Assembly: GCA_943330745.2 (NCBI GenBank)
Contig: CALQIX020000007.1
Location: forward strand, 62,001 to 126,000
Direction of reading: 5' to 3'
Length of the DNA: 64,000 nt
From: Lishizhenia tianjinensis
Lineage (GTDB): Bacteria > Bacteroidota > Bacteroidia > Flavobacteriales_D > Crocinitomicaceae
Under the pieces are notes generated by a model. The model was not told the origin of the DNA. It did no database searches and saw only the letters and a list, made by a program, of their open reading frames with translations. Made by a program: the position numbers and the translations under genes. Every line of letters starts with the position of its first letter. Position 1 is the stretch's first letter. Shown here one piece after another: positions 1 to 64,000 of this stretch.

Positions 1-4
1 GCAT

Positions 5-12
5 TACTTTTG
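5..12 (+). promoter_or_regulatory. Bacteroidota -7 promoter box (TACTTTTG) for mgtE
   Basis: TACTTTTG matches the TAnnTTTG -7 element of Bacteroidota promoters. It ends 30 bases before the mgtE ATG, predicting a leader of about 28 nt. The -33 TTG would lie outside the window. Confidence 0.5.
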
Positions 13-42
13 TTATTTACATTCAAATCGTATAAGAAATAA

Positions 43-1395
43 ATGAGATTTACGCTAACCAAGGAGTTTATTGATGTGCTTCGACAAAAATATGTCGAAC
101 AAGACACTTCGTGGTTTCATGAAAATGTATTGGAACTTCATTACGCTGATATAGCTGAAATCCTAGATCAATTAACGAATGATGAAGCAAAATTCATTTA
201 TTTCCTTGTTGATGAAGATACACAGGCCGATATTCTTATGGAATTGGATGAGGATGTGCGAGATCGTTTTTTGGCATCTTTAACCACTAAAGAAATTGCA
301 GATCAATTAGAAAATCTTGATTCTGATGATGCGGCGGATATCTTAGGTGAATTATCCGATGAACAAATTCATGAAGTTATCTCTCAAATGGAGGATGATG
401 AGGCAGCTGAAGACATAGTTGATTTATTAAATTATGATGAGAATACAGCCGGTGGATTGATGCAAAAAGAGTTTATTCAAGCAAATATGAATTGGACAGT
501 GGATCGTGCAATTGTTGAGCTGCGAAGGCAAGCAGAAGATGTTGAGAAGGTTTACAATATTTATGTCGTTGATGAATTAAACAAACTGATTGGCTTGCTA
601 TCATTGAAAAGATTACTTTTTGCCAGTCCTAAAACTCAAATTTCAGAAATATTTCAATCTAAAAATATTATTTCGGTGAAGACGAGTGATCCCGACGAGG
701 AGGTGGCAAAAATCATGGAAAAATATGATTTAGTAGCAATTCCTGTTGTAGATTTTCAGAATAAATTAGTAGGCCGAATTACATTGGATGATGTCGTAAA
801 TCTAATTAAAGAAGAAGCGGACAAAGATTTTCAATTGGCATCAGGTATATCAGAACGAATTGAATTAAACGCGAGTGTTTGGAGAATATCCCGTGCCCGT
901 TTGCCTTGGTTATTGATTGGTATGGTTGGGGGAATTTTTAGTGCCCAAGTTATTTCTCAGTACGAAAATGGAATTACTTTGGTTCCGTCGTTAGCATTTT
1001 TTATTCCGCTTATTACTGCAACCGGCGGTAATGTAGGTGTTCAATCCTCAGCAATCGTTGTTCAGTCTTTGGCAAAAGGAAATGATCAAATTGGATCAAT
1101 TATGCAAAAGCTAATGAAGGAAGGATTAGTTGGGTTAATGAATGGAGCGCTTTTATCTGTTTTGATTTATGGAATTGCTTTTATTTTTGCTAGTTCAACA
1201 CTTGGATTTGTCGTAAGTATTTCCCTATTTGTTGTTGTGGTTTTTGCCGCGATAATTGGAACGTTAATTCCATTGATTTTACATAAAAACAATATCGATC
1301 CAGCGCTTGCAACCGGGCCTTTTATCACCACATTGAATGATGTTATCGGACTTTTTATTTATTTTACGGTTGGTATGTTGCTTTATCAAATTTAA
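43..1395 (+). CDS. mgtE: MgtE-type magnesium channel/transporter
   Basis: This 450-residue inner-membrane protein imports Mg2+ and has the full MgtE layout. An acidic N-terminal superhelical domain spans about residues 20-130, followed by two CBS domains (about 137-200 and 203-262) that sense cytoplasmic Mg2+. The membrane part starts near residue 285. The conserved pore segment PLITATGGNVGVQ lies near residue 322, and LNDVIG near 431 carries the pore aspartate (D433). Length is normal for the family. The ATG follows a TACTTTTG promoter box, and the next gene begins directly at its stop codon, so the two are probably co-transcribed. Confidence 0.95.
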   Translation: MRFTLTKEFIDVLRQKYVEQDTSWFHENVLELHYADIAEILDQLTNDEAKFIYFLVDEDTQADILMELDEDVRDRFLASLTTKEIADQLENLDSDDAADILGELSDEQIHEVISQMEDDEAAEDIVDLLNYDENTAGGLMQKEFIQANMNWTVDRAIVELRRQAEDVEKVYNIYVVDELNKLIGLLSLKRLLFASPKTQISEIFQSKNIISVKTSDPDEEVAKIMEKYDLVAIPVVDFQNKLVGRITLDDVVNLIKEEADKDFQLASGISERIELNASVWRISRARLPWLLIGMVGGIFSAQVISQYENGITLVPSLAFFIPLITATGGNVGVQSSAIVVQSLAKGNDQIGSIMQKLMKEGLVGLMNGALLSVLIYGIAFIFASSTLGFVVSISLFVVVVFAAIIGTLIPLILHKNNIDPALATGPFITTLNDVIGLFIYFTVGMLLYQI

Positions 1396-1398
1396 TTG

Positions 1399-2343
1399 GT
1401 GAAAAAAGTTGTTTTTATTGATACGGTTCATCCAATATTGGCTGAGCGTTTATCCAAATTAGGATATTTATGTGAAGACGCCACTTGTTATAATGATAAT
1501 GAAGTTAAGGAAACCATTAAAGATGCTTGTGGCCTGGTCATTCGCGCAAAATATAAATTAACAGAAGGTTTATTAAAATTGTGTAGTAATCTAAGATTTA
1601 TTGCTCGTTCTGGATCTGGACTTGAAAATATAGACTTAGATTATTGTAATCATAACAATATTGCTGTGTTCAATTCTCCCGAAGGTAATAGAAATGCTGT
1701 TGCAGAACATGCCTTGGGTATGATATTAAGTCTTTTTAATCGTTTGAATAAAGGGGATCAAGAGGTGCGAAAGGGTATTTGGAATAGAGAAGATAATCGT
1801 GGAATTGAATTAGACGGAAAAACGATTGGCATCATTGGATTCGGAAACAACGGAAGCGCCTTTGCAAAAAAACTGGAAGGATTTGATTGTAAGGTACTAG
1901 CCTACGACAAATACAATCAAAATTTTTCAAATCGAAATGTAATTAAAGCTTCGATGCAGGAAATTTTCGCACAAGCAGAAGTGTTGAGTTTTCATGTTCC
2001 ATTGACTCAGGAAACTGATCAACTTTTTGATAATCAGTATATAAATAAATTCCATCATCCATTTTTTTTGTTGAACTTATCGCGCGGCAAAATAGTTAAC
2101 ACAAAAGCATTAGTTGAAGGATTGAAAACAGGAAAAGTGAGAGGTGCCTGCTTGGATGTTTTGGAATATGAGCCAAGCGATTTCTCCTCATTTTTTACAA
2201 ACCAAGTTCCTGAAGAATTAAATTTTTTGTTAAGGCAAGAGAATGTATTATTTTCCCCTCATGTAGGTGGTTGGACAACAGAAAGTTATTACAAATTAAG
2301 TGAGGTATTGGCTAATAAAATTGAACAAACGTTTCATTCATGA
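1399..2343 (+). CDS. D-isomer-specific 2-hydroxyacid dehydrogenase (phosphoglycerate-dehydrogenase-like)
   Basis: This NAD-dependent dehydrogenase of about 315 residues has a Rossmann glycine motif, IGFGNNG, near residue 147. The catalytic triad of the family is visible as R230 (NLSRGK), E259 (EYEP) and H289 (FSPHVGG). It lacks the ACT and ASB regulatory domains of long SerA enzymes, so the substrate (3-phosphoglycerate or another 2-hydroxyacid) is uncertain. No ATG is available: TTG at 1396 abuts the mgtE stop and GTG at 1399 follows it. I prefer GTG. The stop overlaps the rlmH start by 4 bases (ATGA), implying translational coupling. Confidence 0.88.
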   Translation: MKKVVFIDTVHPILAERLSKLGYLCEDATCYNDNEVKETIKDACGLVIRAKYKLTEGLLKLCSNLRFIARSGSGLENIDLDYCNHNNIAVFNSPEGNRNAVAEHALGMILSLFNRLNKGDQEVRKGIWNREDNRGIELDGKTIGIIGFGNNGSAFAKKLEGFDCKVLAYDKYNQNFSNRNVIKASMQEIFAQAEVLSFHVPLTQETDQLFDNQYINKFHHPFFLLNLSRGKIVNTKALVEGLKTGKVRGACLDVLEYEPSDFSSFFTNQVPEELNFLLRQENVLFSPHVGGWTTESYYKLSEVLANKIEQTFHS

Positions 2344-2813
2344 AAATCAAATTTATTTGTGTTGGAAAAACGGTTGAATCCTTTTTAAAGGAGGGCGAGT
2401 TAAATTTCCAAAATAGATTAAAACATTACATCCCTTTTGAACGGATGGATCTACCAGATTTAAAAAACCTCAAAAATTTATCAACCGATCAAATCAAATT
2501 GGAGGAGGGAAAATTGATTTTGAAACAGTTGTCACCCCACCAAGAAATCATACTGCTAGATGAAAATGGCCATCAATTTTCTTCGGTTGATTTTGCCCAC
2601 TTTTTGGATAGTACATTTCTACGAAGCAGCAAAGATCTTGTATTTGTAATTGGAGGACCATATGGATTTTCTGAGGAAGTTTACGCGCGAGCAAACAATA
2701 AATTTAGTCTTTCAAAAATGACTTTTTCACATCAGATGGTTCGAATGATTTTTTTAGAACAATTGTATCGAGCCCTGACAATCCGCAAGGGAGAGCCCTA
2801 TCACCATAGCTGA
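2340..2813 (+). CDS. rlmH: 23S rRNA (pseudouridine1915-N3)-methyltransferase RlmH
   Basis: This SPOUT-family methyltransferase of 157 residues, normal for RlmH, methylates pseudouridine 1915 in helix 69 of 23S rRNA using SAM. The C-terminal half shows the family's trefoil-knot signature: VFVIGGPYGF, then the FSHQMVRMIFLEQLYRA segment and the terminal RKGEPYHH. It overlaps the preceding dehydrogenase gene by 4 bases and ends 4 bases before a convergent gene, so it closes the mgtE transcription unit. Confidence 0.95.
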   Translation: MKIKFICVGKTVESFLKEGELNFQNRLKHYIPFERMDLPDLKNLKNLSTDQIKLEEGKLILKQLSPHQEIILLDENGHQFSSVDFAHFLDSTFLRSSKDLVFVIGGPYGFSEEVYARANNKFSLSKMTFSHQMVRMIFLEQLYRALTIRKGEPYHHS

Positions 2814-2817
2814 TTTT

Positions 2818-4203
2818 CTATTCAGAAGGTTTTAAAAGCAATTCTTCTTCATCGCTTTCTTTTTGGGGTGTTATTGTTAGAATGAGTAAAAAGAAGGGCA
2901 AAAGAGGTGCTCTCAATCTTACTAATACACCAAAAATCATTGAGGTAAAACCGGTCATAAAGGCAAAAATTATTACAAAGTAAATTGCAAAAGTTAATAT
3001 ATCGGAATTTCTAATTTTTGAGATCTTTTTACCCAAATTTCTGAATAGAAAAATAAAGGTGAGGTAGACTAAAAATAGGCATTCAATACCGTTTATCAAT
3101 AGTCCTGGAGATAACGCCTCCCAAGGAAATGGCCTGTAAATTCCTGTAAAAATAGACAGAGGCATAGCCTTCAACAATCCAGTTGGAGTATAACTAACTT
3201 CGCCTAAATTATATTTTGCCCCTGTATATGTCTTATTGGTTTTGAAATCTTGCTGAGTAACCTCCGCCTCCTTGAGGTATTTTTGAGCTGTTTCACCAGA
3301 AAAATATACACCAATAAACCCAAATCCTAAAAGGATGATAATAGTTCGCGTTAGCCCCCGCATGAATTTATTGCTAAATACCCTGTTTGCAAATTGAACA
3401 TTGAAAGCAAAAATAAAAGGTACAGCAATTGCTGCAATCATAAATGATCGAATATTCAATAGAATCCATCCAAGAAATAGGATTACAAGTATATTCCAAA
3501 GTTTAATTTTTGATTTCCCAGTGAACAAATTATAAATTGTAGGAATTAGATAATACAAGCATACTACGATTAAAGTATCTTTTGAGACTCCTGTGCACCA
3601 AAAACTTAAAGAAGGGATAAATAGAAAATACAATGCAAGCTTTTTGTAATCATGAATACCAAAAGAAACAATAAAATCATACAACTTAAAGGATGCTAAT
3701 GATGTAATAAAGGCCGATAAAACCGTTGTTGCTAAGTAACCACTACCAGTTAATACATTAATAACCGAAAACAACTTACTAACAAAATATCCTTCTGGTT
3801 CACGTGCTATCCAGCCAGGAGGAAAGCCTGTTTCGGGTGTGAAATGATTGATGTACCCCTCATTGGTTGAGTAAGTCGACCATTCTTGTATATAATACTC
3901 AGGATATTTAAGCAAGAGGTTGGTGAGTACTCTGGAGGTATCAAAAAAAGCAACCGTGTCACCTCCGTGAATAAAAAAGATATAATAAAAAGCAAAAACG
4001 AATGAGAATCCTAGTTTAAAATACAAGTTTCTCATGAAATATTTGTAATGCTCTTTATGGGCGTTTTTGGTTTTAATCCAGCTTGAAATTATTATTATTA
4101 TGGTTAGCCATAATAACAACATCAAGATATCCAACCCCGTGAAAAAAGTTAGTTTATTGGTGTGATCATTATAAAGTACTATCGAAAAATCGATGTTTTT
4201 CAT
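2818..4203 (-). CDS. Polytopic inner-membrane protein next to polysaccharide genes, function unknown
   Basis: This 461-residue protein has roughly ten hydrophobic segments starting near residue 22, and a charged acidic tail (ESDEEELLLKPSE). I do not recognise a named family with certainty. Conserved-looking loop motifs are HGGDTVAFF near residue 80, PSLSFWCTGVSKDTL near 198 and YRPFPWE near 355. Such motifs occur in membrane proteins encoded beside glycosyltransferases, so an O-antigen-polymerase-like or GT-C-like role is an inference only. It is divergent from asnB, with about 96 bases between them. Confidence 0.75.
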   Translation of the reverse strand: MKNIDFSIVLYNDHTNKLTFFTGLDILMLLLWLTIIIIISSWIKTKNAHKEHYKYFMRNLYFKLGFSFVFAFYYIFFIHGGDTVAFFDTSRVLTNLLLKYPEYYIQEWSTYSTNEGYINHFTPETGFPPGWIAREPEGYFVSKLFSVINVLTGSGYLATTVLSAFITSLASFKLYDFIVSFGIHDYKKLALYFLFIPSLSFWCTGVSKDTLIVVCLYYLIPTIYNLFTGKSKIKLWNILVILFLGWILLNIRSFMIAAIAVPFIFAFNVQFANRVFSNKFMRGLTRTIIILLGFGFIGVYFSGETAQKYLKEAEVTQQDFKTNKTYTGAKYNLGEVSYTPTGLLKAMPLSIFTGIYRPFPWEALSPGLLINGIECLFLVYLTFIFLFRNLGKKISKIRNSDILTFAIYFVIIFAFMTGFTSMIFGVLVRLRAPLLPFFLLILTITPQKESDEEELLLKPSE

Positions 4204-4267
4204 GGCGTAAATTGTAAACGATTCAAAAATAGAGAAAATAAGTCTGCAATTGCATTCTTTTTCCTAC

Positions 4268-4275
4268 TACTTTTG
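4268..4275 (+). promoter_or_regulatory. -7 promoter box (TACTTTTG) for asnB
   Basis: TACTTTTG matches TAnnTTTG exactly and ends 24 bases before the asnB ATG. A TTG at 4250-4252 gives a spacer of 15 nt, shorter than the usual 17-23, so only the -7 box is called. Confidence 0.5.
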
Positions 4276-4299
4276 TGAAACCGACAACCTTAAACTACT

Positions 4300-6225
4300 A
4301 TGTGCGGAATTTCTGGTTTTATTGATTTTAAAAAAAAATCGGGCATTGATATATTACAATCAATGACAAATACTTTGTTTCATCGTGGACCTGATGGAAG
4401 TGGTTTTGAATTAATTGATCATTCAAACGCTCAGGTTGGTTTTGGTCACCGAAGGCTTTCAATCATTGATTTATCTGAACATGGTAAACAACCCATGCAA
4501 TTTGAGCATTTATGGATTTGTTTCAATGGAGAGGTGTATAATTATGCTGAAATAAAAAAAGAGCTTTTAGAGCTAGGACATTCCTTTTCAGGAAATTCTG
4601 ATACAGAGGTAATCATTCATAGTTTTGCCCAATGGGGAGAAAAATGCATAGATCGATTTATTGGAATGTTTGCTTTCGTGATTTATGATTCCCTAAAGGA
4701 AATAGTTTTTTGTGTAAGAGATCGTGCAGGTGTTAAACCATTTTTTTATTATTACCAAGATGGATTGTTTTTATTTTCATCTGAACTTAAATCGTTTCAT
4801 AAACATCCTCGATTTAAAAAGGAATTAAATAAGCGTTCCGTTGCTGCCTTTATGCAGTATGGAAATGTTCCAACGCCACATTGTATCTTTAGTAATTGTT
4901 TTAAACTCAAACCTGGCCATAGCATCACTTTTTCTTTGACGGAAAATAACATGGATGCAGCAATCAATCCAGATGGTCAAACTCAATATTGGAATGTGTA
5001 TGACGCATACAATAAACCAAAATTGACGATAGATTTTGAAACTGCCAAAAGGGAAACTGAAGACCTTTTGTCTTCCGCTTGTAATTATAGAATGGTTGCT
5101 GATGTTCCTGTTGGTGTGTTTTTGAGTGGTGGTTATGATAGCACTGCAGTTACTGCCTTGCTACAAAAAGACCGAACAGAAAAATTAAAAACATTCACTA
5201 TTTCGGTTCCAGATATTGGATTGAATGAAGCAGAATATGCTAGACAAACGGCAGATTTTCTGGGTACGGACCACACAGAAATTGAATGTACTCAAAAAGA
5301 TGCCTTGGATTTGATTTCCGATTTGCCTTATTACTACGACGAACCATTTGCTGACAGCAGTGCTATTCCAACTACCTTGGTAAGCATTATGGCCCGTAAA
5401 CAAGTCACAGTTGCGTTATCTGCTGATGCAGGCGATGAGGTTTTTGCTGGATATAATAGATACGATTACCTGATGAGGTATGGTAAAAAATTACAATCGA
5501 TTCCTGGGTTTGCTCGAAAAACCATGGCAGAATTAATGAATTTTGTGCCGGCTAATCGCATTCCTGTTTTAAAAAACAAGTATAATTTCCCAAATAGGTA
5601 TGAAAAGCTAAAATCTCTGCTTAGGGATCCATCTCCTGAGCAAATGATGTTGAGTTTGAGTCAACAATATACTCAAAATCAATTGACAGAATTATTGGAA
5701 TTTCACCCAGAAAACTTGATTACTGCTTATACATCAAAAGAATTAGGCAATGAATCATTTTCACCCCTTTCTTACATGATGGCAATTGATTATCAAACGT
5801 ATTTAGTAGATGATATTCTTCAAAAGGTAGATCGAGCAACGATGACAGCGAGTTTGGAGGGTAGAGAGCCCTTTCTAGATCACCGAGTTATTGAGTATGC
5901 TGCACAATTACCGGATGATTATAAATACCATAATGGAATTAAAAAGCACATTGTTCGAGAAATCGTTCATAACTATATCCCAAAGGAAAAAATGGATCGA
6001 CCAAAAATGGGCTTTGCTATTCCTCTTGCTGCTTGGATGAATAATGAATTGAAAGATATGGTAAATTCCTATGTCAATGAAAAATCGATCAAAGAGCAGG
6101 GCTTGTTCAATTGGGAAGCGGTCAATCGCTTAAAAACAGCGTTCTTTTCTGGAAAATCGGAATATGATTTTAAGTTGTGGTATTTATTGATGTTCCAAAT
6201 GTGGTATGAAAGATGGATGAAGTAA
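4300..6225 (+). CDS. asnB: Asparagine synthase (glutamine-hydrolysing) family amidotransferase
   Basis: The 641-residue protein has an N-terminal class II glutaminase domain with the nucleophile Cys2 directly after the start Met (MCGISGF), plus FNGEVYNY near residue 75 and SGNSDTEV near 97. The synthetase domain has the ATP-pyrophosphatase loop SGGYDST at 276-282 and LSADAGDEVFAGYNRY near 375. The family amidates aspartate or, in polysaccharide clusters, sugar carboxylates. The two glycosyltransferases immediately downstream (first overlap 13 bases) suggest a role in surface glycan synthesis rather than only asparagine supply; that is inference. Confidence 0.93.
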   Translation: MCGISGFIDFKKKSGIDILQSMTNTLFHRGPDGSGFELIDHSNAQVGFGHRRLSIIDLSEHGKQPMQFEHLWICFNGEVYNYAEIKKELLELGHSFSGNSDTEVIIHSFAQWGEKCIDRFIGMFAFVIYDSLKEIVFCVRDRAGVKPFFYYYQDGLFLFSSELKSFHKHPRFKKELNKRSVAAFMQYGNVPTPHCIFSNCFKLKPGHSITFSLTENNMDAAINPDGQTQYWNVYDAYNKPKLTIDFETAKRETEDLLSSACNYRMVADVPVGVFLSGGYDSTAVTALLQKDRTEKLKTFTISVPDIGLNEAEYARQTADFLGTDHTEIECTQKDALDLISDLPYYYDEPFADSSAIPTTLVSIMARKQVTVALSADAGDEVFAGYNRYDYLMRYGKKLQSIPGFARKTMAELMNFVPANRIPVLKNKYNFPNRYEKLKSLLRDPSPEQMMLSLSQQYTQNQLTELLEFHPENLITAYTSKELGNESFSPLSYMMAIDYQTYLVDDILQKVDRATMTASLEGREPFLDHRVIEYAAQLPDDYKYHNGIKKHIVREIVHNYIPKEKMDRPKMGFAIPLAAWMNNELKDMVNSYVNEKSIKEQGLFNWEAVNRLKTAFFSGKSEYDFKLWYLLMFQMWYERWMK

Positions 6226-7445
6226 AAAAGAATGTTCTATACATTTCTTATGACGGAATGACGGATCCTCTTGGTCAATCGCAGGTTCTTCCTTATATTT
6301 TTGGTCTTACAAAAAAAGGATATGTTTTTCATTTAATTAGTTTTGAAAAACCTGAAAAGTTTGAACAGCTCAAAGATCATATTCAACGACTGTGTGATGA
6401 AAACAATGTTAGTTGGCATCCTTTAACGTATACTAAAAAACCTCCGCTTCTCTCAACCTTGTATGATGTTTGGAGAATGAAGAAACTTGCGTTCAGCTTG
6501 CATAAAAAGCATTCTTTTGTTCTCTCTCATTGTAGAAGTTATTTGGCTGCATTGGTTGGATTAGAAATGAAAAGGAAAAAAGGGGTTAAATTTCTTTTTG
6601 ATATGCGCGGATTTTGGGCTGATGAACGAGTAGATGGGAAAATATGGTCGCTTTCCAATCCGATTTTCCGGACGGTATATAACTATTTCAAGCGTACAGA
6701 AAAGCAGTTTTTTCTTGAATCAGATCACGTTATTTCTTTAACGCACAAAGGCAAAAATGAAATTTGCTCCTGGTCTGGATTTGAAGGATTCACCGAAAAA
6801 ATCGAAGTAATACCATGTTGTGCAGATTTATCCAAATTTGATCCTAAACAAATTCATGATTCACAAAAACATGAGTTATCATCAAAATTGAAAATTGCTG
6901 ATAATCAGTTTGTGTTGGGATATGTCGGGTCAATTGGAACTTGGTATATGTTAGATGAAATGCTTCAAGCATTTGCTGCACTTTTAACTAAAAAGCCCGA
7001 TGCACTTTTTTTAATTGTTTCTGGTGATCATCCTGATTTTATTATGGAGCAAGCCGATAAGAATGGAGTTTCACGTTCGTCGATTCGAATTCAATCTGCC
7101 ACTCACAAGGATGTTGCAGCGTATATAAGTTTATTTCATGTTTCTATTTTCTTTATTCGTTCAACCTATTCCAAAAAAGCATCTTCACCCACAAAGCAAG
7201 GCGAATTAATGTCTATGGGGATCCCAATAATTTGCAATGCCGGAGTTGGTGATACGGACATGGTGATTGAAAACTACCAAGCTGGTATTGTTCTCAATGT
7301 TCTTACTAAAACCGTTTTCTCAGAAATTAATTGGGATACTATTGCGTTTAATCAATCCCTAGCGCAACAAGGTGCGGTTGAATTTTATGGATTAGAAACC
7401 GGTGTAAATAGGTATTTGAAGGTCTATGAAAAAATAGCTAATTAA
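6213..7445 (+). CDS. GT4-family glycosyltransferase (GT-B fold)
   Basis: This 410-residue predicted cytoplasmic glycosyltransferase transfers a nucleotide-activated sugar during glycan assembly. The N-terminal half has an acceptor-domain start with the SYDGMTDPLGQSQ loop. The C-terminal half carries the donor-binding signature: LGYVGSIGTWY near residue 232 and the phosphate-contacting SPTKQGELMSMGIP near 328. The start overlaps the asnB end by 13 bases and the next glycosyltransferase follows after 9 bases, so the three genes form one operon. Donor and acceptor cannot be read from the sequence. Confidence 0.88.
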   Translation: MDEVKKNVLYISYDGMTDPLGQSQVLPYIFGLTKKGYVFHLISFEKPEKFEQLKDHIQRLCDENNVSWHPLTYTKKPPLLSTLYDVWRMKKLAFSLHKKHSFVLSHCRSYLAALVGLEMKRKKGVKFLFDMRGFWADERVDGKIWSLSNPIFRTVYNYFKRTEKQFFLESDHVISLTHKGKNEICSWSGFEGFTEKIEVIPCCADLSKFDPKQIHDSQKHELSSKLKIADNQFVLGYVGSIGTWYMLDEMLQAFAALLTKKPDALFLIVSGDHPDFIMEQADKNGVSRSSIRIQSATHKDVAAYISLFHVSIFFIRSTYSKKASSPTKQGELMSMGIPIICNAGVGDTDMVIENYQAGIVLNVLTKTVFSEINWDTIAFNQSLAQQGAVEFYGLETGVNRYLKVYEKIAN

Positions 7446-7454
7446 TTTTCGTAC

Positions 7455-8531
7455 ATGCAGAAAAAACGAATATTCTTCATAGCTCCGTATCCCCATAATT
7501 CGGCTCCTTCACAGCGATTTCGTTTTGAACAGTATTTTTCTTTTTTGGAGAAGGAAGGTTTTGACGTTCGTCTGTTTCCTTTCTTAAATCAACCCACATG
7601 GAAAACCCTGTACAGTAAGGGAAAGGTAGGCTCAAAAATATTAGGGGTAGTTAAAAGTTTTTTCCAACGTTTTTCGCTCTTGTTAAAATTACACAAGGCT
7701 GATTATATTTTTATTCATCGCGAAGCATCACATTTAGGACCTCCAATTTTTGAATGGCTTATTGCAAAGGTATTTCGAAAAAAATACATCTATGATTTTG
7801 ATGATGCTATTTGGTTGCCAAATTACAGCGAAACGAATGCACGGTTTCATCGTTTGAAGGCTTATTGGAAGGTAAAATACTGTATGAAATGGGCTTATCA
7901 AATATCGGCAGGTAATCAGTTTTTAGCAGATTATGCTCGACAATATAATCCGAATGTGATAATTATTCCAACCACCATTGATACTGAAAATTATCATTCT
8001 GGAAATACAGATTATACACCTGAAAAATTAGTAATTGGATGGACAGGTACTCATACAACCATGAGGTATTTGGATGAATTGATCCCGGTTTTTGAATACT
8101 TGAATACGAAATACACGTATACCATACAAATTATTTCAAACGAAAAACCCGTATTTCATTTCCCAAATTTGGAATTTATCCCTTGGAAGAAAGAAACAGA
8201 AATTAAAGATTTATTGAATTTTTCAATTGGAATAATGCCTCTCGTCGAGGATCAATGGTCGGCTGGAAAATGTGGGTTTAAGGGATTGCAATACATGTCT
8301 TTAGGAATTCCGACTGTCATGTCCCCGATTGGGGTGAATACAGATATTGTGCAACATAATACAAACGGGTTAATTGCAAGTTCAAAAGAAGATTGGCAAT
8401 CAGCTTTAGAATTACTTTTATCGGATGAGGAACAACGCAGGCGATTAGGAAAAAGAGGGAAACAAACGATAGAATCTCGCTATTCGGTAAACGCTCAACG
8501 CGAGGTTTATTTATCATTATTTTCTGAATAA
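7455..8531 (+). CDS. Glycosyltransferase, GT4-like
   Basis: This 358-residue protein has a GT-B layout. The N-terminal segment begins RIFFIAPYPHN, an internal YDFDDAIW motif lies near residue 112, and the donor half has IGWTGTHTTMRY near 194. The motif AGKCGFKGLQYMSLGIP near 275 is the position of the family's phosphate-binding element. It is the last gene of the asnB-glycosyltransferase operon. DDAIW-containing glycosyltransferases of this type are common in Bacteroidota polysaccharide clusters. The sugar specificity is unknown. Confidence 0.85.
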   Translation: MQKKRIFFIAPYPHNSAPSQRFRFEQYFSFLEKEGFDVRLFPFLNQPTWKTLYSKGKVGSKILGVVKSFFQRFSLLLKLHKADYIFIHREASHLGPPIFEWLIAKVFRKKYIYDFDDAIWLPNYSETNARFHRLKAYWKVKYCMKWAYQISAGNQFLADYARQYNPNVIIIPTTIDTENYHSGNTDYTPEKLVIGWTGTHTTMRYLDELIPVFEYLNTKYTYTIQIISNEKPVFHFPNLEFIPWKKETEIKDLLNFSIGIMPLVEDQWSAGKCGFKGLQYMSLGIPTVMSPIGVNTDIVQHNTNGLIASSKEDWQSALELLLSDEEQRRRLGKRGKQTIESRYSVNAQREVYLSLFSE

Positions 8532-8583
8532 AATTAAATAATCTAAATCATTTTTTATACTTTAGCTACTTAAACTATAAACT

Positions 8584-11430
8584 ATGAAAACTGTATTTGC
8601 ACTTATTTTTGGTGTATTATCAATCACGACTTTTCAAGCTCAAAATTATTCCCGGATAAAGGTCTTTGGAGACAATGAGGACTTGTATCGACTTGGGGAA
8701 TTAGGTGTTGCTGTAGATCATGGAATTCGTAAAGAAGGAATGTTCTTTATATCCGATTTTTCGAAGCAAGAAATTGAAATCATGAAACAATTTGGTTTTG
8801 ATCATGAAATATTAATTGCTGATGTTGAGGCCTATTATGTGGAAATATTAAATAATCCAAGTAAAGATCCGAATCAAATTCTAAAAAATGCTTCATGTAG
8901 TGGTACATCGGGCGGAGGATCGTCGGCATTTTCACCAGCTACTCCGTCGAATTTTAACTTAGGTACAATGGGCGGATATTTGAAATATGCCGAAATGCTC
9001 GCAGAATTAGATGCTATGGCAGCTCAATACCCCAATTTAATTACCGCTAAAGCACCTATATCAACTTTTCTTACCTTTGAAAATCGTCCAATTTATCATG
9101 TGAAAATTTCAGACAACCCTTCAACAAACGAAGCAGGAGAGCCTAAAATTTTATATACTGCAATTCACCATGCTCGTGAACCAATGAGTTTAATGGAAAC
9201 AATCTTCTATATGTGGTATGTGTTGGAAAATTACGGGACTAATGATGAGGTAACTTACTTGGTGAATAACACTCAAATGTTCTTTGTGCCTTGTATCAAT
9301 CCTGATGGTTATGTTTATAATGAAACCACCAATCCTAATGGGGGTGGAATGTGGAGAAAAAATCGTAGACTTAACAGCAATGGGTCGTTTGGCGTTGATT
9401 TAAATAGGAATTATTCATACGGCTGGGGAACAACAGGAACAAGCGCAACTCCAAGCAATGATACTTATAGAGGAACTTCTGCTTTTTCAGAACCTGAAAC
9501 TCAAGCGATGCGTTGGCTAGTTCAAAACAACGATTTTGAAATGGCTTTCAATGCTCATACCTACGCTGAAGATATACTCTTTCCTATCGGAACAACCACT
9601 GCTGAATTTGCACCACATCACAATTATTTGCAAGATTATACAAACCATATGGTAGAATTGAATGGCTATACGGCAATGAAAAGTTCTGCATTGTATCCTG
9701 CTTCGGGTGATTCAGACGATTATATGTACAAAGTAGATGTAGGAGTAGGTCTTAAAGATACCATATTTGCTCATACTCCAGAGGTTGGAACAGCATTTTG
9801 GCAGCCCTCTTCAGAAATTATTGCAACATGTAAGGAAATGGTTTTTCCTAATTTAATTTTAGCTCATTTGACAAGAAATTATTCGATTGTTAAAGATTCA
9901 GACCCATCAACTGTTGCAACATTGACTGGGAATTTCAACCACTCAATTAAACGACTAGGAAGACAATCTGGACCTGTAACGATTTCCATTGAACCTTTAT
10001 TAAATATTTCATCGGTTGGGTCTTCCCTTGTATATAATTTAAACAGTCAACAATCATCTACAGGTTCCATTTCTTATGTTCTAAATCCAACAATCCAATT
10101 TGGTGATCAAATCAAGTATATTCTTAAAACAGATAATGGATTATGGATTAAAAAAGATACAATAATCAAAACGTATGGTGCACTAACTTTGCAAACTCTT
10201 GAGGATGCCACAGCAGCTACAAACTGGACAGGAACTTGGTCAACGACAGGCACAACTTTTGTTTCACCGTCGAAATCATTTTTTGATGGATCAGCAAATA
10301 ACTACGGAAGTAATACCAATAAAACGTATACGTATGTTCCTGTTATTAATTTGACGAATGCTTCATCAGCTATGATCTCTTTTTACGCGAAATGGGCTAT
10401 TGAGGCAGATTATGATTTTGTTCAGTTTCAAGTCTCCACAGATGGTGGTACAACTTGGATTGGACAATGTGGTAATTATACAGTTCCAGGCACAAGTGCA
10501 AATGGTAGTGTTCAACCAAATAATCAACCGGTTTATGAAGGAACTCAATCAACTTGGGTGTTGGAAGAAGTTAATTTGAGTGACTATCTGGGACAACAAA
10601 TAAAAGTTCGTTTCCAATTGCGTTCCGATGGTGGAACCAATGCGGATGGGTATTATTTTGATGACTTTAAGGTTTTATTCAATGAAAATACTCCGGCTGC
10701 TGCTCCTGTAGCCTCATTTACGTCCTCGTCAAATTCAATTTGTGAAGGAAATAGCATTGCTTTCACTGACTTTTCAACGAACACACCAACATCTTGGTCA
10801 TGGAATTTTGGGGATGGAACCACCTCTACTGTGCCCAACCCATCTCATGTATTTGCTGCTTCCGGAACATATTCTATTGATTTAACAGTTACAAATGCAG
10901 CGGGTACTAACACGAACACGCAAACGATAATCGTAAATCAAAATCCAGTTGTTTCAATCACAACAAACGATTCTGATAACATTGTTTGCTCAAACGCAGG
11001 ATTAGTCCAATTAATTCCAACCCCTTCAACGGCAGTACTTTCAGGAGCTGGAGTTGTAGGTTCAACATTTGATCCAACTATATCAGGTGTCGGTGTATCA
11101 ACTATTTCAGCAAATTACACGGACGCAAATGGATGCCAAGGATCGGGACAAGTTTCCATAACCGTTGATCAATGTGCATCAATTGAAGATCAAATACTGG
11201 CTCAGATTTTAATTGTACCTAATCCGAACAATGCAGTGTTTCAAATTGTAGGATTACCGGAAGGAGTTCAAACAGAAATTCGAGACATTAACGGAAGAGT
11301 AGTCTACTCATTCCGAGCGAAGCAAGAGGTTGAACAAGTTTCAATCCCTGAAATAGCAAATGGAGTGTATTATTTACGCATTCAAAATGACCTTAAGTGG
11401 TTACAAAAACGATTCATTGTTCTGAAATAA
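8584..11430 (+). CDS. Secreted M14 zinc carboxypeptidase with PKD domain and T9SS sorting domain
   Basis: The 948-residue protein is an extracellular peptidase. It has a signal peptide (cleavage near residue 20), a putative propeptide to about 120, and a peptidase M14 domain to about 435. Zinc ligands are H196 and E199 (HHARE) and H325 (FNAHTY). R275 (DLNRNY) fits substrate binding, and E400 (HTPEVG) is the catalytic glutamate. A jelly-roll/MAM-like region follows at about 540-700. A PKD domain (about 706-787, WNFGDG) and a C-terminal T9SS type A sorting domain (about 875-948) complete it. The architecture indicates export by the T9SS and use of peptides for nutrition. Confidence 0.93.
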   Translation: MKTVFALIFGVLSITTFQAQNYSRIKVFGDNEDLYRLGELGVAVDHGIRKEGMFFISDFSKQEIEIMKQFGFDHEILIADVEAYYVEILNNPSKDPNQILKNASCSGTSGGGSSAFSPATPSNFNLGTMGGYLKYAEMLAELDAMAAQYPNLITAKAPISTFLTFENRPIYHVKISDNPSTNEAGEPKILYTAIHHAREPMSLMETIFYMWYVLENYGTNDEVTYLVNNTQMFFVPCINPDGYVYNETTNPNGGGMWRKNRRLNSNGSFGVDLNRNYSYGWGTTGTSATPSNDTYRGTSAFSEPETQAMRWLVQNNDFEMAFNAHTYAEDILFPIGTTTAEFAPHHNYLQDYTNHMVELNGYTAMKSSALYPASGDSDDYMYKVDVGVGLKDTIFAHTPEVGTAFWQPSSEIIATCKEMVFPNLILAHLTRNYSIVKDSDPSTVATLTGNFNHSIKRLGRQSGPVTISIEPLLNISSVGSSLVYNLNSQQSSTGSISYVLNPTIQFGDQIKYILKTDNGLWIKKDTIIKTYGALTLQTLEDATAATNWTGTWSTTGTTFVSPSKSFFDGSANNYGSNTNKTYTYVPVINLTNASSAMISFYAKWAIEADYDFVQFQVSTDGGTTWIGQCGNYTVPGTSANGSVQPNNQPVYEGTQSTWVLEEVNLSDYLGQQIKVRFQLRSDGGTNADGYYFDDFKVLFNENTPAAAPVASFTSSSNSICEGNSIAFTDFSTNTPTSWSWNFGDGTTSTVPNPSHVFAASGTYSIDLTVTNAAGTNTNTQTIIVNQNPVVSITTNDSDNIVCSNAGLVQLIPTPSTAVLSGAGVVGSTFDPTISGVGVSTISANYTDANGCQGSGQVSITVDQCASIEDQILAQILIVPNPNNAVFQIVGLPEGVQTEIRDINGRVVYSFRAKQEVEQVSIPEIANGVYYLRIQNDLKWLQKRFIVLK

Positions 11431-11452
11431 AGAGATATGAATAATTAAATTG

Positions 11453-11481
11453 AATGGGTTAGCATTATGTTAGCCCATTTT
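11453..11481 (+). terminator. Intrinsic terminator after the M14 carboxypeptidase gene
   Basis: AATGGGTTAG (11453-11462) pairs with TTAGCCCATT (11470-11479) across a 7-nt loop, forming a 10-bp stem with two G-U pairs. The short T tail makes it a moderate rather than strong terminator. Confidence 0.6.
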
Positions 11482-11494
11482 AATTATATGCTAA

Positions 11495-11956
11495 ATGCGG
11501 TTAATTTACACAGAACAATTAAGCAAAAACCAACACCAACAAATCGACTTTCTTTGGAATAAAGAATACCCAAAAAATTTAATGAATCAGTTTTCAATGT
11601 TATTGGACGATGCAATTAATCATCGCCATTTTATAATAGAAAACAAACAAGATAGTATCGTTGGATGGGCAGTTTTATTTGATAAAGAAAATGAAACTCG
11701 TTTTTCAATTATTGTAGCGGATTCATTCAAAGGAAAAGGCCTCGGAAGTCAATTAATTACTGAATTAAAAAAGGAAAGTCATTGTTTTTATGGCTGGGTT
11801 ATTGATCACAGTAATGACATGAAAAATGATGGTTCAATCTACCATTCCCCCCTTTCTTTTTATACCAAATTGAACTTTGAGATATTGTCTGATATACGCC
11901 TTAATACACCCGTAATTTCTGCCGTTAAAATTAAATGGCAAGCAGAAATCCATTAG
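11495..11956 (+). CDS. GNAT-family N-acetyltransferase
   Basis: This 153-residue cytoplasmic protein has the acetyl-CoA-binding motif A of the GNAT fold (SFKGKGLGSQL near residue 88, fitting the Q/R-x-x-G-x-G/A pattern). Upstream strands IVGWAVLF and TRFSIIVADSF fit beta 2-4, and the C-terminal FYTKLNFEI fits the last helix and strand. The substrate is unknown. It stands alone between the M14 gene's terminator and the convergent TonB receptor gene. Confidence 0.8.
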   Translation: MRLIYTEQLSKNQHQQIDFLWNKEYPKNLMNQFSMLLDDAINHRHFIIENKQDSIVGWAVLFDKENETRFSIIVADSFKGKGLGSQLITELKKESHCFYGWVIDHSNDMKNDGSIYHSPLSFYTKLNFEILSDIRLNTPVISAVKIKWQAEIH

Positions 11957-11980
11957 TTTAATACCTCAAAAATTAGTTCC

Positions 11981-14305
11981 TTATTTAATTTGATATTGTA
12001 ATTGAATAACAAAGTTTCGTGGTGCTTGAATATCACCTGGCCGCGATACATATTCAGCATTGAAAATATTATTGGTTACTAAATTAATTTTAAGGCTTTT
12101 GTATACCTCAAACATGATTCTTGTATCAAAAACCAAAGCGCCTTTGTTGTAGATATCGCGATAACTTTCCATGCCAACTAATAATTCAGTACCCAATACA
12201 CCTTCTTCAAAAACTTTGTCAATGTTTTTCATGTTGCTGTTATATCTGCAGGAAATACCCATACTAAATTTCTTATATGAAACTTGAATATCCGCTTTAA
12301 ACATGTGTCTAAATCGATATTTTAACATCCGTGATGTGGTATCTGAGAAAGTGCCAAGATAGGCTGGGTTGGAATTTAAACTTCTTGGGTTTAGGTAGGT
12401 GTATCCAATCAATGAGGTAATATCCACATTTTTTATTTTACCTGTACTATTAAAAGAAAACTCTAAGCCGGTAATGCGCGCCCTCTCTGCATTTTGTGCT
12501 TGAAAACCAACCCATTTATAAAAATAATCAATGGCATTTGGGTCTGTCACCTGCAATGGGCCTATTGAATCTGGTTTATATAATCCAAAAGTAAATTCCG
12601 TCATATTACTGTACTCGTTAATAAAAGCGGCTACATCAATTGCTCCTTTCCATTCCCCCATTTTTACTAATTGTTTCCACCCAATTTCACCTGACCACCC
12701 TTTTTCTGGCTTTAAATCAGGGTTTTTGAAAATTACTAGCCCTCCAACAGATGTAGAGACAAATCGTTCGGCGATGGATGGAAAACGGATTCCTTGACCG
12801 GCAGAAATTCTCAAATGGCTATATTTATTTATTGCGTAATGGGCTGCTGTTCTAAAAACCGGGTAGATCGGCATAGAAACAGAATCAGTGAAATTAAACC
12901 TTGAATCTGGTTTGAGGGTATCTAATTGGTAGTATTCCACCCGCATTCCTGCTGTCCAGTCTAGTTTTTTCCAAAATTTACCTTCAAATTGCCCGTAAAC
13001 TGCTGCATTTTGGGATGTGTGGTCTCCAAAAACCCAACTGCGAATAAAGCTGTTGTTATTCATGGCTCCCAATGTGATATTTTTATTTTCACCGATTTTT
13101 TTCTGGAACTGATAATCTGCATAAATCATTTGGGCAAAAGAAGCATCATAGTAATTTTGATCATTTCCGGTTGTTACCAAATAATACCGACTCCTTAAAA
13201 AGTGCCGGTTGTTTTTCTTGTCATAATATTTCAAATAAGGATCGACATTAAATCGAATGGCTTTTTGACGAGACAAGGTATTATCCATTGCCTGATATCC
13301 CATAGAATCATTTTTCCAAAGGACAAAAACTCCCATGTCTTGATATTGGAAATTATAACTTAATCCTGTTTTGAAATTTTTTATGTTTAATGGCTTGTAG
13401 TAGATAGAACCATTCACCCGTAATCTTTTTTCTTGTTCCCCTTGCCTAAATCCTGAATCCAAATACAGATTGGTTCCAATAGTGTATCCCCAGTTTTTTT
13501 GAGCTTTGCTGTGATAGATATCAGCTAAATAGAACATAGGATTTTTAACCCACCATTGCATGGATTTTCTCCGTGGATTGTCATAAATTCCTGATTGAAC
13601 CTTGATTTTTAGCTCCCCTTTTGGATTTGCTTCTTTTTCGCTTAATGAAATTATCCCATTTAATGCACCACTACCATATAGTACAGATGAGGCACCTTTT
13701 ATAATCTCAATTTGATCGGTTTGCTCCATTGGGATAGCATTCCATTTTGCATCTCCAATATCGGGTGAAAGCATAGGGACACCATTCCACAATAAAACAA
13801 CTCGACTTCCTGCTCCATAAGCATAACCACCGCCACCGCGAATGCTTACTTGCCCATCCATCGCATATACTCCGGGGCTTTGGTCAACAACTTGTTCCAA
13901 GTTCGATAATCCCTTGTTATCAATTAAGGCGGGTTTGATTACCTCCATCGAAACGGGGACTTCTTCAATCGCTTGACTTCTTCTACTAGAAGAAATAACC
14001 ATTGTTTTCATGTTTTGAGCGGTAGGATTAAGTTTCCAATCCAACACCGTATCTTTGGTTACGAACAATGAGTCTGTATCAAAATCTGCATATTTAACTT
14101 TTATCCAAACTGGGTATTTTTTTATAGTGATAGAAAAGCCCCCTGAACTGTTTGTAGAAGTTTTAGAGCCATCTGAACAAATTAATTTCACCCCCGGTAT
14201 ACCGATATCTGTCGATGCATCTACTATAACACCTTTCGTTTGAGAATAACTTACAAGCGTCGTTGATAAAAAAAATAGTGCAAAAATTACTCGTTTACCA
14301 TGCAT
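11981..14305 (-). CDS. TonB-dependent outer-membrane receptor
   Basis: The 774-residue protein has a signal peptide (about 1-21). A carboxypeptidase-regulatory-like Ig domain (about 24-90) is typical of Bacteroidota receptors. The plug domain (about 105-225) has the segments VDQSPGVYAMDGQVSIRGGG and IEIIKGASSVLYGSGALNG. The rest is a 22-strand-type barrel ending in FVIQLQYQIK. It would import a large or scarce substrate using the Ton complex. Absence of a neighbouring SusD gene argues against a SusCD glycan system; siderophore, cobalamin or metal uptake is possible. Divergent from dprA. Confidence 0.9.
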   Translation of the reverse strand: MHGKRVIFALFFLSTTLVSYSQTKGVIVDASTDIGIPGVKLICSDGSKTSTNSSGGFSITIKKYPVWIKVKYADFDTDSLFVTKDTVLDWKLNPTAQNMKTMVISSSRRSQAIEEVPVSMEVIKPALIDNKGLSNLEQVVDQSPGVYAMDGQVSIRGGGGYAYGAGSRVVLLWNGVPMLSPDIGDAKWNAIPMEQTDQIEIIKGASSVLYGSGALNGIISLSEKEANPKGELKIKVQSGIYDNPRRKSMQWWVKNPMFYLADIYHSKAQKNWGYTIGTNLYLDSGFRQGEQEKRLRVNGSIYYKPLNIKNFKTGLSYNFQYQDMGVFVLWKNDSMGYQAMDNTLSRQKAIRFNVDPYLKYYDKKNNRHFLRSRYYLVTTGNDQNYYDASFAQMIYADYQFQKKIGENKNITLGAMNNNSFIRSWVFGDHTSQNAAVYGQFEGKFWKKLDWTAGMRVEYYQLDTLKPDSRFNFTDSVSMPIYPVFRTAAHYAINKYSHLRISAGQGIRFPSIAERFVSTSVGGLVIFKNPDLKPEKGWSGEIGWKQLVKMGEWKGAIDVAAFINEYSNMTEFTFGLYKPDSIGPLQVTDPNAIDYFYKWVGFQAQNAERARITGLEFSFNSTGKIKNVDITSLIGYTYLNPRSLNSNPAYLGTFSDTTSRMLKYRFRHMFKADIQVSYKKFSMGISCRYNSNMKNIDKVFEEGVLGTELLVGMESYRDIYNKGALVFDTRIMFEVYKSLKINLVTNNIFNAEYVSRPGDIQAPRNFVIQLQYQIK

Positions 14306-14354
14306 AACTCAAAAATTCTTTGTAAATTAAAGTGTTCGAAACTACTAAAAAAAA

Positions 14355-15467
14355 TTGAAAGCACAACAACAACTATATCAAATCGCCTTGACATATTTAA
14401 AAGGAATTGGGCCGCGAAAGGCTACTCTCTTGTTATCCAAGGTTCCAGCTATTGAGGTCATTTTTACATCAACTATTAGTGATTTACAAAATCTTACAGG
14501 AATTTCAAAATCTTTGCTAACAAATATGCAACGTGATCAAGCAATAGAATTAGCGAAAGTGCAATTGGAGTTTGTGGAAAAGTATAATTTAAACACTCAT
14601 TTTTTACTCGATAGCAACTATCCACGCCGATTAAAACAATGTGCAGATGCTCCGTTATTGCTCTATTCTAAAGGTAATTTTGATCCAAATCCTGCGAAAG
14701 TGCTTTCAATAGTAGGAACAAGAACTGCATCCGATTATGGTAAAGAAATTACTAAGCAACTTATCGATGAATTTAAACCTTATGATGTTCAAATTATTAG
14801 TGGTTTGGCATACGGTACAGATTACAACGCGCACAAGGCAGCATTAACATCTGGCTTATCTACAGTGGGAGTTTTAGGTCACGGTTTGGATCGAGTTTAT
14901 CCTTTTGCACACCAATCAATCGCGAAAGAAATGTGCGAAAATAAAGGGGGATTACTCACTGAATTCCCTGCGAAAACCATGCCTGATCGAGTAAATTTTC
15001 CGATGCGAAATAGGATTGTCGCAGGAATGGTTGATGGCTTAGTTATTATTGAAAGTAAAGTTAAAGGAGGCTCGATGATTACTGCTGAATTAGCTTTTGA
15101 TTATAATAAGGACGTATTTGCGTTTCCAGGTGGAATTAGCCAAGAAAATTCTAAAGGATGCAATTTGCTCATTCAAAAGAATATGGCTCACTTGGTTACT
15201 TCAACTGCTGATATTATAAAGCTTATGAGCTGGGAGCTGCAATATAATAATGTTCGTAAAAGGGCTGCTGTCCCCTCTATTCCTCAGGATTTATTGGACC
15301 CTAACGCCATAAGAATATTTCATTTACTTGCCCAGAAAGGTAAAATGCATTTTGATCACATTATGTTGGATTTGAATAAATCTGTGGCAGAAGTAAATTC
15401 AATGTTGTTTTCAATGGAAATGGATGGAATTGTCAAATCGTTTCCTGGAAGAAATTATTCCTTGTAA
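14355..15467 (+). CDS. dprA: DNA-processing protein DprA
   Basis: The 370-residue protein protects incoming single-stranded DNA in natural transformation and loads RecA onto it. The N-terminal helix-hairpin-helix region has LKGIGPRKA. The Rossmann-like core has VLSIVGTRTASDYG, ISGLAYGTDYNAH, GHGLDRVYPF and a long conserved block around RVNFPMRNRIVAGM. The winged-helix DML1-like tail covers about residues 300-370. The start is TTG at 14355 (no ATG nearby in frame), giving the standard N-terminus. Its presence suggests the organism may be transformable. Confidence 0.93.
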   Translation: MKAQQQLYQIALTYLKGIGPRKATLLLSKVPAIEVIFTSTISDLQNLTGISKSLLTNMQRDQAIELAKVQLEFVEKYNLNTHFLLDSNYPRRLKQCADAPLLLYSKGNFDPNPAKVLSIVGTRTASDYGKEITKQLIDEFKPYDVQIISGLAYGTDYNAHKAALTSGLSTVGVLGHGLDRVYPFAHQSIAKEMCENKGGLLTEFPAKTMPDRVNFPMRNRIVAGMVDGLVIIESKVKGGSMITAELAFDYNKDVFAFPGGISQENSKGCNLLIQKNMAHLVTSTADIIKLMSWELQYNNVRKRAAVPSIPQDLLDPNAIRIFHLLAQKGKMHFDHIMLDLNKSVAEVNSMLFSMEMDGIVKSFPGRNYSL

Positions 15468-15485
15468 AATAGCTACTTACGGAAA

Positions 15486-16334
15486 ATGATTCGAATTGAA
15501 AATGAATTTATACAAGCTGAAATTGCACCGATAGGTGCTGAAATAATTGTATTAAAACGTCGTGGAGCTCAAAATGTCTTATGGAAAAAAGAGGATTCAA
15601 TATGGAATCGAACTTCACCCAACTTGTTTCCAATTGTTGGAAGATTAATTGATGATAATTATACTTTAAGAGGTCAAAAATTTCAAATGAATCAACATGG
15701 ATTTGCTCGTGATTGTTTATTTGAAGTTATAAAAATTGCAACCGATGAGGTTAGGCTATTACTGAGGTCTTCCGAACAAACGAAAGTGAAGTATCCATTT
15801 GAATTTGAATTTATAGTTACCTATCGCTTGATGTTTAATCAAATAGAAGTTTCATTTCAAACAAAAAATTTGAATTCTCATATTATGCCGTATTCAGTTG
15901 GTGGTCATCCCGGATTTGCGATTGGGGGTGAGTTAAGTGAATATCAACTTGATTTTCATGAATCAATGATATTGGAACGATCTATATTAGATGGACCATT
16001 TTATTCCGGTAAATTGGAAACTATGGATATTAATAAAGAACTTTCCCTTGAAAATGAATTGTTTGAAAATGAAGCTTTAGTTTTTAAATCACCACCTTTT
16101 TCAGCGGTCACATTAACACATAAAAGCCAAGGGCCAATGGTGACCTTATCATCTAATAATTGGGAGGCAGTAGGTTTTTGGACAAAGACCTTCGCTCCGT
16201 TCTTTTGCATAGAACCATGGTGGGGCTGGGCAGATCATCTTAATTCATCTGGTGATTTAGAGAAAAAAATAGGTGTACATTTATTACTCCCAAATCAGAT
16301 GGAATCGGTTTCATTTACCATTGAATTACATTAA
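15486..16334 (+). CDS. Aldose 1-epimerase family protein (LacX/YeaD-like mutarotase)
   Basis: This 282-residue protein has the beta-sandwich galactose-mutarotase fold. Two candidate active-site histidines appear in NQHGFARD near residue 75 and GGHPGFAIG near 139. The probable base glutamate is in FFCIEPWWGW near 243. The short length and the HGFARD motif fit the LacX-like subfamily, whose substrates are poorly defined. It follows dprA by 18 bases and may be co-transcribed without functional linkage. Confidence 0.85.
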   Translation: MIRIENEFIQAEIAPIGAEIIVLKRRGAQNVLWKKEDSIWNRTSPNLFPIVGRLIDDNYTLRGQKFQMNQHGFARDCLFEVIKIATDEVRLLLRSSEQTKVKYPFEFEFIVTYRLMFNQIEVSFQTKNLNSHIMPYSVGGHPGFAIGGELSEYQLDFHESMILERSILDGPFYSGKLETMDINKELSLENELFENEALVFKSPPFSAVTLTHKSQGPMVTLSSNNWEAVGFWTKTFAPFFCIEPWWGWADHLNSSGDLEKKIGVHLLLPNQMESVSFTIELH

Positions 16335-16429
16335 TTATTTTTGGAGTTCAGGTTAAATTGTCATTCTGCCTAATAATTTGATTCACTTAAAAATATGAAT
16401 TCTGTTTTCTATGCATGCGTTTTTTAATG

Positions 16430-16437
16430 TACTTTTG
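16430..16437 (+). promoter_or_regulatory. -7 promoter box (TACTTTTG) for lepA
   Basis: An exact TAnnTTTG match ends 17 bases before the lepA ATG, predicting a leader of about 15 nt. No TTG lies at the expected -33 position. Confidence 0.5.
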
Positions 16438-16454
16438 TCATCACTGAATTATCT

Positions 16455-18251
16455 ATGAAAAACATCCGAAACTTTTGCATAATCGCGCACATTGACCATG
16501 GTAAGAGTACTCTTGCTGATCGTTTATTACAAACTACTGGAACGATTGCTGATCGTGATATGCAAGCACAAGCGCTGGATGATATGGATATTGAGCGTGA
16601 ACGTGGCATTACAATCAAGAGTCATGCAATTCAGATGAATTATAAATTTGAAGGAGAAGATTATATTCTAAATTTAATTGATACACCAGGACATGTTGAT
16701 TTTTCCTACGAAGTATCGCGATCTATTGCAGCCTGTGAGGGAGCTTTGTTAATTGTTGATGCCACTCAAGGAATTGAAGCGCAGACGATTTCTAATTTGT
16801 ATTTGGCGATTGAACACGATTTGGAGATAATTCCAATTTTAAACAAAATGGATTTGGCTAGCGCCATGCCTGAAGAAGTTTCTGATCAAATAATAGATTT
16901 AATTGGATGTAAACCCGAAGAAATCATTCCTGCTTCTGGTAAAACGGGTTTAGGGGTGGATGAGATCTTAAAAGCTGTAATCCATCGTGTTCCCGCTCCA
17001 AAAGGAGATGAAAATGCTCCCTTGCAAGCGATGATTTTTGATTCTGTTTTTAATCCATTTCGAGGGATTATTGCATATTATCGCATTTTAAATGGAACCC
17101 TGAAAAAAGGTCAAAAAGTAAAATTCTTTAATACAGGAAAATCGTATAATGCAGATGAAATTGGGGTCTTAAAAATGGACTTACTACCTAAAACTGTAGT
17201 CAAAGCTGGTGATGTTGGATATATTATTTCAGGCATTAAGCAGGCAAATGAGGTAAAGGTTGGAGATACGATTACAGGAACTGAAAATCCTTGTTTATCC
17301 GCTGTTAAGGGTTTTGAGGATGTAAAACCTATGGTTTTTGCGGGGATTTATCCTGTAGATACGGAGGATTACGAGGAATTGCGTTATTCCATGGAAAAAC
17401 TACAATTGAATGATTCTTCTTTGGTTTTCGAACCGGAATCTTCAGCTGCCCTAGGATTTGGTTTCCGCTGTGGATTTTTAGGTATGTTGCATATGGAAAT
17501 CATTCAAGAACGCTTGGAACGTGAGTTCAATATGACTGTTATCACAACAGTTCCCAATGTATCTTATCATGCTTTTATGAATAGAACTCCAGATGTACAT
17601 GTGATTGTCAATAATCCATCAGAATTACCTGATCCAGGGACAATGGCACGTATAGAGGAACCATACATCAAGGCACAGGTGATCACAAAATCCGAGTATG
17701 TTGGATCGATAATGACTTTGTGTATTGAAAAGCGCGGAGAAATAAGTAATCAAGTTTATTTGACACAGGATCGGGTTGAATTAACATTTGAAATGCCTTT
17801 AGCAGAAATAGTCTTTGATTTTTATGATCGATTAAAAACGGTTTCAAGAGGATACGCGTCATTTGACTATCACCCAATTGGGTACAAAGAATCTGATCTT
17901 ATTAAAATGGATCTGTTACTCAATGCGGAGCAAGTAGACGCTTTGTCAGCTCTGGTTCATAGGAATAATGCATTTGAGTTAGGGAAAAGAATTTGTTTGA
18001 AATTAAAAGAGTTGATACCACGTCAACAATTCGAAATTCCAATTCAGGCAGCAATTGGTGCAAAAATAATTGCGCGTGAAACCATAAAAGCATTGAGAAA
18101 GGACGTAACGGCTAAATGTTATGGTGGTGATATTTCTCGAAAAAGGAAATTATTAGAGAAACAAAAAGTTGGTAAAAAACGAATGCGCCAAGTAGGAAGG
18201 GTAGAAGTACCGCAAGAGGCTTTCTTGGCCGTGTTAAAACTCAATGACTAA
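16455..18251 (+). CDS. lepA: Elongation factor 4 (LepA) GTPase
   Basis: This 598-residue translational GTPase has the standard LepA length. The G domain shows AHIDHGKST (P-loop), RERGITIKS (switch I), DTPGHVDF (switch II) and NKMD. Domains II, III and V follow, and the LepA-specific C-terminal domain ends with the basic [20 protein letters not shown] stretch that contacts ribosomal RNA. It acts on stalled or initiating ribosomes. The end overlaps the convergent downstream gene by 11 bases. Confidence 0.97.
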
Positions 18252-18810
18252 TCTTAGTTAGTCGATTTATTTCGGCATTTAAATATTCGAACTCTAAATT
18301 TAATTTAGGATTGTAGTCCTTGTTTGATACGACACCTTTTTTTTCTAGTGCAATAACATCGGATAGTACCATCATTGGATCAACTATTTTAGTGGTAATT
18401 TCTTCTGGCAAAGCCACATTCAATAGCTTCCAAGTTTCAGCATACTTTAATTCATTATCTAGAATGCATTCAGCAATTGATATAATTTTCGACAAAGATG
18501 TTGCTTGGTATAGCAGCGTGAAAAATTGATTCTTTACACGGTGAAAAGCGTGGAAGTCTGATAAAATAAGCCCAGTATAATTAAAAGGCTCACAGTAAAA
18601 ATCAGTTGGATCATGGCTCTCTTTAGACTGAATTATTGCAAAGGCTTCTATTGCTTTTTTAATCTTAATAAATTTTGATTCGTACAGTTTGGGGTGCACT
18701 TGTTTTTCCTTAAAAAACCGTTTTTGCTCGAAAACATAATCTTCGTAACATTCCTGAATTTCCTCAAATTGATCCAAGGAAAGATATGCTCTTGCCTCGC
18801 TTAATGTCAT
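18241..18810 (-). CDS. Hypothetical cytoplasmic protein, 189 residues
   Basis: I do not recognise the family. The protein is predicted mostly helical, without a signal peptide or membrane segment. The N-terminus [22 protein letters not shown] suggests helical repeats. It begins directly after the terC stop and is probably the last gene of the guaB-foldase-MoxR-TerC block. Its 3' end overlaps lepA's 3' end by 11 bases. The size, clean reading frame and tight spacing support a real gene. Confidence 0.65.
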
Positions 18811-19560
18811 TTAATGCTGACTTTTATTTTTCCTCATTCGAATATTCAAAAATTCCACAAATAAAGAATAGGATAATGCAAAATATACATACCCTTTAGG
18901 AATGTGCTGCCCGAAAGCTTCCGCAACTAATAAAACACCAATTGTAACTAAAAAACCAAGGGCAATCATCTTTACAGTAGGGTTGTTTTGAATAAAATCA
19001 CTGATTTGCTTGGAGAAAATCAACATGACTATCATAGAAATAATCACGGCGAGATAGATAATTACAAGCGGATCACCGCCAGTATCTTCTTTCATACCAT
19101 TTGTCATTCCTATTGCAGAAATTATGGAGTCAAAACTAAAAACGATATCAATTAAAACAATTTGAAGTATTATTGCTGACAGTGCTTTTTTTCCTGGTTT
19201 TTCAGTTTCTTCATGTCCTTTAACGCTATTATGCATTTCAACGGTGCTCTTGTAAATCAGAAAGAGGCCACCCAATAATAAAACAAAACTTTGACCAGAA
19301 AATGGATGTCCCATAACTTCAAAGAATGGTTTTGTCATACCCATAATCCATGAAACAAATCCTAATAGTACTAAACGAACCACCAAAGCAAGGGTTAGTC
19401 CAATATTTCTTGCAAACCTTCTTTTTTCACTTGGAAGTTTTTCAGTAACAATACTTATGAAAATAATATTATCAATACCTAAAACGATTTCCAACAAGGA
19501 AAGAACCAATAAATAGAATAGACCTTGAAGTCCAAATAGGGCACTAAAATCTAAGTTCAT
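18811..19560 (-). CDS. TerC-family integral membrane protein
   Basis: This 249-residue membrane protein has about seven hydrophobic helices. The TerC signatures with intramembrane acidic residues are present: LEIVLGIDNIIFISI near residue 23 and VLIDIVFSFDSIISAIGM near 135. Members are linked to metal (often Mn2+) efflux or to metalation of exported proteins; the old link to tellurite resistance should not be assumed, as no ter genes are near. Its start overlaps the MoxR gene by 4 bases. Confidence 0.88.
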   Translation of the reverse strand: MNLDFSALFGLQGLFYLLVLSLLEIVLGIDNIIFISIVTEKLPSEKRRFARNIGLTLALVVRLVLLGFVSWIMGMTKPFFEVMGHPFSGQSFVLLLGGLFLIYKSTVEMHNSVKGHEETEKPGKKALSAIILQIVLIDIVFSFDSIISAIGMTNGMKEDTGGDPLVIIYLAVIISMIVMLIFSKQISDFIQNNPTVKMIALGFLVTIGVLLVAEAFGQHIPKGYVYFALSYSLFVEFLNIRMRKNKSQH

Positions 19561-20510
19561 AATAATTCTTCTATGATTTTATCCATGGAATATCCTTCCG
19601 CTTCTGCACGGTAATTGCGAACAAGTCGATGCCTAAGGATTGGTTTAGCTATTGCTTTCACATCTTCAATATCGGGAGAAAATTTACCATTGATTGCAGC
19701 ATGAGTTTTAGCTCCCAAAATCAAGTATTGTGAGGCTCTTGGTCCAGCTCCCCAAGTTAAATAATCTTTGGTCAATTTCGGGGCAGTTGCATCGTTCAAA
19801 CGCGTACTAGCAACTAGTTTCACTGCATATTCTAACACATTATCTGCGACAGGAATTCGTCTAATCAAATCTTGATACGCCATTATTTCATCTCCTGAGA
19901 TGATAGGGTTCAAGGTTATAACTTGATTGGTTGTAGTGGATTTCACGATCGCCATTTCCTCAGCAAATGACGGATAATCAACCCATACATTGAACATAAA
20001 ACGATCGAGTTGCGCCTCAGGCAACGGATAGGTCCCTTCTTGTTCAATTGGGTTTTGTGTTGCTAAAACGAAAAATGGAGCAGGTAATTTGTAATTAGTC
20101 CCACCTGCCGTAACACTTCTTTCTTGCATCGCTTCGAGCAAAGCAGATTGTGTTTTAGGCGGAGTTCGATTGATTTCATCGGCCAAAATGATATTCGAAA
20201 ATAACGGGCCTTTTATAAATTTAAAATTTCTATTCTCATCCAAAATTTCTGCACCAATGATATCAGAAGGCATTAAATCGGGTGTAAATTGAATTCGATT
20301 AAAAGTTAATCCAAGAGTTTGAGCAATTGTGTTTACTAATAATGTTTTTGCCAATCCGGGCACACCAACCAAAAGACAATGTCCCTTAGAAAAAATCGAA
20401 ATTAACACTTGGTCAACAACCTCTTCCTGTCCAACAATGACTTTGTGAATTTCAGATTTTAATTCCTGATAGTGTTTTACTAAATTTTCAATTGCAAGAG
20501 TATCTGACAT
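19557..20510 (-). CDS. MoxR-family AAA+ ATPase
   Basis: This 317-residue ATPase has Walker A GVPGLAKTLL near residue 55, Walker B ILADEINR near 108, and the MoxR hallmark TQNPIEQEGTYPLPEAQLDR near 150, with a lid domain at the C-terminus. MoxR ATPases act as chaperones, usually with von Willebrand A-domain (Bat-type) proteins in the same operon. Here no such partner is adjacent: the neighbours are a parvulin foldase upstream and TerC downstream. The partner genes may lie elsewhere. Confidence 0.9.
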   Translation of the reverse strand: MSDTLAIENLVKHYQELKSEIHKVIVGQEEVVDQVLISIFSKGHCLLVGVPGLAKTLLVNTIAQTLGLTFNRIQFTPDLMPSDIIGAEILDENRNFKFIKGPLFSNIILADEINRTPPKTQSALLEAMQERSVTAGGTNYKLPAPFFVLATQNPIEQEGTYPLPEAQLDRFMFNVWVDYPSFAEEMAIVKSTTTNQVITLNPIISGDEIMAYQDLIRRIPVADNVLEYAVKLVASTRLNDATAPKLTKDYLTWGAGPRASQYLILGAKTHAAINGKFSPDIEDVKAIAKPILRHRLVRNYRAEAEGYSMDKIIEELL

Positions 20511-20511
20511 A

Positions 20512-21876
20512 TTAGTTTGATTGTGTTAGCCAATTATATTTGAAGTCACAATTTTTAAGTGATTCATCTAAGCGAATATACACATTAGTCACTTTTGATT
20601 GCACCCATTTTTCAAGAACTTTTTGCATTTTATCATTTTCGGCTGCCCGTTTTATTAACATATAGTCATCTGTTAAATTGGCAATATGCGGTGGAAATCT
20701 CTTCATTAAACGAACAATTCGAAAACCTTGTTTACGAGATTGCATATCAAAATAAAGATTGGGTTGTGTAAATTTATTTTCATCCAATGCATCCGTTAAT
20801 ATATAAATTTCACGGTCGATTTCATTTAAATCTTGCATATCCCATGTTTGCTCACCCGTTTTTGGATTAGTTATAATTCCTTTATTTTGCTTGGTATTAT
20901 CGTCATTTGAAAAACGAAGAACTGCTTCATCCCAAGTAATTTTATTTTCATTTAAAAGAGCATAGCAGGAGTCAATTTTTAAAGCTGCTTCGTTTAGCGA
21001 TTCTTCATTAAATTCCACGGATAACAAAATATGTTGACAGGTGTAATCATCACCTAATCTCGAGAGTAATTTAACAATATGGTACCCATATTCCGTTTCA
21101 AAAACTTCCGATAATTCTCCGGGTTTTAAATCCAAGGCAGCAGCTTCAAAAGCAGGAACCATCATTCCTTTTGATGCGCTTAATTTACCTCCTTGTGCCG
21201 CCGATCCTGGATCTTTCGATTTGGTTCGTGCCATAAACTCGAAAGATTTCTCACCTGAAACTATTTTCGAGCGAATTTCGCGTAATTCATTATAGGTTCT
21301 GTCTTTATCTGCTTTGGATAGTTTTGGAAAATAAACAATTTGCTGAAAAGCTAATTTCATATTGATGTAAGGTACACTATCTTTGGGAAGTGCCTTGAAA
21401 TACGTTTCAACTTCTTTGGGTGTAACAGTAATGGATGCAGTAATTTTTTGCTGCATATCACGCGCCAAAATTTGATTTCTAATAATTACGCGAAAGTCTT
21501 CTTTTATTTGAGTGATAGACTTCCCATAAAACTTTTCGAATTGATCTTTACCGCCGGGCATAGAGCTTATGATATACCTGAGACGATTTTCCATTTCAGA
21601 ATCAACTTGCTCGTCAGAAACTGGTAAACTATCTAAACGTGCTTGATTCAACAATAAATTTTGATACATTAAGTCTTCCACTAATTTGCAATTTGAAATC
21701 GATGAAGCATCCTTAACTTCCACCGCATTTTCTTGAATCATTTGCAATTTGAGGGCTTGTACATTAGAGAGCAAGATAATTTCATCACCAACTTGTGCGA
21801 CGATTTTATCGACCACTTGGGTTTTTGCGCTAAATCCAATGAAAAGTAGGAATGAAATAAAAAATAATTTGACCAT
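20512..21876 (-). CDS. SurA-like periplasmic peptidyl-prolyl isomerase
   Basis: This 454-residue exported protein has a signal peptide (about 1-19) and the SurA-type N-terminus (IVAQVGDEIILLSNV). A parvulin rotamase domain spans about 180-285 (KDPGSAAQGGKLS, then FETEYGYHIVKLL). A second, divergent parvulin-like region (CQHILLS onward) follows. SurA proteins escort outer-membrane barrels through the periplasm and accelerate prolyl isomerisation. It lies 2 bases after another foldase gene, forming a tandem pair. Confidence 0.88.
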   Translation of the reverse strand: MVKLFFISFLLFIGFSAKTQVVDKIVAQVGDEIILLSNVQALKLQMIQENAVEVKDASSISNCKLVEDLMYQNLLLNQARLDSLPVSDEQVDSEMENRLRYIISSMPGGKDQFEKFYGKSITQIKEDFRVIIRNQILARDMQQKITASITVTPKEVETYFKALPKDSVPYINMKLAFQQIVYFPKLSKADKDRTYNELREIRSKIVSGEKSFEFMARTKSKDPGSAAQGGKLSASKGMMVPAFEAAALDLKPGELSEVFETEYGYHIVKLLSRLGDDYTCQHILLSVEFNEESLNEAALKIDSCYALLNENKITWDEAVLRFSNDDNTKQNKGIITNPKTGEQTWDMQDLNEIDREIYILTDALDENKFTQPNLYFDMQSRKQGFRIVRLMKRFPPHIANLTDDYMLIKRAAENDKMQKVLEKWVQSKVTNVYIRLDESLKNCDFKYNWLTQSN

Positions 21877-21878
21877 AC

Positions 21879-23846
21879 TTATTTATCTAAAGAATAAAGT
21901 AGATCAAAATTAAAGGTAATCTTGTGTTTTTTCTCTAATTCCTCTAACCATGTTTGCTCCATGAAGTTTTGATAATCAGAAGTAACTATTCCTTTGGCTT
22001 CATTAAATTCTTTTTTCATTATCGGTAATTCTTTATTGAGAAAAACGACATAGAATTTATCCTCAAAATTGTATGGTTTATTGCGGCCTTGTGAGAAGTA
22101 TCTTCCTTTCAAATAAGTGATTTGTTCCGCATCAAATTTGTTCATTTTTACGCGAAGATTTAATTCTGATTGAACATTAACTTTTTCAATGATTTCTTTC
22201 GATGTATTTTTCTTTTTCTTCAATAATTTATAAACCAATTCTGCATTTTTTTGAGAATTACATTCATAAATGGTTGCGTCCAATCTTTTTGGCCACATAT
22301 ACTTGTCGCGATTTAAATTAAAAAAGCTTTTCAGACCTGAAGTATCTTTTACAGACTTATTCCAAATTTTGTCTGACATAATTTCATAGAGTAAAATACC
22401 GTCGTGGTATTCTTTCACTAAGGCTTTATATTCAGGATATTTACTTTCAAGTTTAGACTCTTCGTAATCCAACACGGTCATTTTTACCCATGTATTAAAT
22501 TGACCTTCCACTACTTTTTTAAACTCATCGCGTTTAATCCCTCTGTATCCTTTTTCCAAGAAATCTGCAAATTGTTTTTGCGTGTAGGATTTACCGTCCA
22601 ATGAAAAAACCTCTAAATCTGTTTTTAATTTTTCTGCTTTCCATTTTCCCTGAAAATAAGTTGAGTCTAGATTTGTTTCGAACCAAGTTAATCCGTTCAA
22701 TTTCGAAAGATTAAAATTGTATTGTTTTTTCATTTTATCCACAAAAGAATCTTGTGTTTTTTTAGCACGTTCATCCTTATTAACTTTGGATTGAATTTCT
22801 TTTTTCATTTCATTAAATGGTCGAACAGGCTTCCACTCTAATCGTTTTATAATGTGAAAACCAAAATCAGTTTGAACGGGTTCACTTATTTCACCATCAC
22901 TTTTTAATCCAAAAGCAACTTCTTCAAAAACGGGTACCATACGTTGGTTAGTTCCAGAACCAAACATGGGTAATTCTCCTCCTTTTTGATTAGAGCTTGG
23001 GTCATCAGAGTAAAGTTTTACTAAATCCTCCCATTTTTCTCCAGATTTCAATTTTGCATATAATTCACCCGCTTTTTTCTGAGCATTGTTCTTTTCTTCT
23101 TGTGTTGCATTTTTCCCTGCTGAAACGAGCAGATGAGCAACTTTAATTGATCCTCGCGCTGCACGAGTTCCAGTCGTTTTTAAAATGTGATATCCATATC
23201 TTGTTCTAAAAATATCTGATAATTGTCCAATGGGAGTTTTATAAGCCCTATCTTCAAAAGGGTAAATCATTTGAAAAGCGGTGAAATAACCTAAGTCACC
23301 ACCATTATTAACTGCTGATGGATCTTCAGAGCCATTTTTTGATTTAGCGATAGAAGCAAAGTCTTCTCCTTTTTCTAGTCTGCGTTTAATTTCAGAAATT
23401 TTATTCCAGGCGATTAAAGTATCTTGCGGCTTGGCATTTTGTTCAACGCGCACAAGGATGTGAGACGCTCTTATTTCATTGGAAGTACGTTCATAGGCTT
23501 CACGTACTAAATTTTCATTTTGAGCTGAATCAATCATGTAAGGATTAGCCAGTTGTTTTTTGTACCCGTCTAATTCTTTTTTTAATTTAGGAATGGTATC
23601 ATACCCTAAGGCCTCTGCTTCAGCAACTTTTAATTTGAATTTTTTGAAAAGCACCAAGTATTTATCTATCGAATCTTTATGAAATTGTGGATTATTGTTG
23701 TTTTTCAAATAAATCTGTAAGAATTCACTCTTTGTAACTCCTTTTCCATCAATTTCCATTACAAAGGGATCGTTGGAAACTGTTTTTTGAGAAAAACTAC
23801 CCAGTGCAAGTAGCATGAAACCAAAAGATAAAAGCTGTTTTTTCAT
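21879..23846 (-). CDS. Periplasmic peptidyl-prolyl isomerase with two parvulin domains
   Basis: The 655-residue protein has a signal peptide (about 1-19) and two clear parvulin domains. The first covers about 130-235 (ASHILVRVEQ ... FRTRYGYHILKTTG) and the second about 240-345 (KVAHLLVSAGK ... QTDFGFHIIKRLEW). A 300-residue C-terminal part is lysine- and glutamate-rich and probably chaperone-like. It is paired with the SurA-like gene 2 bases downstream. Such tandem foldases in Bacteroidota fit heavy traffic of outer-membrane and T9SS cargo proteins. Confidence 0.88.
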   Translation of the reverse strand: MKKQLLSFGFMLLALGSFSQKTVSNDPFVMEIDGKGVTKSEFLQIYLKNNNNPQFHKDSIDKYLVLFKKFKLKVAEAEALGYDTIPKLKKELDGYKKQLANPYMIDSAQNENLVREAYERTSNEIRASHILVRVEQNAKPQDTLIAWNKISEIKRRLEKGEDFASIAKSKNGSEDPSAVNNGGDLGYFTAFQMIYPFEDRAYKTPIGQLSDIFRTRYGYHILKTTGTRAARGSIKVAHLLVSAGKNATQEEKNNAQKKAGELYAKLKSGEKWEDLVKLYSDDPSSNQKGGELPMFGSGTNQRMVPVFEEVAFGLKSDGEISEPVQTDFGFHIIKRLEWKPVRPFNEMKKEIQSKVNKDERAKKTQDSFVDKMKKQYNFNLSKLNGLTWFETNLDSTYFQGKWKAEKLKTDLEVFSLDGKSYTQKQFADFLEKGYRGIKRDEFKKVVEGQFNTWVKMTVLDYEESKLESKYPEYKALVKEYHDGILLYEIMSDKIWNKSVKDTSGLKSFFNLNRDKYMWPKRLDATIYECNSQKNAELVYKLLKKKKNTSKEIIEKVNVQSELNLRVKMNKFDAEQITYLKGRYFSQGRNKPYNFEDKFYVVFLNKELPIMKKEFNEAKGIVTSDYQNFMEQTWLEELEKKHKITFNFDLLYSLDK

Positions 23847-23890
23847 TATTTTTTATTTTTTTCTATTGAATTAACTCAATTTTTTCAAAT

Positions 23891-25363
23891 TTATTTTAAA
23901 CTGTAATTGGGTGCTTCGCGTGTTATTGTAACGTCATGTGGGTGAGATTCCTTTATTCCGGCTGACGTGATTCGTATAAATTTAGCACCTTTCAAATTGG
24001 AAATATCGGGAGCACCACAGTAACCCATTCCGGCACGCAGTCCACCCATTATTTGGAACATTACCTCTGTAAGATTCCCTTTAAAAGGAACACGCCCAGA
24101 AATTCCCTCGGGCACTAATTTTTTAATATCATCTTCTGCATCTTGAAAATAACGGTCTTTGGAACCATGTTGCATAGCTTCTAGCGAACCCATTCCGCGG
24201 TACGATTTAAATTTTCGACCTTCATAAATAATGGTTTCACCTGGTGACTCTTCTACACCGGCAAACATGGAGCCAAGCATTACAGTATCTGCTCCTGCTG
24301 CAATTGCTTTTACAATATCACCCGTATATCGAATTCCTCCATCTGCAATAACTGGAACACCGGTTCCCGCAATTGCATTCGCTACTTCATTTATTGCAGT
24401 TAGTTGAGGAACACCAACTCCGGCAATTATTCGGGTGGTACAAATACTTCCAGGACCAATACCAACTTTCACTGCGTCGGCACCAGCATCCACTAAATAT
24501 CTAGCTGCTTCAGCTGTTGCTATATTTCCAACAACAACATCAAGATTAGGGAACGCTTTCTTAACTTCCTTCAATTGCATAACCACTCCCTTTGAATGTC
24601 CATGAGCAGTATCTATTACAATTGCATCTACTCCCGCTTCAACTAAAGCGCTAACGCGTTCCATGGTATCAAAAGTAACTCCAACTGCCGCTGCAACACG
24701 AAGCCGTCCTAATTGATCTTTACACGAATATGGATGTTCTTTGACTTTTATAATATCACGGTATGTTATTAATCCAATTAATCGATTGTTTTGATCAACA
24801 ACAGGTAATTTTTCAATTTTATTTTCTTGTAAAATTCCTTCAGCAGTTTGCAGATCAGTGCCATCCCCTGTTGTAATAATATTTTCGGAAGTCATTATTT
24901 CCTTTACTGGACGATCCATGTTTTTTTCAAAGCGAAGATCTCGGTTGGTTAAAATGCCCTTTAGAACACGAGAACCATCGATTACTGGAATACCGCCAAT
25001 TCCATGTTCAGTCATTACTGCCAATGCATCTTTTACGATCGCATCTTCTAGCAATGTAATTGGATCGATAATCATTCCACTTTCAGATCGTTTCACTTTT
25101 CGCACATTCATGGCTTGCATAGCGATACTCATATTCTTATGAATTACGCCTATTCCTCCTTGTTGAGCAATAGCAATAGCAAGTTTTGATTCGGTTACTG
25201 TATCCATCGCTGCAGATAGGATCGGTGTATTTACGCTAATGTTTCTAGTAAATTTACTTTTCAATTCAACTTCTCTCGGTAATACTTCAGAATAGGCTGG
25301 TGCGAGCAGGACATCGTCGTATGTTAACCCTTCAATAACTTGATTTAAATTTTGTAAAGACAT
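23891..25363 (-). CDS. guaB: IMP dehydrogenase
   Basis: The 490-residue enzyme oxidises IMP to XMP with NAD, the committed step of GMP synthesis. A CBS pair lies at about 95-210 inside the TIM barrel. The catalytic loop is [11 protein letters not shown] with Cys308. The mobile flap includes [20 protein letters not shown] with its conserved arginine-tyrosine pair. The C-terminal part is standard. It is the first gene of a minus-strand block; the foldase genes begin 44 bases downstream. Confidence 0.97.
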
Positions 25364-25391
25364 CTGAATCTATTTAAGATATAAATTCTTA

Positions 25392-25399
25392 CAAATGTA
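25392..25399 (-). promoter_or_regulatory. -7 promoter box (TACATTTG) for guaB
   Basis: On the minus strand the sequence reads TACATTTG, an exact TAnnTTTG match, 28 bases upstream of the guaB start. Confidence 0.5.
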
Positions 25400-25520
25400 C
25401 GTAATTCAAACCAACTTTAAAAAGAATTCCCACGATTCGAAATTTGATTTTTGAAGTTTTTTTTTCCCTTAATTTGATTTTTAAGAGTAACTTTATGATT
25501 TGCGTGACGTTCAATACCTT

Positions 25521-26621
25521 ATGAGAGTTTCATCCCTTCTAATTTTTTGTTTTTTCTTTTACCAATCGGGGAATGCTCAACTCGCATTGCCTCAAGTTGA
25601 GTCTAAATTAATTCAGCTTTTCCAAGAGGTGAAAAAGCAAGAGACCTTTGATGAAAAAATTAGTTCTAATGATCAATTTCGGACTCAGTTTAAAACAGTA
25701 TTACAAAATAAAGAGTCATTTGTCTTTCCTTTCGATTCACTCAAAATGCAAAAGGGAATTAAAGAAATTACAAGTTCAGACGATAAAGTTCGCCTTTTTA
25801 CATGGGTAATAAATAATTCATTTGACGGAACGTATCAGTATTTTGGATTCATTGTCCGAAAAGAATCTGGTAAAATAAATACAGTACATGAATTAAAGGA
25901 TAATGAAGATCCAATGAATCAACGCGTGTCTAAAGTGATTGATCCAGCAAATTGGTATGGCGCTTTATATATAGATGTAATCGTTCGTAAAATTGGTTCA
26001 AAAACCTATTATACCTTATTGGGGTGGGATGGCAACAACCCAAGTAGCAACATTCGAATCATTGACGCACTCGTTTTTTCAGGAAAATCAGTTAAGATTG
26101 GTGCACCGATTTTTAAAAACCAAAAGGAAAAATTAAATCGTGTTTATTTTGAATATTCGGAGAGTGCCCTTATGAATATGACCTATGAAACAAAATATAA
26201 ACGCATCATGTTTGATCATTTGATTCCAGAAGCTCCAAATTTGAAAGGCATTTATTCTTTTTATATCCCCGATTTCTCCTATGATTCTTATTCTTGGAAA
26301 AGCGATGGTTGGCATTTAATGGAAGATGTCATTGGAGTCAATCCGGAAGGGGATAAAAACCTAACAATCATGACGCAAGATCGTAAGGGTAAATTGAAAA
26401 AACGCAGGGTAAAAAATAAATGGGAAAATCCAGGAGAGGAAATGGATGAATCAAATGAATTTAAACATGTTGCACGAACGCCTGAATCTGAGCGACAAGT
26501 GGAAACTCCAGATCGAGTAAAGCAGAAAAAATATAAGTCTTCCAAAAAAAACAACCCATTGCTTCCTGAATCTATTTATGGAAAGAAGAAAAAAAAGCGT
26601 AAACGGGGGAATAAACGCTGA
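25521..26621 (+). CDS. Secreted hypothetical protein with a lysine/arginine-rich tail
   Basis: I do not recognise the family. The ATG at 25521 gives a good signal peptide (hydrophobic LLIFCFFF, cleavage after SGNAQ), while the frame could extend back to a TTG at 25500. The body (about 30-290) has mixed strands with aromatic motifs such as YYTLLGWDGNNPSSNIRIID and GALYIDVIVRK. The last 70 residues become strongly basic and end in KKKKKRKRGNKR. It is probably periplasmic or surface-exposed. It is divergent from guaB and followed by a small membrane protein gene. Confidence 0.78.
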   Translation: MRVSSLLIFCFFFYQSGNAQLALPQVESKLIQLFQEVKKQETFDEKISSNDQFRTQFKTVLQNKESFVFPFDSLKMQKGIKEITSSDDKVRLFTWVINNSFDGTYQYFGFIVRKESGKINTVHELKDNEDPMNQRVSKVIDPANWYGALYIDVIVRKIGSKTYYTLLGWDGNNPSSNIRIIDALVFSGKSVKIGAPIFKNQKEKLNRVYFEYSESALMNMTYETKYKRIMFDHLIPEAPNLKGIYSFYIPDFSYDSYSWKSDGWHLMEDVIGVNPEGDKNLTIMTQDRKGKLKKRRVKNKWENPGEEMDESNEFKHVARTPESERQVETPDRVKQKKYKSSKKNNPLLPESIYGKKKKKRKRGNKR

Positions 26622-26649
26622 TATTACTGTCTCCTTTAAAAAAATCACG

Positions 26650-26657
26650 TAATTTTG
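26650..26657 (+). promoter_or_regulatory. -7 promoter box (TAATTTTG)
   Basis: An exact TAnnTTTG match ends 25 bases before the ATG at 26683. This argues that the downstream gene has its own promoter and that the in-frame TTG at 26659, which lies at the expected transcription start, is not the start codon. Confidence 0.45.
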
Positions 26658-26682
26658 TTTGCAGCTTTTTAATACTTCAATC

Positions 26683-27057
26683 ATGCAACTCGAATCTTGG
26701 ACTTCCTTCCTAACTGTAACATTATTAATTTTTATAGGAGTTGTGCTTTACATGAGATTGTTACGACATTTTTCTAAAAACAGAATTAAGCCAGAAGATT
26801 ATTGTATTTTATATGATTTGGAGCTTCATAAGGTGGTTGATGAGGTAGAATTTTATTTCACTTTACCCGCTAAAACTCATGTAACTTTTGAAATTCTAAA
26901 CCAAGATTGGCAGGTAGTTGAAGAACTTGCAGCGAAAGAATTCGATCAAGGAGGCCACATCATTCGTCTGAATGCCTCTGGGTATCCAAGTGGTATCTAT
27001 TTTTATGGAATACGTACAGAAGTACAGAAACAATACAAAAAATTCGAGAAAGCCTAA
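26683..27057 (+). CDS. Small membrane-anchored protein with a T9SS-CTD/FlgD-like beta domain
   Basis: The protein of about 124 residues starts at the ATG at 26683. One transmembrane helix (about residues 9-27) is followed by a soluble domain. The second half has the layout of FlgD Ig-like or T9SS sorting domains: a strand FYFTLPAKTHVTFEIL, then a strand-turn VVEELAAKEFDQGGHIIRL, and the typical GYPSGIYFYGI ending. Those domains normally close large secreted proteins; here it is almost the whole protein and is anchored at the N-terminus. The function is unknown. It converges on the serine hydrolase gene with a 4-base overlap. Confidence 0.7.
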   Translation: MQLESWTSFLTVTLLIFIGVVLYMRLLRHFSKNRIKPEDYCILYDLELHKVVDEVEFYFTLPAKTHVTFEILNQDWQVVEELAAKEFDQGGHIIRLNASGYPSGIYFYGIRTEVQKQYKKFEKA

Positions 27058-28313
27058 TTAGTACTCATTATTTCTTCTATCATTTGAAAATAGTCGAATG
27101 AGTAAAGGGATGAATTTACAGTAGGTTTTATTAGTTGCTCCTGAATAAGCCGCGTAAAATTGGCAATAAAAGGACGTGCAATTTTTTCATACTCGTATGT
27201 CCCATCATTTACAATATCGTCTGAATTGACATACAAACTTACAGAAAAAAGAAAGTCTTTTTGATTGTCAAAATCAATAATATATCCGGATTCTGTAACA
27301 AATCCATAAGCAATCCCAATTTTACTAAAAATTCTGTATCTATGAGATGAAGCTAACTCTGGCTTATTTCCAATTATCGCATATTTGTAATAGTTATCGG
27401 GAAATTGAATTTGATTATGATAGGTTTTGTTTTGCATTTCACGAGGAAAATTTCCCATGCATTTAAGTAAAAATTTTCGTGAATTTGAGGAAAGATGAAA
27501 TCGTTCACCAGAATTGAAATGTTGTGGGAAAACCAATCGAAAAACTGTTGAATGAATATCTTTTAAAGGATAGTCTAAGTGATAATTGAAATTGTAGGGT
27601 TTATCAATTTTTTTTCCATTTTCTATCTGATATTTTCCGACAAGTTTTGAAGCACTGTAGGGGAGACGATGCATGTAATCAATCGAATCTAATTTCGTTT
27701 CCTTTTGATAGAATTGCATTTCTCCAGTTGAATTGAAAATTGAATATGAATTAGTTGTAACATCTTTTCCCCTAGGACAACCCGAAAAACTACTATAAAT
27801 CATTGAGTTATTTAATTCATGTTTCATTAAAAAATGATTTAAGTTTCGTGGAGTTACAACATGAAAAAATAAGGAGTAATAATTATTGTCACTAATAGAC
27901 AGCATATCTTCCAGCGCTAAACTAATAGGGATGTTCCGTTTTTGAGTGAGTTCTGCAAAGGTACTTGACCCACACAACACATCTCTATTCATTTTAATAT
28001 AGTTCTCTCTTGGCATTTGCATAGAGTCTAGCATCTCTAGGGTCGCAATTGCAGTTGGGAGTTTTACCATACTTGCTGGATAGAAGTACTCATTCGTACT
28101 AAAATCATACGTTTGGAATAATTCAGTTCCATCCTCGTCACGTTCAATATCCGTAACAATAAATTGCAGATGGAATTTATCCCGGTTTTTCAGCACATAA
28201 TCCACTAATGAATCTTTTCCTAGCAGTGATGCATAAAAATCAGTTTTTGATTTTTGAGAAAATCCTAATCCAATTATGCAAAACAAAAAGAAGGAAAAGA
28301 GAACTATTTTCAT
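27054..28313 (-). CDS. Exported class A beta-lactamase-like serine hydrolase
   Basis: This protein of about 419 residues has a signal peptide (about 1-20, ending GLGFSQ). The penicillin-binding fold motifs are visible: SMVK (S81-x-x-K84) as nucleophile and base, SDN at 141-143, and a KIG triad-like motif in FSKIGIAYGF. It may bind or cut peptidoglycan peptides or beta-lactams; resistance activity cannot be inferred. The frame is open to 28466, but the start at 28313 gives a clean signal peptide and a 4-base overlap with the upstream permease gene, so I chose it. Confidence 0.82.
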   Translation of the reverse strand: MKIVLFSFFLFCIIGLGFSQKSKTDFYASLLGKDSLVDYVLKNRDKFHLQFIVTDIERDEDGTELFQTYDFSTNEYFYPASMVKLPTAIATLEMLDSMQMPRENYIKMNRDVLCGSSTFAELTQKRNIPISLALEDMLSISDNNYYSLFFHVVTPRNLNHFLMKHELNNSMIYSSFSGCPRGKDVTTNSYSIFNSTGEMQFYQKETKLDSIDYMHRLPYSASKLVGKYQIENGKKIDKPYNFNYHLDYPLKDIHSTVFRLVFPQHFNSGERFHLSSNSRKFLLKCMGNFPREMQNKTYHNQIQFPDNYYKYAIIGNKPELASSHRYRIFSKIGIAYGFVTESGYIIDFDNQKDFLFSVSLYVNSDDIVNDGTYEYEKIARPFIANFTRLIQEQLIKPTVNSSLYSFDYFQMIEEIMSTN

Positions 28314-29647
28314 TCTGAGTTTTTCGGTGATAAAAGATAAATAACTACGGCAATGAGTATTGTTACAAGTGTCCATACCAATCGCATGGGTTCCATTTGA
28401 ACAAAATAAATGATCATCCAAAGTGTTACTCCAATGAATAAGAGGGGAGTAAAAGGATATCCCCATGTTTTTATGGATGTTTCATCTCCTAATTTACGTG
28501 CTCTGATAACGAATACACCGATTACAGTTAACAAACAGAAAAGGGATAAGGTGAGTTCAATGTATTGTAATATCATTCTGAAATCAAAAAGTAGAACGAT
28601 ACAAACGGAGATTAATGTTTGTAAAAGTATCGCATTTACGGGTGCTCCTTTTTCATTTTGTCCCTTCAAAAAAGAAAATACTCGATAGTCTTCCCCCATT
28701 CTTTGTGCAACTCGGGGTCCAGCAATGAACATAGCATTGATCCCTGATACCAACGCAATGGCAAATAATCCCGCAAAAGTCAAAGCTGCTTGGTCGCCGA
28801 ATACTTTGCCAATAACTATATTACCAATCGCAACTTTACCACGCATTTCATCGAAGGTGCAAACGTACATGAAAACACCTGTTAATGCGAGATAAACTAA
28901 TGTTACAATTGCAGTACCAACGACTAATGAAAAAGGCAAGTTTTTTTTAGGGTTTTCCATGTTGCCAACTATATACGATGACGAATTCCACCCACTATAA
29001 GCAAACATCACATAGACCAAGGAGCCAGCAAAAGGTAAGCTAAAAATCGTATTCCAACTTGCATCAGTTGGAGCAAATGACACATGACTTTTCCCAGAAT
29101 CAGCCAAAAATAGAAATGGAGTAATAATTAAAACGACTATAAACAAGAGTTTTATTGTTGTTATGATATTTTGAAATAAGCCTCCTGTGACAACTCCTCC
29201 TAACTGAATAAGTGTCACTAAGATTATAAGTGAAATAGCTACAACTTTTGGAATGTATACCGGTAAGTTTGCCCCTAATAATTCGTTCATAATGGGCATT
29301 AAATAATCTCCTGAGGCTAAAGCTAATGCTGCAATTGCCGCTGAAAATCCAACGATAATGGAAACCCATCCGCTCGCAAAACCAACTATGGGATGATAGA
29401 TCTTAGATAAAAACGTATATTCTCCCCCAGATTCTTTAAAAGTTGTTGCCACTTCTGCATAGGCTGTTGCACCACACAACGCAAACACACCACCAATAAA
29501 CCAAATAAACATAATGGCAAATGGATCTGGGATCCCAATTGGTGGATTCATTACCTGAAATCCAATTGATGTAAAGATACCCGTTCCAATCATGTTAGCG
29601 ATAACCATATTTGTGGCTACGCTACGCGAATATTTTTTGAAAGTCAT
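28310..29647 (-). CDS. APC-superfamily amino acid permease
   Basis: This 445-residue integral membrane protein has about 12 helices. The first helix carries the unwound substrate-binding motif of the APC family (MVIANMIGTGIFTSIGFQV), and GESGGEYT-like FKESGGEYTFL lies near residue 72. It probably moves amino acids across the inner membrane. It sits 3 bases after a lipoprotein gene and overlaps a secreted serine hydrolase gene by 4 bases. A role in recycling peptide or cell-wall amino acids is possible but inferred. Confidence 0.88.
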   Translation of the reverse strand: MTFKKYSRSVATNMVIANMIGTGIFTSIGFQVMNPPIGIPDPFAIMFIWFIGGVFALCGATAYAEVATTFKESGGEYTFLSKIYHPIVGFASGWVSIIVGFSAAIAALALASGDYLMPIMNELLGANLPVYIPKVVAISLIILVTLIQLGGVVTGGLFQNIITTIKLLFIVVLIITPFLFLADSGKSHVSFAPTDASWNTIFSLPFAGSLVYVMFAYSGWNSSSYIVGNMENPKKNLPFSLVVGTAIVTLVYLALTGVFMYVCTFDEMRGKVAIGNIVIGKVFGDQAALTFAGLFAIALVSGINAMFIAGPRVAQRMGEDYRVFSFLKGQNEKGAPVNAILLQTLISVCIVLLFDFRMILQYIELTLSLFCLLTVIGVFVIRARKLGDETSIKTWGYPFTPLLFIGVTLWMIIYFVQMEPMRLVWTLVTILIAVVIYLLSPKNSE

Positions 29648-29650
29648 GCC

Positions 29651-30811
29651 TTATTTTTTGATTGCAACCATTTCATTTTGATTTCCAGAATTCCAATGGT
29701 ACCCCAAAGAAAAAGGTAATTTTGCTACAAATTCTTTTGTGGTATAGGCTTGTGCTAAGTCTTTTTGGAACAAATTAGCGCTAAAATCTTTTATGGGTTT
29801 CTCATACGTACCGTGTAATTCAATTTTGAATTTTGATTTATCGAAATAGATATATGGAATACCAGTATCGTCTTGAACGAGATAAACTGCTTTGTCTAAC
29901 ACTGTAGAACGGATGGTTGAAAATGTTGCATAATGCATTAAATAAGAAGCGGATTTCACAAAACAATTTGAAGGAGGAAGGTTTTTTAATACGCCCGCTA
30001 ACCCTTTGTCTTTTTCAATTCCTGTATCGGAAATATCACATGAATAATAAGTCAATGTTTTTGGTTCACCCGTTGCTTTGTTGCCAAATGTTATTCGCAC
30101 AGCCTTTGCAGTTGTCGCACCGATTTTAAAAGGTATAAAGGTCTTTTTACCGGTTTGATCTAGTTGTACTTCTTCAACATTCATGATTGTATGCCCCGTT
30201 TTGGATACCGACCAAAGTAGAACAGGTAGCATTCCATTTACGGGAGATTGTTTTGTGTCTTTGATCATATTCATGGTTATGAAATAACTTTTTGCATAGA
30301 TATCTCTTAAAATAAAATCTACGGCTTCAATATACTCTTTGCTTTGTGTTTTGTCCATTTTTTTAAAATCAGGAATAGACCCCACCGATTCTTGAGCCAT
30401 CATTACATAATGATTTGCATTGGGATAAAGTGAGTTTACGTGTAAAAAATCACCCCCAGAAAATGGATAAAAAACAGAAGTGGTATCCGATTTTGAATTT
30501 CGTTTGAAATTTGCCGCATTCCAATTTGTGATTGGGGTTAATCTATTTTTTCCAATTTCTGCTAACTTTTGATTAAGCGTTTTAGTAAATGAATTATAAT
30601 AGTTGGCTTCAACATTTTCGGGTGAACCTTCAAAATTTCCACAAATTATCTGAGCAAATTCATTGTAAACTGGATCTGCCTGAACTGCGACAGCAGTATT
30701 GGTCACTTTTGCGTTTTGAGTACTATTTTGGCTTCCTCCTTTTTCTCCGCCACAACTGTAAAATAATCCTACGAGTAAAACGGAGCTAATTAGTAAACTT
30801 TTCATTTTCAT
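29651..30811 (-). CDS. Lipoprotein of an unknown family, paralogue of the gene at 39283
   Basis: The 386-residue protein has a lipoprotein signal with lipobox LFYSC (Cys20) and a Gly/Ser-rich linker. I do not recognise the family. It shares conserved blocks with the protein encoded at 39283-40416: FYPFSGGDFLHV, a DISDTG motif, VKSASYLMHYATFS and QDDTGIPYIYFD. Three C-terminal residues before its end are polar and basic, so there is no barrel signature. It is probably anchored in the periplasm or on the outer membrane. It heads an operon with an amino acid permease and a serine hydrolase. Confidence 0.8.
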   Translation of the reverse strand: MKMKSLLISSVLLVGLFYSCGGEKGGSQNSTQNAKVTNTAVAVQADPVYNEFAQIICGNFEGSPENVEANYYNSFTKTLNQKLAEIGKNRLTPITNWNAANFKRNSKSDTTSVFYPFSGGDFLHVNSLYPNANHYVMMAQESVGSIPDFKKMDKTQSKEYIEAVDFILRDIYAKSYFITMNMIKDTKQSPVNGMLPVLLWSVSKTGHTIMNVEEVQLDQTGKKTFIPFKIGATTAKAVRITFGNKATGEPKTLTYYSCDISDTGIEKDKGLAGVLKNLPPSNCFVKSASYLMHYATFSTIRSTVLDKAVYLVQDDTGIPYIYFDKSKFKIELHGTYEKPIKDFSANLFQKDLAQAYTTKEFVAKLPFSLGYHWNSGNQNEMVAIKK

Positions 30812-30870
30812 CCTGTCTTTTTTAATACTTACGATATACTAGGAAAAATGAAATAGGTTACATTAATTTC

Positions 30871-33800
30871 CTACTTTGGGTTGATTGTCCATTCTCTATC
30901 TTGATAAATTGAAAGTAAGGTATTGATAGTTAGTATGTTTGAATTTGATTCAACAATCGTTTTAACGGAGTTGATTAAAGGCTTGGCCGGTGCACTATCT
31001 GAATGTTGTTCCAATAAAACAAACCATTTTCTTAGTAATTCAATGGCTTCATTACTATGCACATTGAAATCAACGGATCGAACGCTAGCAAAAAAAGAGA
31101 TTTTTTGCCGGGCGCGTGAGAATAATACATTTAATCGCTTTGACCCATTCGAAAAATTTATCGGACCAAAACGCATGAAGAAATCACCATCCTTTTCAGT
31201 AAATCCATACCCAAAACTAATTATGAGTTCATCACATTCATCGCCTTGAACATTCTCAACGGCCTTAAAAAAAACTTGATCTAATTCTATTCGATCGTGT
31301 AACTTGGTTTTTATATGATGCGGTAAAAATGAGTAAATACAGGCGAGTTGTGTCTCAGAAAATGCTACAATCCCAAGTGATTTTTCACTGTCTATCCTTG
31401 ATGATATGTAAGCAGCAACCTCTTTTGCTTCTATTGTATTCACTCGATTTTCAAAATAAGCATTTTCTACAAAATGAAAGTTTAGAGGGCTTCCATCGTG
31501 TTTCGCGTGTTGAAATGTCCTCAGTTTATTTTCATAAAAATAGGAGTTTGAAAAGTGAATTAAAGCTGGGTGCAAACTTCGATAATGATAGGACAGAAAT
31601 AGACTGGGCAAATAGTAATTTGCTTGATGCAATAAATCAATAGATTCTGTGCGGCTGGAAAAATAGGAACTTGGACTCATTTGCTGCGGATCTCCAGCAA
31701 TTAATATTCTATCGGCTCGTTGCAGGGTGCCAATGGCATGTTCAAAAGGTATTTGGCTCGCTTCATCAAATATAGCAACAGAAAACAATGAGGTGTTTAA
31801 AGGAAAACAAGTTGCCATGCGGGCTGGATTGACTAACCAAACAGGTTTCAATAAGTTGATCCAAATTTGTGCCTCCGATTCAATTAATAATCGAATGGAA
31901 GTATGATTTCTACTTTTACTAAACTCCTTGACTAAAATTCGCTTACCTACTTTTAATTTTTGCTTCAGTTCTCTGTTTTCTTTGGAAAGTTTTTGATTGG
32001 GTGTTCTCAGGATAGAATGAAAATTCTCGAATTGTCTCTTTTGTTCTTGTATTAAAAACTGAATAAAACTTATGGCTTCGAGTTGTTCAGTTGCCGATGC
32101 TTGTTTCGTCTTTTCATGAAATTTTTCCCAGCTAAAATCAATTAACTGAGGGAAATCAATTTTTACTTTTGACCAAGCACTGCTTAAAACTGCGGATTCC
32201 ATATCGGAAAGTGAGCTGTAATTTTTTAGTAAAAATGGAATAGTTTTACTTGATGCTGAAAATTTTGATTCGACGATCAAAAGCTGATGAAAATTCTGCT
32301 CCAATAAATTAAAATAATCGATTAAATCCACCTCATTTTCGAACCTAAAATACAACTGAAAGTCAGTAATTAGCCTACTGAGTGTGGGGTGCAAATTACA
32401 AAAGTATTTTCTCTTTTCTGGCGTTGTAGAATTATACAAACTAACTTCTTCTGGAGAAATCGAACGAATAAAAGTTATTGCTTCCTCAAGTTCCAGTTCC
32501 GTCTCTATACCGTATTCAATTAGACCGGATAATAAATTCCGTTTCTTACTTAGAATTTTTAACTGGAATAATCTTGATTCTAAGGAACTGCAAGGGTTCA
32601 AAAAAGGGGACCGAGTCCATGATTTCCAAGTTTTCCGTTGTTTTATGCCTTGAATAACTCCTTTCTTGCTAAATAATTCAATTAACCCTTTTGTTTCCTC
32701 TAAGTTTGGTAATTTGATCCAATGATTATTCTCTAAATTAAATTTTTCTAACTCGGAATTAATTTTTAACAGACCAAGCCGAATTTTCTCAATTTTTTTT
32801 CTTTTTGTTGGATAGTTGATAATTTGACCATCAAATTTTTTAGCGATTTGTGTCTCAAATTTTGAAAATTGTAGTGCAGTTCGAGTAAGTTCATAGATTT
32901 CTTGGTAATTTAAATGAATTCCCTCTTCAGAAAGTTTTTTAAGGTCTTGTTTCCACGATTGAATTTTTGATTCTAAGGACACTAAATATGATTTTTCAAG
33001 CAACTCAGTTTTTAAGCTTTTAATTAGATCTGTTAGTTGATACTCTAAAATATATTCAATACTGTTTTTGATCTTAACCCATTCCTCATAGATTGGTAAT
33101 GAACTAGAATACGGATGGATAGAATCGTTGTCTTCATTATCTATTTTTTTCAATAAGTCAATAACACTAATTCCACCGGCTAGACCTGGATGGTGCAATA
33201 AGTTAAGTATGTTTTGTAACTCCTGAATTTGAAGGGTATATTGCCCAAAATAATCGGGTTTTTCTATATTACAATCTTCAATTCTTTTCCACTCTTTTCT
33301 TAAATCAACTATAAAATGCGTATTGGAAAAATGACTGGTTGTTGTGAAACAAAATCCACCGATTCCTAATGCCGTCATTTTTTTTTGAATCACGTCAAGT
33401 GCTACTCGTTTTTCAGACACCACCACTGTCGATTTTTTTGCTTCAATTAGCTTTCCTATGGTGTTAATGATTACCTGTGATTTACCGGTTCCCGGAGGTC
33501 CTTGTACCAAACAATTCGTTGATTCAATCATTTTTAATACGCCCAATTGATCAGGATCGGCTTGAACTAAGTTGGAATTACTCAGCGCTAAAAGGGTGAT
33601 TTCACCTTGATCTTGTAATCCAATGAGTTGTTTTAATGGTTCGGAGAAGGTATCAACATGTATTAAATTTTCTAAGTCTCGAACTATTTCATAGCGGTGC
33701 GGGTGAAAATTACCGATGAATTGCAGATTTGTCTCAATGGAAAGCTGAGGATAATTTCCAATGAGTGATTGAATTTCTTCTAGTGTTTCTGGTATCGTTA

Positions 33801-34191
33801 GTTGGAATTGTTGCTCAAAAAAATGAACCAAAAACGGATTAACTTGTGATTCCCCAAGAGCGATTAATGTAAGTTGGTTTGTTAATTTATCATTTGTTGC
33901 TTTAATTTCGGTTAAAAAAAGTGGAAAATGATATTCTTTCTCATTCCAAATCATTGACAATACCCCTAAAGCCTTGCATAATGGATTTAAACCAAATTCT
34001 TTTTCCGTTGTTTTCGCTGATCGAATCAACTTTTCCCATTCAGGAGTAGAATTTAGATTATCATCATGTAAGGACAGGACACCCTTTGTGTATACATTAG
34101 CCAATGGGTCATTGCTGTTCATAGAATAGGCATTCCCTAAGAAGGAATTCAGTATTTCTTTCATCTCCTTATGAAGCAATGTGTCAGACAT
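30871..34191 (-). CDS. Large superfamily 1 helicase/ATPase (DNA2/UPF1-like)
   Basis: This 1106-residue cytoplasmic protein has Walker A QGPPGTGKSQ at about 229-238 and motif Ia VVVSEKRVALDVI. A long helical insertion (about 300-770) follows, then Walker B VAIFDEASQIP, motif III IAGDPQQMSPSSYF, and the C-terminal motifs VQGDECDELIISFGYG and NVLFSRARQKISFF. These are typical of AAA_11/AAA_12 helicases. There is no visible nuclease motif. Such proteins act in nucleic-acid repair or RNA handling and some act in defence; the neighbours give no help. Confidence 0.85.
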   Translation of the reverse strand: MSDTLLHKEMKEILNSFLGNAYSMNSNDPLANVYTKGVLSLHDDNLNSTPEWEKLIRSAKTTEKEFGLNPLCKALGVLSMIWNEKEYHFPLFLTEIKATNDKLTNQLTLIALGESQVNPFLVHFFEQQFQLTIPETLEEIQSLIGNYPQLSIETNLQFIGNFHPHRYEIVRDLENLIHVDTFSEPLKQLIGLQDQGEITLLALSNSNLVQADPDQLGVLKMIESTNCLVQGPPGTGKSQVIINTIGKLIEAKKSTVVVSEKRVALDVIQKKMTALGIGGFCFTTTSHFSNTHFIVDLRKEWKRIEDCNIEKPDYFGQYTLQIQELQNILNLLHHPGLAGGISVIDLLKKIDNEDNDSIHPYSSSLPIYEEWVKIKNSIEYILEYQLTDLIKSLKTELLEKSYLVSLESKIQSWKQDLKKLSEEGIHLNYQEIYELTRTALQFSKFETQIAKKFDGQIINYPTKRKKIEKIRLGLLKINSELEKFNLENNHWIKLPNLEETKGLIELFSKKGVIQGIKQRKTWKSWTRSPFLNPCSSLESRLFQLKILSKKRNLLSGLIEYGIETELELEEAITFIRSISPEEVSLYNSTTPEKRKYFCNLHPTLSRLITDFQLYFRFENEVDLIDYFNLLEQNFHQLLIVESKFSASSKTIPFLLKNYSSLSDMESAVLSSAWSKVKIDFPQLIDFSWEKFHEKTKQASATEQLEAISFIQFLIQEQKRQFENFHSILRTPNQKLSKENRELKQKLKVGKRILVKEFSKSRNHTSIRLLIESEAQIWINLLKPVWLVNPARMATCFPLNTSLFSVAIFDEASQIPFEHAIGTLQRADRILIAGDPQQMSPSSYFSSRTESIDLLHQANYYLPSLFLSYHYRSLHPALIHFSNSYFYENKLRTFQHAKHDGSPLNFHFVENAYFENRVNTIEAKEVAAYISSRIDSEKSLGIVAFSETQLACIYSFLPHHIKTKLHDRIELDQVFFKAVENVQGDECDELIISFGYGFTEKDGDFFMRFGPINFSNGSKRLNVLFSRARQKISFFASVRSVDFNVHSNEAIELLRKWFVLLEQHSDSAPAKPLINSVKTIVESNSNILTINTLLSIYQDREWTINPK

Positions 34192-34205
34192 GTTTTTGGA
34201 TAAGA

Positions 34206-34238
34206 TAAAAAAATCCCGGAATCATAAGAAACCGGGAT
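34206..34238 (-). terminator. Intrinsic terminator of metK
   Basis: ATCCCGG (34213-34219) and CCGGGAT (34232-34238) form a 7-bp GC-rich stem with a 12-nt loop. On the minus strand it is followed by a run of seven T (34206-34212 complement), a good rho-independent terminator directly after metK. Confidence 0.8.
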
Positions 34239-34258
34239 CGAAATATAGTGAATGTTAA

Positions 34259-35515
34259 TTACAAACCAAAAGCTTCTTTTACTTTATCGACGTAATCTAA
34301 TTTTTCCCATGTGAATAATTCAACTTCTTTGGTTAGAATCGTTCCATCTGGTGCTCTAAAACTTTTGGTTACTACTTCATTTTTTCGCCCCATGTGACCA
34401 TATGCGGCAGTTTCTTGGTAGATAGGATTTCGTAATTTCAATCGCTGCTCGATGAAGTAAGGACGCATATCAAAAATCTCAGAAACTTTATTTGCAATTT
34501 CTCCATCGCTTAATCCTACTTTTGAAGTTCCATAGGTGTTAACATATAAACCACAAGGTTTTGCAACCCCAATGGCATAAGATACTTGAACTAATACTTC
34601 ATCACATAATCCCGCAGCTACTAAATTTTTTGCAATATGTCTTGTGGCATAAGCAGCTGATCTATCAACCTTGGAAGGATCTTTTCCGGAAAATGCGCCA
34701 CCACCATGAGCTCCTTTTCCACCATATGTATCAACAATGATTTTTCTACCAGTCAAACCAGTATCTCCGTGAGGACCACCAATCACAAATTTTCCAGTAG
34801 GATTAATATGATACTGAATTTTGTCATTGAAGAGTGCTTGTAATTCAGAAGTCAATTTCGCTTTTACACGTGGAATTACGATTTCAATAATATCTTTTTT
34901 AATTTTAGCTAACATTACTGCTTCAGTATCAAAATCATCATGTTGTGTTGAGACAACAATTGTATCTATTCTCTGAGGAACATTATCATCGGAATATTCA
35001 ATTGTTACCTGTGATTTTGCATCAGGGCGTAAATAAGGAATTAATTCTGGTTCGTTATTGCGAATATAAGATAGTTCTTGTAAAATTTTGTGTGCTAAAT
35101 CTAAAGCTAACGGCATGTAATTATCAGTCTCACGTGTAGCATAGCCAAACATCATTCCTTGGTCACCTGCACCTTGGTCTTCCGGATTCGTTTTTTCAAC
35201 TCCTTGATTGATGTCCGATGATTGTTCATGCAAGGCTGAAAAAATCCCACAAGAATTAGCATCAAACATATATTCTGACTTGGTGTAACCAATTTGTCTA
35301 ATGGTTTCGCGCGCAATTGATTGAACGTCTAGGTATGCATTTGTTTTAATTTCACCAGCCAAAACTACTTGTCCGGTTGTAACTAGAGTTTCGCATGCAA
35401 CCTTGGAGGTTGGGTCAAAAGCCATAAAATGGTCAATCAATGCATCTGAAATCTGATCAGATACTTTGTCTGGGTGTCCCTCTGATACGGACTCAGATGT
35501 AAATAAATAAGGCAT
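34259..35515 (-). CDS. metK: S-adenosylmethionine synthetase
   Basis: This 418-residue cytoplasmic enzyme makes SAM from methionine and ATP. Family signatures are complete: [15 protein letters not shown] near residue 10, [12 protein letters not shown] near 117 and [16 protein letters not shown] near 270. The last contains the phosphate-binding loop and potassium/magnesium contacts. It is a single-gene unit with its own promoter box and a strong terminator. I see no SAM riboswitch in its short leader. Confidence 0.97.
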
Positions 35516-35537
35516 CTTTATATTAAATTTAGTTAGG

Positions 35538-35545
35538 CAAAAGTA
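35538..35545 (-). promoter_or_regulatory. -7 promoter box (TACTTTTG) for metK
   Basis: The minus strand reads TACTTTTG, an exact consensus match, 22 bases upstream of the metK ATG. Confidence 0.5.
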
Positions 35546-35629
35546 ATAAATCTATACTGAACGCGAAAGTGTTGAAAGAAATTTCTGCAATATTCAAAAA
35601 ACGAATCATTTTAAGCTGAAATTTGCGGT

Positions 35630-35869
35630 ATGAAATGGATTAAGAAAATAGTAGTGTTTCCCTTAGTGGCATTGGTGAAAATGTATCAGCTTTTAATCTC
35701 TCCACTTTTCCCTTCTGTATGTAGATTTCAACCGACTTGCTCGCATTATATGATAGAAAGCTTAAACGTTTGGGGGCCAATTAAAGGTTTGTATCTCGGT
35801 TTAAGAAGAATTATGCGTTGCCATCCTTGGGGAGGTCACGGTCATGATCCCGTCCCACACAAAAAATAA
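35630..35869 (+). CDS. yidD: Membrane protein insertion efficiency factor YidD
   Basis: This 79-residue protein is normal for YidD. It has an amphipathic N-terminal segment and the signature ISPLFPSVCRFQPTCSHY, with conserved cysteines, then RRIMRCHPWGGHGHDPVP. YidD associates with the inner face of the membrane and aids YidC-dependent insertion. In many bacteria it lies with rnpA and yidC; here it stands alone beside metK and the L27/L21 operon. Confidence 0.95.
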   Translation: MKWIKKIVVFPLVALVKMYQLLISPLFPSVCRFQPTCSHYMIESLNVWGPIKGLYLGLRRIMRCHPWGGHGHDPVPHKK

Positions 35870-35870
35870 A

Positions 35871-35896
35871 AAAACCGCCTGAACTTCAAGCGGTTT
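35871..35896. terminator. Bidirectional terminator between yidD and rpmA
   Basis: AAACCGC (35872-35878) and GCGGTTT (35890-35896) form a 7-bp stem with an 11-nt loop. A-rich sequence to the left provides a T run for minus-strand transcripts, so it should end both yidD and rpmA mRNAs. Confidence 0.65.
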
Positions 35897-35916
35897 AAGT
35901 ATAAAAACAAATCGAA

Positions 35917-36186
35917 TTAAGCCTCAGTTACTTCTAACGATTTAACAGAAACAAATGAACGATTATCTTTTCGTTTTCTGAATTCTACAACTCCGTCAAC
36001 TAATGCAAACAATGTATGGTCTTTTCCAATACCTACATTATTTCCAGGGTGATGTGTTGTTCCACGTTGACGAACAATAATATTTCCTGCAATTGCAGCT
36101 TGTCCACCAAAAATTTTAACTCCCAAGCGTTTGCTATGCGATTCGCGACCATTCTTGGAACTACCGACTCCTTTCTTATGTGCCAT
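35917..36186 (-). CDS. rpmA: 50S ribosomal protein L27
   Basis: This 89-residue ribosomal protein is near the peptidyl-transferase centre. The N-terminus [20 protein letters not shown] and the block [19 protein letters not shown] are diagnostic. The N-terminus begins directly with AHKKG, so there is no processed extension as in Firmicutes. Co-transcribed with rplU, 17 bases upstream. Confidence 0.97.
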
Positions 36187-36203
36187 GGTTCAAACTTTTT
36201 AAC

Positions 36204-36518
36204 TTAATTTACTTTAATGTCTTTAATCGTGATACTGGTAAAAGATTGACGGTGTCCGTTTTTCTTTTTATACCCTTTTCTACGTTTTTTCTTGAAAACA
36301 ATCACCTTGTCTCCTTTTACGTGATCATTCACTTCTACAGAAACCACTGCTCCTGCTATAGCTGGGGCGCCAACCTGAATTTTGCCATCATTGTCAATCA
36401 ACAAAACGCGCTCAAAATCTAGTTTTGCTCCACTTTCTGCTGCTAAACGATGTACAAAAATCTTTTGATCTTTTTGCACTTTGAATTGCTGCCCTGCTAT
36501 CTCTACAATTGCGTACAT
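36204..36518 (-). CDS. rplU: 50S ribosomal protein L21
   Basis: This 104-residue ribosomal protein starts [18 protein letters not shown] and has the basic [17 protein letters not shown] segment that binds 23S rRNA. It is the first gene of the rplU-rpmA operon. The leader between its promoter box and ATG contains a small hairpin that might be regulatory. Confidence 0.97.
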
Positions 36519-36540
36519 ATAGCTTAATTTTTATTTAGTA

Positions 36541-36565
36541 ATCCCAAATTGGGGATGCAAAGATA
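36541..36565 (-). promoter_or_regulatory. rplU promoter box and leader hairpin
   Basis: The minus strand reads TATCTTTG (36558-36565), an exact TAnnTTTG match. Immediately downstream the first transcribed bases contain ATCCC (36552-36556) and GGGAT (36541-36545), a 5-bp hairpin with a 6-nt loop. Such a hairpin at the very 5' end could stabilise the mRNA or serve autoregulation; the latter is speculative. Confidence 0.45.
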
Positions 36566-36587
36566 TAATAAAATCTTTAAATACCAA

Positions 36588-37826
36588 CTATTGGAAGAGA
36601 AACTTTACACTCTTTTGAGTATCTTCATTTCGGATGTAATACGTGTTTGTTTTCATTAGAGGTAAGGCTAATAAATCAACTGTTCGTTTAGGCTCAATGG
36701 ACTTAAGTTGGGCGATTTTATTACCTGAAAGATCTAAGAAACTCAAGTTTTTAAAGACCCAAGGTAGTGTTAACTCATGATTGGATGGATTTGGAAATAC
36801 TAATACCGGCTCCTCTTCCGTAGATTGAATGGAGGATTGAGAATTTTCAAAATAGGATTGGAAATTAAATGAAAATAGTTTAGGTAGGATGGTAATGATA
36901 CTTGAGGTAATTTTCTCTGAACTTATAAAACCGCTTGTGCTGCTATTAAAAGTTATTCCTTCAGTTTGCGAAACAGTCAACATATTACCTATTTCAATTC
37001 TTCGTTTATTTCCTGAAAAAAAGTTGTTCGTAGGGAAGTCAAACAGTAGATAAACAAAACTGGTGTAAAAATTTGACCCATTGTTTTTATATCCTAATAG
37101 CAACAATCTTCCTGTTGTGCTGTCAATGGTTGCATCAGTAATGAGCCCATCCACCCACATACTATCTCTTAAAATGGCTTCAACAGTGTCCACTGAGTTG
37201 ATGGGTAAAACATAATGTTTGGTAAAAAGATTTTGCCATCCTTTGGTGAATAAATGCAGCGAATCTTGAAAGTAAACAAACGCTTCACAATCGAAATTAT
37301 GATTATTACTGCTATTCGAAAATGAATTTTGATCAGGATAGGTGAACCAAAACTTACTCATGCCAACGGTATCATTTCCAATTAATTGGTTTTTGGGAAT
37401 TCGATAAATGCATAAATTTTGTCGATTCCCCCCATTATTTCCAAAATCCCCTAAAAAAATAGTAGAATCATTTTGACTTATGGCTTCCCAATCGATATTT
37501 TGTGATTCAGAAACGTTTATCGAACGCACAATAGTTCCTAGGGTATCTAATTCTTGAAAATCCGTTGAATTGCCCCCATCATTGATACTGTATAAATGAC
37601 TATTATGAAATATCAACCCTGAATTCTCTTGTAATTCATCAGGGAAGTCAGTGACAAATTGAAGGCTGTAATTGGTTGTGGAGTAGATGCATGAACCATC
37701 ATTCCAGATTGCATTTGGGTTATAATTTTGAGCCTGTGGATCAATGCACCCATTTTGTCCCAAACTGAAATGAGTGAAAAATAGAAAAAGAAGTAGGAAA
37801 GCCCCAAAAATTAATTTCATGAACAA
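36588..37826 (-). CDS. Secreted T9SS cargo protein with N-terminal DGSC motif and propeller-like body
   Basis: The 412-residue protein has a signal peptide (cleavage near residue 23, SLGQ). It starts with a Cys-bounded motif (GCIDPQAQNYNPNAIWNDGS + C), then a body with repeated strand patterns such as HLYSINDGGNSTDFQELDT and STIFLGDFGNNGG that suggests a beta-propeller. The last 75 residues (VFPNPSNHELTLPW onward) are a T9SS type A sorting domain. It is expected at the cell surface or released. Function is unknown. It is divergent from a lipoprotein gene carrying the same DGSC motif. Confidence 0.82.
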   Translation of the reverse strand: MFMKLIFGAFLLLFLFFTHFSLGQNGCIDPQAQNYNPNAIWNDGSCIYSTTNYSLQFVTDFPDELQENSGLIFHNSHLYSINDGGNSTDFQELDTLGTIVRSINVSESQNIDWEAISQNDSTIFLGDFGNNGGNRQNLCIYRIPKNQLIGNDTVGMSKFWFTYPDQNSFSNSSNNHNFDCEAFVYFQDSLHLFTKGWQNLFTKHYVLPINSVDTVEAILRDSMWVDGLITDATIDSTTGRLLLLGYKNNGSNFYTSFVYLLFDFPTNNFFSGNKRRIEIGNMLTVSQTEGITFNSSTSGFISSEKITSSIITILPKLFSFNFQSYFENSQSSIQSTEEEPVLVFPNPSNHELTLPWVFKNLSFLDLSGNKIAQLKSIEPKRTVDLLALPLMKTNTYYIRNEDTQKSVKFLFQ

Positions 37827-37869
37827 CTAATTGTATTTTTTTACTAAATTCGTTTCAAAATTAGAAAAT

Positions 37870-38583
37870 ATGAACAAAATTGGATTATTTATTTTGGTAA
37901 TTGGCTTAGGAGCTGGTTTCTCTTCATGTAAAAAGAAAGGTTGCACAGACGCTACAGCAACAAATTTTAATAGCAAAGCAAAAAAAGATGACGGAAGTTG
38001 TTTATACAAACCAATGATCACTATTACAGGTGCAGCAGATACCACGGTTAGCGTGGGTTCAACGTATACTGATTTGGGTGCTACCGCTACAAACAAAGAT
38101 GGATCTTCAGTAGCAGTTACTGTTGATAATCAAGTTGTAACTACTACAACTGGCGTGAATTATGTAAATTATTCAGCAACAAACGCTAACGGAACCTCTA
38201 CTGCTAAACGTACTGTAAATGTAGTGATAGGTCAAGATAACTGGACCGTGGCTTGGGATGTGACAACTGGTGGTTCACAATGTAGTGCAACATTATTTCC
38301 TTTAGCAGGTGCGCCAACCATTTCTGCTGGAGCAACCGCAAATGATTTGGTGATTGACGGAATGTTTACTTTAGTGGGTGGTACCGCTAACGCTACAGTG
38401 AATGGTGCAACTATAACGGTTCCACAACAAACCATTAGTATTACAGTGGGCGACGTTATTTTTTCAGGAGTTGGAACAATGAATCCAGCAGGAAATATTA
38501 TTACGATAACTTATACATGGGAAAATAACACACCATTTATTGGTGGATCAGGTGTTTGTGTAGCAACCTATGTAAAACAATAA
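37870..38583 (+). CDS. Lipoprotein with DGSC motif and Ig-like (DUF5011-type) domain
   Basis: This protein of about 237 residues starts at the ATG at 37870, which yields a lipoprotein signal with lipobox GFSSC. After the lipid Cys comes a motif like that of its divergent neighbour (GCTDATATNFNSKA...DDGSC). An Ig-like domain (ITITGAADTTVSVGSTYTDL) typical of DUF5011 follows, then a Thr/Val-rich beta region. It is a surface or periplasmic lipoprotein of unknown role. The in-frame extension to 37831 has no signal peptide and is rejected. Confidence 0.8.
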   Translation: MNKIGLFILVIGLGAGFSSCKKKGCTDATATNFNSKAKKDDGSCLYKPMITITGAADTTVSVGSTYTDLGATATNKDGSSVAVTVDNQVVTTTTGVNYVNYSATNANGTSTAKRTVNVVIGQDNWTVAWDVTTGGSQCSATLFPLAGAPTISAGATANDLVIDGMFTLVGGTANATVNGATITVPQQTISITVGDVIFSGVGTMNPAGNIITITYTWENNTPFIGGSGVCVATYVKQ

Positions 38584-38604
38584 AGAATATCATAGTATAA
38601 ATTG

Positions 38605-38630
38605 AGGCGGACTTAGGTTCGCCTTTTTTG
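38605..38630 (+). terminator. Intrinsic terminator after the DGSC lipoprotein gene
   Basis: AGGCGGA (38605-38611) pairs with TTCGCCT (38618-38624), a 7-bp stem with one G-U pair and a 6-nt loop, followed by a T run to 38629. Confidence 0.75.
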
Positions 38631-38637
38631 TTTTTAG

Positions 38638-38645
38638 TAAATTTG
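38638..38645 (+). promoter_or_regulatory. -7 promoter box (TAAATTTG) for hemJ
   Basis: An exact TAnnTTTG match just after the upstream terminator and 26 bases before the hemJ ATG. Confidence 0.5.
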
Positions 38646-38671
38646 TAACCTCGCACCATTAATATAAAACT

Positions 38672-39205
38672 ATGGATATTTTAAAATCGCTTCATATCAT
38701 TTTCATGGTGAGTTGGTTCGCTGGCTTGTTTTATATGGTTCGGTTGTTTATTTATCATGTTGAGGCACAAGAAAAGGAAGGTCAGGTGCGTTCAATTTTA
38801 TCCAATCAGTTTGTGATTATGGAGAAAAAACTATGGTGGATTATTACCACTCCTGCCATGGTTTTAACTGTTGTTTTTGGAGTTTGGATGCTTGTCTTGA
38901 ATTGGGATTACTACAAACAAGCGCCGTGGATGCATATCAAGCTAACGTTTGTCGTGTTTTTACTGATCTATCATTTCATTTGTCAAAAAATCATGTTTCA
39001 GTTTCATCAAAATAAATTTAATTGGACATCTATGAAGTTGAGGTTGTGGAATGAGGTTGCCACCTTATTTTTGGTAAGTATTGTATTTATAGTCGTTTTA
39101 AAAGATTCTTTTAATTGGATTAAAGGAGTACTCGGTTTTTTTGGTGTAGCAATTCTTTTGATGATAGGCATTCAATGGTACAAAAGATTGCGAAAATCGA
39201 ATTAA
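38672..39205 (+). CDS. hemJ: HemJ/CopD-family protoporphyrinogen IX oxidase-like membrane protein
   Basis: This 177-residue membrane protein has four to five helices. The family signatures are present: LHIIFMVSWFAGLFYMVRLF, then YHVEAQEKEG, and the MEKKLWWIITTPAMVLTVVF block that matches HemJ. Conserved histidines (His8, the YHVEA His, and WMHIKL) likely bind heme. HemJ oxidises protoporphyrinogen IX in organisms lacking HemG/HemY. Annotation pipelines often call it a CopD family protein. Single-gene unit with its own promoter. Confidence 0.85.
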   Translation: MDILKSLHIIFMVSWFAGLFYMVRLFIYHVEAQEKEGQVRSILSNQFVIMEKKLWWIITTPAMVLTVVFGVWMLVLNWDYYKQAPWMHIKLTFVVFLLIYHFICQKIMFQFHQNKFNWTSMKLRLWNEVATLFLVSIVFIVVLKDSFNWIKGVLGFFGVAILLMIGIQWYKRLRKSN

Positions 39206-39260
39206 CAATCTTTCGTTTGCATTAATATGTGAAAAATAGCTTAGTTTGATTGAAAGCAAC

Positions 39261-39268
39261 TACTTTTG
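39261..39268 (+). promoter_or_regulatory. -7 promoter box (TACTTTTG)
   Basis: An exact TAnnTTTG match 14 bases before the ATG at 39283. It supports that ATG over the in-frame TTG at 39250, which lies upstream of the promoter box. Confidence 0.5.
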
Positions 39269-39282
39269 CCAAAAATGTATAC

Positions 39283-40416
39283 ATGAAAAACAAATTTCTT
39301 TTAATAAGTACCACAATCCTTTTATTCGCTTGTCAATCAGAATCGAATAAACAAGAAGCGAAAGTTATTATAAAACCATCTAAGGAAACATCGGAAAAGC
39401 AAATCTCTGTAGAATTGGTGAGTGTTGAATTAAACGCAATTGCCTCTTTTTTGGGTGGCAATCAACCAAAATCTGTTGGTGATTATTCAACAGCATTTGC
39501 CAACTCAGAATGGAAAAACCATCAGTCATTGCTCAATACTGCTTGGTCTAAAGCTCTTATAGAGAAAGTGGTTCCAATGCGCGATTGGTCAAAAACTGAA
39601 AAAATTGAGAGAAAATCACAGACACTCTTATATCCTTTTAGTGGCGCAGATTTTCTCCATGTATATTCAGCTCATTCGGACTATACTTCCTATTATCTAT
39701 TTGGATTAGAGCCGGCAGGTGAAATTCCTAAAAAAGAGAATATTCTTAATCCTGCTTTAACAAGTAATGTGTTAAGTACCATATATAAATCGGTGGACGA
39801 AAACATGAGTCAAAGTTTTTTTCATACGAAATATATGGCGGTTGAATTTAATAACCCAGTTTTAAAAGGGACTATTCCTGTTTTTATGTTTTTCATGAAT
39901 CGAATGGGAGTAGAGCTGACAAGCATAAAACCTATCACGTTTAATGATAAAGGAGAAATTGTTGATGCAAAGGATTTTTCAAAAGGGGTTCGAATTGGTT
40001 TTATAGATGGTGGAAAAAACAAGGAGTTATTTTATTTTCCTGGTGATATTTCGGATACCGGATTGAAAGCTACACCCGGCTTGAAAAATATGATCAATTC
40101 AATTTCAAAAGATGCTACAACCATGATGAAATCAGCTTCTTATTTATGTCATTTACCTGTTTTTTCAGGCGTAAGGGATATGATTTTAGCTAATTCCTTT
40201 GCGATTATGCAGGATGATACGGGAATTCCTTTCCGTTTCTACGATCAAAACAAATGGAAAATCCAACATTATGGTATTTATACTCAACCCATTCCGCTTT
40301 TTGCTTCGCGTGGACAAGCGGATTTAAAAGCTGCCGTTGCGGGGAAAGAAAAACCAATTAAGTTTAGATATGGATATAATAATCCACCAAATTTGATGGT
40401 AGCTACAAAAAAGTAA
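39283..40416 (+). CDS. Lipoprotein of an unknown family, paralogue of the gene at 29651-30811
   Basis: This protein of about 377 residues starts at the ATG at 39283, with lipobox LLFAC. It has no recognisable named domain. It shares with the lipoprotein encoded at 29651 a set of blocks in the same order: LLYPFSGADFLHVYSAH, an acidic/aromatic central region, FPGDISDTG, MKSASYLCHLPVFSG and QDDTGIPFRFYD, then YGIYTQPIPLF. The conserved aspartates and histidine could be functional. The sequence identity is moderate, suggesting an old duplication. It stands upstream of two surface-protein genes. Confidence 0.8.
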   Translation: MKNKFLLISTTILLFACQSESNKQEAKVIIKPSKETSEKQISVELVSVELNAIASFLGGNQPKSVGDYSTAFANSEWKNHQSLLNTAWSKALIEKVVPMRDWSKTEKIERKSQTLLYPFSGADFLHVYSAHSDYTSYYLFGLEPAGEIPKKENILNPALTSNVLSTIYKSVDENMSQSFFHTKYMAVEFNNPVLKGTIPVFMFFMNRMGVELTSIKPITFNDKGEIVDAKDFSKGVRIGFIDGGKNKELFYFPGDISDTGLKATPGLKNMINSISKDATTMMKSASYLCHLPVFSGVRDMILANSFAIMQDDTGIPFRFYDQNKWKIQHYGIYTQPIPLFASRGQADLKAAVAGKEKPIKFRYGYNNPPNLMVATKK

Positions 40417-40432
40417 AACCGTAACCTTTTTA

Positions 40433-40464
40433 TTGACATTCGTTTCGGGAGAAGTTTACTTTTA
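40433..40464 (+). promoter_or_regulatory. Promoter with -33 TTG and -7 TACTTTTA
   Basis: TTG (40433-40435), a 21-nt spacer and TACTTTTA (40457-40464) fit the Bacteroidota consensus except for the last base. The ATG at 40477 is 12 bases downstream. Confidence 0.45.
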
Positions 40465-40476
40465 ATCCCAAGCTAT

Positions 40477-41844
40477 ATGAAACGAATTATCCTTGTGGGA
40501 ATACTATTCTCATGCCTAGCTTTTGCTTACCGGAAGATATCTAATAATTTAGATTCACAAGAAATTAGCGATCTTAAAATAAATTGGTCAGCCCCAATTG
40601 GAAATGTCTCCTTTCGCACGAATATTGACTTTTTAGATGGTGATTTAATCATTGGATCAAATGGGGGAAATTACATGGATTATTTCATTGATAAAGGAAA
40701 TGGAGTGTATATCCTAGATCCAAAAACCGGAAAAATTCAATTGAATTTTGCTAATGAGAGTTTTGGTGATATGGATGTAAATGGGGTTCTTGTGTACAAC
40801 AATCGTATTTATTTTGGAAATGATAATGATGAAATAATTTGTGCCGATCAAAAAGGTAAAATAATCTTTCGTCAGGATGCTTCGGGGGATATTGAACATC
40901 GACCAATTCTAATCCAATCCGGAACTAAAACCCAACTTGTTTTTGCCATGGAAACTGGCGAAGTTAGATCAATAGATCCTGAAAGTGGGACTATCAACTG
41001 GACGTATTATCATCCAAATTTCCAAGGCCAAAAAGTTGGAGACAATCGAACAATGTTTAAATTAAAGATGCACTTTTATTCAGGTGACAAGTTCTTTCTT
41101 GAGCCAGTACTGAGAGACTTGAACAATGATAAAGTCCAAGATTTAATATATATAGCTGAAGAAATAGATGTTTTTGCAATAGATGGAAAGACGGGCAAAT
41201 TAATCACTTCGATTTTAAATGAATACCCCGATCAATATTATGGAACATTTCATTGTACTCTTTCACACAGTAGTCCAGCGATTATAGAATCGGACAATCA
41301 ACTTTATCTAGCGCTTCCTTTTCAATGTAATTTCGAAGAAGATTTTGACGGCAAAAAAACAATCAATCAGTTACGGATTTTTAACCTTAATGGTAAGGAG
41401 GTTAAGCGAATAGACCTTGGAAAAGAGCTCATTACTTACCGCAGTTTCCAACATGATAATCGTATATTTTTTGGAGGTAAATGGATTGATTTTACAAATG
41501 GATTGGATAATTATTCCATACACACTTATGATACGAATATAAAGAATTATTCGGCTCCTAGAATTGCTCAAAATAGCTTGACCATCGATGGAGATGAATG
41601 CTTAGTTCTATGTTTTGAGCATGGATATAGGAAAGAAGAAACCTATGACAAGTCAACAATTGGGATATATAACTTACGAAAAAAAGCATTTGAGAATTTA
41701 CACCATGTAAATGTTACCAGTGAGTTTATCCCTGTTATTGGCGATATGAATAAAGATAATAAAGTGGATATTCTTCTGGGCTGCCACGATGGTGTCTTAT
41801 ACAATTTTGACTTGAATATCGCTGCTTCTGCTATTAATTATTAA
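40477..41844 (+). CDS. Exported PQQ-like beta-propeller protein with FG-GAP-like repeat
   Basis: The 455-residue protein has an N-terminal hydrophobic signal or anchor (about 3-17). Propeller-type repeats run through it: GVYILDPKTGKIQLNF, EIICADQKGKIIFR, EVRSIDPESGTINW and DVFAIDGKTGKLI. A C-terminal DMNKDNKVDILLGCHDGV segment resembles an FG-GAP calcium loop. It probably acts in the periplasm or at the surface in binding. No catalytic motif is visible. It is followed 12 bases downstream by an anchored protein of unknown function. Confidence 0.78.
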   Translation: MKRIILVGILFSCLAFAYRKISNNLDSQEISDLKINWSAPIGNVSFRTNIDFLDGDLIIGSNGGNYMDYFIDKGNGVYILDPKTGKIQLNFANESFGDMDVNGVLVYNNRIYFGNDNDEIICADQKGKIIFRQDASGDIEHRPILIQSGTKTQLVFAMETGEVRSIDPESGTINWTYYHPNFQGQKVGDNRTMFKLKMHFYSGDKFFLEPVLRDLNNDKVQDLIYIAEEIDVFAIDGKTGKLITSILNEYPDQYYGTFHCTLSHSSPAIIESDNQLYLALPFQCNFEEDFDGKKTINQLRIFNLNGKEVKRIDLGKELITYRSFQHDNRIFFGGKWIDFTNGLDNYSIHTYDTNIKNYSAPRIAQNSLTIDGDECLVLCFEHGYRKEETYDKSTIGIYNLRKKAFENLHHVNVTSEFIPVIGDMNKDNKVDILLGCHDGVLYNFDLNIAASAINY

Positions 41845-41856
41845 AAACATCAAGAA

Positions 41857-43284
41857 ATGAAAACTATCGAAAAAAATAAGTTTCACAAAGAATTAATTTT
41901 AGTTTCCTCTTTGTTTATGCTATGTGGTTTTGCCTTATATCAATTTTCTGAGATCAATAACGAAATACCGAAGGAGAAACCTAAAATTACTAATATAGTT
42001 AACGCTGCAGAAATTAGTGCCGGAATTCACGAACCGTTAGATAAAAAAATTGCATTTACCCAGTATGATTTTGATGTTTTGAATGGCATTGAATTTCATC
42101 AACCAACCGGGACGCATGTAGTTATTCCTAAAAGCGCGATTGTCGACGCCAAGGGAAAGTTAATTTCGGGAAAGGTGAAAGTGAAATTCAGAGAAATACA
42201 TGATGCAAAGTCAATTTTCCTTTCAGGAATTCCAATGGAAACAGACGCGAATCAAGGCTTGTTCCTAGAATCAAATGGGATGGTTGAAATACGAGTTTTT
42301 CAAGGAGAAAATGAACTTTCATTGAGAGAAGGAAAACAAGTTCAGGTTGATTTGGCAGCGAAATCTCGACCTTCTAGCGATTTTAAATTGTGGGTGTTAG
42401 ACAAGGATAAGAAATGGTTAAGTGCAGGAACTTTTCAAACAGTTAATAATAGTCGTCGTGACCAAAAACTACTTCTTTTGGATGATGAAAAGAAAAAGCG
42501 CAAAAATAAAAAAGCATCAAAGAAATCAGATTTGCAATTTGAATTCAATTCCAACTTAGAGAATTTTCCTCATATGGCAGCATGGAAAGGAGTAAAATGG
42601 AATTTAATTCAGGAAGATGTTAATTTCCCCACGGTGGATATTTCAAGAATTGACTGGACGGATATTACAATGAAAAAAATTAGCAATAGTTCCATTGAGT
42701 ATTCCATAAAGTTGACTTTTTCAAAAGAGGATTACTTGGGTAATTTTATTGATAAAACCTGTTCAATTGTTGCTGTTCCCGCTGATTTAAGTAAAAAGGA
42801 GCTTCAAGCCAAAAATGATGAGTTTTCTGACTTGAATAAGCAATATGAAGCATTTCTTGTTTTAGCGAAAAAAGAGGAAGAAAGATTGCGTGCTGAATCT
42901 GCATTACTCAATCAATTTCGTGCCAATGGCTTTGGAATTTATAATGTAGATAAATTAACGAATGCAGAACAATTAGTTAAATTAGATGTACATTTTGATT
43001 TTGAGAGTGAAATGCTGCTTTCTAAGAATCCAATTCAATTGGTGGTAGTTTCTCCAGACCGGAATACTGTATTGAACTTTTTGCCCGCAAATTGGAATAA
43101 TATTCCTTATTTAGGACCAAAAACTGAGATTTTCGCTTCGTTACCTGGTGGTAAATATGCCTTTGTTGATTCAAAAATGTTTGCTGAAGCGGTTAATGAA
43201 GAAAAACTTTCTAAAACGTATCAAAATAAGGTTTCTTTTAAAACGAGGCGTCTATCCAAAGAAGAGATAAACAATTATTTCTGA
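41857..43284 (+). CDS. Membrane-anchored surface-like protein of unknown family
   Basis: This 475-residue protein has an N-terminal hydrophobic helix (about 14-30) that may be an uncleaved signal anchor. The domain at about 70-170 (THVVIPKSAIVDAKGKLIS, VKFREIHDAKSIFLSGIPM) resembles ZU5-like or Ig-like domains of Bacteroidota surface proteins; this is a weak pattern match. A lysine-rich linker (about 205-220) is followed by a second folded region, and a coiled-coil-like stretch lies near 310-350 (YEAFLVLAKKEEERLRAESA). It lies 12 bases after the propeller protein gene, so the two are probably one unit. Confidence 0.72.
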   Translation: MKTIEKNKFHKELILVSSLFMLCGFALYQFSEINNEIPKEKPKITNIVNAAEISAGIHEPLDKKIAFTQYDFDVLNGIEFHQPTGTHVVIPKSAIVDAKGKLISGKVKVKFREIHDAKSIFLSGIPMETDANQGLFLESNGMVEIRVFQGENELSLREGKQVQVDLAAKSRPSSDFKLWVLDKDKKWLSAGTFQTVNNSRRDQKLLLLDDEKKKRKNKKASKKSDLQFEFNSNLENFPHMAAWKGVKWNLIQEDVNFPTVDISRIDWTDITMKKISNSSIEYSIKLTFSKEDYLGNFIDKTCSIVAVPADLSKKELQAKNDEFSDLNKQYEAFLVLAKKEEERLRAESALLNQFRANGFGIYNVDKLTNAEQLVKLDVHFDFESEMLLSKNPIQLVVVSPDRNTVLNFLPANWNNIPYLGPKTEIFASLPGGKYAFVDSKMFAEAVNEEKLSKTYQNKVSFKTRRLSKEEINNYF

Positions 43285-43312
43285 CATGAGAAGTATTTAG
43301 GCAGCATAGTTG

Positions 43313-43320
43313 TACTTTTG
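43313..43320 (+). promoter_or_regulatory. -7 promoter box (TACTTTTG) almost abutting the tsaC/sua5 start
   Basis: An exact TAnnTTTG match ends only 4 bases before the ATG at 43325. With the usual geometry the transcript would begin within about 2-3 bases of the ATG, i.e. a near-leaderless mRNA. It also excludes an in-frame TTG at 43310 as start. Confidence 0.55.
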
Positions 43321-43324
43321 TGTC

Positions 43325-43942
43325 ATGTTTATAGAAATAAATCCGTTTAATATTGATACTCGTTTGATTAATCAGGCCGTACAATGTTTTAAATCAGGCG
43401 GTATTGTTATCATTCCTACTGATTCAGTGTATGCGATTGGATGTGATTTACGCAGTAAAAAAGGCTTGCAAAAGCTAGCAGATTTTAAAGGTGTCAAATT
43501 AAATAAAGCGAACTTTTCTATCATTTGTAATGATTTATCTCATCTTTCTGATTACACAAAACAATTGGATCGATCTATTTTTAAACTACTCAAACAATGT
43601 TTACCAGGGCCATTTACCTTTATTTTGGAAGCATCACAAGAAGTTCCGAAGTTATTCGATTCGAACAAAAAGGAGATTGGTATTCGTATTCCAAATAATG
43701 CCATCACACTTGCACTTGTAGAGGCGCTCGGAAATCCAATAGCGGTAACATCTTTGCACGATGAAGAAGATGAAATCATGGAGTATTTTTCTGATCCTTC
43801 AGCAATTTATGAACGATTAGATGATCAAGTAGATTTTATTATCGATGGTGGTTATGGTAATTTAAAAGGGTCAACAATTATCGATTGTACCGATGGTAGT
43901 CCCGTTGTTGTGCGAGAAGGCCTGGGAATATTACCCGATTAA
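43325..43942 (+). CDS. L-threonylcarbamoyladenylate synthase (Sua5/YciO/YrdC family)
   Basis: The protein of about 205 residues makes threonylcarbamoyl-AMP for the t6A37 modification of ANN-decoding tRNAs. YrdC-fold motifs include GGIVIIPTDSVYAIGCDLRS near residue 25, a KGVKLNKANFSIIC stretch, LPGPFTFIL near 97 and KKEIGIRIPNN near 117. It lacks the C-terminal Sua5 domain, so it is of the short TsaC type or the related YciO type; the KANFS in place of the usual KRP.D motif leans toward YciO-like. Its end overlaps murI by 4 bases, convergently. Confidence 0.85.
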   Translation: MFIEINPFNIDTRLINQAVQCFKSGGIVIIPTDSVYAIGCDLRSKKGLQKLADFKGVKLNKANFSIICNDLSHLSDYTKQLDRSIFKLLKQCLPGPFTFILEASQEVPKLFDSNKKEIGIRIPNNAITLALVEALGNPIAVTSLHDEEDEIMEYFSDPSAIYERLDDQVDFIIDGGYGNLKGSTIIDCTDGSPVVVREGLGILPD

Positions 43943-44763
43943 AAGTGAATGGATTCTGATTGAATATCAATTCCTAAAAAACGAGCCGCATTTGCATTAA
44001 ATATCTCCGCATTTTCCGTTGTTAAATACTGCATGCCTCCAGCTTTACTACATTTACCCTCAATTTCAGGATGATTCAATAAGTAACTTTTTAATTTATC
44101 GGCCACTATTTTCCCCTGAGAAATAATGTTGATGTGGGAAGGAACGAGTGATTCAATATAGGATTGAACTAAGGGGTAATGCGTACATCCTAAAACGATT
44201 GCGTCAATTTCCGGATCCTTTAGTAGGAGGGCATTCAAATCATCTGAGATAATCTGTTTACCTGCCGCAGAATCTTGTTTATTGTTTTCAATTAATGGAA
44301 CCCAAAGTGGGCAGGCGTGTTGATTTACAATTATTTCAGGGGCAAATTTTTGTAGTTCAAGAATATAGGATTTGGATTGTACAGTACCTTCCGTTGCTAG
44401 AATACCTACATGTTTTGAATGGGTTTGTCTTCCAATTTCTTCCGCGCTGGGCCTAATAACCCCAAGAACACGTTTTGAGGGGGCTAAAGTTGGTAAATCT
44501 TGTTGTTGTATACTCCGTAATGCCTTGGCCGATGCCGTATTACATGCCAAAATAACCAAATGACATCCTTGATCAAATAATAATTTTACAGCTTCTAAGG
44601 TATATTCATAAACAACATCAAAGGAGCGATTCCCATAGGGGGCTCTGGCGTTATCGCCCAGGTATAAATAGTCGTATTCAGGCATTAATCTCCTGATTTC
44701 GGACAAAATGGTCAATCCCCCATAGCCTGAATCAAAAACGCCAATGGGATTTTTACCTTTCAT
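43939..44763 (-). CDS. murI: Glutamate racemase
   Basis: This 274-residue cytosolic enzyme makes D-glutamate for peptidoglycan. The paired catalytic cysteines are Cys74 (ACNTAS) and Cys193 (LGCTHYPL). GVFDSGYGGLTIL near residue 8 carries the conserved aspartate and serine. It is the last gene of a phoH-purC-murI unit, separated from purC by one base. Length is normal. Confidence 0.96.
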   Translation of the reverse strand: MKGKNPIGVFDSGYGGLTILSEIRRLMPEYDYLYLGDNARAPYGNRSFDVVYEYTLEAVKLLFDQGCHLVILACNTASAKALRSIQQQDLPTLAPSKRVLGVIRPSAEEIGRQTHSKHVGILATEGTVQSKSYILELQKFAPEIIVNQHACPLWVPLIENNKQDSAAGKQIISDDLNALLLKDPEIDAIVLGCTHYPLVQSYIESLVPSHINIISQGKIVADKLKSYLLNHPEIEGKCSKAGGMQYLTTENAEIFNANAARFLGIDIQSESIHF

Positions 44764-44764
44764 A

Positions 44765-45715
44765 TCAATGAGTGTATTGATTTAAAAAAGTACAGACGTT
44801 AGTATCAATTCGTTTTTCAAGCGACTCACAATCATCTTTTTCGAAAGTCAATCCTGTAATTCTTTCATATAATTCTATGTATCTCGCAGTAATGGTATCA
44901 ACAAATTCATCGGGCATAAATGGCATACTTTCTCCTTCTTTGCCCTGAAAATTATTTTCCATTAACCATTCACGCACAAATTCTTTGGATAATTGCCTTT
45001 GGGGTTGATTTAGTTTCTGTCTCTCTTCATAACCGTCAGCATAAAAATAACGGGAAGAATCTGGTGTATGAATTTCATCAATTAGGATAACCTCGCCATT
45101 AAATAGCCCAAATTCATATTTTGTATCAACAAGAATTAGCCCTCGTTCTCTTGCCATTTCGCTTCCTCGTTGAAAAAGTGCTCTTGTATATTTTTCCATT
45201 GTTTCGTAGATTTCCCTCGAAACCAATCCTTGAGCAATAATTTCCGCTTTAGAAATATCAATGTCGTGTCCTTCATCTGCTTTTGCGGCAGGAGTAATTA
45301 TTGGGGTTGGAAATACATCGTTTTCAATTAAACCATCCGGTAATTTTTCACCGCATAATTCGCGTTTACCTAATTTATACTCCCGAGCAGCGTGTCCAGC
45401 AAGGTAGCCACGAATAACCATTTCAATTCGAATCGGTTCGCATGCTTTACCAATAGCTACCATTGGATCAGGTGTAGCCACTAACCAATTGGGAACAATA
45501 TCTTGAGTTGCCTTTAAAAACATGGTTGCAACTTGGTTTAATACCTGTCCTTTGTATGGAATTCCCTTGGGAAGTATGTGGTCGAATGCGGAAATTCTGT
45601 CAGAGGCAACCATAACCACTAATTCATTATCCAAAGTATACACATCGCGTACCTTACCATGATATACATGCGTTTGTCCTGGAAAATTAAATTCTGTTTT
45701 TGTTAATGCCCTCAT
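44765..45715 (-). CDS. purC: SAICAR synthase (phosphoribosylaminoimidazole-succinocarboxamide synthase)
   Basis: The 316-residue enzyme joins aspartate to CAIR in purine synthesis. Motifs: HGKVRDVY near residue 19 (glycine-rich ATP loop), [20 protein letters not shown] near 38, [16 protein letters not shown] near 98, and LVDTKYEFG near 200. The length fits the longer PurC type. Its start lies inside the end of phoH (29-base overlap), indicating translational coupling in one operon. Confidence 0.96.
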
Positions 45716-46679
45716 TTTCTTTTTTGCTTTTTTCTTCTGCCTCTGCTATCTCAAATGCTTCAATTATTTTTTTAACCAATCGATGACGAATAACATCACT
45801 TTGCCCCAATCGTATTACACCAATTTCATCCACATCTTTTAGGTTGTCCAATGCAAAAGCCAATCCCGAAGTTTGTTTATTAGGTAAATCAATTTGAGAT
45901 AAATCACCTGTAATAACAAATTTTGCTGTCATACCCATTCGGGTTAGGAACATTTTCATTTGCATTTTGGTCGTATTTTGCGCTTCATCTAAAATCACAA
46001 ACGCTTTATCCAATGTTCTTCCGCGCATAAAAGCCAATGGGGCAATTTCAATTATCCCATATTCCAACATATCAGCTAATTTTTCTCCAGGAATCATATC
46101 CCGAAGCGCATCATACAACGGCATTAGATAAGGGTCTAATTTTTCTTTTAAATCTCCCGGTAGAAATCCAAGATTTTCACCCGCTTCCACCGCCGGACGT
46201 GTTAACACAATTCGTTTGACTTCTTTGTTTTTCAATGCTCGAACAGCTAAAGCAACTGCGGTATAGGTTTTTCCCGTTCCGGCTGGCCCAACCGCAAATA
46301 CCATATCAAACTCATTAACTGCCTGAACTAATTTCTTTTGATTTACAGTGCGCGCTTTAATTTTAACTCCACCATTGCCATGAACCAATGTTTCAGATCC
46401 ATCTGCATTTGAGAGCATTTTGGATCCATCTTCGAGCATCAAATTGTCGATATTATTTTCTGTTAATGAATTATATTGATTAAAATGTGCCAGCAGCAGA
46501 TTTATTTTCCGTTCAAATTCATCCATGGTTTCCTCATCACCAGCGTATGAAAGCACATCGCCTCGAGAGGAAATTTTTAGAGTCGGAAAAAAATTCTTAA
46601 AGTGCTTCAGGTTTGAGTTGTTTGCTCCAAAGAACTCAGCTGGATTTATTTTTTCTATTTGTAAAGTTCTTGTTAGCAA
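45687..46679 (-). CDS. PhoH-family ATPase
   Basis: This 330-residue protein has a PhoH-like P-loop domain. Walker [13 protein letters not shown] is near residue 131, Walker [12 protein letters not shown] near 228, and the motif [12 protein letters not shown] near 255. The N-terminal region fits the family's KH-like segment. PhoH proteins are linked with RNA handling and phosphate stress. The start is TTG at 46679 (rest of the N-terminus [17 protein letters not shown] matches family N-termini), with no better ATG. It overlaps purC by 29 bases. Confidence 0.9.
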
Positions 46680-46703
46680 TTCTCTAATTATTCAAAGGTT
46701 TAT

Positions 46704-46734
46704 TTGACTTTTTTCCCTATTTCAGTTACATTTG
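46704..46734 (+). promoter_or_regulatory. Complete Bacteroidota promoter: TTG - 20 nt - TACATTTG
   Basis: TTG (46704-46706), a 20-nt spacer and TACATTTG (46727-46734) match both consensus elements. Predicted transcription starts near 46738, about 39 nt before the ATG at 46777. Confidence 0.65.
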
Positions 46735-46776
46735 AGTCAAATTTAAAAAAACTCCGGCAAAGGGGAATCTTTTTGT

Positions 46777-47640
46777 ATGCAAATTCTTACACTTACAACA
46801 GATAATGGAACCAAGGATCATTATGTTGCCTCGATAAAAGGTAAGGTTTTAAGTCTCTATTCCGCGGCTACAATTATTGATATTTCACATGATATACGTC
46901 CGTTTGATATTTCTGAAGCGGCATATCAAGTAAGGAATTGTTTTCGGGATTTCCCAATGGGTACGGTTCATGTGATTGGGGTAGATTCGGAGCCACAAAT
47001 TGCCCCGGGAACCGATGATGGAATGTATCCTAGTATTTTAAAGTTTCAAGGTCAATATTTTATTTCAAATGACAACGGTTTTTTTGGAGCATTTTTGAAT
47101 CAAGATGAACCCGACGAATTTTATCAAGTTCAAAGCATTATTGACGAAGGAAAATATTATTCATTCCCAACAAAGCAATTATTGATTCCACTTGCTTGTA
47201 GAATATTAAATGGCGATCACATTGCAAGTTTTGCGCATCCAAAGGAGAAGTTCAAAAGAGCATATTCGCCGAGTGTTCTGGTTGAAACGAATGTAATTAA
47301 AGGCTATGTGGTACATATTGATGCCTTCGGCAACTTGATATCGAATATTCATCGATCTTATTTTGAGCGGCACAGTCCAGAAATACCATTCACTATCTAT
47401 TACCGCAACAAAGAGTATTTCATTGAACTCATTTCTCCAGGATATAATGCTGTTCCTCCTGGTGAAAAAGTGGCTATTTTTAATAGTAATGATTTTTTAG
47501 AAATCGCGATTAATCGTGGAGCTAATGGAACGAGTGGTGGAGTTGAACAATTGTGTGGTGTGCGTGTTGGAGATATGATTCGCGTTGAATTTACACCACG
47601 TGGTTCTCATGAAAATTTTGATTCACTTTTTGGACTGTAA
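46777..47640 (+). CDS. DUF62-family SAM hydroxide adenosyltransferase
   Basis: This 287-residue protein belongs to the family of SAM-dependent chlorinase/fluorinase-like proteins, most of which hydrolyse SAM to adenosine and methionine. Key motifs: LTLTTDNGTKDHYVASIKG at the N-terminus, IIDISHDIRPFDISEAAY near residue 34, VHVIGVDSEP near 68, and FISNDNGFFGAFL near 98. Nothing suggests halogenation. It is divergent from phoH and followed by a hairpin terminator. Confidence 0.92.
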   Translation: MQILTLTTDNGTKDHYVASIKGKVLSLYSAATIIDISHDIRPFDISEAAYQVRNCFRDFPMGTVHVIGVDSEPQIAPGTDDGMYPSILKFQGQYFISNDNGFFGAFLNQDEPDEFYQVQSIIDEGKYYSFPTKQLLIPLACRILNGDHIASFAHPKEKFKRAYSPSVLVETNVIKGYVVHIDAFGNLISNIHRSYFERHSPEIPFTIYYRNKEYFIELISPGYNAVPPGEKVAIFNSNDFLEIAINRGANGTSGGVEQLCGVRVGDMIRVEFTPRGSHENFDSLFGL

Positions 47641-47643
47641 CAA

Positions 47644-47665
47644 AAAGGCGACCGAAGCCGCCTTT
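47644..47665. terminator. Hairpin terminator after the DUF62 gene
   Basis: AAAGGCG (47644-47650) pairs with CGCCTTT (47659-47665) over an 8-nt loop. A T run is poor on the plus strand, so termination strength is uncertain. Confidence 0.5.
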
Positions 47666-47736
47666 AAAAAGTGTGAAACAAATTCAATTTTTTTAAATTA
47701 AGTCAGAACAAACTCTCAACTTAACGAACTACAAAT

Positions 47737-48738
47737 TTAGAAAACAAATCTTAATCCATATCCTAAATAGTAATTTGGTAGACCTGTCATTTTAAAATCT
47801 TTAACTTTAAAAGAAATATTTTCAATAGGTTCCTTGTTATAAATATTAAATGCTCCAATATTTGAATGAGCCTTTAAAATCAAAGAAACATTTTTATACA
47901 ATCGTATATCTGCCCCAATACCTAATCTAAAGCCTAATCTATATATTGATTGGATAGATCCCAGATTATTGTTAATTCCAGTTTCAGTATAACTTGATAA
48001 ATTTAAACCTCCTTGACCTCTAAATTTCACTCTGTTTGAAACAGAAATTTCTTTCATTAAGCCTAAAGCCAAAGATCCAAAGCCAACACTTGAACCTGAG
48101 GTAGAATTTAATGATCCAGTTGAATCTTCAAAATTCATTGTGAAACTAGGATTCGCATTATTGTAATTCTCCGCTGCAAAATAGATTCTTGCCTTTTCAT
48201 TTTTCATTAAAAAATCTACTTGAATCCCTTGCTGACCTTTTGTTCCTAAATTAATCTCAACTCCAACAGTTGGAGAGCCTTCATCAATTGAGTTTACATA
48301 ATTTACTCTTTCAACAGGATTCATCAAAGTTTGATATTGTTGTATTGATTTCGGTAAAGAATCTACTTGAGTAATTTTAGAATACTTAGCGGGTAAACCA
48401 GTTAGTTTAATTTGAATTTCCTTGGTTTTGCCATTTATATCAGTATAAGTATTTGTGTAGATAGGATCAACTATAAAATCACAATTGTGAGTTTCTAAAA
48501 ATAATTGCTTTGCATTTGCCTTTCGATCAGAATCGGAAATATTAATTTTTGCAGCATAGGTAATTTCCTTGCGTACATTATCAACAGATAAATCTGCAAG
48601 CAATGGTCGAGAAACCATTCCATTTACATTTTGATTCATTACCGGGTTTTTCGAATCGGTAATTTTTGTAATTTTTTTTGTGTTTGCGCATGATGATAAA
48701 ATCACTACGCCTAATCCAAATAATAGAATTTTCTTCAT
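47737..48738 (-). CDS. Putative outer-membrane barrel-like lipoprotein
   Basis: The 333-residue protein has a lipoprotein signal with lipobox ILSSC (Cys17). Its C-terminal half (about 180-333) has alternating hydrophobic strands such as VGFGSLALGLMKEIS and YRLGFRLGIGADIRLYKNVS, and it ends in YYLGYGLRFVF. A terminal aromatic is typical of outer-membrane barrels. A lipid anchor combined with a barrel is unusual but seen in Bacteroidota. The role is unknown. It is a single-gene unit. Confidence 0.65.
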   Translation of the reverse strand: MKKILLFGLGVVILSSCANTKKITKITDSKNPVMNQNVNGMVSRPLLADLSVDNVRKEITYAAKINISDSDRKANAKQLFLETHNCDFIVDPIYTNTYTDINGKTKEIQIKLTGLPAKYSKITQVDSLPKSIQQYQTLMNPVERVNYVNSIDEGSPTVGVEINLGTKGQQGIQVDFLMKNEKARIYFAAENYNNANPSFTMNFEDSTGSLNSTSGSSVGFGSLALGLMKEISVSNRVKFRGQGGLNLSSYTETGINNNLGSIQSIYRLGFRLGIGADIRLYKNVSLILKAHSNIGAFNIYNKEPIENISFKVKDFKMTGLPNYYLGYGLRFVF

Positions 48739-48905
48739 AAATTATAACTAATTGTATTTTTTCCTACTCTTTTAAGGTTTTTCGGAATTCACCAAATCAA
48801 AATTACACAGCATTGTTTGTTTATTGTTTTAAATGAAAGTATTTTTATTCACAATTTGATGTTTAGTTTCAAAATGTGCTAATAAATAATTAATTTGGTG
48901 AACAC

Positions 48906-50018
48906 ATGTCAGGCATCTATATCCATATTCCGTTTTGTTCTAAAAAATGCTCCTACTGTGATTTTCATTTTTCGACATCCTTTGCTGGTTATCGTGATAA
49001 AATGATTGGTTCAATTCAACAAGAGTTAGAAACTCGATTAGCTGATTTAAAAGATGATGCACCTAACACACTCTATTTTGGTGGTGGAACACCTAGTTTA
49101 TTGACAGAAAGCGAGCTTCAATTACTTTGCGAAACAGTTAATGGAATCAAACCACTGATTGAATTTGAGGAAATTACGCTTGAAGCAAATCCTGAAGATA
49201 TCACGGAGTTGGCTATCGCAGGATGGAAAAGATGTGGCGTGAATCGCTTGAGTATTGGAATTCAATCATTTAATCCGGAAGATTTGTCATGGATGAATCG
49301 TGCTCATACTGTGGAGCAAAGTAGAAATGCAGTGAAACTGGTGCAAAATAATGAATTTGAGAATTTAACTATTGATCTCATGTATGGTTTACCAAATATG
49401 ACCATTTCGCAGTGGAAGGACCATATTCAAGAAGTTTTGAGTTGGAATGTTCCTCATATTTCATCCTATTGTCTAACGATTGAAAACGGAACATTACTTG
49501 AAAAAAAAGTGCGATCGGGGGAGATAATTCAACCACAGGACGATGAAGCTATCGCACAATTTGAAATATTGATTGAATTATTGGAAGCTGCCGGTTATGA
49601 TCATTATGAGATATCCAATTTTGCAAAAAAAGGACAACGATCTAAGCATAATTCTTCATATTGGACCGGAGATTCTTATATCGGAATTGGTCCTTCAGCT
49701 CATTCCTTTGATGGAAAAAAGCGCAGGTGGAACGTGTCAAACAATTCCCTTTATATGAAACGCCAAGACTGGTTTGAGGATGAGGTATTAACGAAGCAAG
49801 AACATTGGAACGAATATTTTTTGACTCGATTGAGAACCGCTGAAGGTGTTTCACTTACTTTTTTAACCAAGCAATTTGAACTCACAGACGAATTTTTCGC
49901 AACGAAAAAGAAATTTATTGAGGCCAATTGGTTGCAAGAAACGAATGAATATCTGTTTCTTACGCCATCCGGTAAATTGAGGGCGGATTATATTGCATCT
50001 GAATTTTTTAGGGTGTAA
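48906..50018 (+). CDS. hemW: Radical SAM heme chaperone HemW
   Basis: The 370-residue protein has the radical SAM cluster motif as Cys11, Cys15 and Cys18 (PFCSKKCSYCDFHF), then LYFGGGTPSLL near residue 57, EITLEANPE near 94 and GIQSFNPEDL near 117. A C-terminal HemN-type domain follows. HemW binds heme and hands it to respiratory enzymes. It lacks the longer N-terminal extension of true HemN coproporphyrinogen dehydrogenases. Its stop is 35 bases before the recF ATG. Confidence 0.92.
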   Translation: MSGIYIHIPFCSKKCSYCDFHFSTSFAGYRDKMIGSIQQELETRLADLKDDAPNTLYFGGGTPSLLTESELQLLCETVNGIKPLIEFEEITLEANPEDITELAIAGWKRCGVNRLSIGIQSFNPEDLSWMNRAHTVEQSRNAVKLVQNNEFENLTIDLMYGLPNMTISQWKDHIQEVLSWNVPHISSYCLTIENGTLLEKKVRSGEIIQPQDDEAIAQFEILIELLEAAGYDHYEISNFAKKGQRSKHNSSYWTGDSYIGIGPSAHSFDGKKRRWNVSNNSLYMKRQDWFEDEVLTKQEHWNEYFLTRLRTAEGVSLTFLTKQFELTDEFFATKKKFIEANWLQETNEYLFLTPSGKLRADYIASEFFRV

Positions 50019-50042
50019 TGTTCACTGAGTAATTGCAAACCG

Positions 50043-50050
50043 TACCTTTG
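50043..50050 (+). promoter_or_regulatory. -7 promoter box (TACCTTTG) abutting recF
   Basis: An exact TAnnTTTG match ends 3 bases before the recF ATG at 50054, predicting a leaderless or near-leaderless transcript. Confidence 0.5.
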
Positions 50051-50053
50051 TTT

Positions 50054-51169
50054 ATGCACATTTCCCACTTGCATTTAGTGAATTTTAAAAATTACGAGGA
50101 AGCTGATATTTCCTTGGTGGATGGAATTAATGGATTTGTTGGTCCCAATGGTTCGGGTAAAACAAATGTTTTAGATGCTATCTATTATTTGAGCATGTGC
50201 AAATCTTATCTTAATGTAATGGATCGTCAGAATATTCGATTCAACGAACATTTTTTTTCCATCATGGGAGATTGGGTTAAGGAGGATCAACTTGCTCAAA
50301 TTCATTGTGCGGTTAAGCTAAATGCGAAGAAAGTTTTCCGTAAAAATAAAAAAGAGTACGATAAATTAGCAGACCATATCGGGCAATACCCTGTCGTGAT
50401 GATTTCACCTTATGATCGTGATTTAATTGCCGAAGGTAGTGAATTACGCCGTCGGTGGATGGATGGAATTTTGAGTCAGTTGGACCGAGAGTACTTGGAT
50501 CAAATTCAGCGGTATTCCAAAGTCTTGGATCAACGAAATGCTCTTCTGAAAAACATGCACGAGCATCGGTTATTTGATAAAGAGTCAATTGAGCCATGGA
50601 ATGTTCAGTTAGCAGCATTAGGAACCGAAATACATGGAAAAAGGTCTGTTTTTGTAGAACAATTTATTCCGTATTTCCAACAGTTTTATGAAAACATAAG
50701 TTCTGGAAGTGAAAAAGTGGCGTTTACTTACAAATCTCAATTGGAGGAGGGCAACATGCTAGAGTTACTCGTTCAATCCGAACGAAGGGACGCGATTACT
50801 CAGTACACGCATGTTGGAACACACAAAGACGATTTGCTTTTTACGATTAATGACCATCCCGTAAAAAAATTCGGTTCACAAGGACAACAAAAATCCTATA
50901 TAATTGCTCTTCGATTGGCACAATACGAATGGCTAAAGAACCACCTCAACATGAAGCCTGTTTTATTACTGGATGATATTTTTGATAAACTAGACGCATT
51001 ACGTGTTGCTAAATTGTTGGAATTGGTATCGAATAATTATTTCGGTCAAGTAGTCGTTACTGATACGGATGAAGAACGTTTGGCGCGGATATTAAATGAA
51101 TTACCGATTCAAAAAAAGTTGTATCGGGTTAATTTTGGTAGTGTTTCTGAACCTGAAAAAGTAATCTAA
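50054..51169 (+). CDS. recF: DNA replication/repair protein RecF
   Basis: This SMC-like ATPase of about 371 residues starts at the ATG at 50054. The in-frame TTG at 50033 would add residues and lies upstream of the promoter box. The start HISHLHLVNFKNYEEADI and Walker A GPNGSGKTNVLDAIYYL are typical, with a signature region FGSQGQQKSYIIALRLAQYE and Walker B VLLLDDIFDKLD. RecF loads RecA at gaps with RecO and RecR. It overlaps the DciA-like gene by one base. Confidence 0.96.
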   Translation: MHISHLHLVNFKNYEEADISLVDGINGFVGPNGSGKTNVLDAIYYLSMCKSYLNVMDRQNIRFNEHFFSIMGDWVKEDQLAQIHCAVKLNAKKVFRKNKKEYDKLADHIGQYPVVMISPYDRDLIAEGSELRRRWMDGILSQLDREYLDQIQRYSKVLDQRNALLKNMHEHRLFDKESIEPWNVQLAALGTEIHGKRSVFVEQFIPYFQQFYENISSGSEKVAFTYKSQLEEGNMLELLVQSERRDAITQYTHVGTHKDDLLFTINDHPVKKFGSQGQQKSYIIALRLAQYEWLKNHLNMKPVLLLDDIFDKLDALRVAKLLELVSNNYFGQVVVTDTDEERLARILNELPIQKKLYRVNFGSVSEPEKVI

Positions 51170-51477
51170 TGAGCAACAATGATTTTTTGAGAGATTCAGA
51201 TGACAAACCATTGAATGAGCTGGTGGATAAAATCATGCGTGCTTATGGATTAGAAAAACGTATGAAAGAAATGGATATTTTGAAAGGTTGGCCCGAAATG
51301 ATGGGAATTGCCGTATCCAATCGAACAACCAAACTATACATTTCAAATCGCACTTTATACATCACAATGGATTCATCGGTTATGCGTGAAGAATTAAGAA
51401 ATGGAAAACAAATTATAATTGAGCGCGTTAATCAATTTGCTGGATCAAAGATTATTGATGATGTATGGTTTCAATAA
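51169..51477 (+). CDS. DciA-like DUF721 protein
   Basis: This 102-residue protein resembles the DUF721/DciA family: a KH-like fold with WPEMMGIAVSNRTTKLYISN and the strand TLYITMDSSVMREELR. DciA is the ancestral replicative helicase loader. Adjacency to recF (1-base overlap) is common across bacteria and supports a DNA replication role. No ATPase motif is present, as expected for the family. Confidence 0.85.
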   Translation: MSNNDFLRDSDDKPLNELVDKIMRAYGLEKRMKEMDILKGWPEMMGIAVSNRTTKLYISNRTLYITMDSSVMREELRNGKQIIIERVNQFAGSKIIDDVWFQ

Positions 51478-51479
51478 TG

Positions 51480-52088
51480 CTAAAAAACTATTCGCTCAAA
51501 GGAAAGATTTTTTGCTCGAATAATTTTAACAACTTCAGGTAATAATATTTTTAGCCGTTCAAAACTTTTGGGGTTGTCATGAAATACTAAAATGTCTCCA
51601 CCTTTGATGTTTTGCGCTGAATTCAGAATAACTTCTATTGGCACGGTAGAATCATAATCGTAGGATAACCAACTCCACATGATTACTTTAAATTGGGAAG
51701 AAATGTTGCATCCTTTCCAAAACGGTAAACGCCCGTATGGAGGCCGGAATAAGTTGCTGCCAATAAGTTGATCTGCTTCTTGAATTGAACTGGTGTAAGC
51801 GTTGATAGAAACAGAATTACCACGTTCATGATGCATGGTATGATTACCAATTGCGTGTCCTGATCTTCTTACGTTTTCAAAAATGGATGTGTGTTTCAAT
51901 ACATTATTTCCCACACAAAAAAATGTAGCGTAAATCCCCTCTCTTTCTAAGAATTGTAAAATCCAATCGGTTATTTCAGGCTGAGGGCCGTCATCAAACG
52001 TTAAAAATACTGATGTTTTAGAATCCATTTTCCATATTCTCCTCGGAAAAACCCAAGGAATGAAAAATGGAATTCTAAAGGGTGTCAT
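51480..52088 (-). CDS. Polysaccharide deacetylase (NodB homology domain)
   Basis: The 202-residue protein carries the CE4 motifs: TFDDGPQPE near residue 29 (catalytic base and metal aspartates), GNHTMHHE near 81 (metal histidines), and RPPYGRL near 116. It removes acetyl groups from N-acetylated sugars such as chitin-like or peptidoglycan chains. A hydrophobic N-terminus (FRIPFFIPWVFPRRIW) might be a weak membrane anchor; no cleavable signal is obvious. It lies 3 bases after the DUF2723 gene. Confidence 0.88.
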   Translation of the reverse strand: MTPFRIPFFIPWVFPRRIWKMDSKTSVFLTFDDGPQPEITDWILQFLEREGIYATFFCVGNNVLKHTSIFENVRRSGHAIGNHTMHHERGNSVSINAYTSSIQEADQLIGSNLFRPPYGRLPFWKGCNISSQFKVIMWSWLSYDYDSTVPIEVILNSAQNIKGGDILVFHDNPKSFERLKILLPEVVKIIRAKNLSFERIVF

Positions 52089-52091
52089 TCA

Positions 52092-55000
52092 TTATTTCTT
52101 TTTGATTGAATCTGTTTTCACTTTGGCAGCATTCATCATTTGACGCATCATGGCAGTATCCATTTTTTCTTGTCCAGTCATATCCGCTTTTGGCGCAGTT
52201 CCTTTTAACTTGTTGAAGTGGATTCCAATTAATTCAACATATAAATCAAATTCAGATTTTGTGTTTTCTAATTGTTTGATTTCTTCACTCATTCTTTTGA
52301 AATCATTACCATACCACTTGTCGATTTTACTCGTAGTATAGGTTGCTAATTCACCTTTTGGATTGTATTTTTTGGATGCTTCTTGCACTTTGAAAAAAGC
52401 AGCTAAATTCGCATAAAAATCTTCAGCATTTTCTGCTGCACCAATAAATCGAATATCACTACTCACAAAATAGTGAACAACACTTTCAACTTGTTGGGCT
52501 ATTTGCTTGCCGTATTTTTCCGCAGATTTAGTATCTCCTGCTTGATAAAATAATTCGATATAATCTTGAATTACTCCATCTTGGTAACTTTGTCTTTCTC
52601 TATCTCCATCTTTATAGGATTCCCTGCTCGGATTTGGTTCGCCGCCATCAATCACTGTAGTTAATGGCATTACTTCCAATGAGCGATTTAATAAATTTTT
52701 CGCTTTGTCCTTATACCCTTGTATCCGTGTTTTGGCAGATGCTTGTCCATCCAGCAAGAATTTTGCTTTTGTTTCCTCTCCACTTCTACGATAATATTCG
52801 GCAGATTCAGTTGGGTTTTTATAAAATGCTTCCTCTTCTTCTACCAAAGTCAAATAGTGTTGAGCTAAGGCCATAAACTGGAAACGATATTGAGATGTAT
52901 GCCTTCTGGCGTAATAATCAGTTAAAACAGAAGGACTACTCATGTTGCCAAAATCGTATTTTTTCATCATATTGGCATACATTACCTCATCGTCAAAACG
53001 GTTTCTTCTATCATTCACTGGAGTAAAGACATAGGCAACACCATTCTGCTTAATATAACCTGATTTATTTAAGGCCATCGCCACATCAGAACCACCTGGA
53101 CTGGAGAAGAAAATACCACGTTTCCACTCATTATTCGCCATGATATCGAGCATCATTACTTGTTCTCTAGTTAATCCTTGTTCATCAAATTGGAATTTGA
53201 TTTCTTTAAAACAACTTCCTTTCTGAGCAGCGGTAATAATTCCTGATTTAACTGCGTTTTCAGCATTTACAGGAAGAACAAATCCGGAAGACGGAAAAAC
53301 ACGTAATTTTCTTTGTCCTTCATAAACCACTTGGTTTTCATCATTGCGAACAAATTCCATTGCGGTAGTTAAATTCGTATAATCCCATGGTTTTTCATAG
53401 TTATCAAATTCTTTCTGAAGTTGTTTCATTAGCTCTTCAGTTCCTTTGAATTGGCTATTACTCATTCCTTGAATTAACTCTAAGGTACCGTAGGTTTTCA
53501 TAAATGCATCATTCACAAGATTCGTTGAATCTAAAGTCATAAACTTCGCTTTTACCTTGTTCAATAGCGCTTGATTTTCGCCTTCAGCAGTAATTACATT
53601 AATTATTGGTTGAATATTATTTAGGAATCTTTTTGTGCTAATTAACGCTTCATTTGGCATTTGTTTAACACGAAGCCCAATGATTTTTTTCAAATTTGCA
53701 TCGCCCACATTCATATTAGCAAGGGACAATAAACTTGAAAATAAAACTTGATCTGTGTTTCCGGCGTACATTAATATTTGGTCTTCTCTGAACTTGATTG
53801 GCAACGGATCTGAGTTATATGCCTTCATTTTCATTTGCTCAGTATACCAATCGGTTTGCATTAATGATAGGTTACACACCCGCACATCTGTTTTCATGCC
53901 TTCAACTTCCTGCATGTACCAAAGTGGGAACGTATCATTATCGCCATTTGTAAACAGGATAGAGTTTTGAGAACAAGAATTTAAATAATTTGAGGCTAAT
54001 TCATGGGCAGAAGTTTTTCCACTTCTATCGTGATCATCCCAGCCCTGCATTCCCATAATAAATGGTGCAGTAAGACCAATCACAGTGGCTAAAATTGCTC
54101 CTGAGTTTTCGTTTGGAATAATTTTCTTAATGAAACTCATGATAAACATCAACCCAAGTCCGCCAGCAGAAACAATTAACCACGTATAGGCAGAGGATAA
54201 ACCACTATCTCCTTTGGTATCAATAACTGCAAAAACTATGAATCCACCTAAAAATGCATAAACAAGGCGCAGATATTCCTTCATAACAAATCGTTTGAAG
54301 GTGTCATACAATGCATAAACACTGATACCAATCCAAAACGCAAAGAAATAGAATGATCCAGCATAGGCATAATCTCGTTCACGAGGCTCAAAAGGTTTTT
54401 GATTTAGATAAACAACGATGGCTAAACCCGTAAAAATAAATGCTAAAAACAATACAAAAGCATCTTTTGGCGCTTTGTAAAAATGAAAAAATAGTCCCAA
54501 AATTCCGAGAATCAATGGAATTAAAAAGAACTTATTATTGGATTTATTTTCTTTGGTGTAGTAAGGTGCATTTTCCTGACTTCCCAAGCGCATTTCATCA
54601 ATGAACGAGAATCCGCTCAACCAATTTCCGCGCATGGCATCTCCATGACCTTGAATGTCGTTTTGTCGACCTGCAAAATTCCACATGAAATAGCGGACAT
54701 ACATCCAATTTACCTGATAATTCAAGAAATAGGAAATGTTTTCTCCCATGGTTGGTAAGCGCTGCCCATCTTTTCCGATAGCAGTTCCTTCATCTGATGT
54801 TTCATCATAACCTGACCATCGTTTGTAGCCATCTATACGCTGTTGTTCTTGATTCCAATACATCCGTGGAAAGAACGTTGCTTGATCTCCTGAATAGGTT
54901 GCAACACTTTTCTCACGAACAGATGAATTACTTTCAAAGTATTTTTCTTGAACTTCTCCCCCTTCTTTGGAGGCAAAAGCTTGCGCATCTGCTTCATTTT

Positions 55001-56180
55001 TAAATGCTTTGATTTCCAAATCACCTTTAGAAACAACAAAACGGCGCAGGTAAAACGGAGATAAACTTTTAAATTCGTCTCCATCATTTTCTACAGAATT
55101 CCAATGTTGTCCATAAATTAAAGGTGCTGATCCATACTGTTCTCTTTTTAAGTAGGCATGCAACGTAACCAGATTTTCAGGATCATTTTCATCTAAAGGT
55201 GTATTGGCGTTTGAGCGAATAACGATTACTGCGAAGGAGCCATAGCCGATTAATAAAACTATTAATCCCATCACTGCATTGTAGATAATGTATTTTTTCT
55301 TTTTACGCGCTATTCGAATAGCAATAACACAAACTAAAAGCAGTAGAATAAAGAAGAAAATAGTACCTGAGAAAAAAGGAAGTCCAAATGAGTTTACAAA
55401 AGCAACTTCAAATGCTGAAGCCATTGAAATAGACCCAGGGATGATTCCTTCTTGAATAAAACCGAGAACTAATACAGAAATTAGTGCTGTATACATGAGT
55501 CCTTTGGGAGTGATATTCGGTTGATACCTGAAGTACAAGATAAATCCAATTGCCGGAACAACTAATATTCCTAATAAATGGACCCCAACGGCAAGTCCAA
55601 GAAGGAACATAATCAAGATTAACCACCTTGCTTGCCCCTCATCAGAGAGTTTTCGGTTGTCTTTGATTAAAGCCATCTCTTCGTCCCACTTCAGCGCAGC
55701 CCAAAAAATGATTGCCGTGAAAAGAGATGCCATCGCATACACTTCCCCTTCAACTGCCGAAAACCAGAAAGATTCAGAGAACGTGTAGGCTAATGAACCG
55801 ACAACAGCACTACCAAATATGGCAATTTGATCGCCCATTGACAGTTCTTCTTTTTTCATTAGCACCATTTTTTTAATCAAAATAGTGAGTGACCAAAACA
55901 TGAATAAAATGGTGAAAGAGCTTGAAAGGGCAGATAGACGGTTAATCCATACCGCAACATCAGTTGGATCAGCGAAGAACGTAAACATTCGTCCAATTAC
56001 CATGAACAAAGGCGCGCCAGGAGGGTGACCAACTTCTAGTTTATACGCAGCCGTAATATATTCGCCACAATCCCATAAACTCACGGTGTCTTCAAGAGTA
56101 ATGAAATATACAGCGGTTGCTATTAGAAAAACAAGCCATCCTAGAATTGTATTGGTTTTTTTATAATTCGTCATTGACAT
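52092..56180 (-). CDS. DUF2723 family membrane protein, putative GT-C glycosyltransferase
   Basis: The 1362-residue protein starts with a run of about ten membrane helices. An acidic loop DCGEYITAAYKLEVGHPPG near residue 37 is typical of GT-C lipid-linked sugar transferases. A second hydrophobic block (about 560-700) precedes a large soluble C-terminal half with TPR-like helices at the end. Family members are annotated as DUF2723, related to protein O-mannosyltransferases. The link to the deacetylase 3 bases downstream hints at glycan work. The start may be Met1 or Met3. Confidence 0.88.
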   Translation of the reverse strand: MSMTNYKKTNTILGWLVFLIATAVYFITLEDTVSLWDCGEYITAAYKLEVGHPPGAPLFMVIGRMFTFFADPTDVAVWINRLSALSSSFTILFMFWSLTILIKKMVLMKKEELSMGDQIAIFGSAVVGSLAYTFSESFWFSAVEGEVYAMASLFTAIIFWAALKWDEEMALIKDNRKLSDEGQARWLILIMFLLGLAVGVHLLGILVVPAIGFILYFRYQPNITPKGLMYTALISVLVLGFIQEGIIPGSISMASAFEVAFVNSFGLPFFSGTIFFFILLLLVCVIAIRIARKKKKYIIYNAVMGLIVLLIGYGSFAVIVIRSNANTPLDENDPENLVTLHAYLKREQYGSAPLIYGQHWNSVENDGDEFKSLSPFYLRRFVVSKGDLEIKAFKNEADAQAFASKEGGEVQEKYFESNSSVREKSVATYSGDQATFFPRMYWNQEQQRIDGYKRWSGYDETSDEGTAIGKDGQRLPTMGENISYFLNYQVNWMYVRYFMWNFAGRQNDIQGHGDAMRGNWLSGFSFIDEMRLGSQENAPYYTKENKSNNKFFLIPLILGILGLFFHFYKAPKDAFVLFLAFIFTGLAIVVYLNQKPFEPRERDYAYAGSFYFFAFWIGISVYALYDTFKRFVMKEYLRLVYAFLGGFIVFAVIDTKGDSGLSSAYTWLIVSAGGLGLMFIMSFIKKIIPNENSGAILATVIGLTAPFIMGMQGWDDHDRSGKTSAHELASNYLNSCSQNSILFTNGDNDTFPLWYMQEVEGMKTDVRVCNLSLMQTDWYTEQMKMKAYNSDPLPIKFREDQILMYAGNTDQVLFSSLLSLANMNVGDANLKKIIGLRVKQMPNEALISTKRFLNNIQPIINVITAEGENQALLNKVKAKFMTLDSTNLVNDAFMKTYGTLELIQGMSNSQFKGTEELMKQLQKEFDNYEKPWDYTNLTTAMEFVRNDENQVVYEGQRKLRVFPSSGFVLPVNAENAVKSGIITAAQKGSCFKEIKFQFDEQGLTREQVMMLDIMANNEWKRGIFFSSPGGSDVAMALNKSGYIKQNGVAYVFTPVNDRRNRFDDEVMYANMMKKYDFGNMSSPSVLTDYYARRHTSQYRFQFMALAQHYLTLVEEEEAFYKNPTESAEYYRRSGEETKAKFLLDGQASAKTRIQGYKDKAKNLLNRSLEVMPLTTVIDGGEPNPSRESYKDGDRERQSYQDGVIQDYIELFYQAGDTKSAEKYGKQIAQQVESVVHYFVSSDIRFIGAAENAEDFYANLAAFFKVQEASKKYNPKGELATYTTSKIDKWYGNDFKRMSEEIKQLENTKSEFDLYVELIGIHFNKLKGTAPKADMTGQEKMDTAMMRQMMNAAKVKTDSIKKK

Positions 56181-56328
56181 TCAATTTTGTAAGTTGCGAA
56201 TATAATAAATACTTAGTTTGAATGTGTTAGTTGATTGCAAAACCCACTACAAAAAGTGGATAAAAATGAGATCCGAAGAAAGAAATTTATTTTTTTTCAT
56301 TTTTTTTCGGAATTTCGAAAGAAGTTTA

Positions 56329-56336
56329 TAAATTTG
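56329..56336 (+). promoter_or_regulatory. -7 promoter box (TAAATTTG) of tRNA-Gln
   Basis: An exact TAnnTTTG match that ends 10 bases before the tRNA 5' end. No TTG is seen at the usual -33 position. Confidence 0.5.
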
Positions 56337-56346
56337 CACCCCGTAA

Positions 56347-56419
56347 TGGCCCATGGTGTAACTGGCAACACGTCTGTTTTTGGTACAGAAGAGTCTAGGT
56401 TCGAGCCCTAGTGGGCCAA
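56347..56419 (+). tRNA. tRNA-Gln (anticodon TTG)
   Basis: A complete cloverleaf folds by eye. Acceptor TGGCCCA (56347-56353) pairs fully with TGGGCCA (56412-56418). The D arm is GTG/CAC with a GG-containing loop. Anticodon stem TCTGT/ACAGA frames the loop TTTTGGT, with TTG at 56380-56382. The T arm is CTAGG/CCTAG with loop TTCGAGC. Base 56419 is the discriminator; the sequence continues C-A so only part of CCA is encoded. An integrase gene follows closely, so this tRNA is the probable attachment site. Confidence 0.93.
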
Positions 56420-56424
56420 CAAAG

Positions 56425-56448
56425 AAGGAGCGTAACAGCTCCTTTTTT
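56425..56448 (+). terminator. Intrinsic terminator of tRNA-Gln
   Basis: AAGGAGC (56425-56431) pairs with GCTCCTT (56438-56444) over a 6-nt loop, followed by a T run to 56448. Confidence 0.85.
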
Positions 56449-56457
56449 CATTAAATA

Positions 56458-56491
56458 ACACTTATTTTTACCTATTCTCGTAAAAAAGTGT
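56458..56491. repeat. Imperfect 12-bp inverted repeat downstream of tRNA-Gln (possible att core)
   Basis: ACACTT plus TTTTAC (56458-56463, 56466-56471) pair with GTAAAA plus AAGTGT (56480-56485, 56486-56491), with a 2-base bulge and an 8-nt centre. It lies between the tRNA terminator and the integrase gene, where a recombinase core site is expected. Confidence 0.4.
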
Positions 56492-56543
56492 GAAATATCG
56501 AAAAATCAAAAAGTATCTAAAACCAACTAAACAGTAATAAAAT

Positions 56544-56707
56544 TACAACAATTCGAGGACAGAATTTTTGTTGTAGTTTTGTTCACTTTTGGTCTGTATC
56601 CCTTGTTAATTCTACATGCCAGTTGTTTCAATTTTTCCGTTTTACCCATTGATGGGGTCATAATAGTGTGATTTGCAGTGAACAAAAATTCATAGCATGT
56701 ACAACAA
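56544..56707. repeat. Cluster of short direct and inverted repeats before the integrase gene (arm-type sites?)
   Basis: TACAACAA occurs at 56544-56551 and 56700-56707, and inverted as TTGTTGTA at 56568-56575. GAATTTTTGTT (56562-56572) pairs with AACAAAAATTC (56681-56691). TTTTGTTCAC (56577-56586) pairs with GTGAACAAAA (56678-56687). Such arrays fit integrase or excisionase arm sites and autoregulation. The last copy overlaps the first codons of the longest integrase frame. Confidence 0.45.
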
Positions 56708-57974
56708 TGTTCATCCGCCAATGCACCTCTTATTTTGGATAAATAGTAGGCGAATTCAAAAAAATGGAATGGCTCCAATCTACGTTAGAATAACGGTTGA
56801 CGGGCTTCGTGTAGAGTTATCCCTCGCAAGAACGGTACCCGAAGAGTACTGGGATAAAAGTGCGCAAATCGTCTCAAATAAGTACGAAGATGGCGGTGTC
56901 CTAAATTCATATTTAACGATGATAAAGGGACAACTCATGTCAATTTACAACCAATCAATAGCCTGTCAGGAGAAAATAACGGCAGTATTAATTCGGGATA
57001 AATACCTCGGAAAAGATGCAAAAAGCAAGAAAAAAACCTTGACAGACGCATTTGAATACCACAATGTAAAGATGGAAGAACTCGTGAAAATTGATAAAAT
57101 AACGAAAAAGACGCTCATGCGGTATCAATCCACCTTGTCCAAAATAAAATATTTCATGCAGACCTACAAAGGGATAAAAGACATAGCCTTAGAAGATGTA
57201 AAATTATCTTTCATTACAGAATACGAACATTATTTAGTAACCAAAGAAAGACTTCAAAACAACACAATACACAAAGAAGTAAAAATAGTCAAGAAGGTAT
57301 TTAACATGGCAGTAGCTTTAGATTGGATACCCTCGCATCCCCTTAATGCGTTCAAAACAGCGTATCGAAATCCGGTAAGACAAGTATTAACGCAGGAAGA
57401 ATTATACGTCTTAATCAACAAAGAATTCACTATAGAAAGGTTGGCGGAGGTTAGAGACGTATTTATCTTCTGTTGTTATACAGGGTTTGCTTACGGAGAT
57501 ATATATGATTTCGAACAAGGAGACGAAGAGTTGGGAATCGATGGAAATTTATGGTTAAGTACACAGCGAAGAAAGACTGGGGTGCAAGAGCGCGTTCCCT
57601 TGTTACCAATAGCGGTAAAAATAATAGAGAGATACAAGAACCACGAATACTGCAAACGAAACAACAAGTTATTGCCGGTAAATTCAAATCAGCGGTACAA
57701 TGCCTATTTGCAGGAAATTGGAATCATCTGTAATATCAAAAAGAAACTCACAACGCATATTGCCCGGCATACCTTCGCAACAACGGTCACCTTGGCCAAC
57801 GGAGTTCCAATAGAAACAGTAAGTGCCATGTTGGGACATACAAGTATCAAGACCACACAAATTTATGCCAAGGTATTAGAGAAAAAAGTCAGTGAAGATA
57901 TGAACCAATTGAGAAGCAAACTTTTTGGAACAAACATGCCTTGGGATATCGGAAAAGAAAGTAAGATAAGCTAG
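56697..57974 (+). CDS. Tyrosine recombinase/integrase of the Bacteroidota conjugative transposon type
   Basis: The 425-residue protein has an N-terminal arm-binding region (SRRIQKNGMAPIYVRITVDG), a SAM-like core-binding domain (about 110-215) and a catalytic domain. Visible catalytic residues are the QRRKTG lysine, HIARHTF (His-x-x-Arg), LGHTSIKTTQIYAK (His and the nucleophile Tyr). At the usual first Arg position the sequence is YTGFAYGD, so Arg I is replaced, as known for IntDOT-like enzymes. It catalyses integration and excision, here probably at tRNA-Gln. Met9 at 56721 is an alternative start, outside the repeats. Confidence 0.92.
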   Translation: MYNNVHPPMHLLFWINSRRIQKNGMAPIYVRITVDGLRVELSLARTVPEEYWDKSAQIVSNKYEDGGVLNSYLTMIKGQLMSIYNQSIACQEKITAVLIRDKYLGKDAKSKKKTLTDAFEYHNVKMEELVKIDKITKKTLMRYQSTLSKIKYFMQTYKGIKDIALEDVKLSFITEYEHYLVTKERLQNNTIHKEVKIVKKVFNMAVALDWIPSHPLNAFKTAYRNPVRQVLTQEELYVLINKEFTIERLAEVRDVFIFCCYTGFAYGDIYDFEQGDEELGIDGNLWLSTQRRKTGVQERVPLLPIAVKIIERYKNHEYCKRNNKLLPVNSNQRYNAYLQEIGIICNIKKKLTTHIARHTFATTVTLANGVPIETVSAMLGHTSIKTTQIYAKVLEKKVSEDMNQLRSKLFGTNMPWDIGKESKIS

Positions 57975-58079
57975 GGGTTTATACCTAAATATGGTAGGGT
58001 TTACCCTGAAATTCAAGTCAAAATGAAACTTCATAACAAGATAACGTATGCATTTGCAAAATTATAAGGTAGAGTAAAT

Positions 58080-59621
58080 ATGCAAGTGGGTGTTTTTAAT
58101 CTTACGGAATTGACTTCACTGTGGCAAGAGGTTCGAAACAGCAAAAACGTAGAAAACTATTGCAACATTTTACAAGAAAATCAACCTGCACCTAAAATCA
58201 TAGAAGTAATTCAGGAGAGAAATCCGAAGAAAACGGAAAAGAACTACCAAAGTTTGGGCAGAATTATGCAGGAACATCCCATGTACGAAGATTATCTCAG
58301 GCGATTTTGCGAACAAGAGCGAGCAGAGCAAAATGATAAAAAGCAAATCGAAATCCTTGAAAAGGAGTGTAGGAAGATCGGAAGATTAGAAAAAATAACC
58401 CGCATTAGTGCGAATGGACGCAACACCTGGTTATTGCTTTACACAGCAACATGGAAGGAACTCAGCCAAACTGAGATTCAATTTGCATACCTGAATTGGA
58501 AATTAAGGACAGAAACAGTAAGAATAGAACATGAAATAACCAACAATCTATACCGCATAGAATCACCCGAAAGAGTAAAGCATTGGGTTTCCGAAATACA
58601 AAATTCATTGCTGAATGAGGCAATGGAGTTGCTAGCACAAAACAATCAGAACATACCATTGGCATCGGAGTTAATAAAAACCGAATACAATCAGAAAGAA
58701 CTGGAATCCCTAACCCTCTATTATATAAATCAAGTAATACTCAAGTTAAAACGAAAATACGGACACCATTTCAGCGAAGAAGTAAATGAATGTTTGAGAA
58801 CCTATGCCATATCTATCAATGAGTTACGCAGAGAAATTGCCCAATTAAAAAAAGCCATATCAACATGGGAAGATCCAAAGCTAGGCCAACTCATACAATC
58901 CCAAATTCAGGTCGTAGAAGATTTCATAAAAGGAGATTTTATTTCCCTCCGAGAGTTTACCTATGCCAAAGCGGTCATTCACGATATTGTACAAAAATGC
59001 TGGGAAAAAGAAGGAATGGAGTGGAATTCACGAAAGATGAGATACCTCTTATTGTATCATAATTTCAATCACCTAGACTTCATAGCATGGCTAACAAATA
59101 ATTTCAGGTATGAAATGAATAAATTCAGTAATCCATGGGAATTAAAACAATGGTTGCTCAAAGAACAAAAGAAAATCAAGCAAATAATTCCCCATTCAAA
59201 TAGAATGTACAAATCAGGAATTCCTGGAGCAAAAGAATTAATCACCACATGGATACAAGAAGAATTGCTGTACATAGACGGAATACATGCTGCCAATCCG
59301 GAGCAATTGATTTATCAACCGGTAAACGATAAGCAAGAACAGAAACTAACTACAACCCTAAATGTTCCTCAGTTGGCACTGTTTGCAGCATTATTGGTAG
59401 AGGAAGGGATTATACAAGAAAAAAACAAAACCCATGTCTTTTCAGCTTTTTCCAACGTATTCAAAACCAAACACCAATCAAGCATTGCTGTTACCAGTTT
59501 ACGAAATAACTATTACGATAAAGATCCCAAAAACATGACCGTATTAAAAACAAAACTAATTCAAATGATTAACCGACTCAATATCAGTCTAAATTCAAAT
59601 GAGAGTTTTTCAGAACGTTAA
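58080..59621 (+). CDS. Mobile-element protein of unknown function with RteC-like C-terminus
   Basis: The 513-residue protein is highly helical, rich in Gln, Asn, Glu and Lys, with no signal peptide. I do not recognise the N-terminal 400 residues. The last 85 residues (LNVPQLALFAALLVEEGIIQ, then TSLRNNYYDKDPKN) have the pattern of the C-terminal domain in RteC-like and related proteins of Bacteroidota elements; this is a resemblance, not a confirmed match. It lies about 105 bases after the integrase gene, a usual position for such proteins in CTn-like elements. Confidence 0.65.
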   Translation: MQVGVFNLTELTSLWQEVRNSKNVENYCNILQENQPAPKIIEVIQERNPKKTEKNYQSLGRIMQEHPMYEDYLRRFCEQERAEQNDKKQIEILEKECRKIGRLEKITRISANGRNTWLLLYTATWKELSQTEIQFAYLNWKLRTETVRIEHEITNNLYRIESPERVKHWVSEIQNSLLNEAMELLAQNNQNIPLASELIKTEYNQKELESLTLYYINQVILKLKRKYGHHFSEEVNECLRTYAISINELRREIAQLKKAISTWEDPKLGQLIQSQIQVVEDFIKGDFISLREFTYAKAVIHDIVQKCWEKEGMEWNSRKMRYLLLYHNFNHLDFIAWLTNNFRYEMNKFSNPWELKQWLLKEQKKIKQIIPHSNRMYKSGIPGAKELITTWIQEELLYIDGIHAANPEQLIYQPVNDKQEQKLTTTLNVPQLALFAALLVEEGIIQEKNKTHVFSAFSNVFKTKHQSSIAVTSLRNNYYDKDPKNMTVLKTKLIQMINRLNISLNSNESFSER

Positions 59622-59772
59622 TTTCCAATAAAAGATGAACAGAAATACCCTTCATAGTCCACAGCTCTTCCTCACTGAGGTACAACAACGCTTTCCAATC
59701 AATAATCTGATGAATATGCATAAACAACAAAAGCTCGGAACTTAAATGAGGTAGGTTTTTTGAATTTTCCAT
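59584..59772 (-). CDS. Possible small 62-residue protein with HhH-like segment
   Basis: An open frame from the ATG at 59772 encodes a 62-residue protein with the segment DWKALLYLSEEELWTMKGI followed by SVHLLLEINVL. That pattern resembles a helix-hairpin-helix as found in the RNA polymerase alpha C-terminal domain. The frame overlaps the 3' end of the upstream gene by 38 bases, convergently. A structured GC-rich block lies just upstream on the same strand. It may be chance; the frame stays open further upstream but there runs through the structured block. Confidence 0.4.
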   Translation of the reverse strand: MENSKNLPHLSSELLLFMHIHQIIDWKALLYLSEEELWTMKGISVHLLLEINVLKNSHLNLD

Positions 59773-59791
59773 CGCATGTTTTGTACTAAAA

Positions 59792-59945
59792 AGTAGCGTG
59801 GTCAACAGTTTGCAGGTAACCCGGAACCGCCAAGCTCCTTCCCCAAAGCAAACTGTGCCCACGCCATGCGAGGACGACCAGCTTGTCTTTTTAGGGGAGT
59901 TTGATAATTGGCGGTTTCGATTACCCAAAAAAGCGTGTCGCTACT
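59792..59945 (-). ncRNA. Candidate structured RNA or folded DNA element (154 bp, GC-rich, crossing stems)
   Basis: This block is about 52% GC in AT-rich surroundings. It is bounded by AGTAGCG (59792-59798) and CGCTACT (59939-59945). Inside, GCGTGG plus ACAGTTTGC (59796-59801, 59805-59813) pair with GCAAACTGT plus CCACGC (59848-59856, 59859-59864). GGTAA plus AACCGCCAA (59815-59819, 59825-59833) pair with TTGGCGGTT plus TTACC (59908-59916, 59921-59925), crossing the first stem. CAAGCT/AGCTTG (59831-59836/59880-59885) is a further alternative. On the minus strand a promoter-like TAGCTTTG lies 20 bases upstream and TTTT follows the closing stem, so I favour minus. Identity unknown. Confidence 0.4.
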
Positions 59946-60137
59946 GAATCTTTTTATTTACAGTCAAAGCTACTCATTTTTTAACTTTTTAGCTGCTCAA
60001 TCCAACAACATTTAATTATTTATCACAAGACGAAAAGCTATTGTTTTCAAACAATTCAATAGAGGTTGCACAACCCCTTGCAACCCCATTAGCCTATTTT
60101 TTTACATTCTATTTGCAGAGAATTTAAAACAAAAAAT
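59946..60137. other. AT-rich intergenic region with palindrome and repeats before the HTH gene
   Basis: Together with the structured block this forms the only stretch above 300 bases without a firm gene. It holds ATTGTTT-TC-AAACAAT (60040-60055), a palindrome with a 2-base centre. It also has GGTTGCA (60064-60070) facing TGCAACC (60079-60085). These may be operators or replication sites for the downstream HTH and replication genes. Confidence 0.4.
59965..59972 (-). promoter_or_regulatory. -7 promoter-like box (TAGCTTTG) pointing into the structured block
   Basis: The minus strand reads TAGCTTTG, an exact TAnnTTTG match. A TTG lies 25 nt further upstream (59998-60000), slightly beyond normal spacing. 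Transcription would start near 59962 and cross the structured block and the small frame at 59584-59772. Confidence 0.35.
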
Positions 60138-60440
60138 ATGGCAGCTACAATTGTAACAATTGAGGATTTATTATCCTTCAAACAAGACTTAATCCATGAA
60201 GTGAGATTAATCTTACAAGACTCTTTAAAACAAACGGACGAAAAAAAGGAAGAGAAAAAAAATGAAAAATCCTGGTTAAAATCGAATCAGGTACAACGCA
60301 TGTTAGCAATTTCTCCAAGTACGCTTCAAAACCTCCGATTAACCGGAAAAATCCCATACACCAAAATTGGCGGAGTAATCTTTTATCCAAAAGAAGACAT
60401 AAACCAACTGCTTGAGTCCAAAATTCGAAACCGAGTTTAA
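60138..60440 (+). CDS. Helix-turn-helix (excisionase-like) DNA-binding protein
   Basis: The 100-residue protein has a charged N-terminal helix rich in Lys and Glu (EKKEEKKNEK) and a C-terminal MerR-like winged HTH (HTH_17): LKSNQVQRMLAISPSTLQNL, then RLTGKIPYTKIGGVIFYPKE. This module binds DNA in excisionases and plasmid or transposon regulators. Its stop codon directly abuts the next start at 60441, so it is co-transcribed with replication-type genes. It could be the element's Xis or a regulator of replication. Confidence 0.85.
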   Translation: MAATIVTIEDLLSFKQDLIHEVRLILQDSLKQTDEKKEEKKNEKSWLKSNQVQRMLAISPSTLQNLRLTGKIPYTKIGGVIFYPKEDINQLLESKIRNRV

Positions 60441-61145
60441 ATGGAAAGAAGATTATACAAGATCAATTACATTACCCATTTGAATCGTGTGAGTCAAATG
60501 CTTATGGAGGATAATAGACTCACAGCATGGCACATCAGTCTGTATTATGCACTGTTTCATTTGTGGAATGCAAATAATTTCAATAATCCATTTTTAATTC
60601 ATCGAATTGAAATCATGAAGGCGGCAAAAATCGGCTCTTTAAATACCTATCACAAAGGCTTATACCAACTGCAAGAATGGAGTTATATCGCCTATTTTCC
60701 CTCGTACAATTCATTCAATGGAAGCAGGGTACACATGTTCATTTTTGATACAACACTAAGTACAACAAATAAGAGAACCCGTGATAGAGGTACAAAGAGT
60801 GCTACAGGACAACAAGTGAGTCCTATTATAAAAAGAAAAGAAACAACTAATAAAGTATTAAAAACAAAAAAAAGCACGAGACAAAAAACTCTATTTGAAC
60901 CTCCAACTTTTGAATTCATAAAGGACTTTTTTAAAGAAAATAATACGCTTGAAAGGGAGGCAGAATTATTTTTTCACCATTATGAATCCGTTGGATGGAA
61001 ATCCGGAAAAAACAACATTCAAAACTGGCAAGCACTAGCAAAAAAATGGATGATCAACAGTCAGAAATTCCAGGCAGAGAAAACCGGCAAAATTGCCACA
61101 AATCACTTACACGCAAAACCCACCAATTATGAAGAAACACTATAA
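60441..61145 (+). CDS. Replication-initiator-like/DnaD-like mobile element protein
   Basis: The 234-residue protein has an N-terminal helical winged-helix-like region (INYITHLNRVSQMLMEDNRL, then WHISLYYALFHLWN). A basic linker (about 110-150) follows. The C-terminal segment EAELFFHHYESVGWKSGKNN then IQNWQALAKKW resembles the end of phage and CTn replication proteins. The gene overlaps the DnaC-like ATPase gene by 17 bases. The pair looks like an initiator plus helicase loader; function is inferred from layout. Confidence 0.7.
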   Translation: MERRLYKINYITHLNRVSQMLMEDNRLTAWHISLYYALFHLWNANNFNNPFLIHRIEIMKAAKIGSLNTYHKGLYQLQEWSYIAYFPSYNSFNGSRVHMFIFDTTLSTTNKRTRDRGTKSATGQQVSPIIKRKETTNKVLKTKKSTRQKTLFEPPTFEFIKDFFKENNTLEREAELFFHHYESVGWKSGKNNIQNWQALAKKWMINSQKFQAEKTGKIATNHLHAKPTNYEETL

Positions 61146-61779
61146 TCCGGCAATTGAAAAGCCGTTTTTAATAGATGAAGAAGGTTCACGTCTTTATAAT
61201 TACGAGCATACTCTTCAGTTTTTACAATACCGGGGCCGACAAAGATTTGGAAAAAGCTTCACCATTCAAAAAGAAGACTTGCCAATTATTTTCAAGTTGT
61301 TGATTTACTTCACCAGAAGCGATAATTTGTGCAAAGAGAAGGGCATTGATCCAAACAAAGGAATCTTACTTGCAGGCCCCATTGGCAGTGGAAAAACATC
61401 ACTCATTACTCTAATGACAGAGTTTACGCTACAAAGTAATCATTTCTTTATCCGTTCCACCCGCGCAATTGCAGCAGAGTTTCACGATGACGGGTATCAA
61501 GTCATACAGAAGTATTCCTGGATACCCAAGATTTATTGCTTTGATGATTTAGGAGTGGAGCAAAACATGAAGTATTACGGAAACGAGTGCAATACCATTG
61601 CAGAGATTCTCTTAAATCGCTATGATTTGATGGTCAAGCACGGGCATGTCACCCACGCCACCACCAACCTAAGTGCTTCAGATTTAGAATCACTTTATGG
61701 CAATCGCTTACGCTCCCGAATGCGTGAAATGTTCAACCTCATCGCATTTCCCAACAACACCCCCGACAAACGAAAATGA
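61129..61779 (+). CDS. DnaC/IstB-like AAA+ ATPase (probable helicase loader)
   Basis: This protein of about 216 residues starts at the ATG at 61129. The in-frame alternative at 61093 would overlap the previous gene by 53 bases. Walker A is AGPIGSGKTSLI, Walker B IYCFDDLGVEQ, and sensor-like THATTNLSASDLE precedes YGNRLRSRMREMF with the arginine finger region. These fit the DnaC family that loads DnaB-type helicase. No IS21 transposase is adjacent, so a replication role is more likely than IstB. Overlaps the initiator-like gene by 17 bases. Confidence 0.85.
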   Translation: MKKHYNPAIEKPFLIDEEGSRLYNYEHTLQFLQYRGRQRFGKSFTIQKEDLPIIFKLLIYFTRSDNLCKEKGIDPNKGILLAGPIGSGKTSLITLMTEFTLQSNHFFIRSTRAIAAEFHDDGYQVIQKYSWIPKIYCFDDLGVEQNMKYYGNECNTIAEILLNRYDLMVKHGHVTHATTNLSASDLESLYGNRLRSRMREMFNLIAFPNNTPDKRK

Positions 61780-61787
61780 CTCAATTT

Positions 61788-61963
61788 CCTCTCCCCTTGA
61801 GGGGAGATCGAGAGGGGTGATATCCTCTCCCGTGCCCTTCTCCCGTGGCAGTAGGGGAGACAAAAAGGGGTGATATCCTCTCCCGTGACTGTCTGCCTTG
61901 GCAGAAGAGGAGATCGAGAGGGGTGACAAAATTCTTTTCTCGAGTGGAGATCGAGAGGGGTTA
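61788..61963. repeat. Four imperfect GC-rich hairpin repeat units
   Basis: Units lie at about 61788-61820, 61824-61873, 61877-61926 and 61933-61963. Each ends with GAGAGGGGTGA or a close variant (unit 2 AAAGGGGTGA, unit 4 GAGAGGGGTTA), and the first three begin with CCTCTCCC. Within units, CTCTCCC and GGGAGA-type arms form self-complementary hairpins. The third contains an additional CTGCC...GGCAG hairpin. Unequal unit lengths and internal differences make this an old tandem array, not CRISPR. It fills most of the gap between the ATPase and amidase genes. Confidence 0.75.
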
Positions 61964-62006
61964 CAACATCCCAAAATAAAATTATTAATAACTAAAAAAT
62001 CAATTC

Positions 62007-62639
62007 ATGAAAATCAAAGACCTCATCCAATTCCCATTAACCAAAGCCCAATACTACCCGGAAGTATTTCCGAAAAAACAAATTGTGTTGCACCATACCG
62101 TGAGTGGCGCTAATGCCAAAAACGTCATCAGCGGTTGGGGCTATACCCCGGTTCGGGTAGCCACAGCCTTTGTAATCGATGGAGAAGGAAATATATACCA
62201 ATGTTTCAGTTCAGCACATTGGGCCCATCATTTAGGAACACACAACCGAAACAACACCCAGTTGAACCAACAATCTATCGGCATTGAAATTTGCAATTGG
62301 GGAGCGTTAATCGAAAAAGGTGGAAGGTACTTTTCCACTTTCAACCGAGAGGTTCCCAAAGAAGAAGTCATTGACTACGGCATGCAATGGCGAGGACACC
62401 GCTATTTCCACAAGTACAAAGACGAGCAACTCGAATCTTTAAAAATTCTTCTCGAATACCTCTGCGAGAAATACGCCATCCCCAATACCTACCAACCCGA
62501 CATGTGGAAACTCAACACCCAAGCCCTCGATGGAACACCCGGCATCTGGACACACGTTTCTTTCCGCGCGGATAAATCCGATTGCCATCCGCAGTTGAGT
62601 TTGATTAAGTTGTTGAAGAGTTTGGGAGAAGACAGATGA
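62007..62639 (+). CDS. N-acetylmuramoyl-L-alanine amidase (Amidase_2)
   Basis: This 210-residue protein has no signal peptide. The amidase_2 (PGRP-like) fold is shown by QIVLHHTVSG near residue 26 (zinc His), FVIDGEGNIYQ near 52, GIEICNWGAL near 92, and KSDCHPQLSL near 192 (second zinc region). It cuts the bond between muramic acid and stem peptide. Lacking its own export signal, it would need lysis or another exporter, as with endolysins. It is visibly more GC-rich than neighbouring core genes. Part of the tRNA-Gln-linked element. Confidence 0.9.
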   Translation: MKIKDLIQFPLTKAQYYPEVFPKKQIVLHHTVSGANAKNVISGWGYTPVRVATAFVIDGEGNIYQCFSSAHWAHHLGTHNRNNTQLNQQSIGIEICNWGALIEKGGRYFSTFNREVPKEEVIDYGMQWRGHRYFHKYKDEQLESLKILLEYLCEKYAIPNTYQPDMWKLNTQALDGTPGIWTHVSFRADKSDCHPQLSLIKLLKSLGEDR

Positions 62640-62742
62640 TTTTTTCGCTTTAATAAGACCTAATATTACTTCTTTAAATCTTTACATTTCGATTAAGGAA
62701 AGGTCCTATTTTTTACCACATATCTTTTATCGGAATGTAAGA

Positions 62743-62786
62743 AATAGTACTTACCCCTATTTTTACTAGTATAAATACTATTTTTT
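62743..62786. promoter_or_regulatory. Inverted repeats upstream of the AbiEi-like gene (possible operator)
   Basis: TAGTAT-AA-ATACTA (62767-62780) is a perfect palindrome followed by six T. AATAGTA (62743-62749) and TACTATT (62776-62782) form a second inverted pair. AbiEi proteins are known to repress their own operon through inverted repeats, so these are candidate operators. They could alternatively be a terminator for the amidase gene. Confidence 0.4.
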
Positions 62787-62878
62787 CGCAATTCAATTTA
62801 AATTGCATTAGTTTACTCTATACTGCGAAACCTAGGGATGAATAACATAATCTATGATTCGGCAATTAGCTAAAATTT

Positions 62879-62908
62879 TTGCCGTTTCTTAGAAAATTTT
62901 TATATTTG
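62879..62908 (+). promoter_or_regulatory. Promoter-like TTG - 19 nt - TATATTTG overlapping the AbiEi 5' end
   Basis: TTG (62879-62881), a 19-nt spacer and TATATTTG (62901-62908) match both promoter elements. The first TTG is also the furthest possible start codon of the AbiEi-like frame, so either the element or that start codon is spurious. Confidence 0.4.
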
Positions 62909-63655
62909 AGAATCGCAAAAAAATCATTACATATAAAAGAACTTAAAAATGCTTTTGTTCATGACCAAAGAATTTCGGTACATAACCTAATTCAGTTCTT
63001 TCAAAGGTTTGAGGAACAGGTCAACAGAACAACAGTTGATTGGCGTATCTATGAACTTACAAAGCTGGGGATTTTGCATAGAATTGGCAGAGGTTGTTAT
63101 TCTCTTTCTGAGACTTATTATTTTAAACCAGAGGTATCACGTTCGTTAAAACATCTTTTCGGAATAGTTAAAAATCAATTCCCTTACCTAAATATATGTG
63201 TATGGAATACAAAAATCATTAATGAATTCATGTTGCACCAACCAGGTCGATTTTTCACCATACTTGAAGTGGATAAAGATGCTATGGAATCGGTGTTTTA
63301 TAACTTGAAAGATCAGGGAAGAGACGTATTTCTTAATCCATCAGAGGAAGTGTTTAGCAAATATGTGGCAAGTAAAAAAGAGCCAATAATAATAACCAGT
63401 CTTATAACAGAGGCTCCAATTGAAGAAATTGATGGAGTCAAAACTGCCACTTTGGAGAAGGTACTAGTTGATATATGTAGTAATGAAACTTTGTTTAGCT
63501 CGCAGCAAGGTGCTGAATTGACAAGGATTTATGAAACTGCATTTGAAAAATACACAATAAGTGAAACAAAACTGTTGCGGTACGCAACAAGGAGGAATAA
63601 AAAAGAAGTCATTGAACAACTATTAAATAAACAAAGAAACGGCAATAAATATTAA
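62879..63655 (+). CDS. AbiEi-like type IV antitoxin/transcriptional regulator
   Basis: The protein of up to 258 residues has an N-terminal winged HTH (SLHIKELKNAFVHDQ, then VDWRIYELTKLGILHRIGRG) of the type in AbiEi proteins. A conserved C-terminal domain follows: CVWNTKIINEFMLHQPGRF, DAMESVFYNLK, ITSLITEAPIEE, and TATLEKVLVDICSNETLFSS. Such proteins pair with AbiEii nucleotidyltransferases, here encoded just downstream. The start is uncertain: no in-frame ATG before the HTH; TTG at 62879 or 62906 are choices. It would repress its operon and neutralise the toxin. Confidence 0.8.
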   Translation: MPFLRKFLYLRIAKKSLHIKELKNAFVHDQRISVHNLIQFFQRFEEQVNRTTVDWRIYELTKLGILHRIGRGCYSLSETYYFKPEVSRSLKHLFGIVKNQFPYLNICVWNTKIINEFMLHQPGRFFTILEVDKDAMESVFYNLKDQGRDVFLNPSEEVFSKYVASKKEPIIITSLITEAPIEEIDGVKTATLEKVLVDICSNETLFSSQQGAELTRIYETAFEKYTISETKLLRYATRRNKKEVIEQLLNKQRNGNKY

Positions 63656-63676
63656 ATTCTGCCAAATCATAGGGAA

Positions 63677-64000
63677 ATGATAAATAAGGAATCTTTAAAC
63701 GTAAGCTGGATAAAAGACATTGCTAAAAAGCAAAAGTCAGACCCTATTCTTGTTGAAAAAGTAATACGAGCACTTTATCTGCTGGAAACACTAAAGCTGA
63801 CTAATCTCAAATTTATTTTCAAGGGAGGAACAGCTCTTATGTTAATGCTACCAGAACCAAAACGTTTTTCTATTGACATTGATATTATTGTGCCTGATAA
63901 GTCTCAAGATATTGAGACTTATTTAGATCAGGTTATTCAAAATTCTGATTTTATCGAATACAAACTGAATGAGCGGAAAGCAAAATCAAACATTGAAAAA
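63677..64000 (+). CDS. AbiEii-like nucleotidyltransferase toxin (partial, cut by window end)
   Basis: An open frame from the ATG at 63677 runs off the window (108 codons seen). The nucleotidyltransferase signature is complete: FIFKGGTALMLM near residue 51, then KRFSIDIDIIVP near 69 with the catalytic Asp-x-Asp pair. This is the AbiEii/AbiGii motif pattern. Toxins of this family transfer nucleotides, for example to tRNA or other acceptors, and cause growth arrest or phage abortive infection. The gene follows its antitoxin by 21 bases. Confidence 0.88.
   Translation, partial: MINKESLNVSWIKDIAKKQKSDPILVEKVIRALYLLETLKLTNLKFIFKGGTALMLMLPEPKRFSIDIDIIVPDKSQDIETYLDQVIQNSDFIEYKLNERKAKSNIEK

Follow-up and report, generated by a model that had tools for sequence, protein, structure and literature searches.

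A GC-rich and apparently folded block in the 64,000-nt stretch of Lishizhenia tianjinensis DNA analyzed here (referred to as the window) raises the question of whether it functions as RNA or as DNA and, if as RNA, what it might control. The preliminary description, made without database searches, had noted a GC content of about 52% at 59792–59945 in AT-rich DNA, long complementary arms crossing in a pseudoknot arrangement, an enclosing AGTAGCG/CGCTACT pair, and a promoter-like box and T-run on the minus strand. It proposed a new element-borne RNA, a regulatory leader for a small minus-strand frame, or a folded replication or transfer origin. The observed features held. GC content is 51.9% compared to 34.6% and 32.6% in the 500 nt on either side, the crossing arms are present as helices B and C with AGTAGCG/CGCTACT as the outer pair, and both the box TAGCTTTG and the T-run behind the last arm (59792–59788) were confirmed. 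Further helices G, F and D, not separated in the earlier reading, exist as well, and the strand could be refined: the block corresponds to an RNA of approximately 160 nt on the minus strand. The coordinates of all parts are listed in Table 1.

Table 1. Parts of the structured RNA and its surroundings in the window (positions of the whole stretch).
Feature	Position	Strand	Basis or remark
Promoter box TAGCTTTG, Bacteroidota −7 type TAnnTTTG	59965–59972	minus	TAnnTTTG kept in L004, L005, L006
Whole structured RNA	59787–59945	minus	Covariance-model match: R1 188 bits, R2 137 bits
5′ hairpin H (AGCG-ACA-CGCU)	59932–59942	minus	By eye, in most but not all copies; no statistics
Arm G5, partner G3 (59882–59895)	59925–59934	minus	Arm-swap z −13.5
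Arm C5 (two segments), partner C3	59908–59926	minus	99.1% and 96.7% of cells paired
Arm D5, partner D3	59890–59899	minus	95–97% paired, every pair covaries
Arm F5, proposed antiterminator arm, overlaps G3, partner F3/B5	59868–59890	minus	Arm-swap z −11.1
Shared arm F3 = B5	59848–59864	minus	Pairs with F5 or B3, mutually exclusive
Arm D3	59838–59847	minus	As D5
Arm C3, with C5 helix C	59815–59833	minus	As C5
Arm B3, proposed terminator arm, with B5 helix B, crosses C and D	59796–59814	minus	Arm-swap z −13.7
U-run behind helix B, candidate intrinsic terminator end	59787–59792	minus	73/79 copies
62-aa ORF, helix-hairpin-helix/RNA polymerase alpha-CTD-like	59584–59772	minus	Homologs in L004, L005, L006

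Single-strand folding of the minus strand was better than that of shuffled sequences (z −3.46; 0 of 200 shuffles as good), and the plus strand gave a z of −2.82 with 1 of 200 shuffles. A chance origin of the fold is excluded, since the helices are kept in 78 distinct homologs and none of the pairs in C, D and B lacks a two-sided change. Using blastn in 240 genomes of the same family, homologous loci were detected with 100% (L002), 89% (L004), 88% (L005) and 72% (L006) identity; in L004, L005 and L006, the block has the same pair of neighbors, genes related to those for an HTH_17 protein and an unnamed protein of 513 aa. A covariance model built from the window and these three loci (R1; helices A, C and D, pseudoknot left out) matched in 12 of 395 genomes of the phylum. 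A second model (R2), built from 14 matches, was found in 42 of 220 genomes of one family, 32 of 257 genomes phylum-wide and 12 of 86 genomes of the own genus, with up to seven copies per genome. These genome searches covered Bacteroidota only.

Four copies are present in the own genome, on contigs C7 (the window), C6 (70641–70811), C3 (87941–88107) and C1 (38266–38433). The latter three (L166, L167 and L168, respectively) each lead a paralogous LamG protein. One copy resides on pB3-10, a mobilizable plasmid of Rhizosphaericola mali (Chitinophagaceae); this plasmid was reached only via divergent homologs, as blastn of the block itself against plasmids and phages gave no match; the other named carriers are Flavobacteriales MAGs. 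At least four IMG/VR contigs carry the RNA, one of which (L213) also has a terminase-like gene, as judged by eye. The proposal of a new element-borne RNA was, therefore, right in kind and too narrow in scope, as the majority of copies are found in other places, including three in the own genome. Several candidates were rejected on the way: an exact-match IMG/VR locus (L064) was a coincidence inside a terminase-like gene, one-mismatch pattern matches within the taxonomic order were negative with R1 wherever it was run, except for known homologs, and a loose viral pattern yielded mostly chance hits, R2 retaining 4 of 80 loci. Anchoring the search on the HTH_17 neighbor returned the same element type only.

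RNA-family databases were searched as the preliminary description had suggested, and its statement that the block matches no known family held against Rfam 15. No family reached the gathering threshold over the RNA in a covariance-model scan of the window, which does pick up a tRNA and the DUF805b motif elsewhere; a lax search of the block gave chance matches only, and 32 homologous loci had no Rfam 15 match over the RNA. Open-licence papers, with subscription papers and supplements outside the scope, contained no description of it. We conclude from these computational searches that the RNA forms a new, widespread and apparently undescribed family of Bacteroidota, absent from the RNA-family databases searched.

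The helices were examined in an alignment of 79 copies, 78 of them distinct (A9), which had been fitted to C, D and F. Column covariation is strongest in C and D, and the top 17 mutual-information pairs are all pairs of the model. Since A9 had been fitted to these helices, the test was redone without such fitting, on a MAFFT alignment of 55 sequences below 80% identity, in which pairs of C and D again lead the list. All 15 pairs of C5/C3 show two-sided changes and are among the top mutual-information pairs. When the crossing stem B is included, 95.2% of cells hold standard pairs vs. 67.8% after shuffling, dropping to 35–44% when partners are slid by 1–3 columns; two-sided changes number 558 vs. 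171 shuffled, with at least one at 28 of 28 pairs. With F replacing B, 97.5% are paired and two-sided changes number 522 vs. 154 shuffled. The helix B core is paired in 94.7% of cells with two-sided changes at all pairs, the inner F helix in 97.4%. In an arm-swap test, the own arms of each sequence were compared with arms borrowed from other sequences; G, B and F gave the strongly negative z values listed in Table 1 (0 of 1000 permutations each), the control −0.3. The outer helix A (AGTAGCG/CGCTACT) is the weakest-supported pairing across the family (z −2.2), so that this part of the preliminary description holds in the window and finds only weak support beyond it. B and F cannot coexist because they use the same bases, and both coevolve. 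Thus, coevolution shows, on computational grounds, that helices C, D, F, B and G are real and that F and B are mutually exclusive via their shared bases. It does not establish whether G and B are compatible with C and D in three dimensions. Highly conserved positions are few and scattered.

The same alignments define the strand. Read on the minus strand, G-U pairs outnumber A-C mismatches by 86:0 in F and 87:5 in B. As G-U is tolerated and A-C is not, the RNA is encoded on the minus strand; this pattern would be unexpected for a DNA structure or a plus-strand RNA. Two observations had been named in advance as refuting a structured element, and neither was made: pair-breaking changes are compensated, and the block is not explained by a conserved protein frame, since the long minus-strand frame has stops in L004, L005 and L006.

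Upstream of the RNA on the same strand lies a promoter, identified by its motif only. Of 55 non-redundant copies, 36 have TAnnTTTG no more than 60 nt upstream, compared to 3% of background stretches; the distance to the RNA is mostly 16–25 nt (19 nt in the window). The box itself is kept among the window, L004, L005 and L006 while its surroundings differ. At the other end, at least five T within the 8 nt after the last arm were found in 73 of 79 copies (background 11%). The first downstream ORF of at least 110 aa is co-oriented with the RNA in 48 of 50 non-redundant loci, and the first upstream ORF is split 27:27. A start codon follows within 70 nt in 29 of 77 cases, at 15–60 nt in many loci, and all 10 readable copies of the own genus start the gene 44–48 nt past the U-run, eight of them preceding similar LamG-type proteins. 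In the SusC group, the gene starts 200–720 nt further on. In the window, the small ORF MENSKN… starts with ATG 59772, 15 nt after the RNA, and not at TTG 59928 as in the frame listed earlier; its copy in L005 has a weak RNA_pol_A_CTD match (E 0.0073) below the Pfam cut-off. The earlier suggestion of a regulatory leader for a small minus-strand frame is supported by this arrangement of box, RNA and ORF, as well as by the conservation of the ORF in L004, L005 and L006 and the co-orientation across loci.

The downstream genes encode SusC-type TonB receptors (27 loci), ECF sigma factors (8), response-regulator-like proteins (4), a subtilase, a WD40 protein with a sorting tail, RibD_C and many unknown proteins of secreted or lipoprotein-like type. 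In the one own-genome relative scanned, the downstream protein carries Laminin_G_3 and a T9SS sorting tail; PHROGs gave nothing useful on the downstream genes. SusC, ECF sigma, LamG, RibD_C, subtilase and other genes do not form the single pathway that would be expected for a metabolite riboswitch. Divergent small HTH regulators lie upstream in about 39 loci, roughly half of the total (e.g., L104, L108 and L109), approximately 66–150 nt from the RNA and opposite the SusC or ECF sigma gene, with weak HTH_19/HTH_26 matches. Two RNA copies about 5 kb apart in L180 (6001–6158 and 10964–11121) are followed by near-identical SusC-like gene starts and accompanied by different divergent HTH genes; recombination or gene duplication is conceivable here. 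In L089/L102, a reverse transcriptase (RVT_1, 6e-21) starts 448 nt past one RNA copy. A retron msr-msd or another RT-associated ncRNA was rejected, as this is a single RT at that distance in L089 and RTs are not a recurrent neighbor cluster.

On balance, we favor by a modest margin the view that the RNA is a cis-acting leader of Bacteroidota working like a transcription attenuator. What is expected of a cis-regulatory leader, namely a same-strand gene directly downstream (48 of 50 loci) and a promoter motif upstream, is present, and so are the sequence hallmarks of an attenuator, a coevolving helix (B) followed by a U-run and a competing helix (F) that shares arm B5. That B with the U-run terminates, and that the choice of F vs. 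B is regulated by a ligand, protein or RNA, is inferred in the absence of transcript data. In this model, minus-strand transcription would start just past the TAnnTTTG box, with the leader of about 160 nt being made first. Arms would exchange partners as the RNA emerges: the 5′ arm would pair first with G3/F5 (helix G), then F5 with F3/B5 to give helix F, the putative antiterminator, stacked on D and C as one long rod, and last B3 would compete with F5 for B5 to form helix B, crossing C and D. As helix B abuts the U-run, its formation would release RNA polymerase ahead of the gene; were the F/D/C rod, the presumed sensing or stabilizing part, held stable or B3 occupied, transcription would enter the downstream gene. 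The gene controlled in the window would be the 62-aa alpha-CTD-like ORF of an integrase-bearing element. Prefix folding of the window RNA and of L091 gave the order of an early 5′ hairpin (H/G with G3/F5), F, the D and C rod, and B3, and the mean duplex energies of B (−22.1 kcal/mol) and F (−18.4 kcal/mol) are similar. However, when the whole leader is folded by plain MFE, B is not picked, and the lack of a common downstream pathway, unlike most metabolite riboswitches, also counts against an attenuator. In the SusC group with its distant gene, a short transcript separate from the gene is also possible.

A free-standing, trans-acting sRNA remains possible. It would be transcribed from a promoter of its own and end at a constitutive terminator (B and the U-run), F being a mere folding intermediate and the gene being promoted separately. 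The promoter box and U-run fit this explanation, as do several copies per genome and the 200–720 nt to SusC in many loci, the main reason why it is not excluded; moreover, with Rfp18, a conserved and structured sRNA has been described from Flavobacterium (PMC9723704). On the other hand, start codons 15–60 nt after the RNA in many loci and the constant 44–48 nt in the own genus argue against it, and F and B both coevolve, whereas a plain terminator would not need F. The explanation was demoted because of the 48:2 co-orientation with the next gene, compared to 27:27 upstream. Rfp18 of Flavobacterium psychrophilum is likewise strongly folded and conserved in flavobacteria, and it is an independent sRNA acting on protease mRNAs (PMC9723704); a relationship to the new RNA is conceivable.

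We consider it unlikely that the RNA is a put-like or protein-binding leader, acting by processive antitermination via RNA polymerase or a factor, or by control of translation or mRNA stability. Put and LoaP-type RNAs likewise act in cis directly after the promoter and before accessory genes. The constant position next to a promoter and the diverse, accessory, surface-related downstream genes, partly in long operons, would fit. However, the conserved U-run that directly follows a coevolving helix, together with the competing arm, suggests a decision inside the leader, and a partner protein is not consistently encoded next to the RNA, the divergent HTH being present in only about half of the loci. 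Unlike put and LoaP-type RNAs, the new RNA has two nested or crossing cores and a 3′ U-run, and action further downstream is without evidence. A family of self-cleaving ribozymes spread over mobile and accessory genes would agree with the double-pseudoknot fold, the many unrelated contexts and several copies per genome; it is very improbable given the promoter directly upstream, the U-run directly downstream, the strict gene co-orientation and the few, spread conserved positions. The remaining proposal of the preliminary description, a replication or transfer origin folded as single-stranded DNA, can draw on RepA/DnaC-like genes nearby in the window and a replication initiator gene upstream on pB3-10. 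It is all but ruled out by the one-sided tolerance of G-U over A-C, seen on one strand only, and by the ordinary chromosomal genes that most copies precede.

Returning to the attenuator reading, leaders with terminator and antiterminator (riboswitches, T-box, attenuators) are the nearest known kind: they likewise combine a promoter, a structured leader, an arm shared by exclusive helices, a U-run and a close gene. In contrast to them, the present fold matches no Rfam 15 family, its proposed terminator helix forms a pseudoknot across the core, and no common pathway is found. RteR (RF04181), an sRNA of CTnDOT-type elements, is likewise an RNA on integrative elements of Bacteroidota, differing in fold and length. 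Our initial idea of an element-specific RNA or RteR analog was dropped after R1 matched in 12 of the 395 phylum genomes, and identity with RteR was rejected, as the RteR match in L158 (40–122) and the new RNA (1501–1668) are different things 1.4 kb apart. Flavo-1, 6S-flavo, Bacteroides-1 and other Bacteroidetes motifs (Weinberg et al., 2010; PMC2864571) are structured RNAs of the same phylum; none of them, contained in Rfam and in the library scanned, matches the new RNA.

A bolder reading, for which the present evidence falls a little short, is a phylum-wide orphan class of riboswitch-like RNAs with an arm passed between partners, a pseudoknotted terminator and a common signal. Both Bacteroidota and their mobile elements would use such a class as a gate for SusC-type receptor operons, ECF sigma factors, proteins secreted by the T9SS and accessory genes. 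In any case, an apparently undescribed RNA family suggests a testable control layer over SusC-type uptake, ECF sigma factors and secreted surface proteins, extending to genes on plasmids, integrative elements and phages. A sharp prediction follows from the competing arms: specific mutations should fix the leader in its on or off state.

As to the surroundings of the window copy, the region 56347–62639 likely represents a mobile element integrated at a tRNA. It comprises a tRNA gene (56347–56419), a tyrosine integrase gene beside it (56697–57974) and genes for the 513-aa protein, HTH_17, RepA-like, DnaC-like (AAA) and amidase_2 proteins; a second copy of the tRNA end (attR direct repeat) was not found up to the contig end. 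A DUF6577 protein with a strong Pfam match is encoded on the plus strand (62879–63655), either within the element or next to it. The DUF805b RNA motif (RF02914) lies on the minus strand at 48761–48795 and scores 43 bits.
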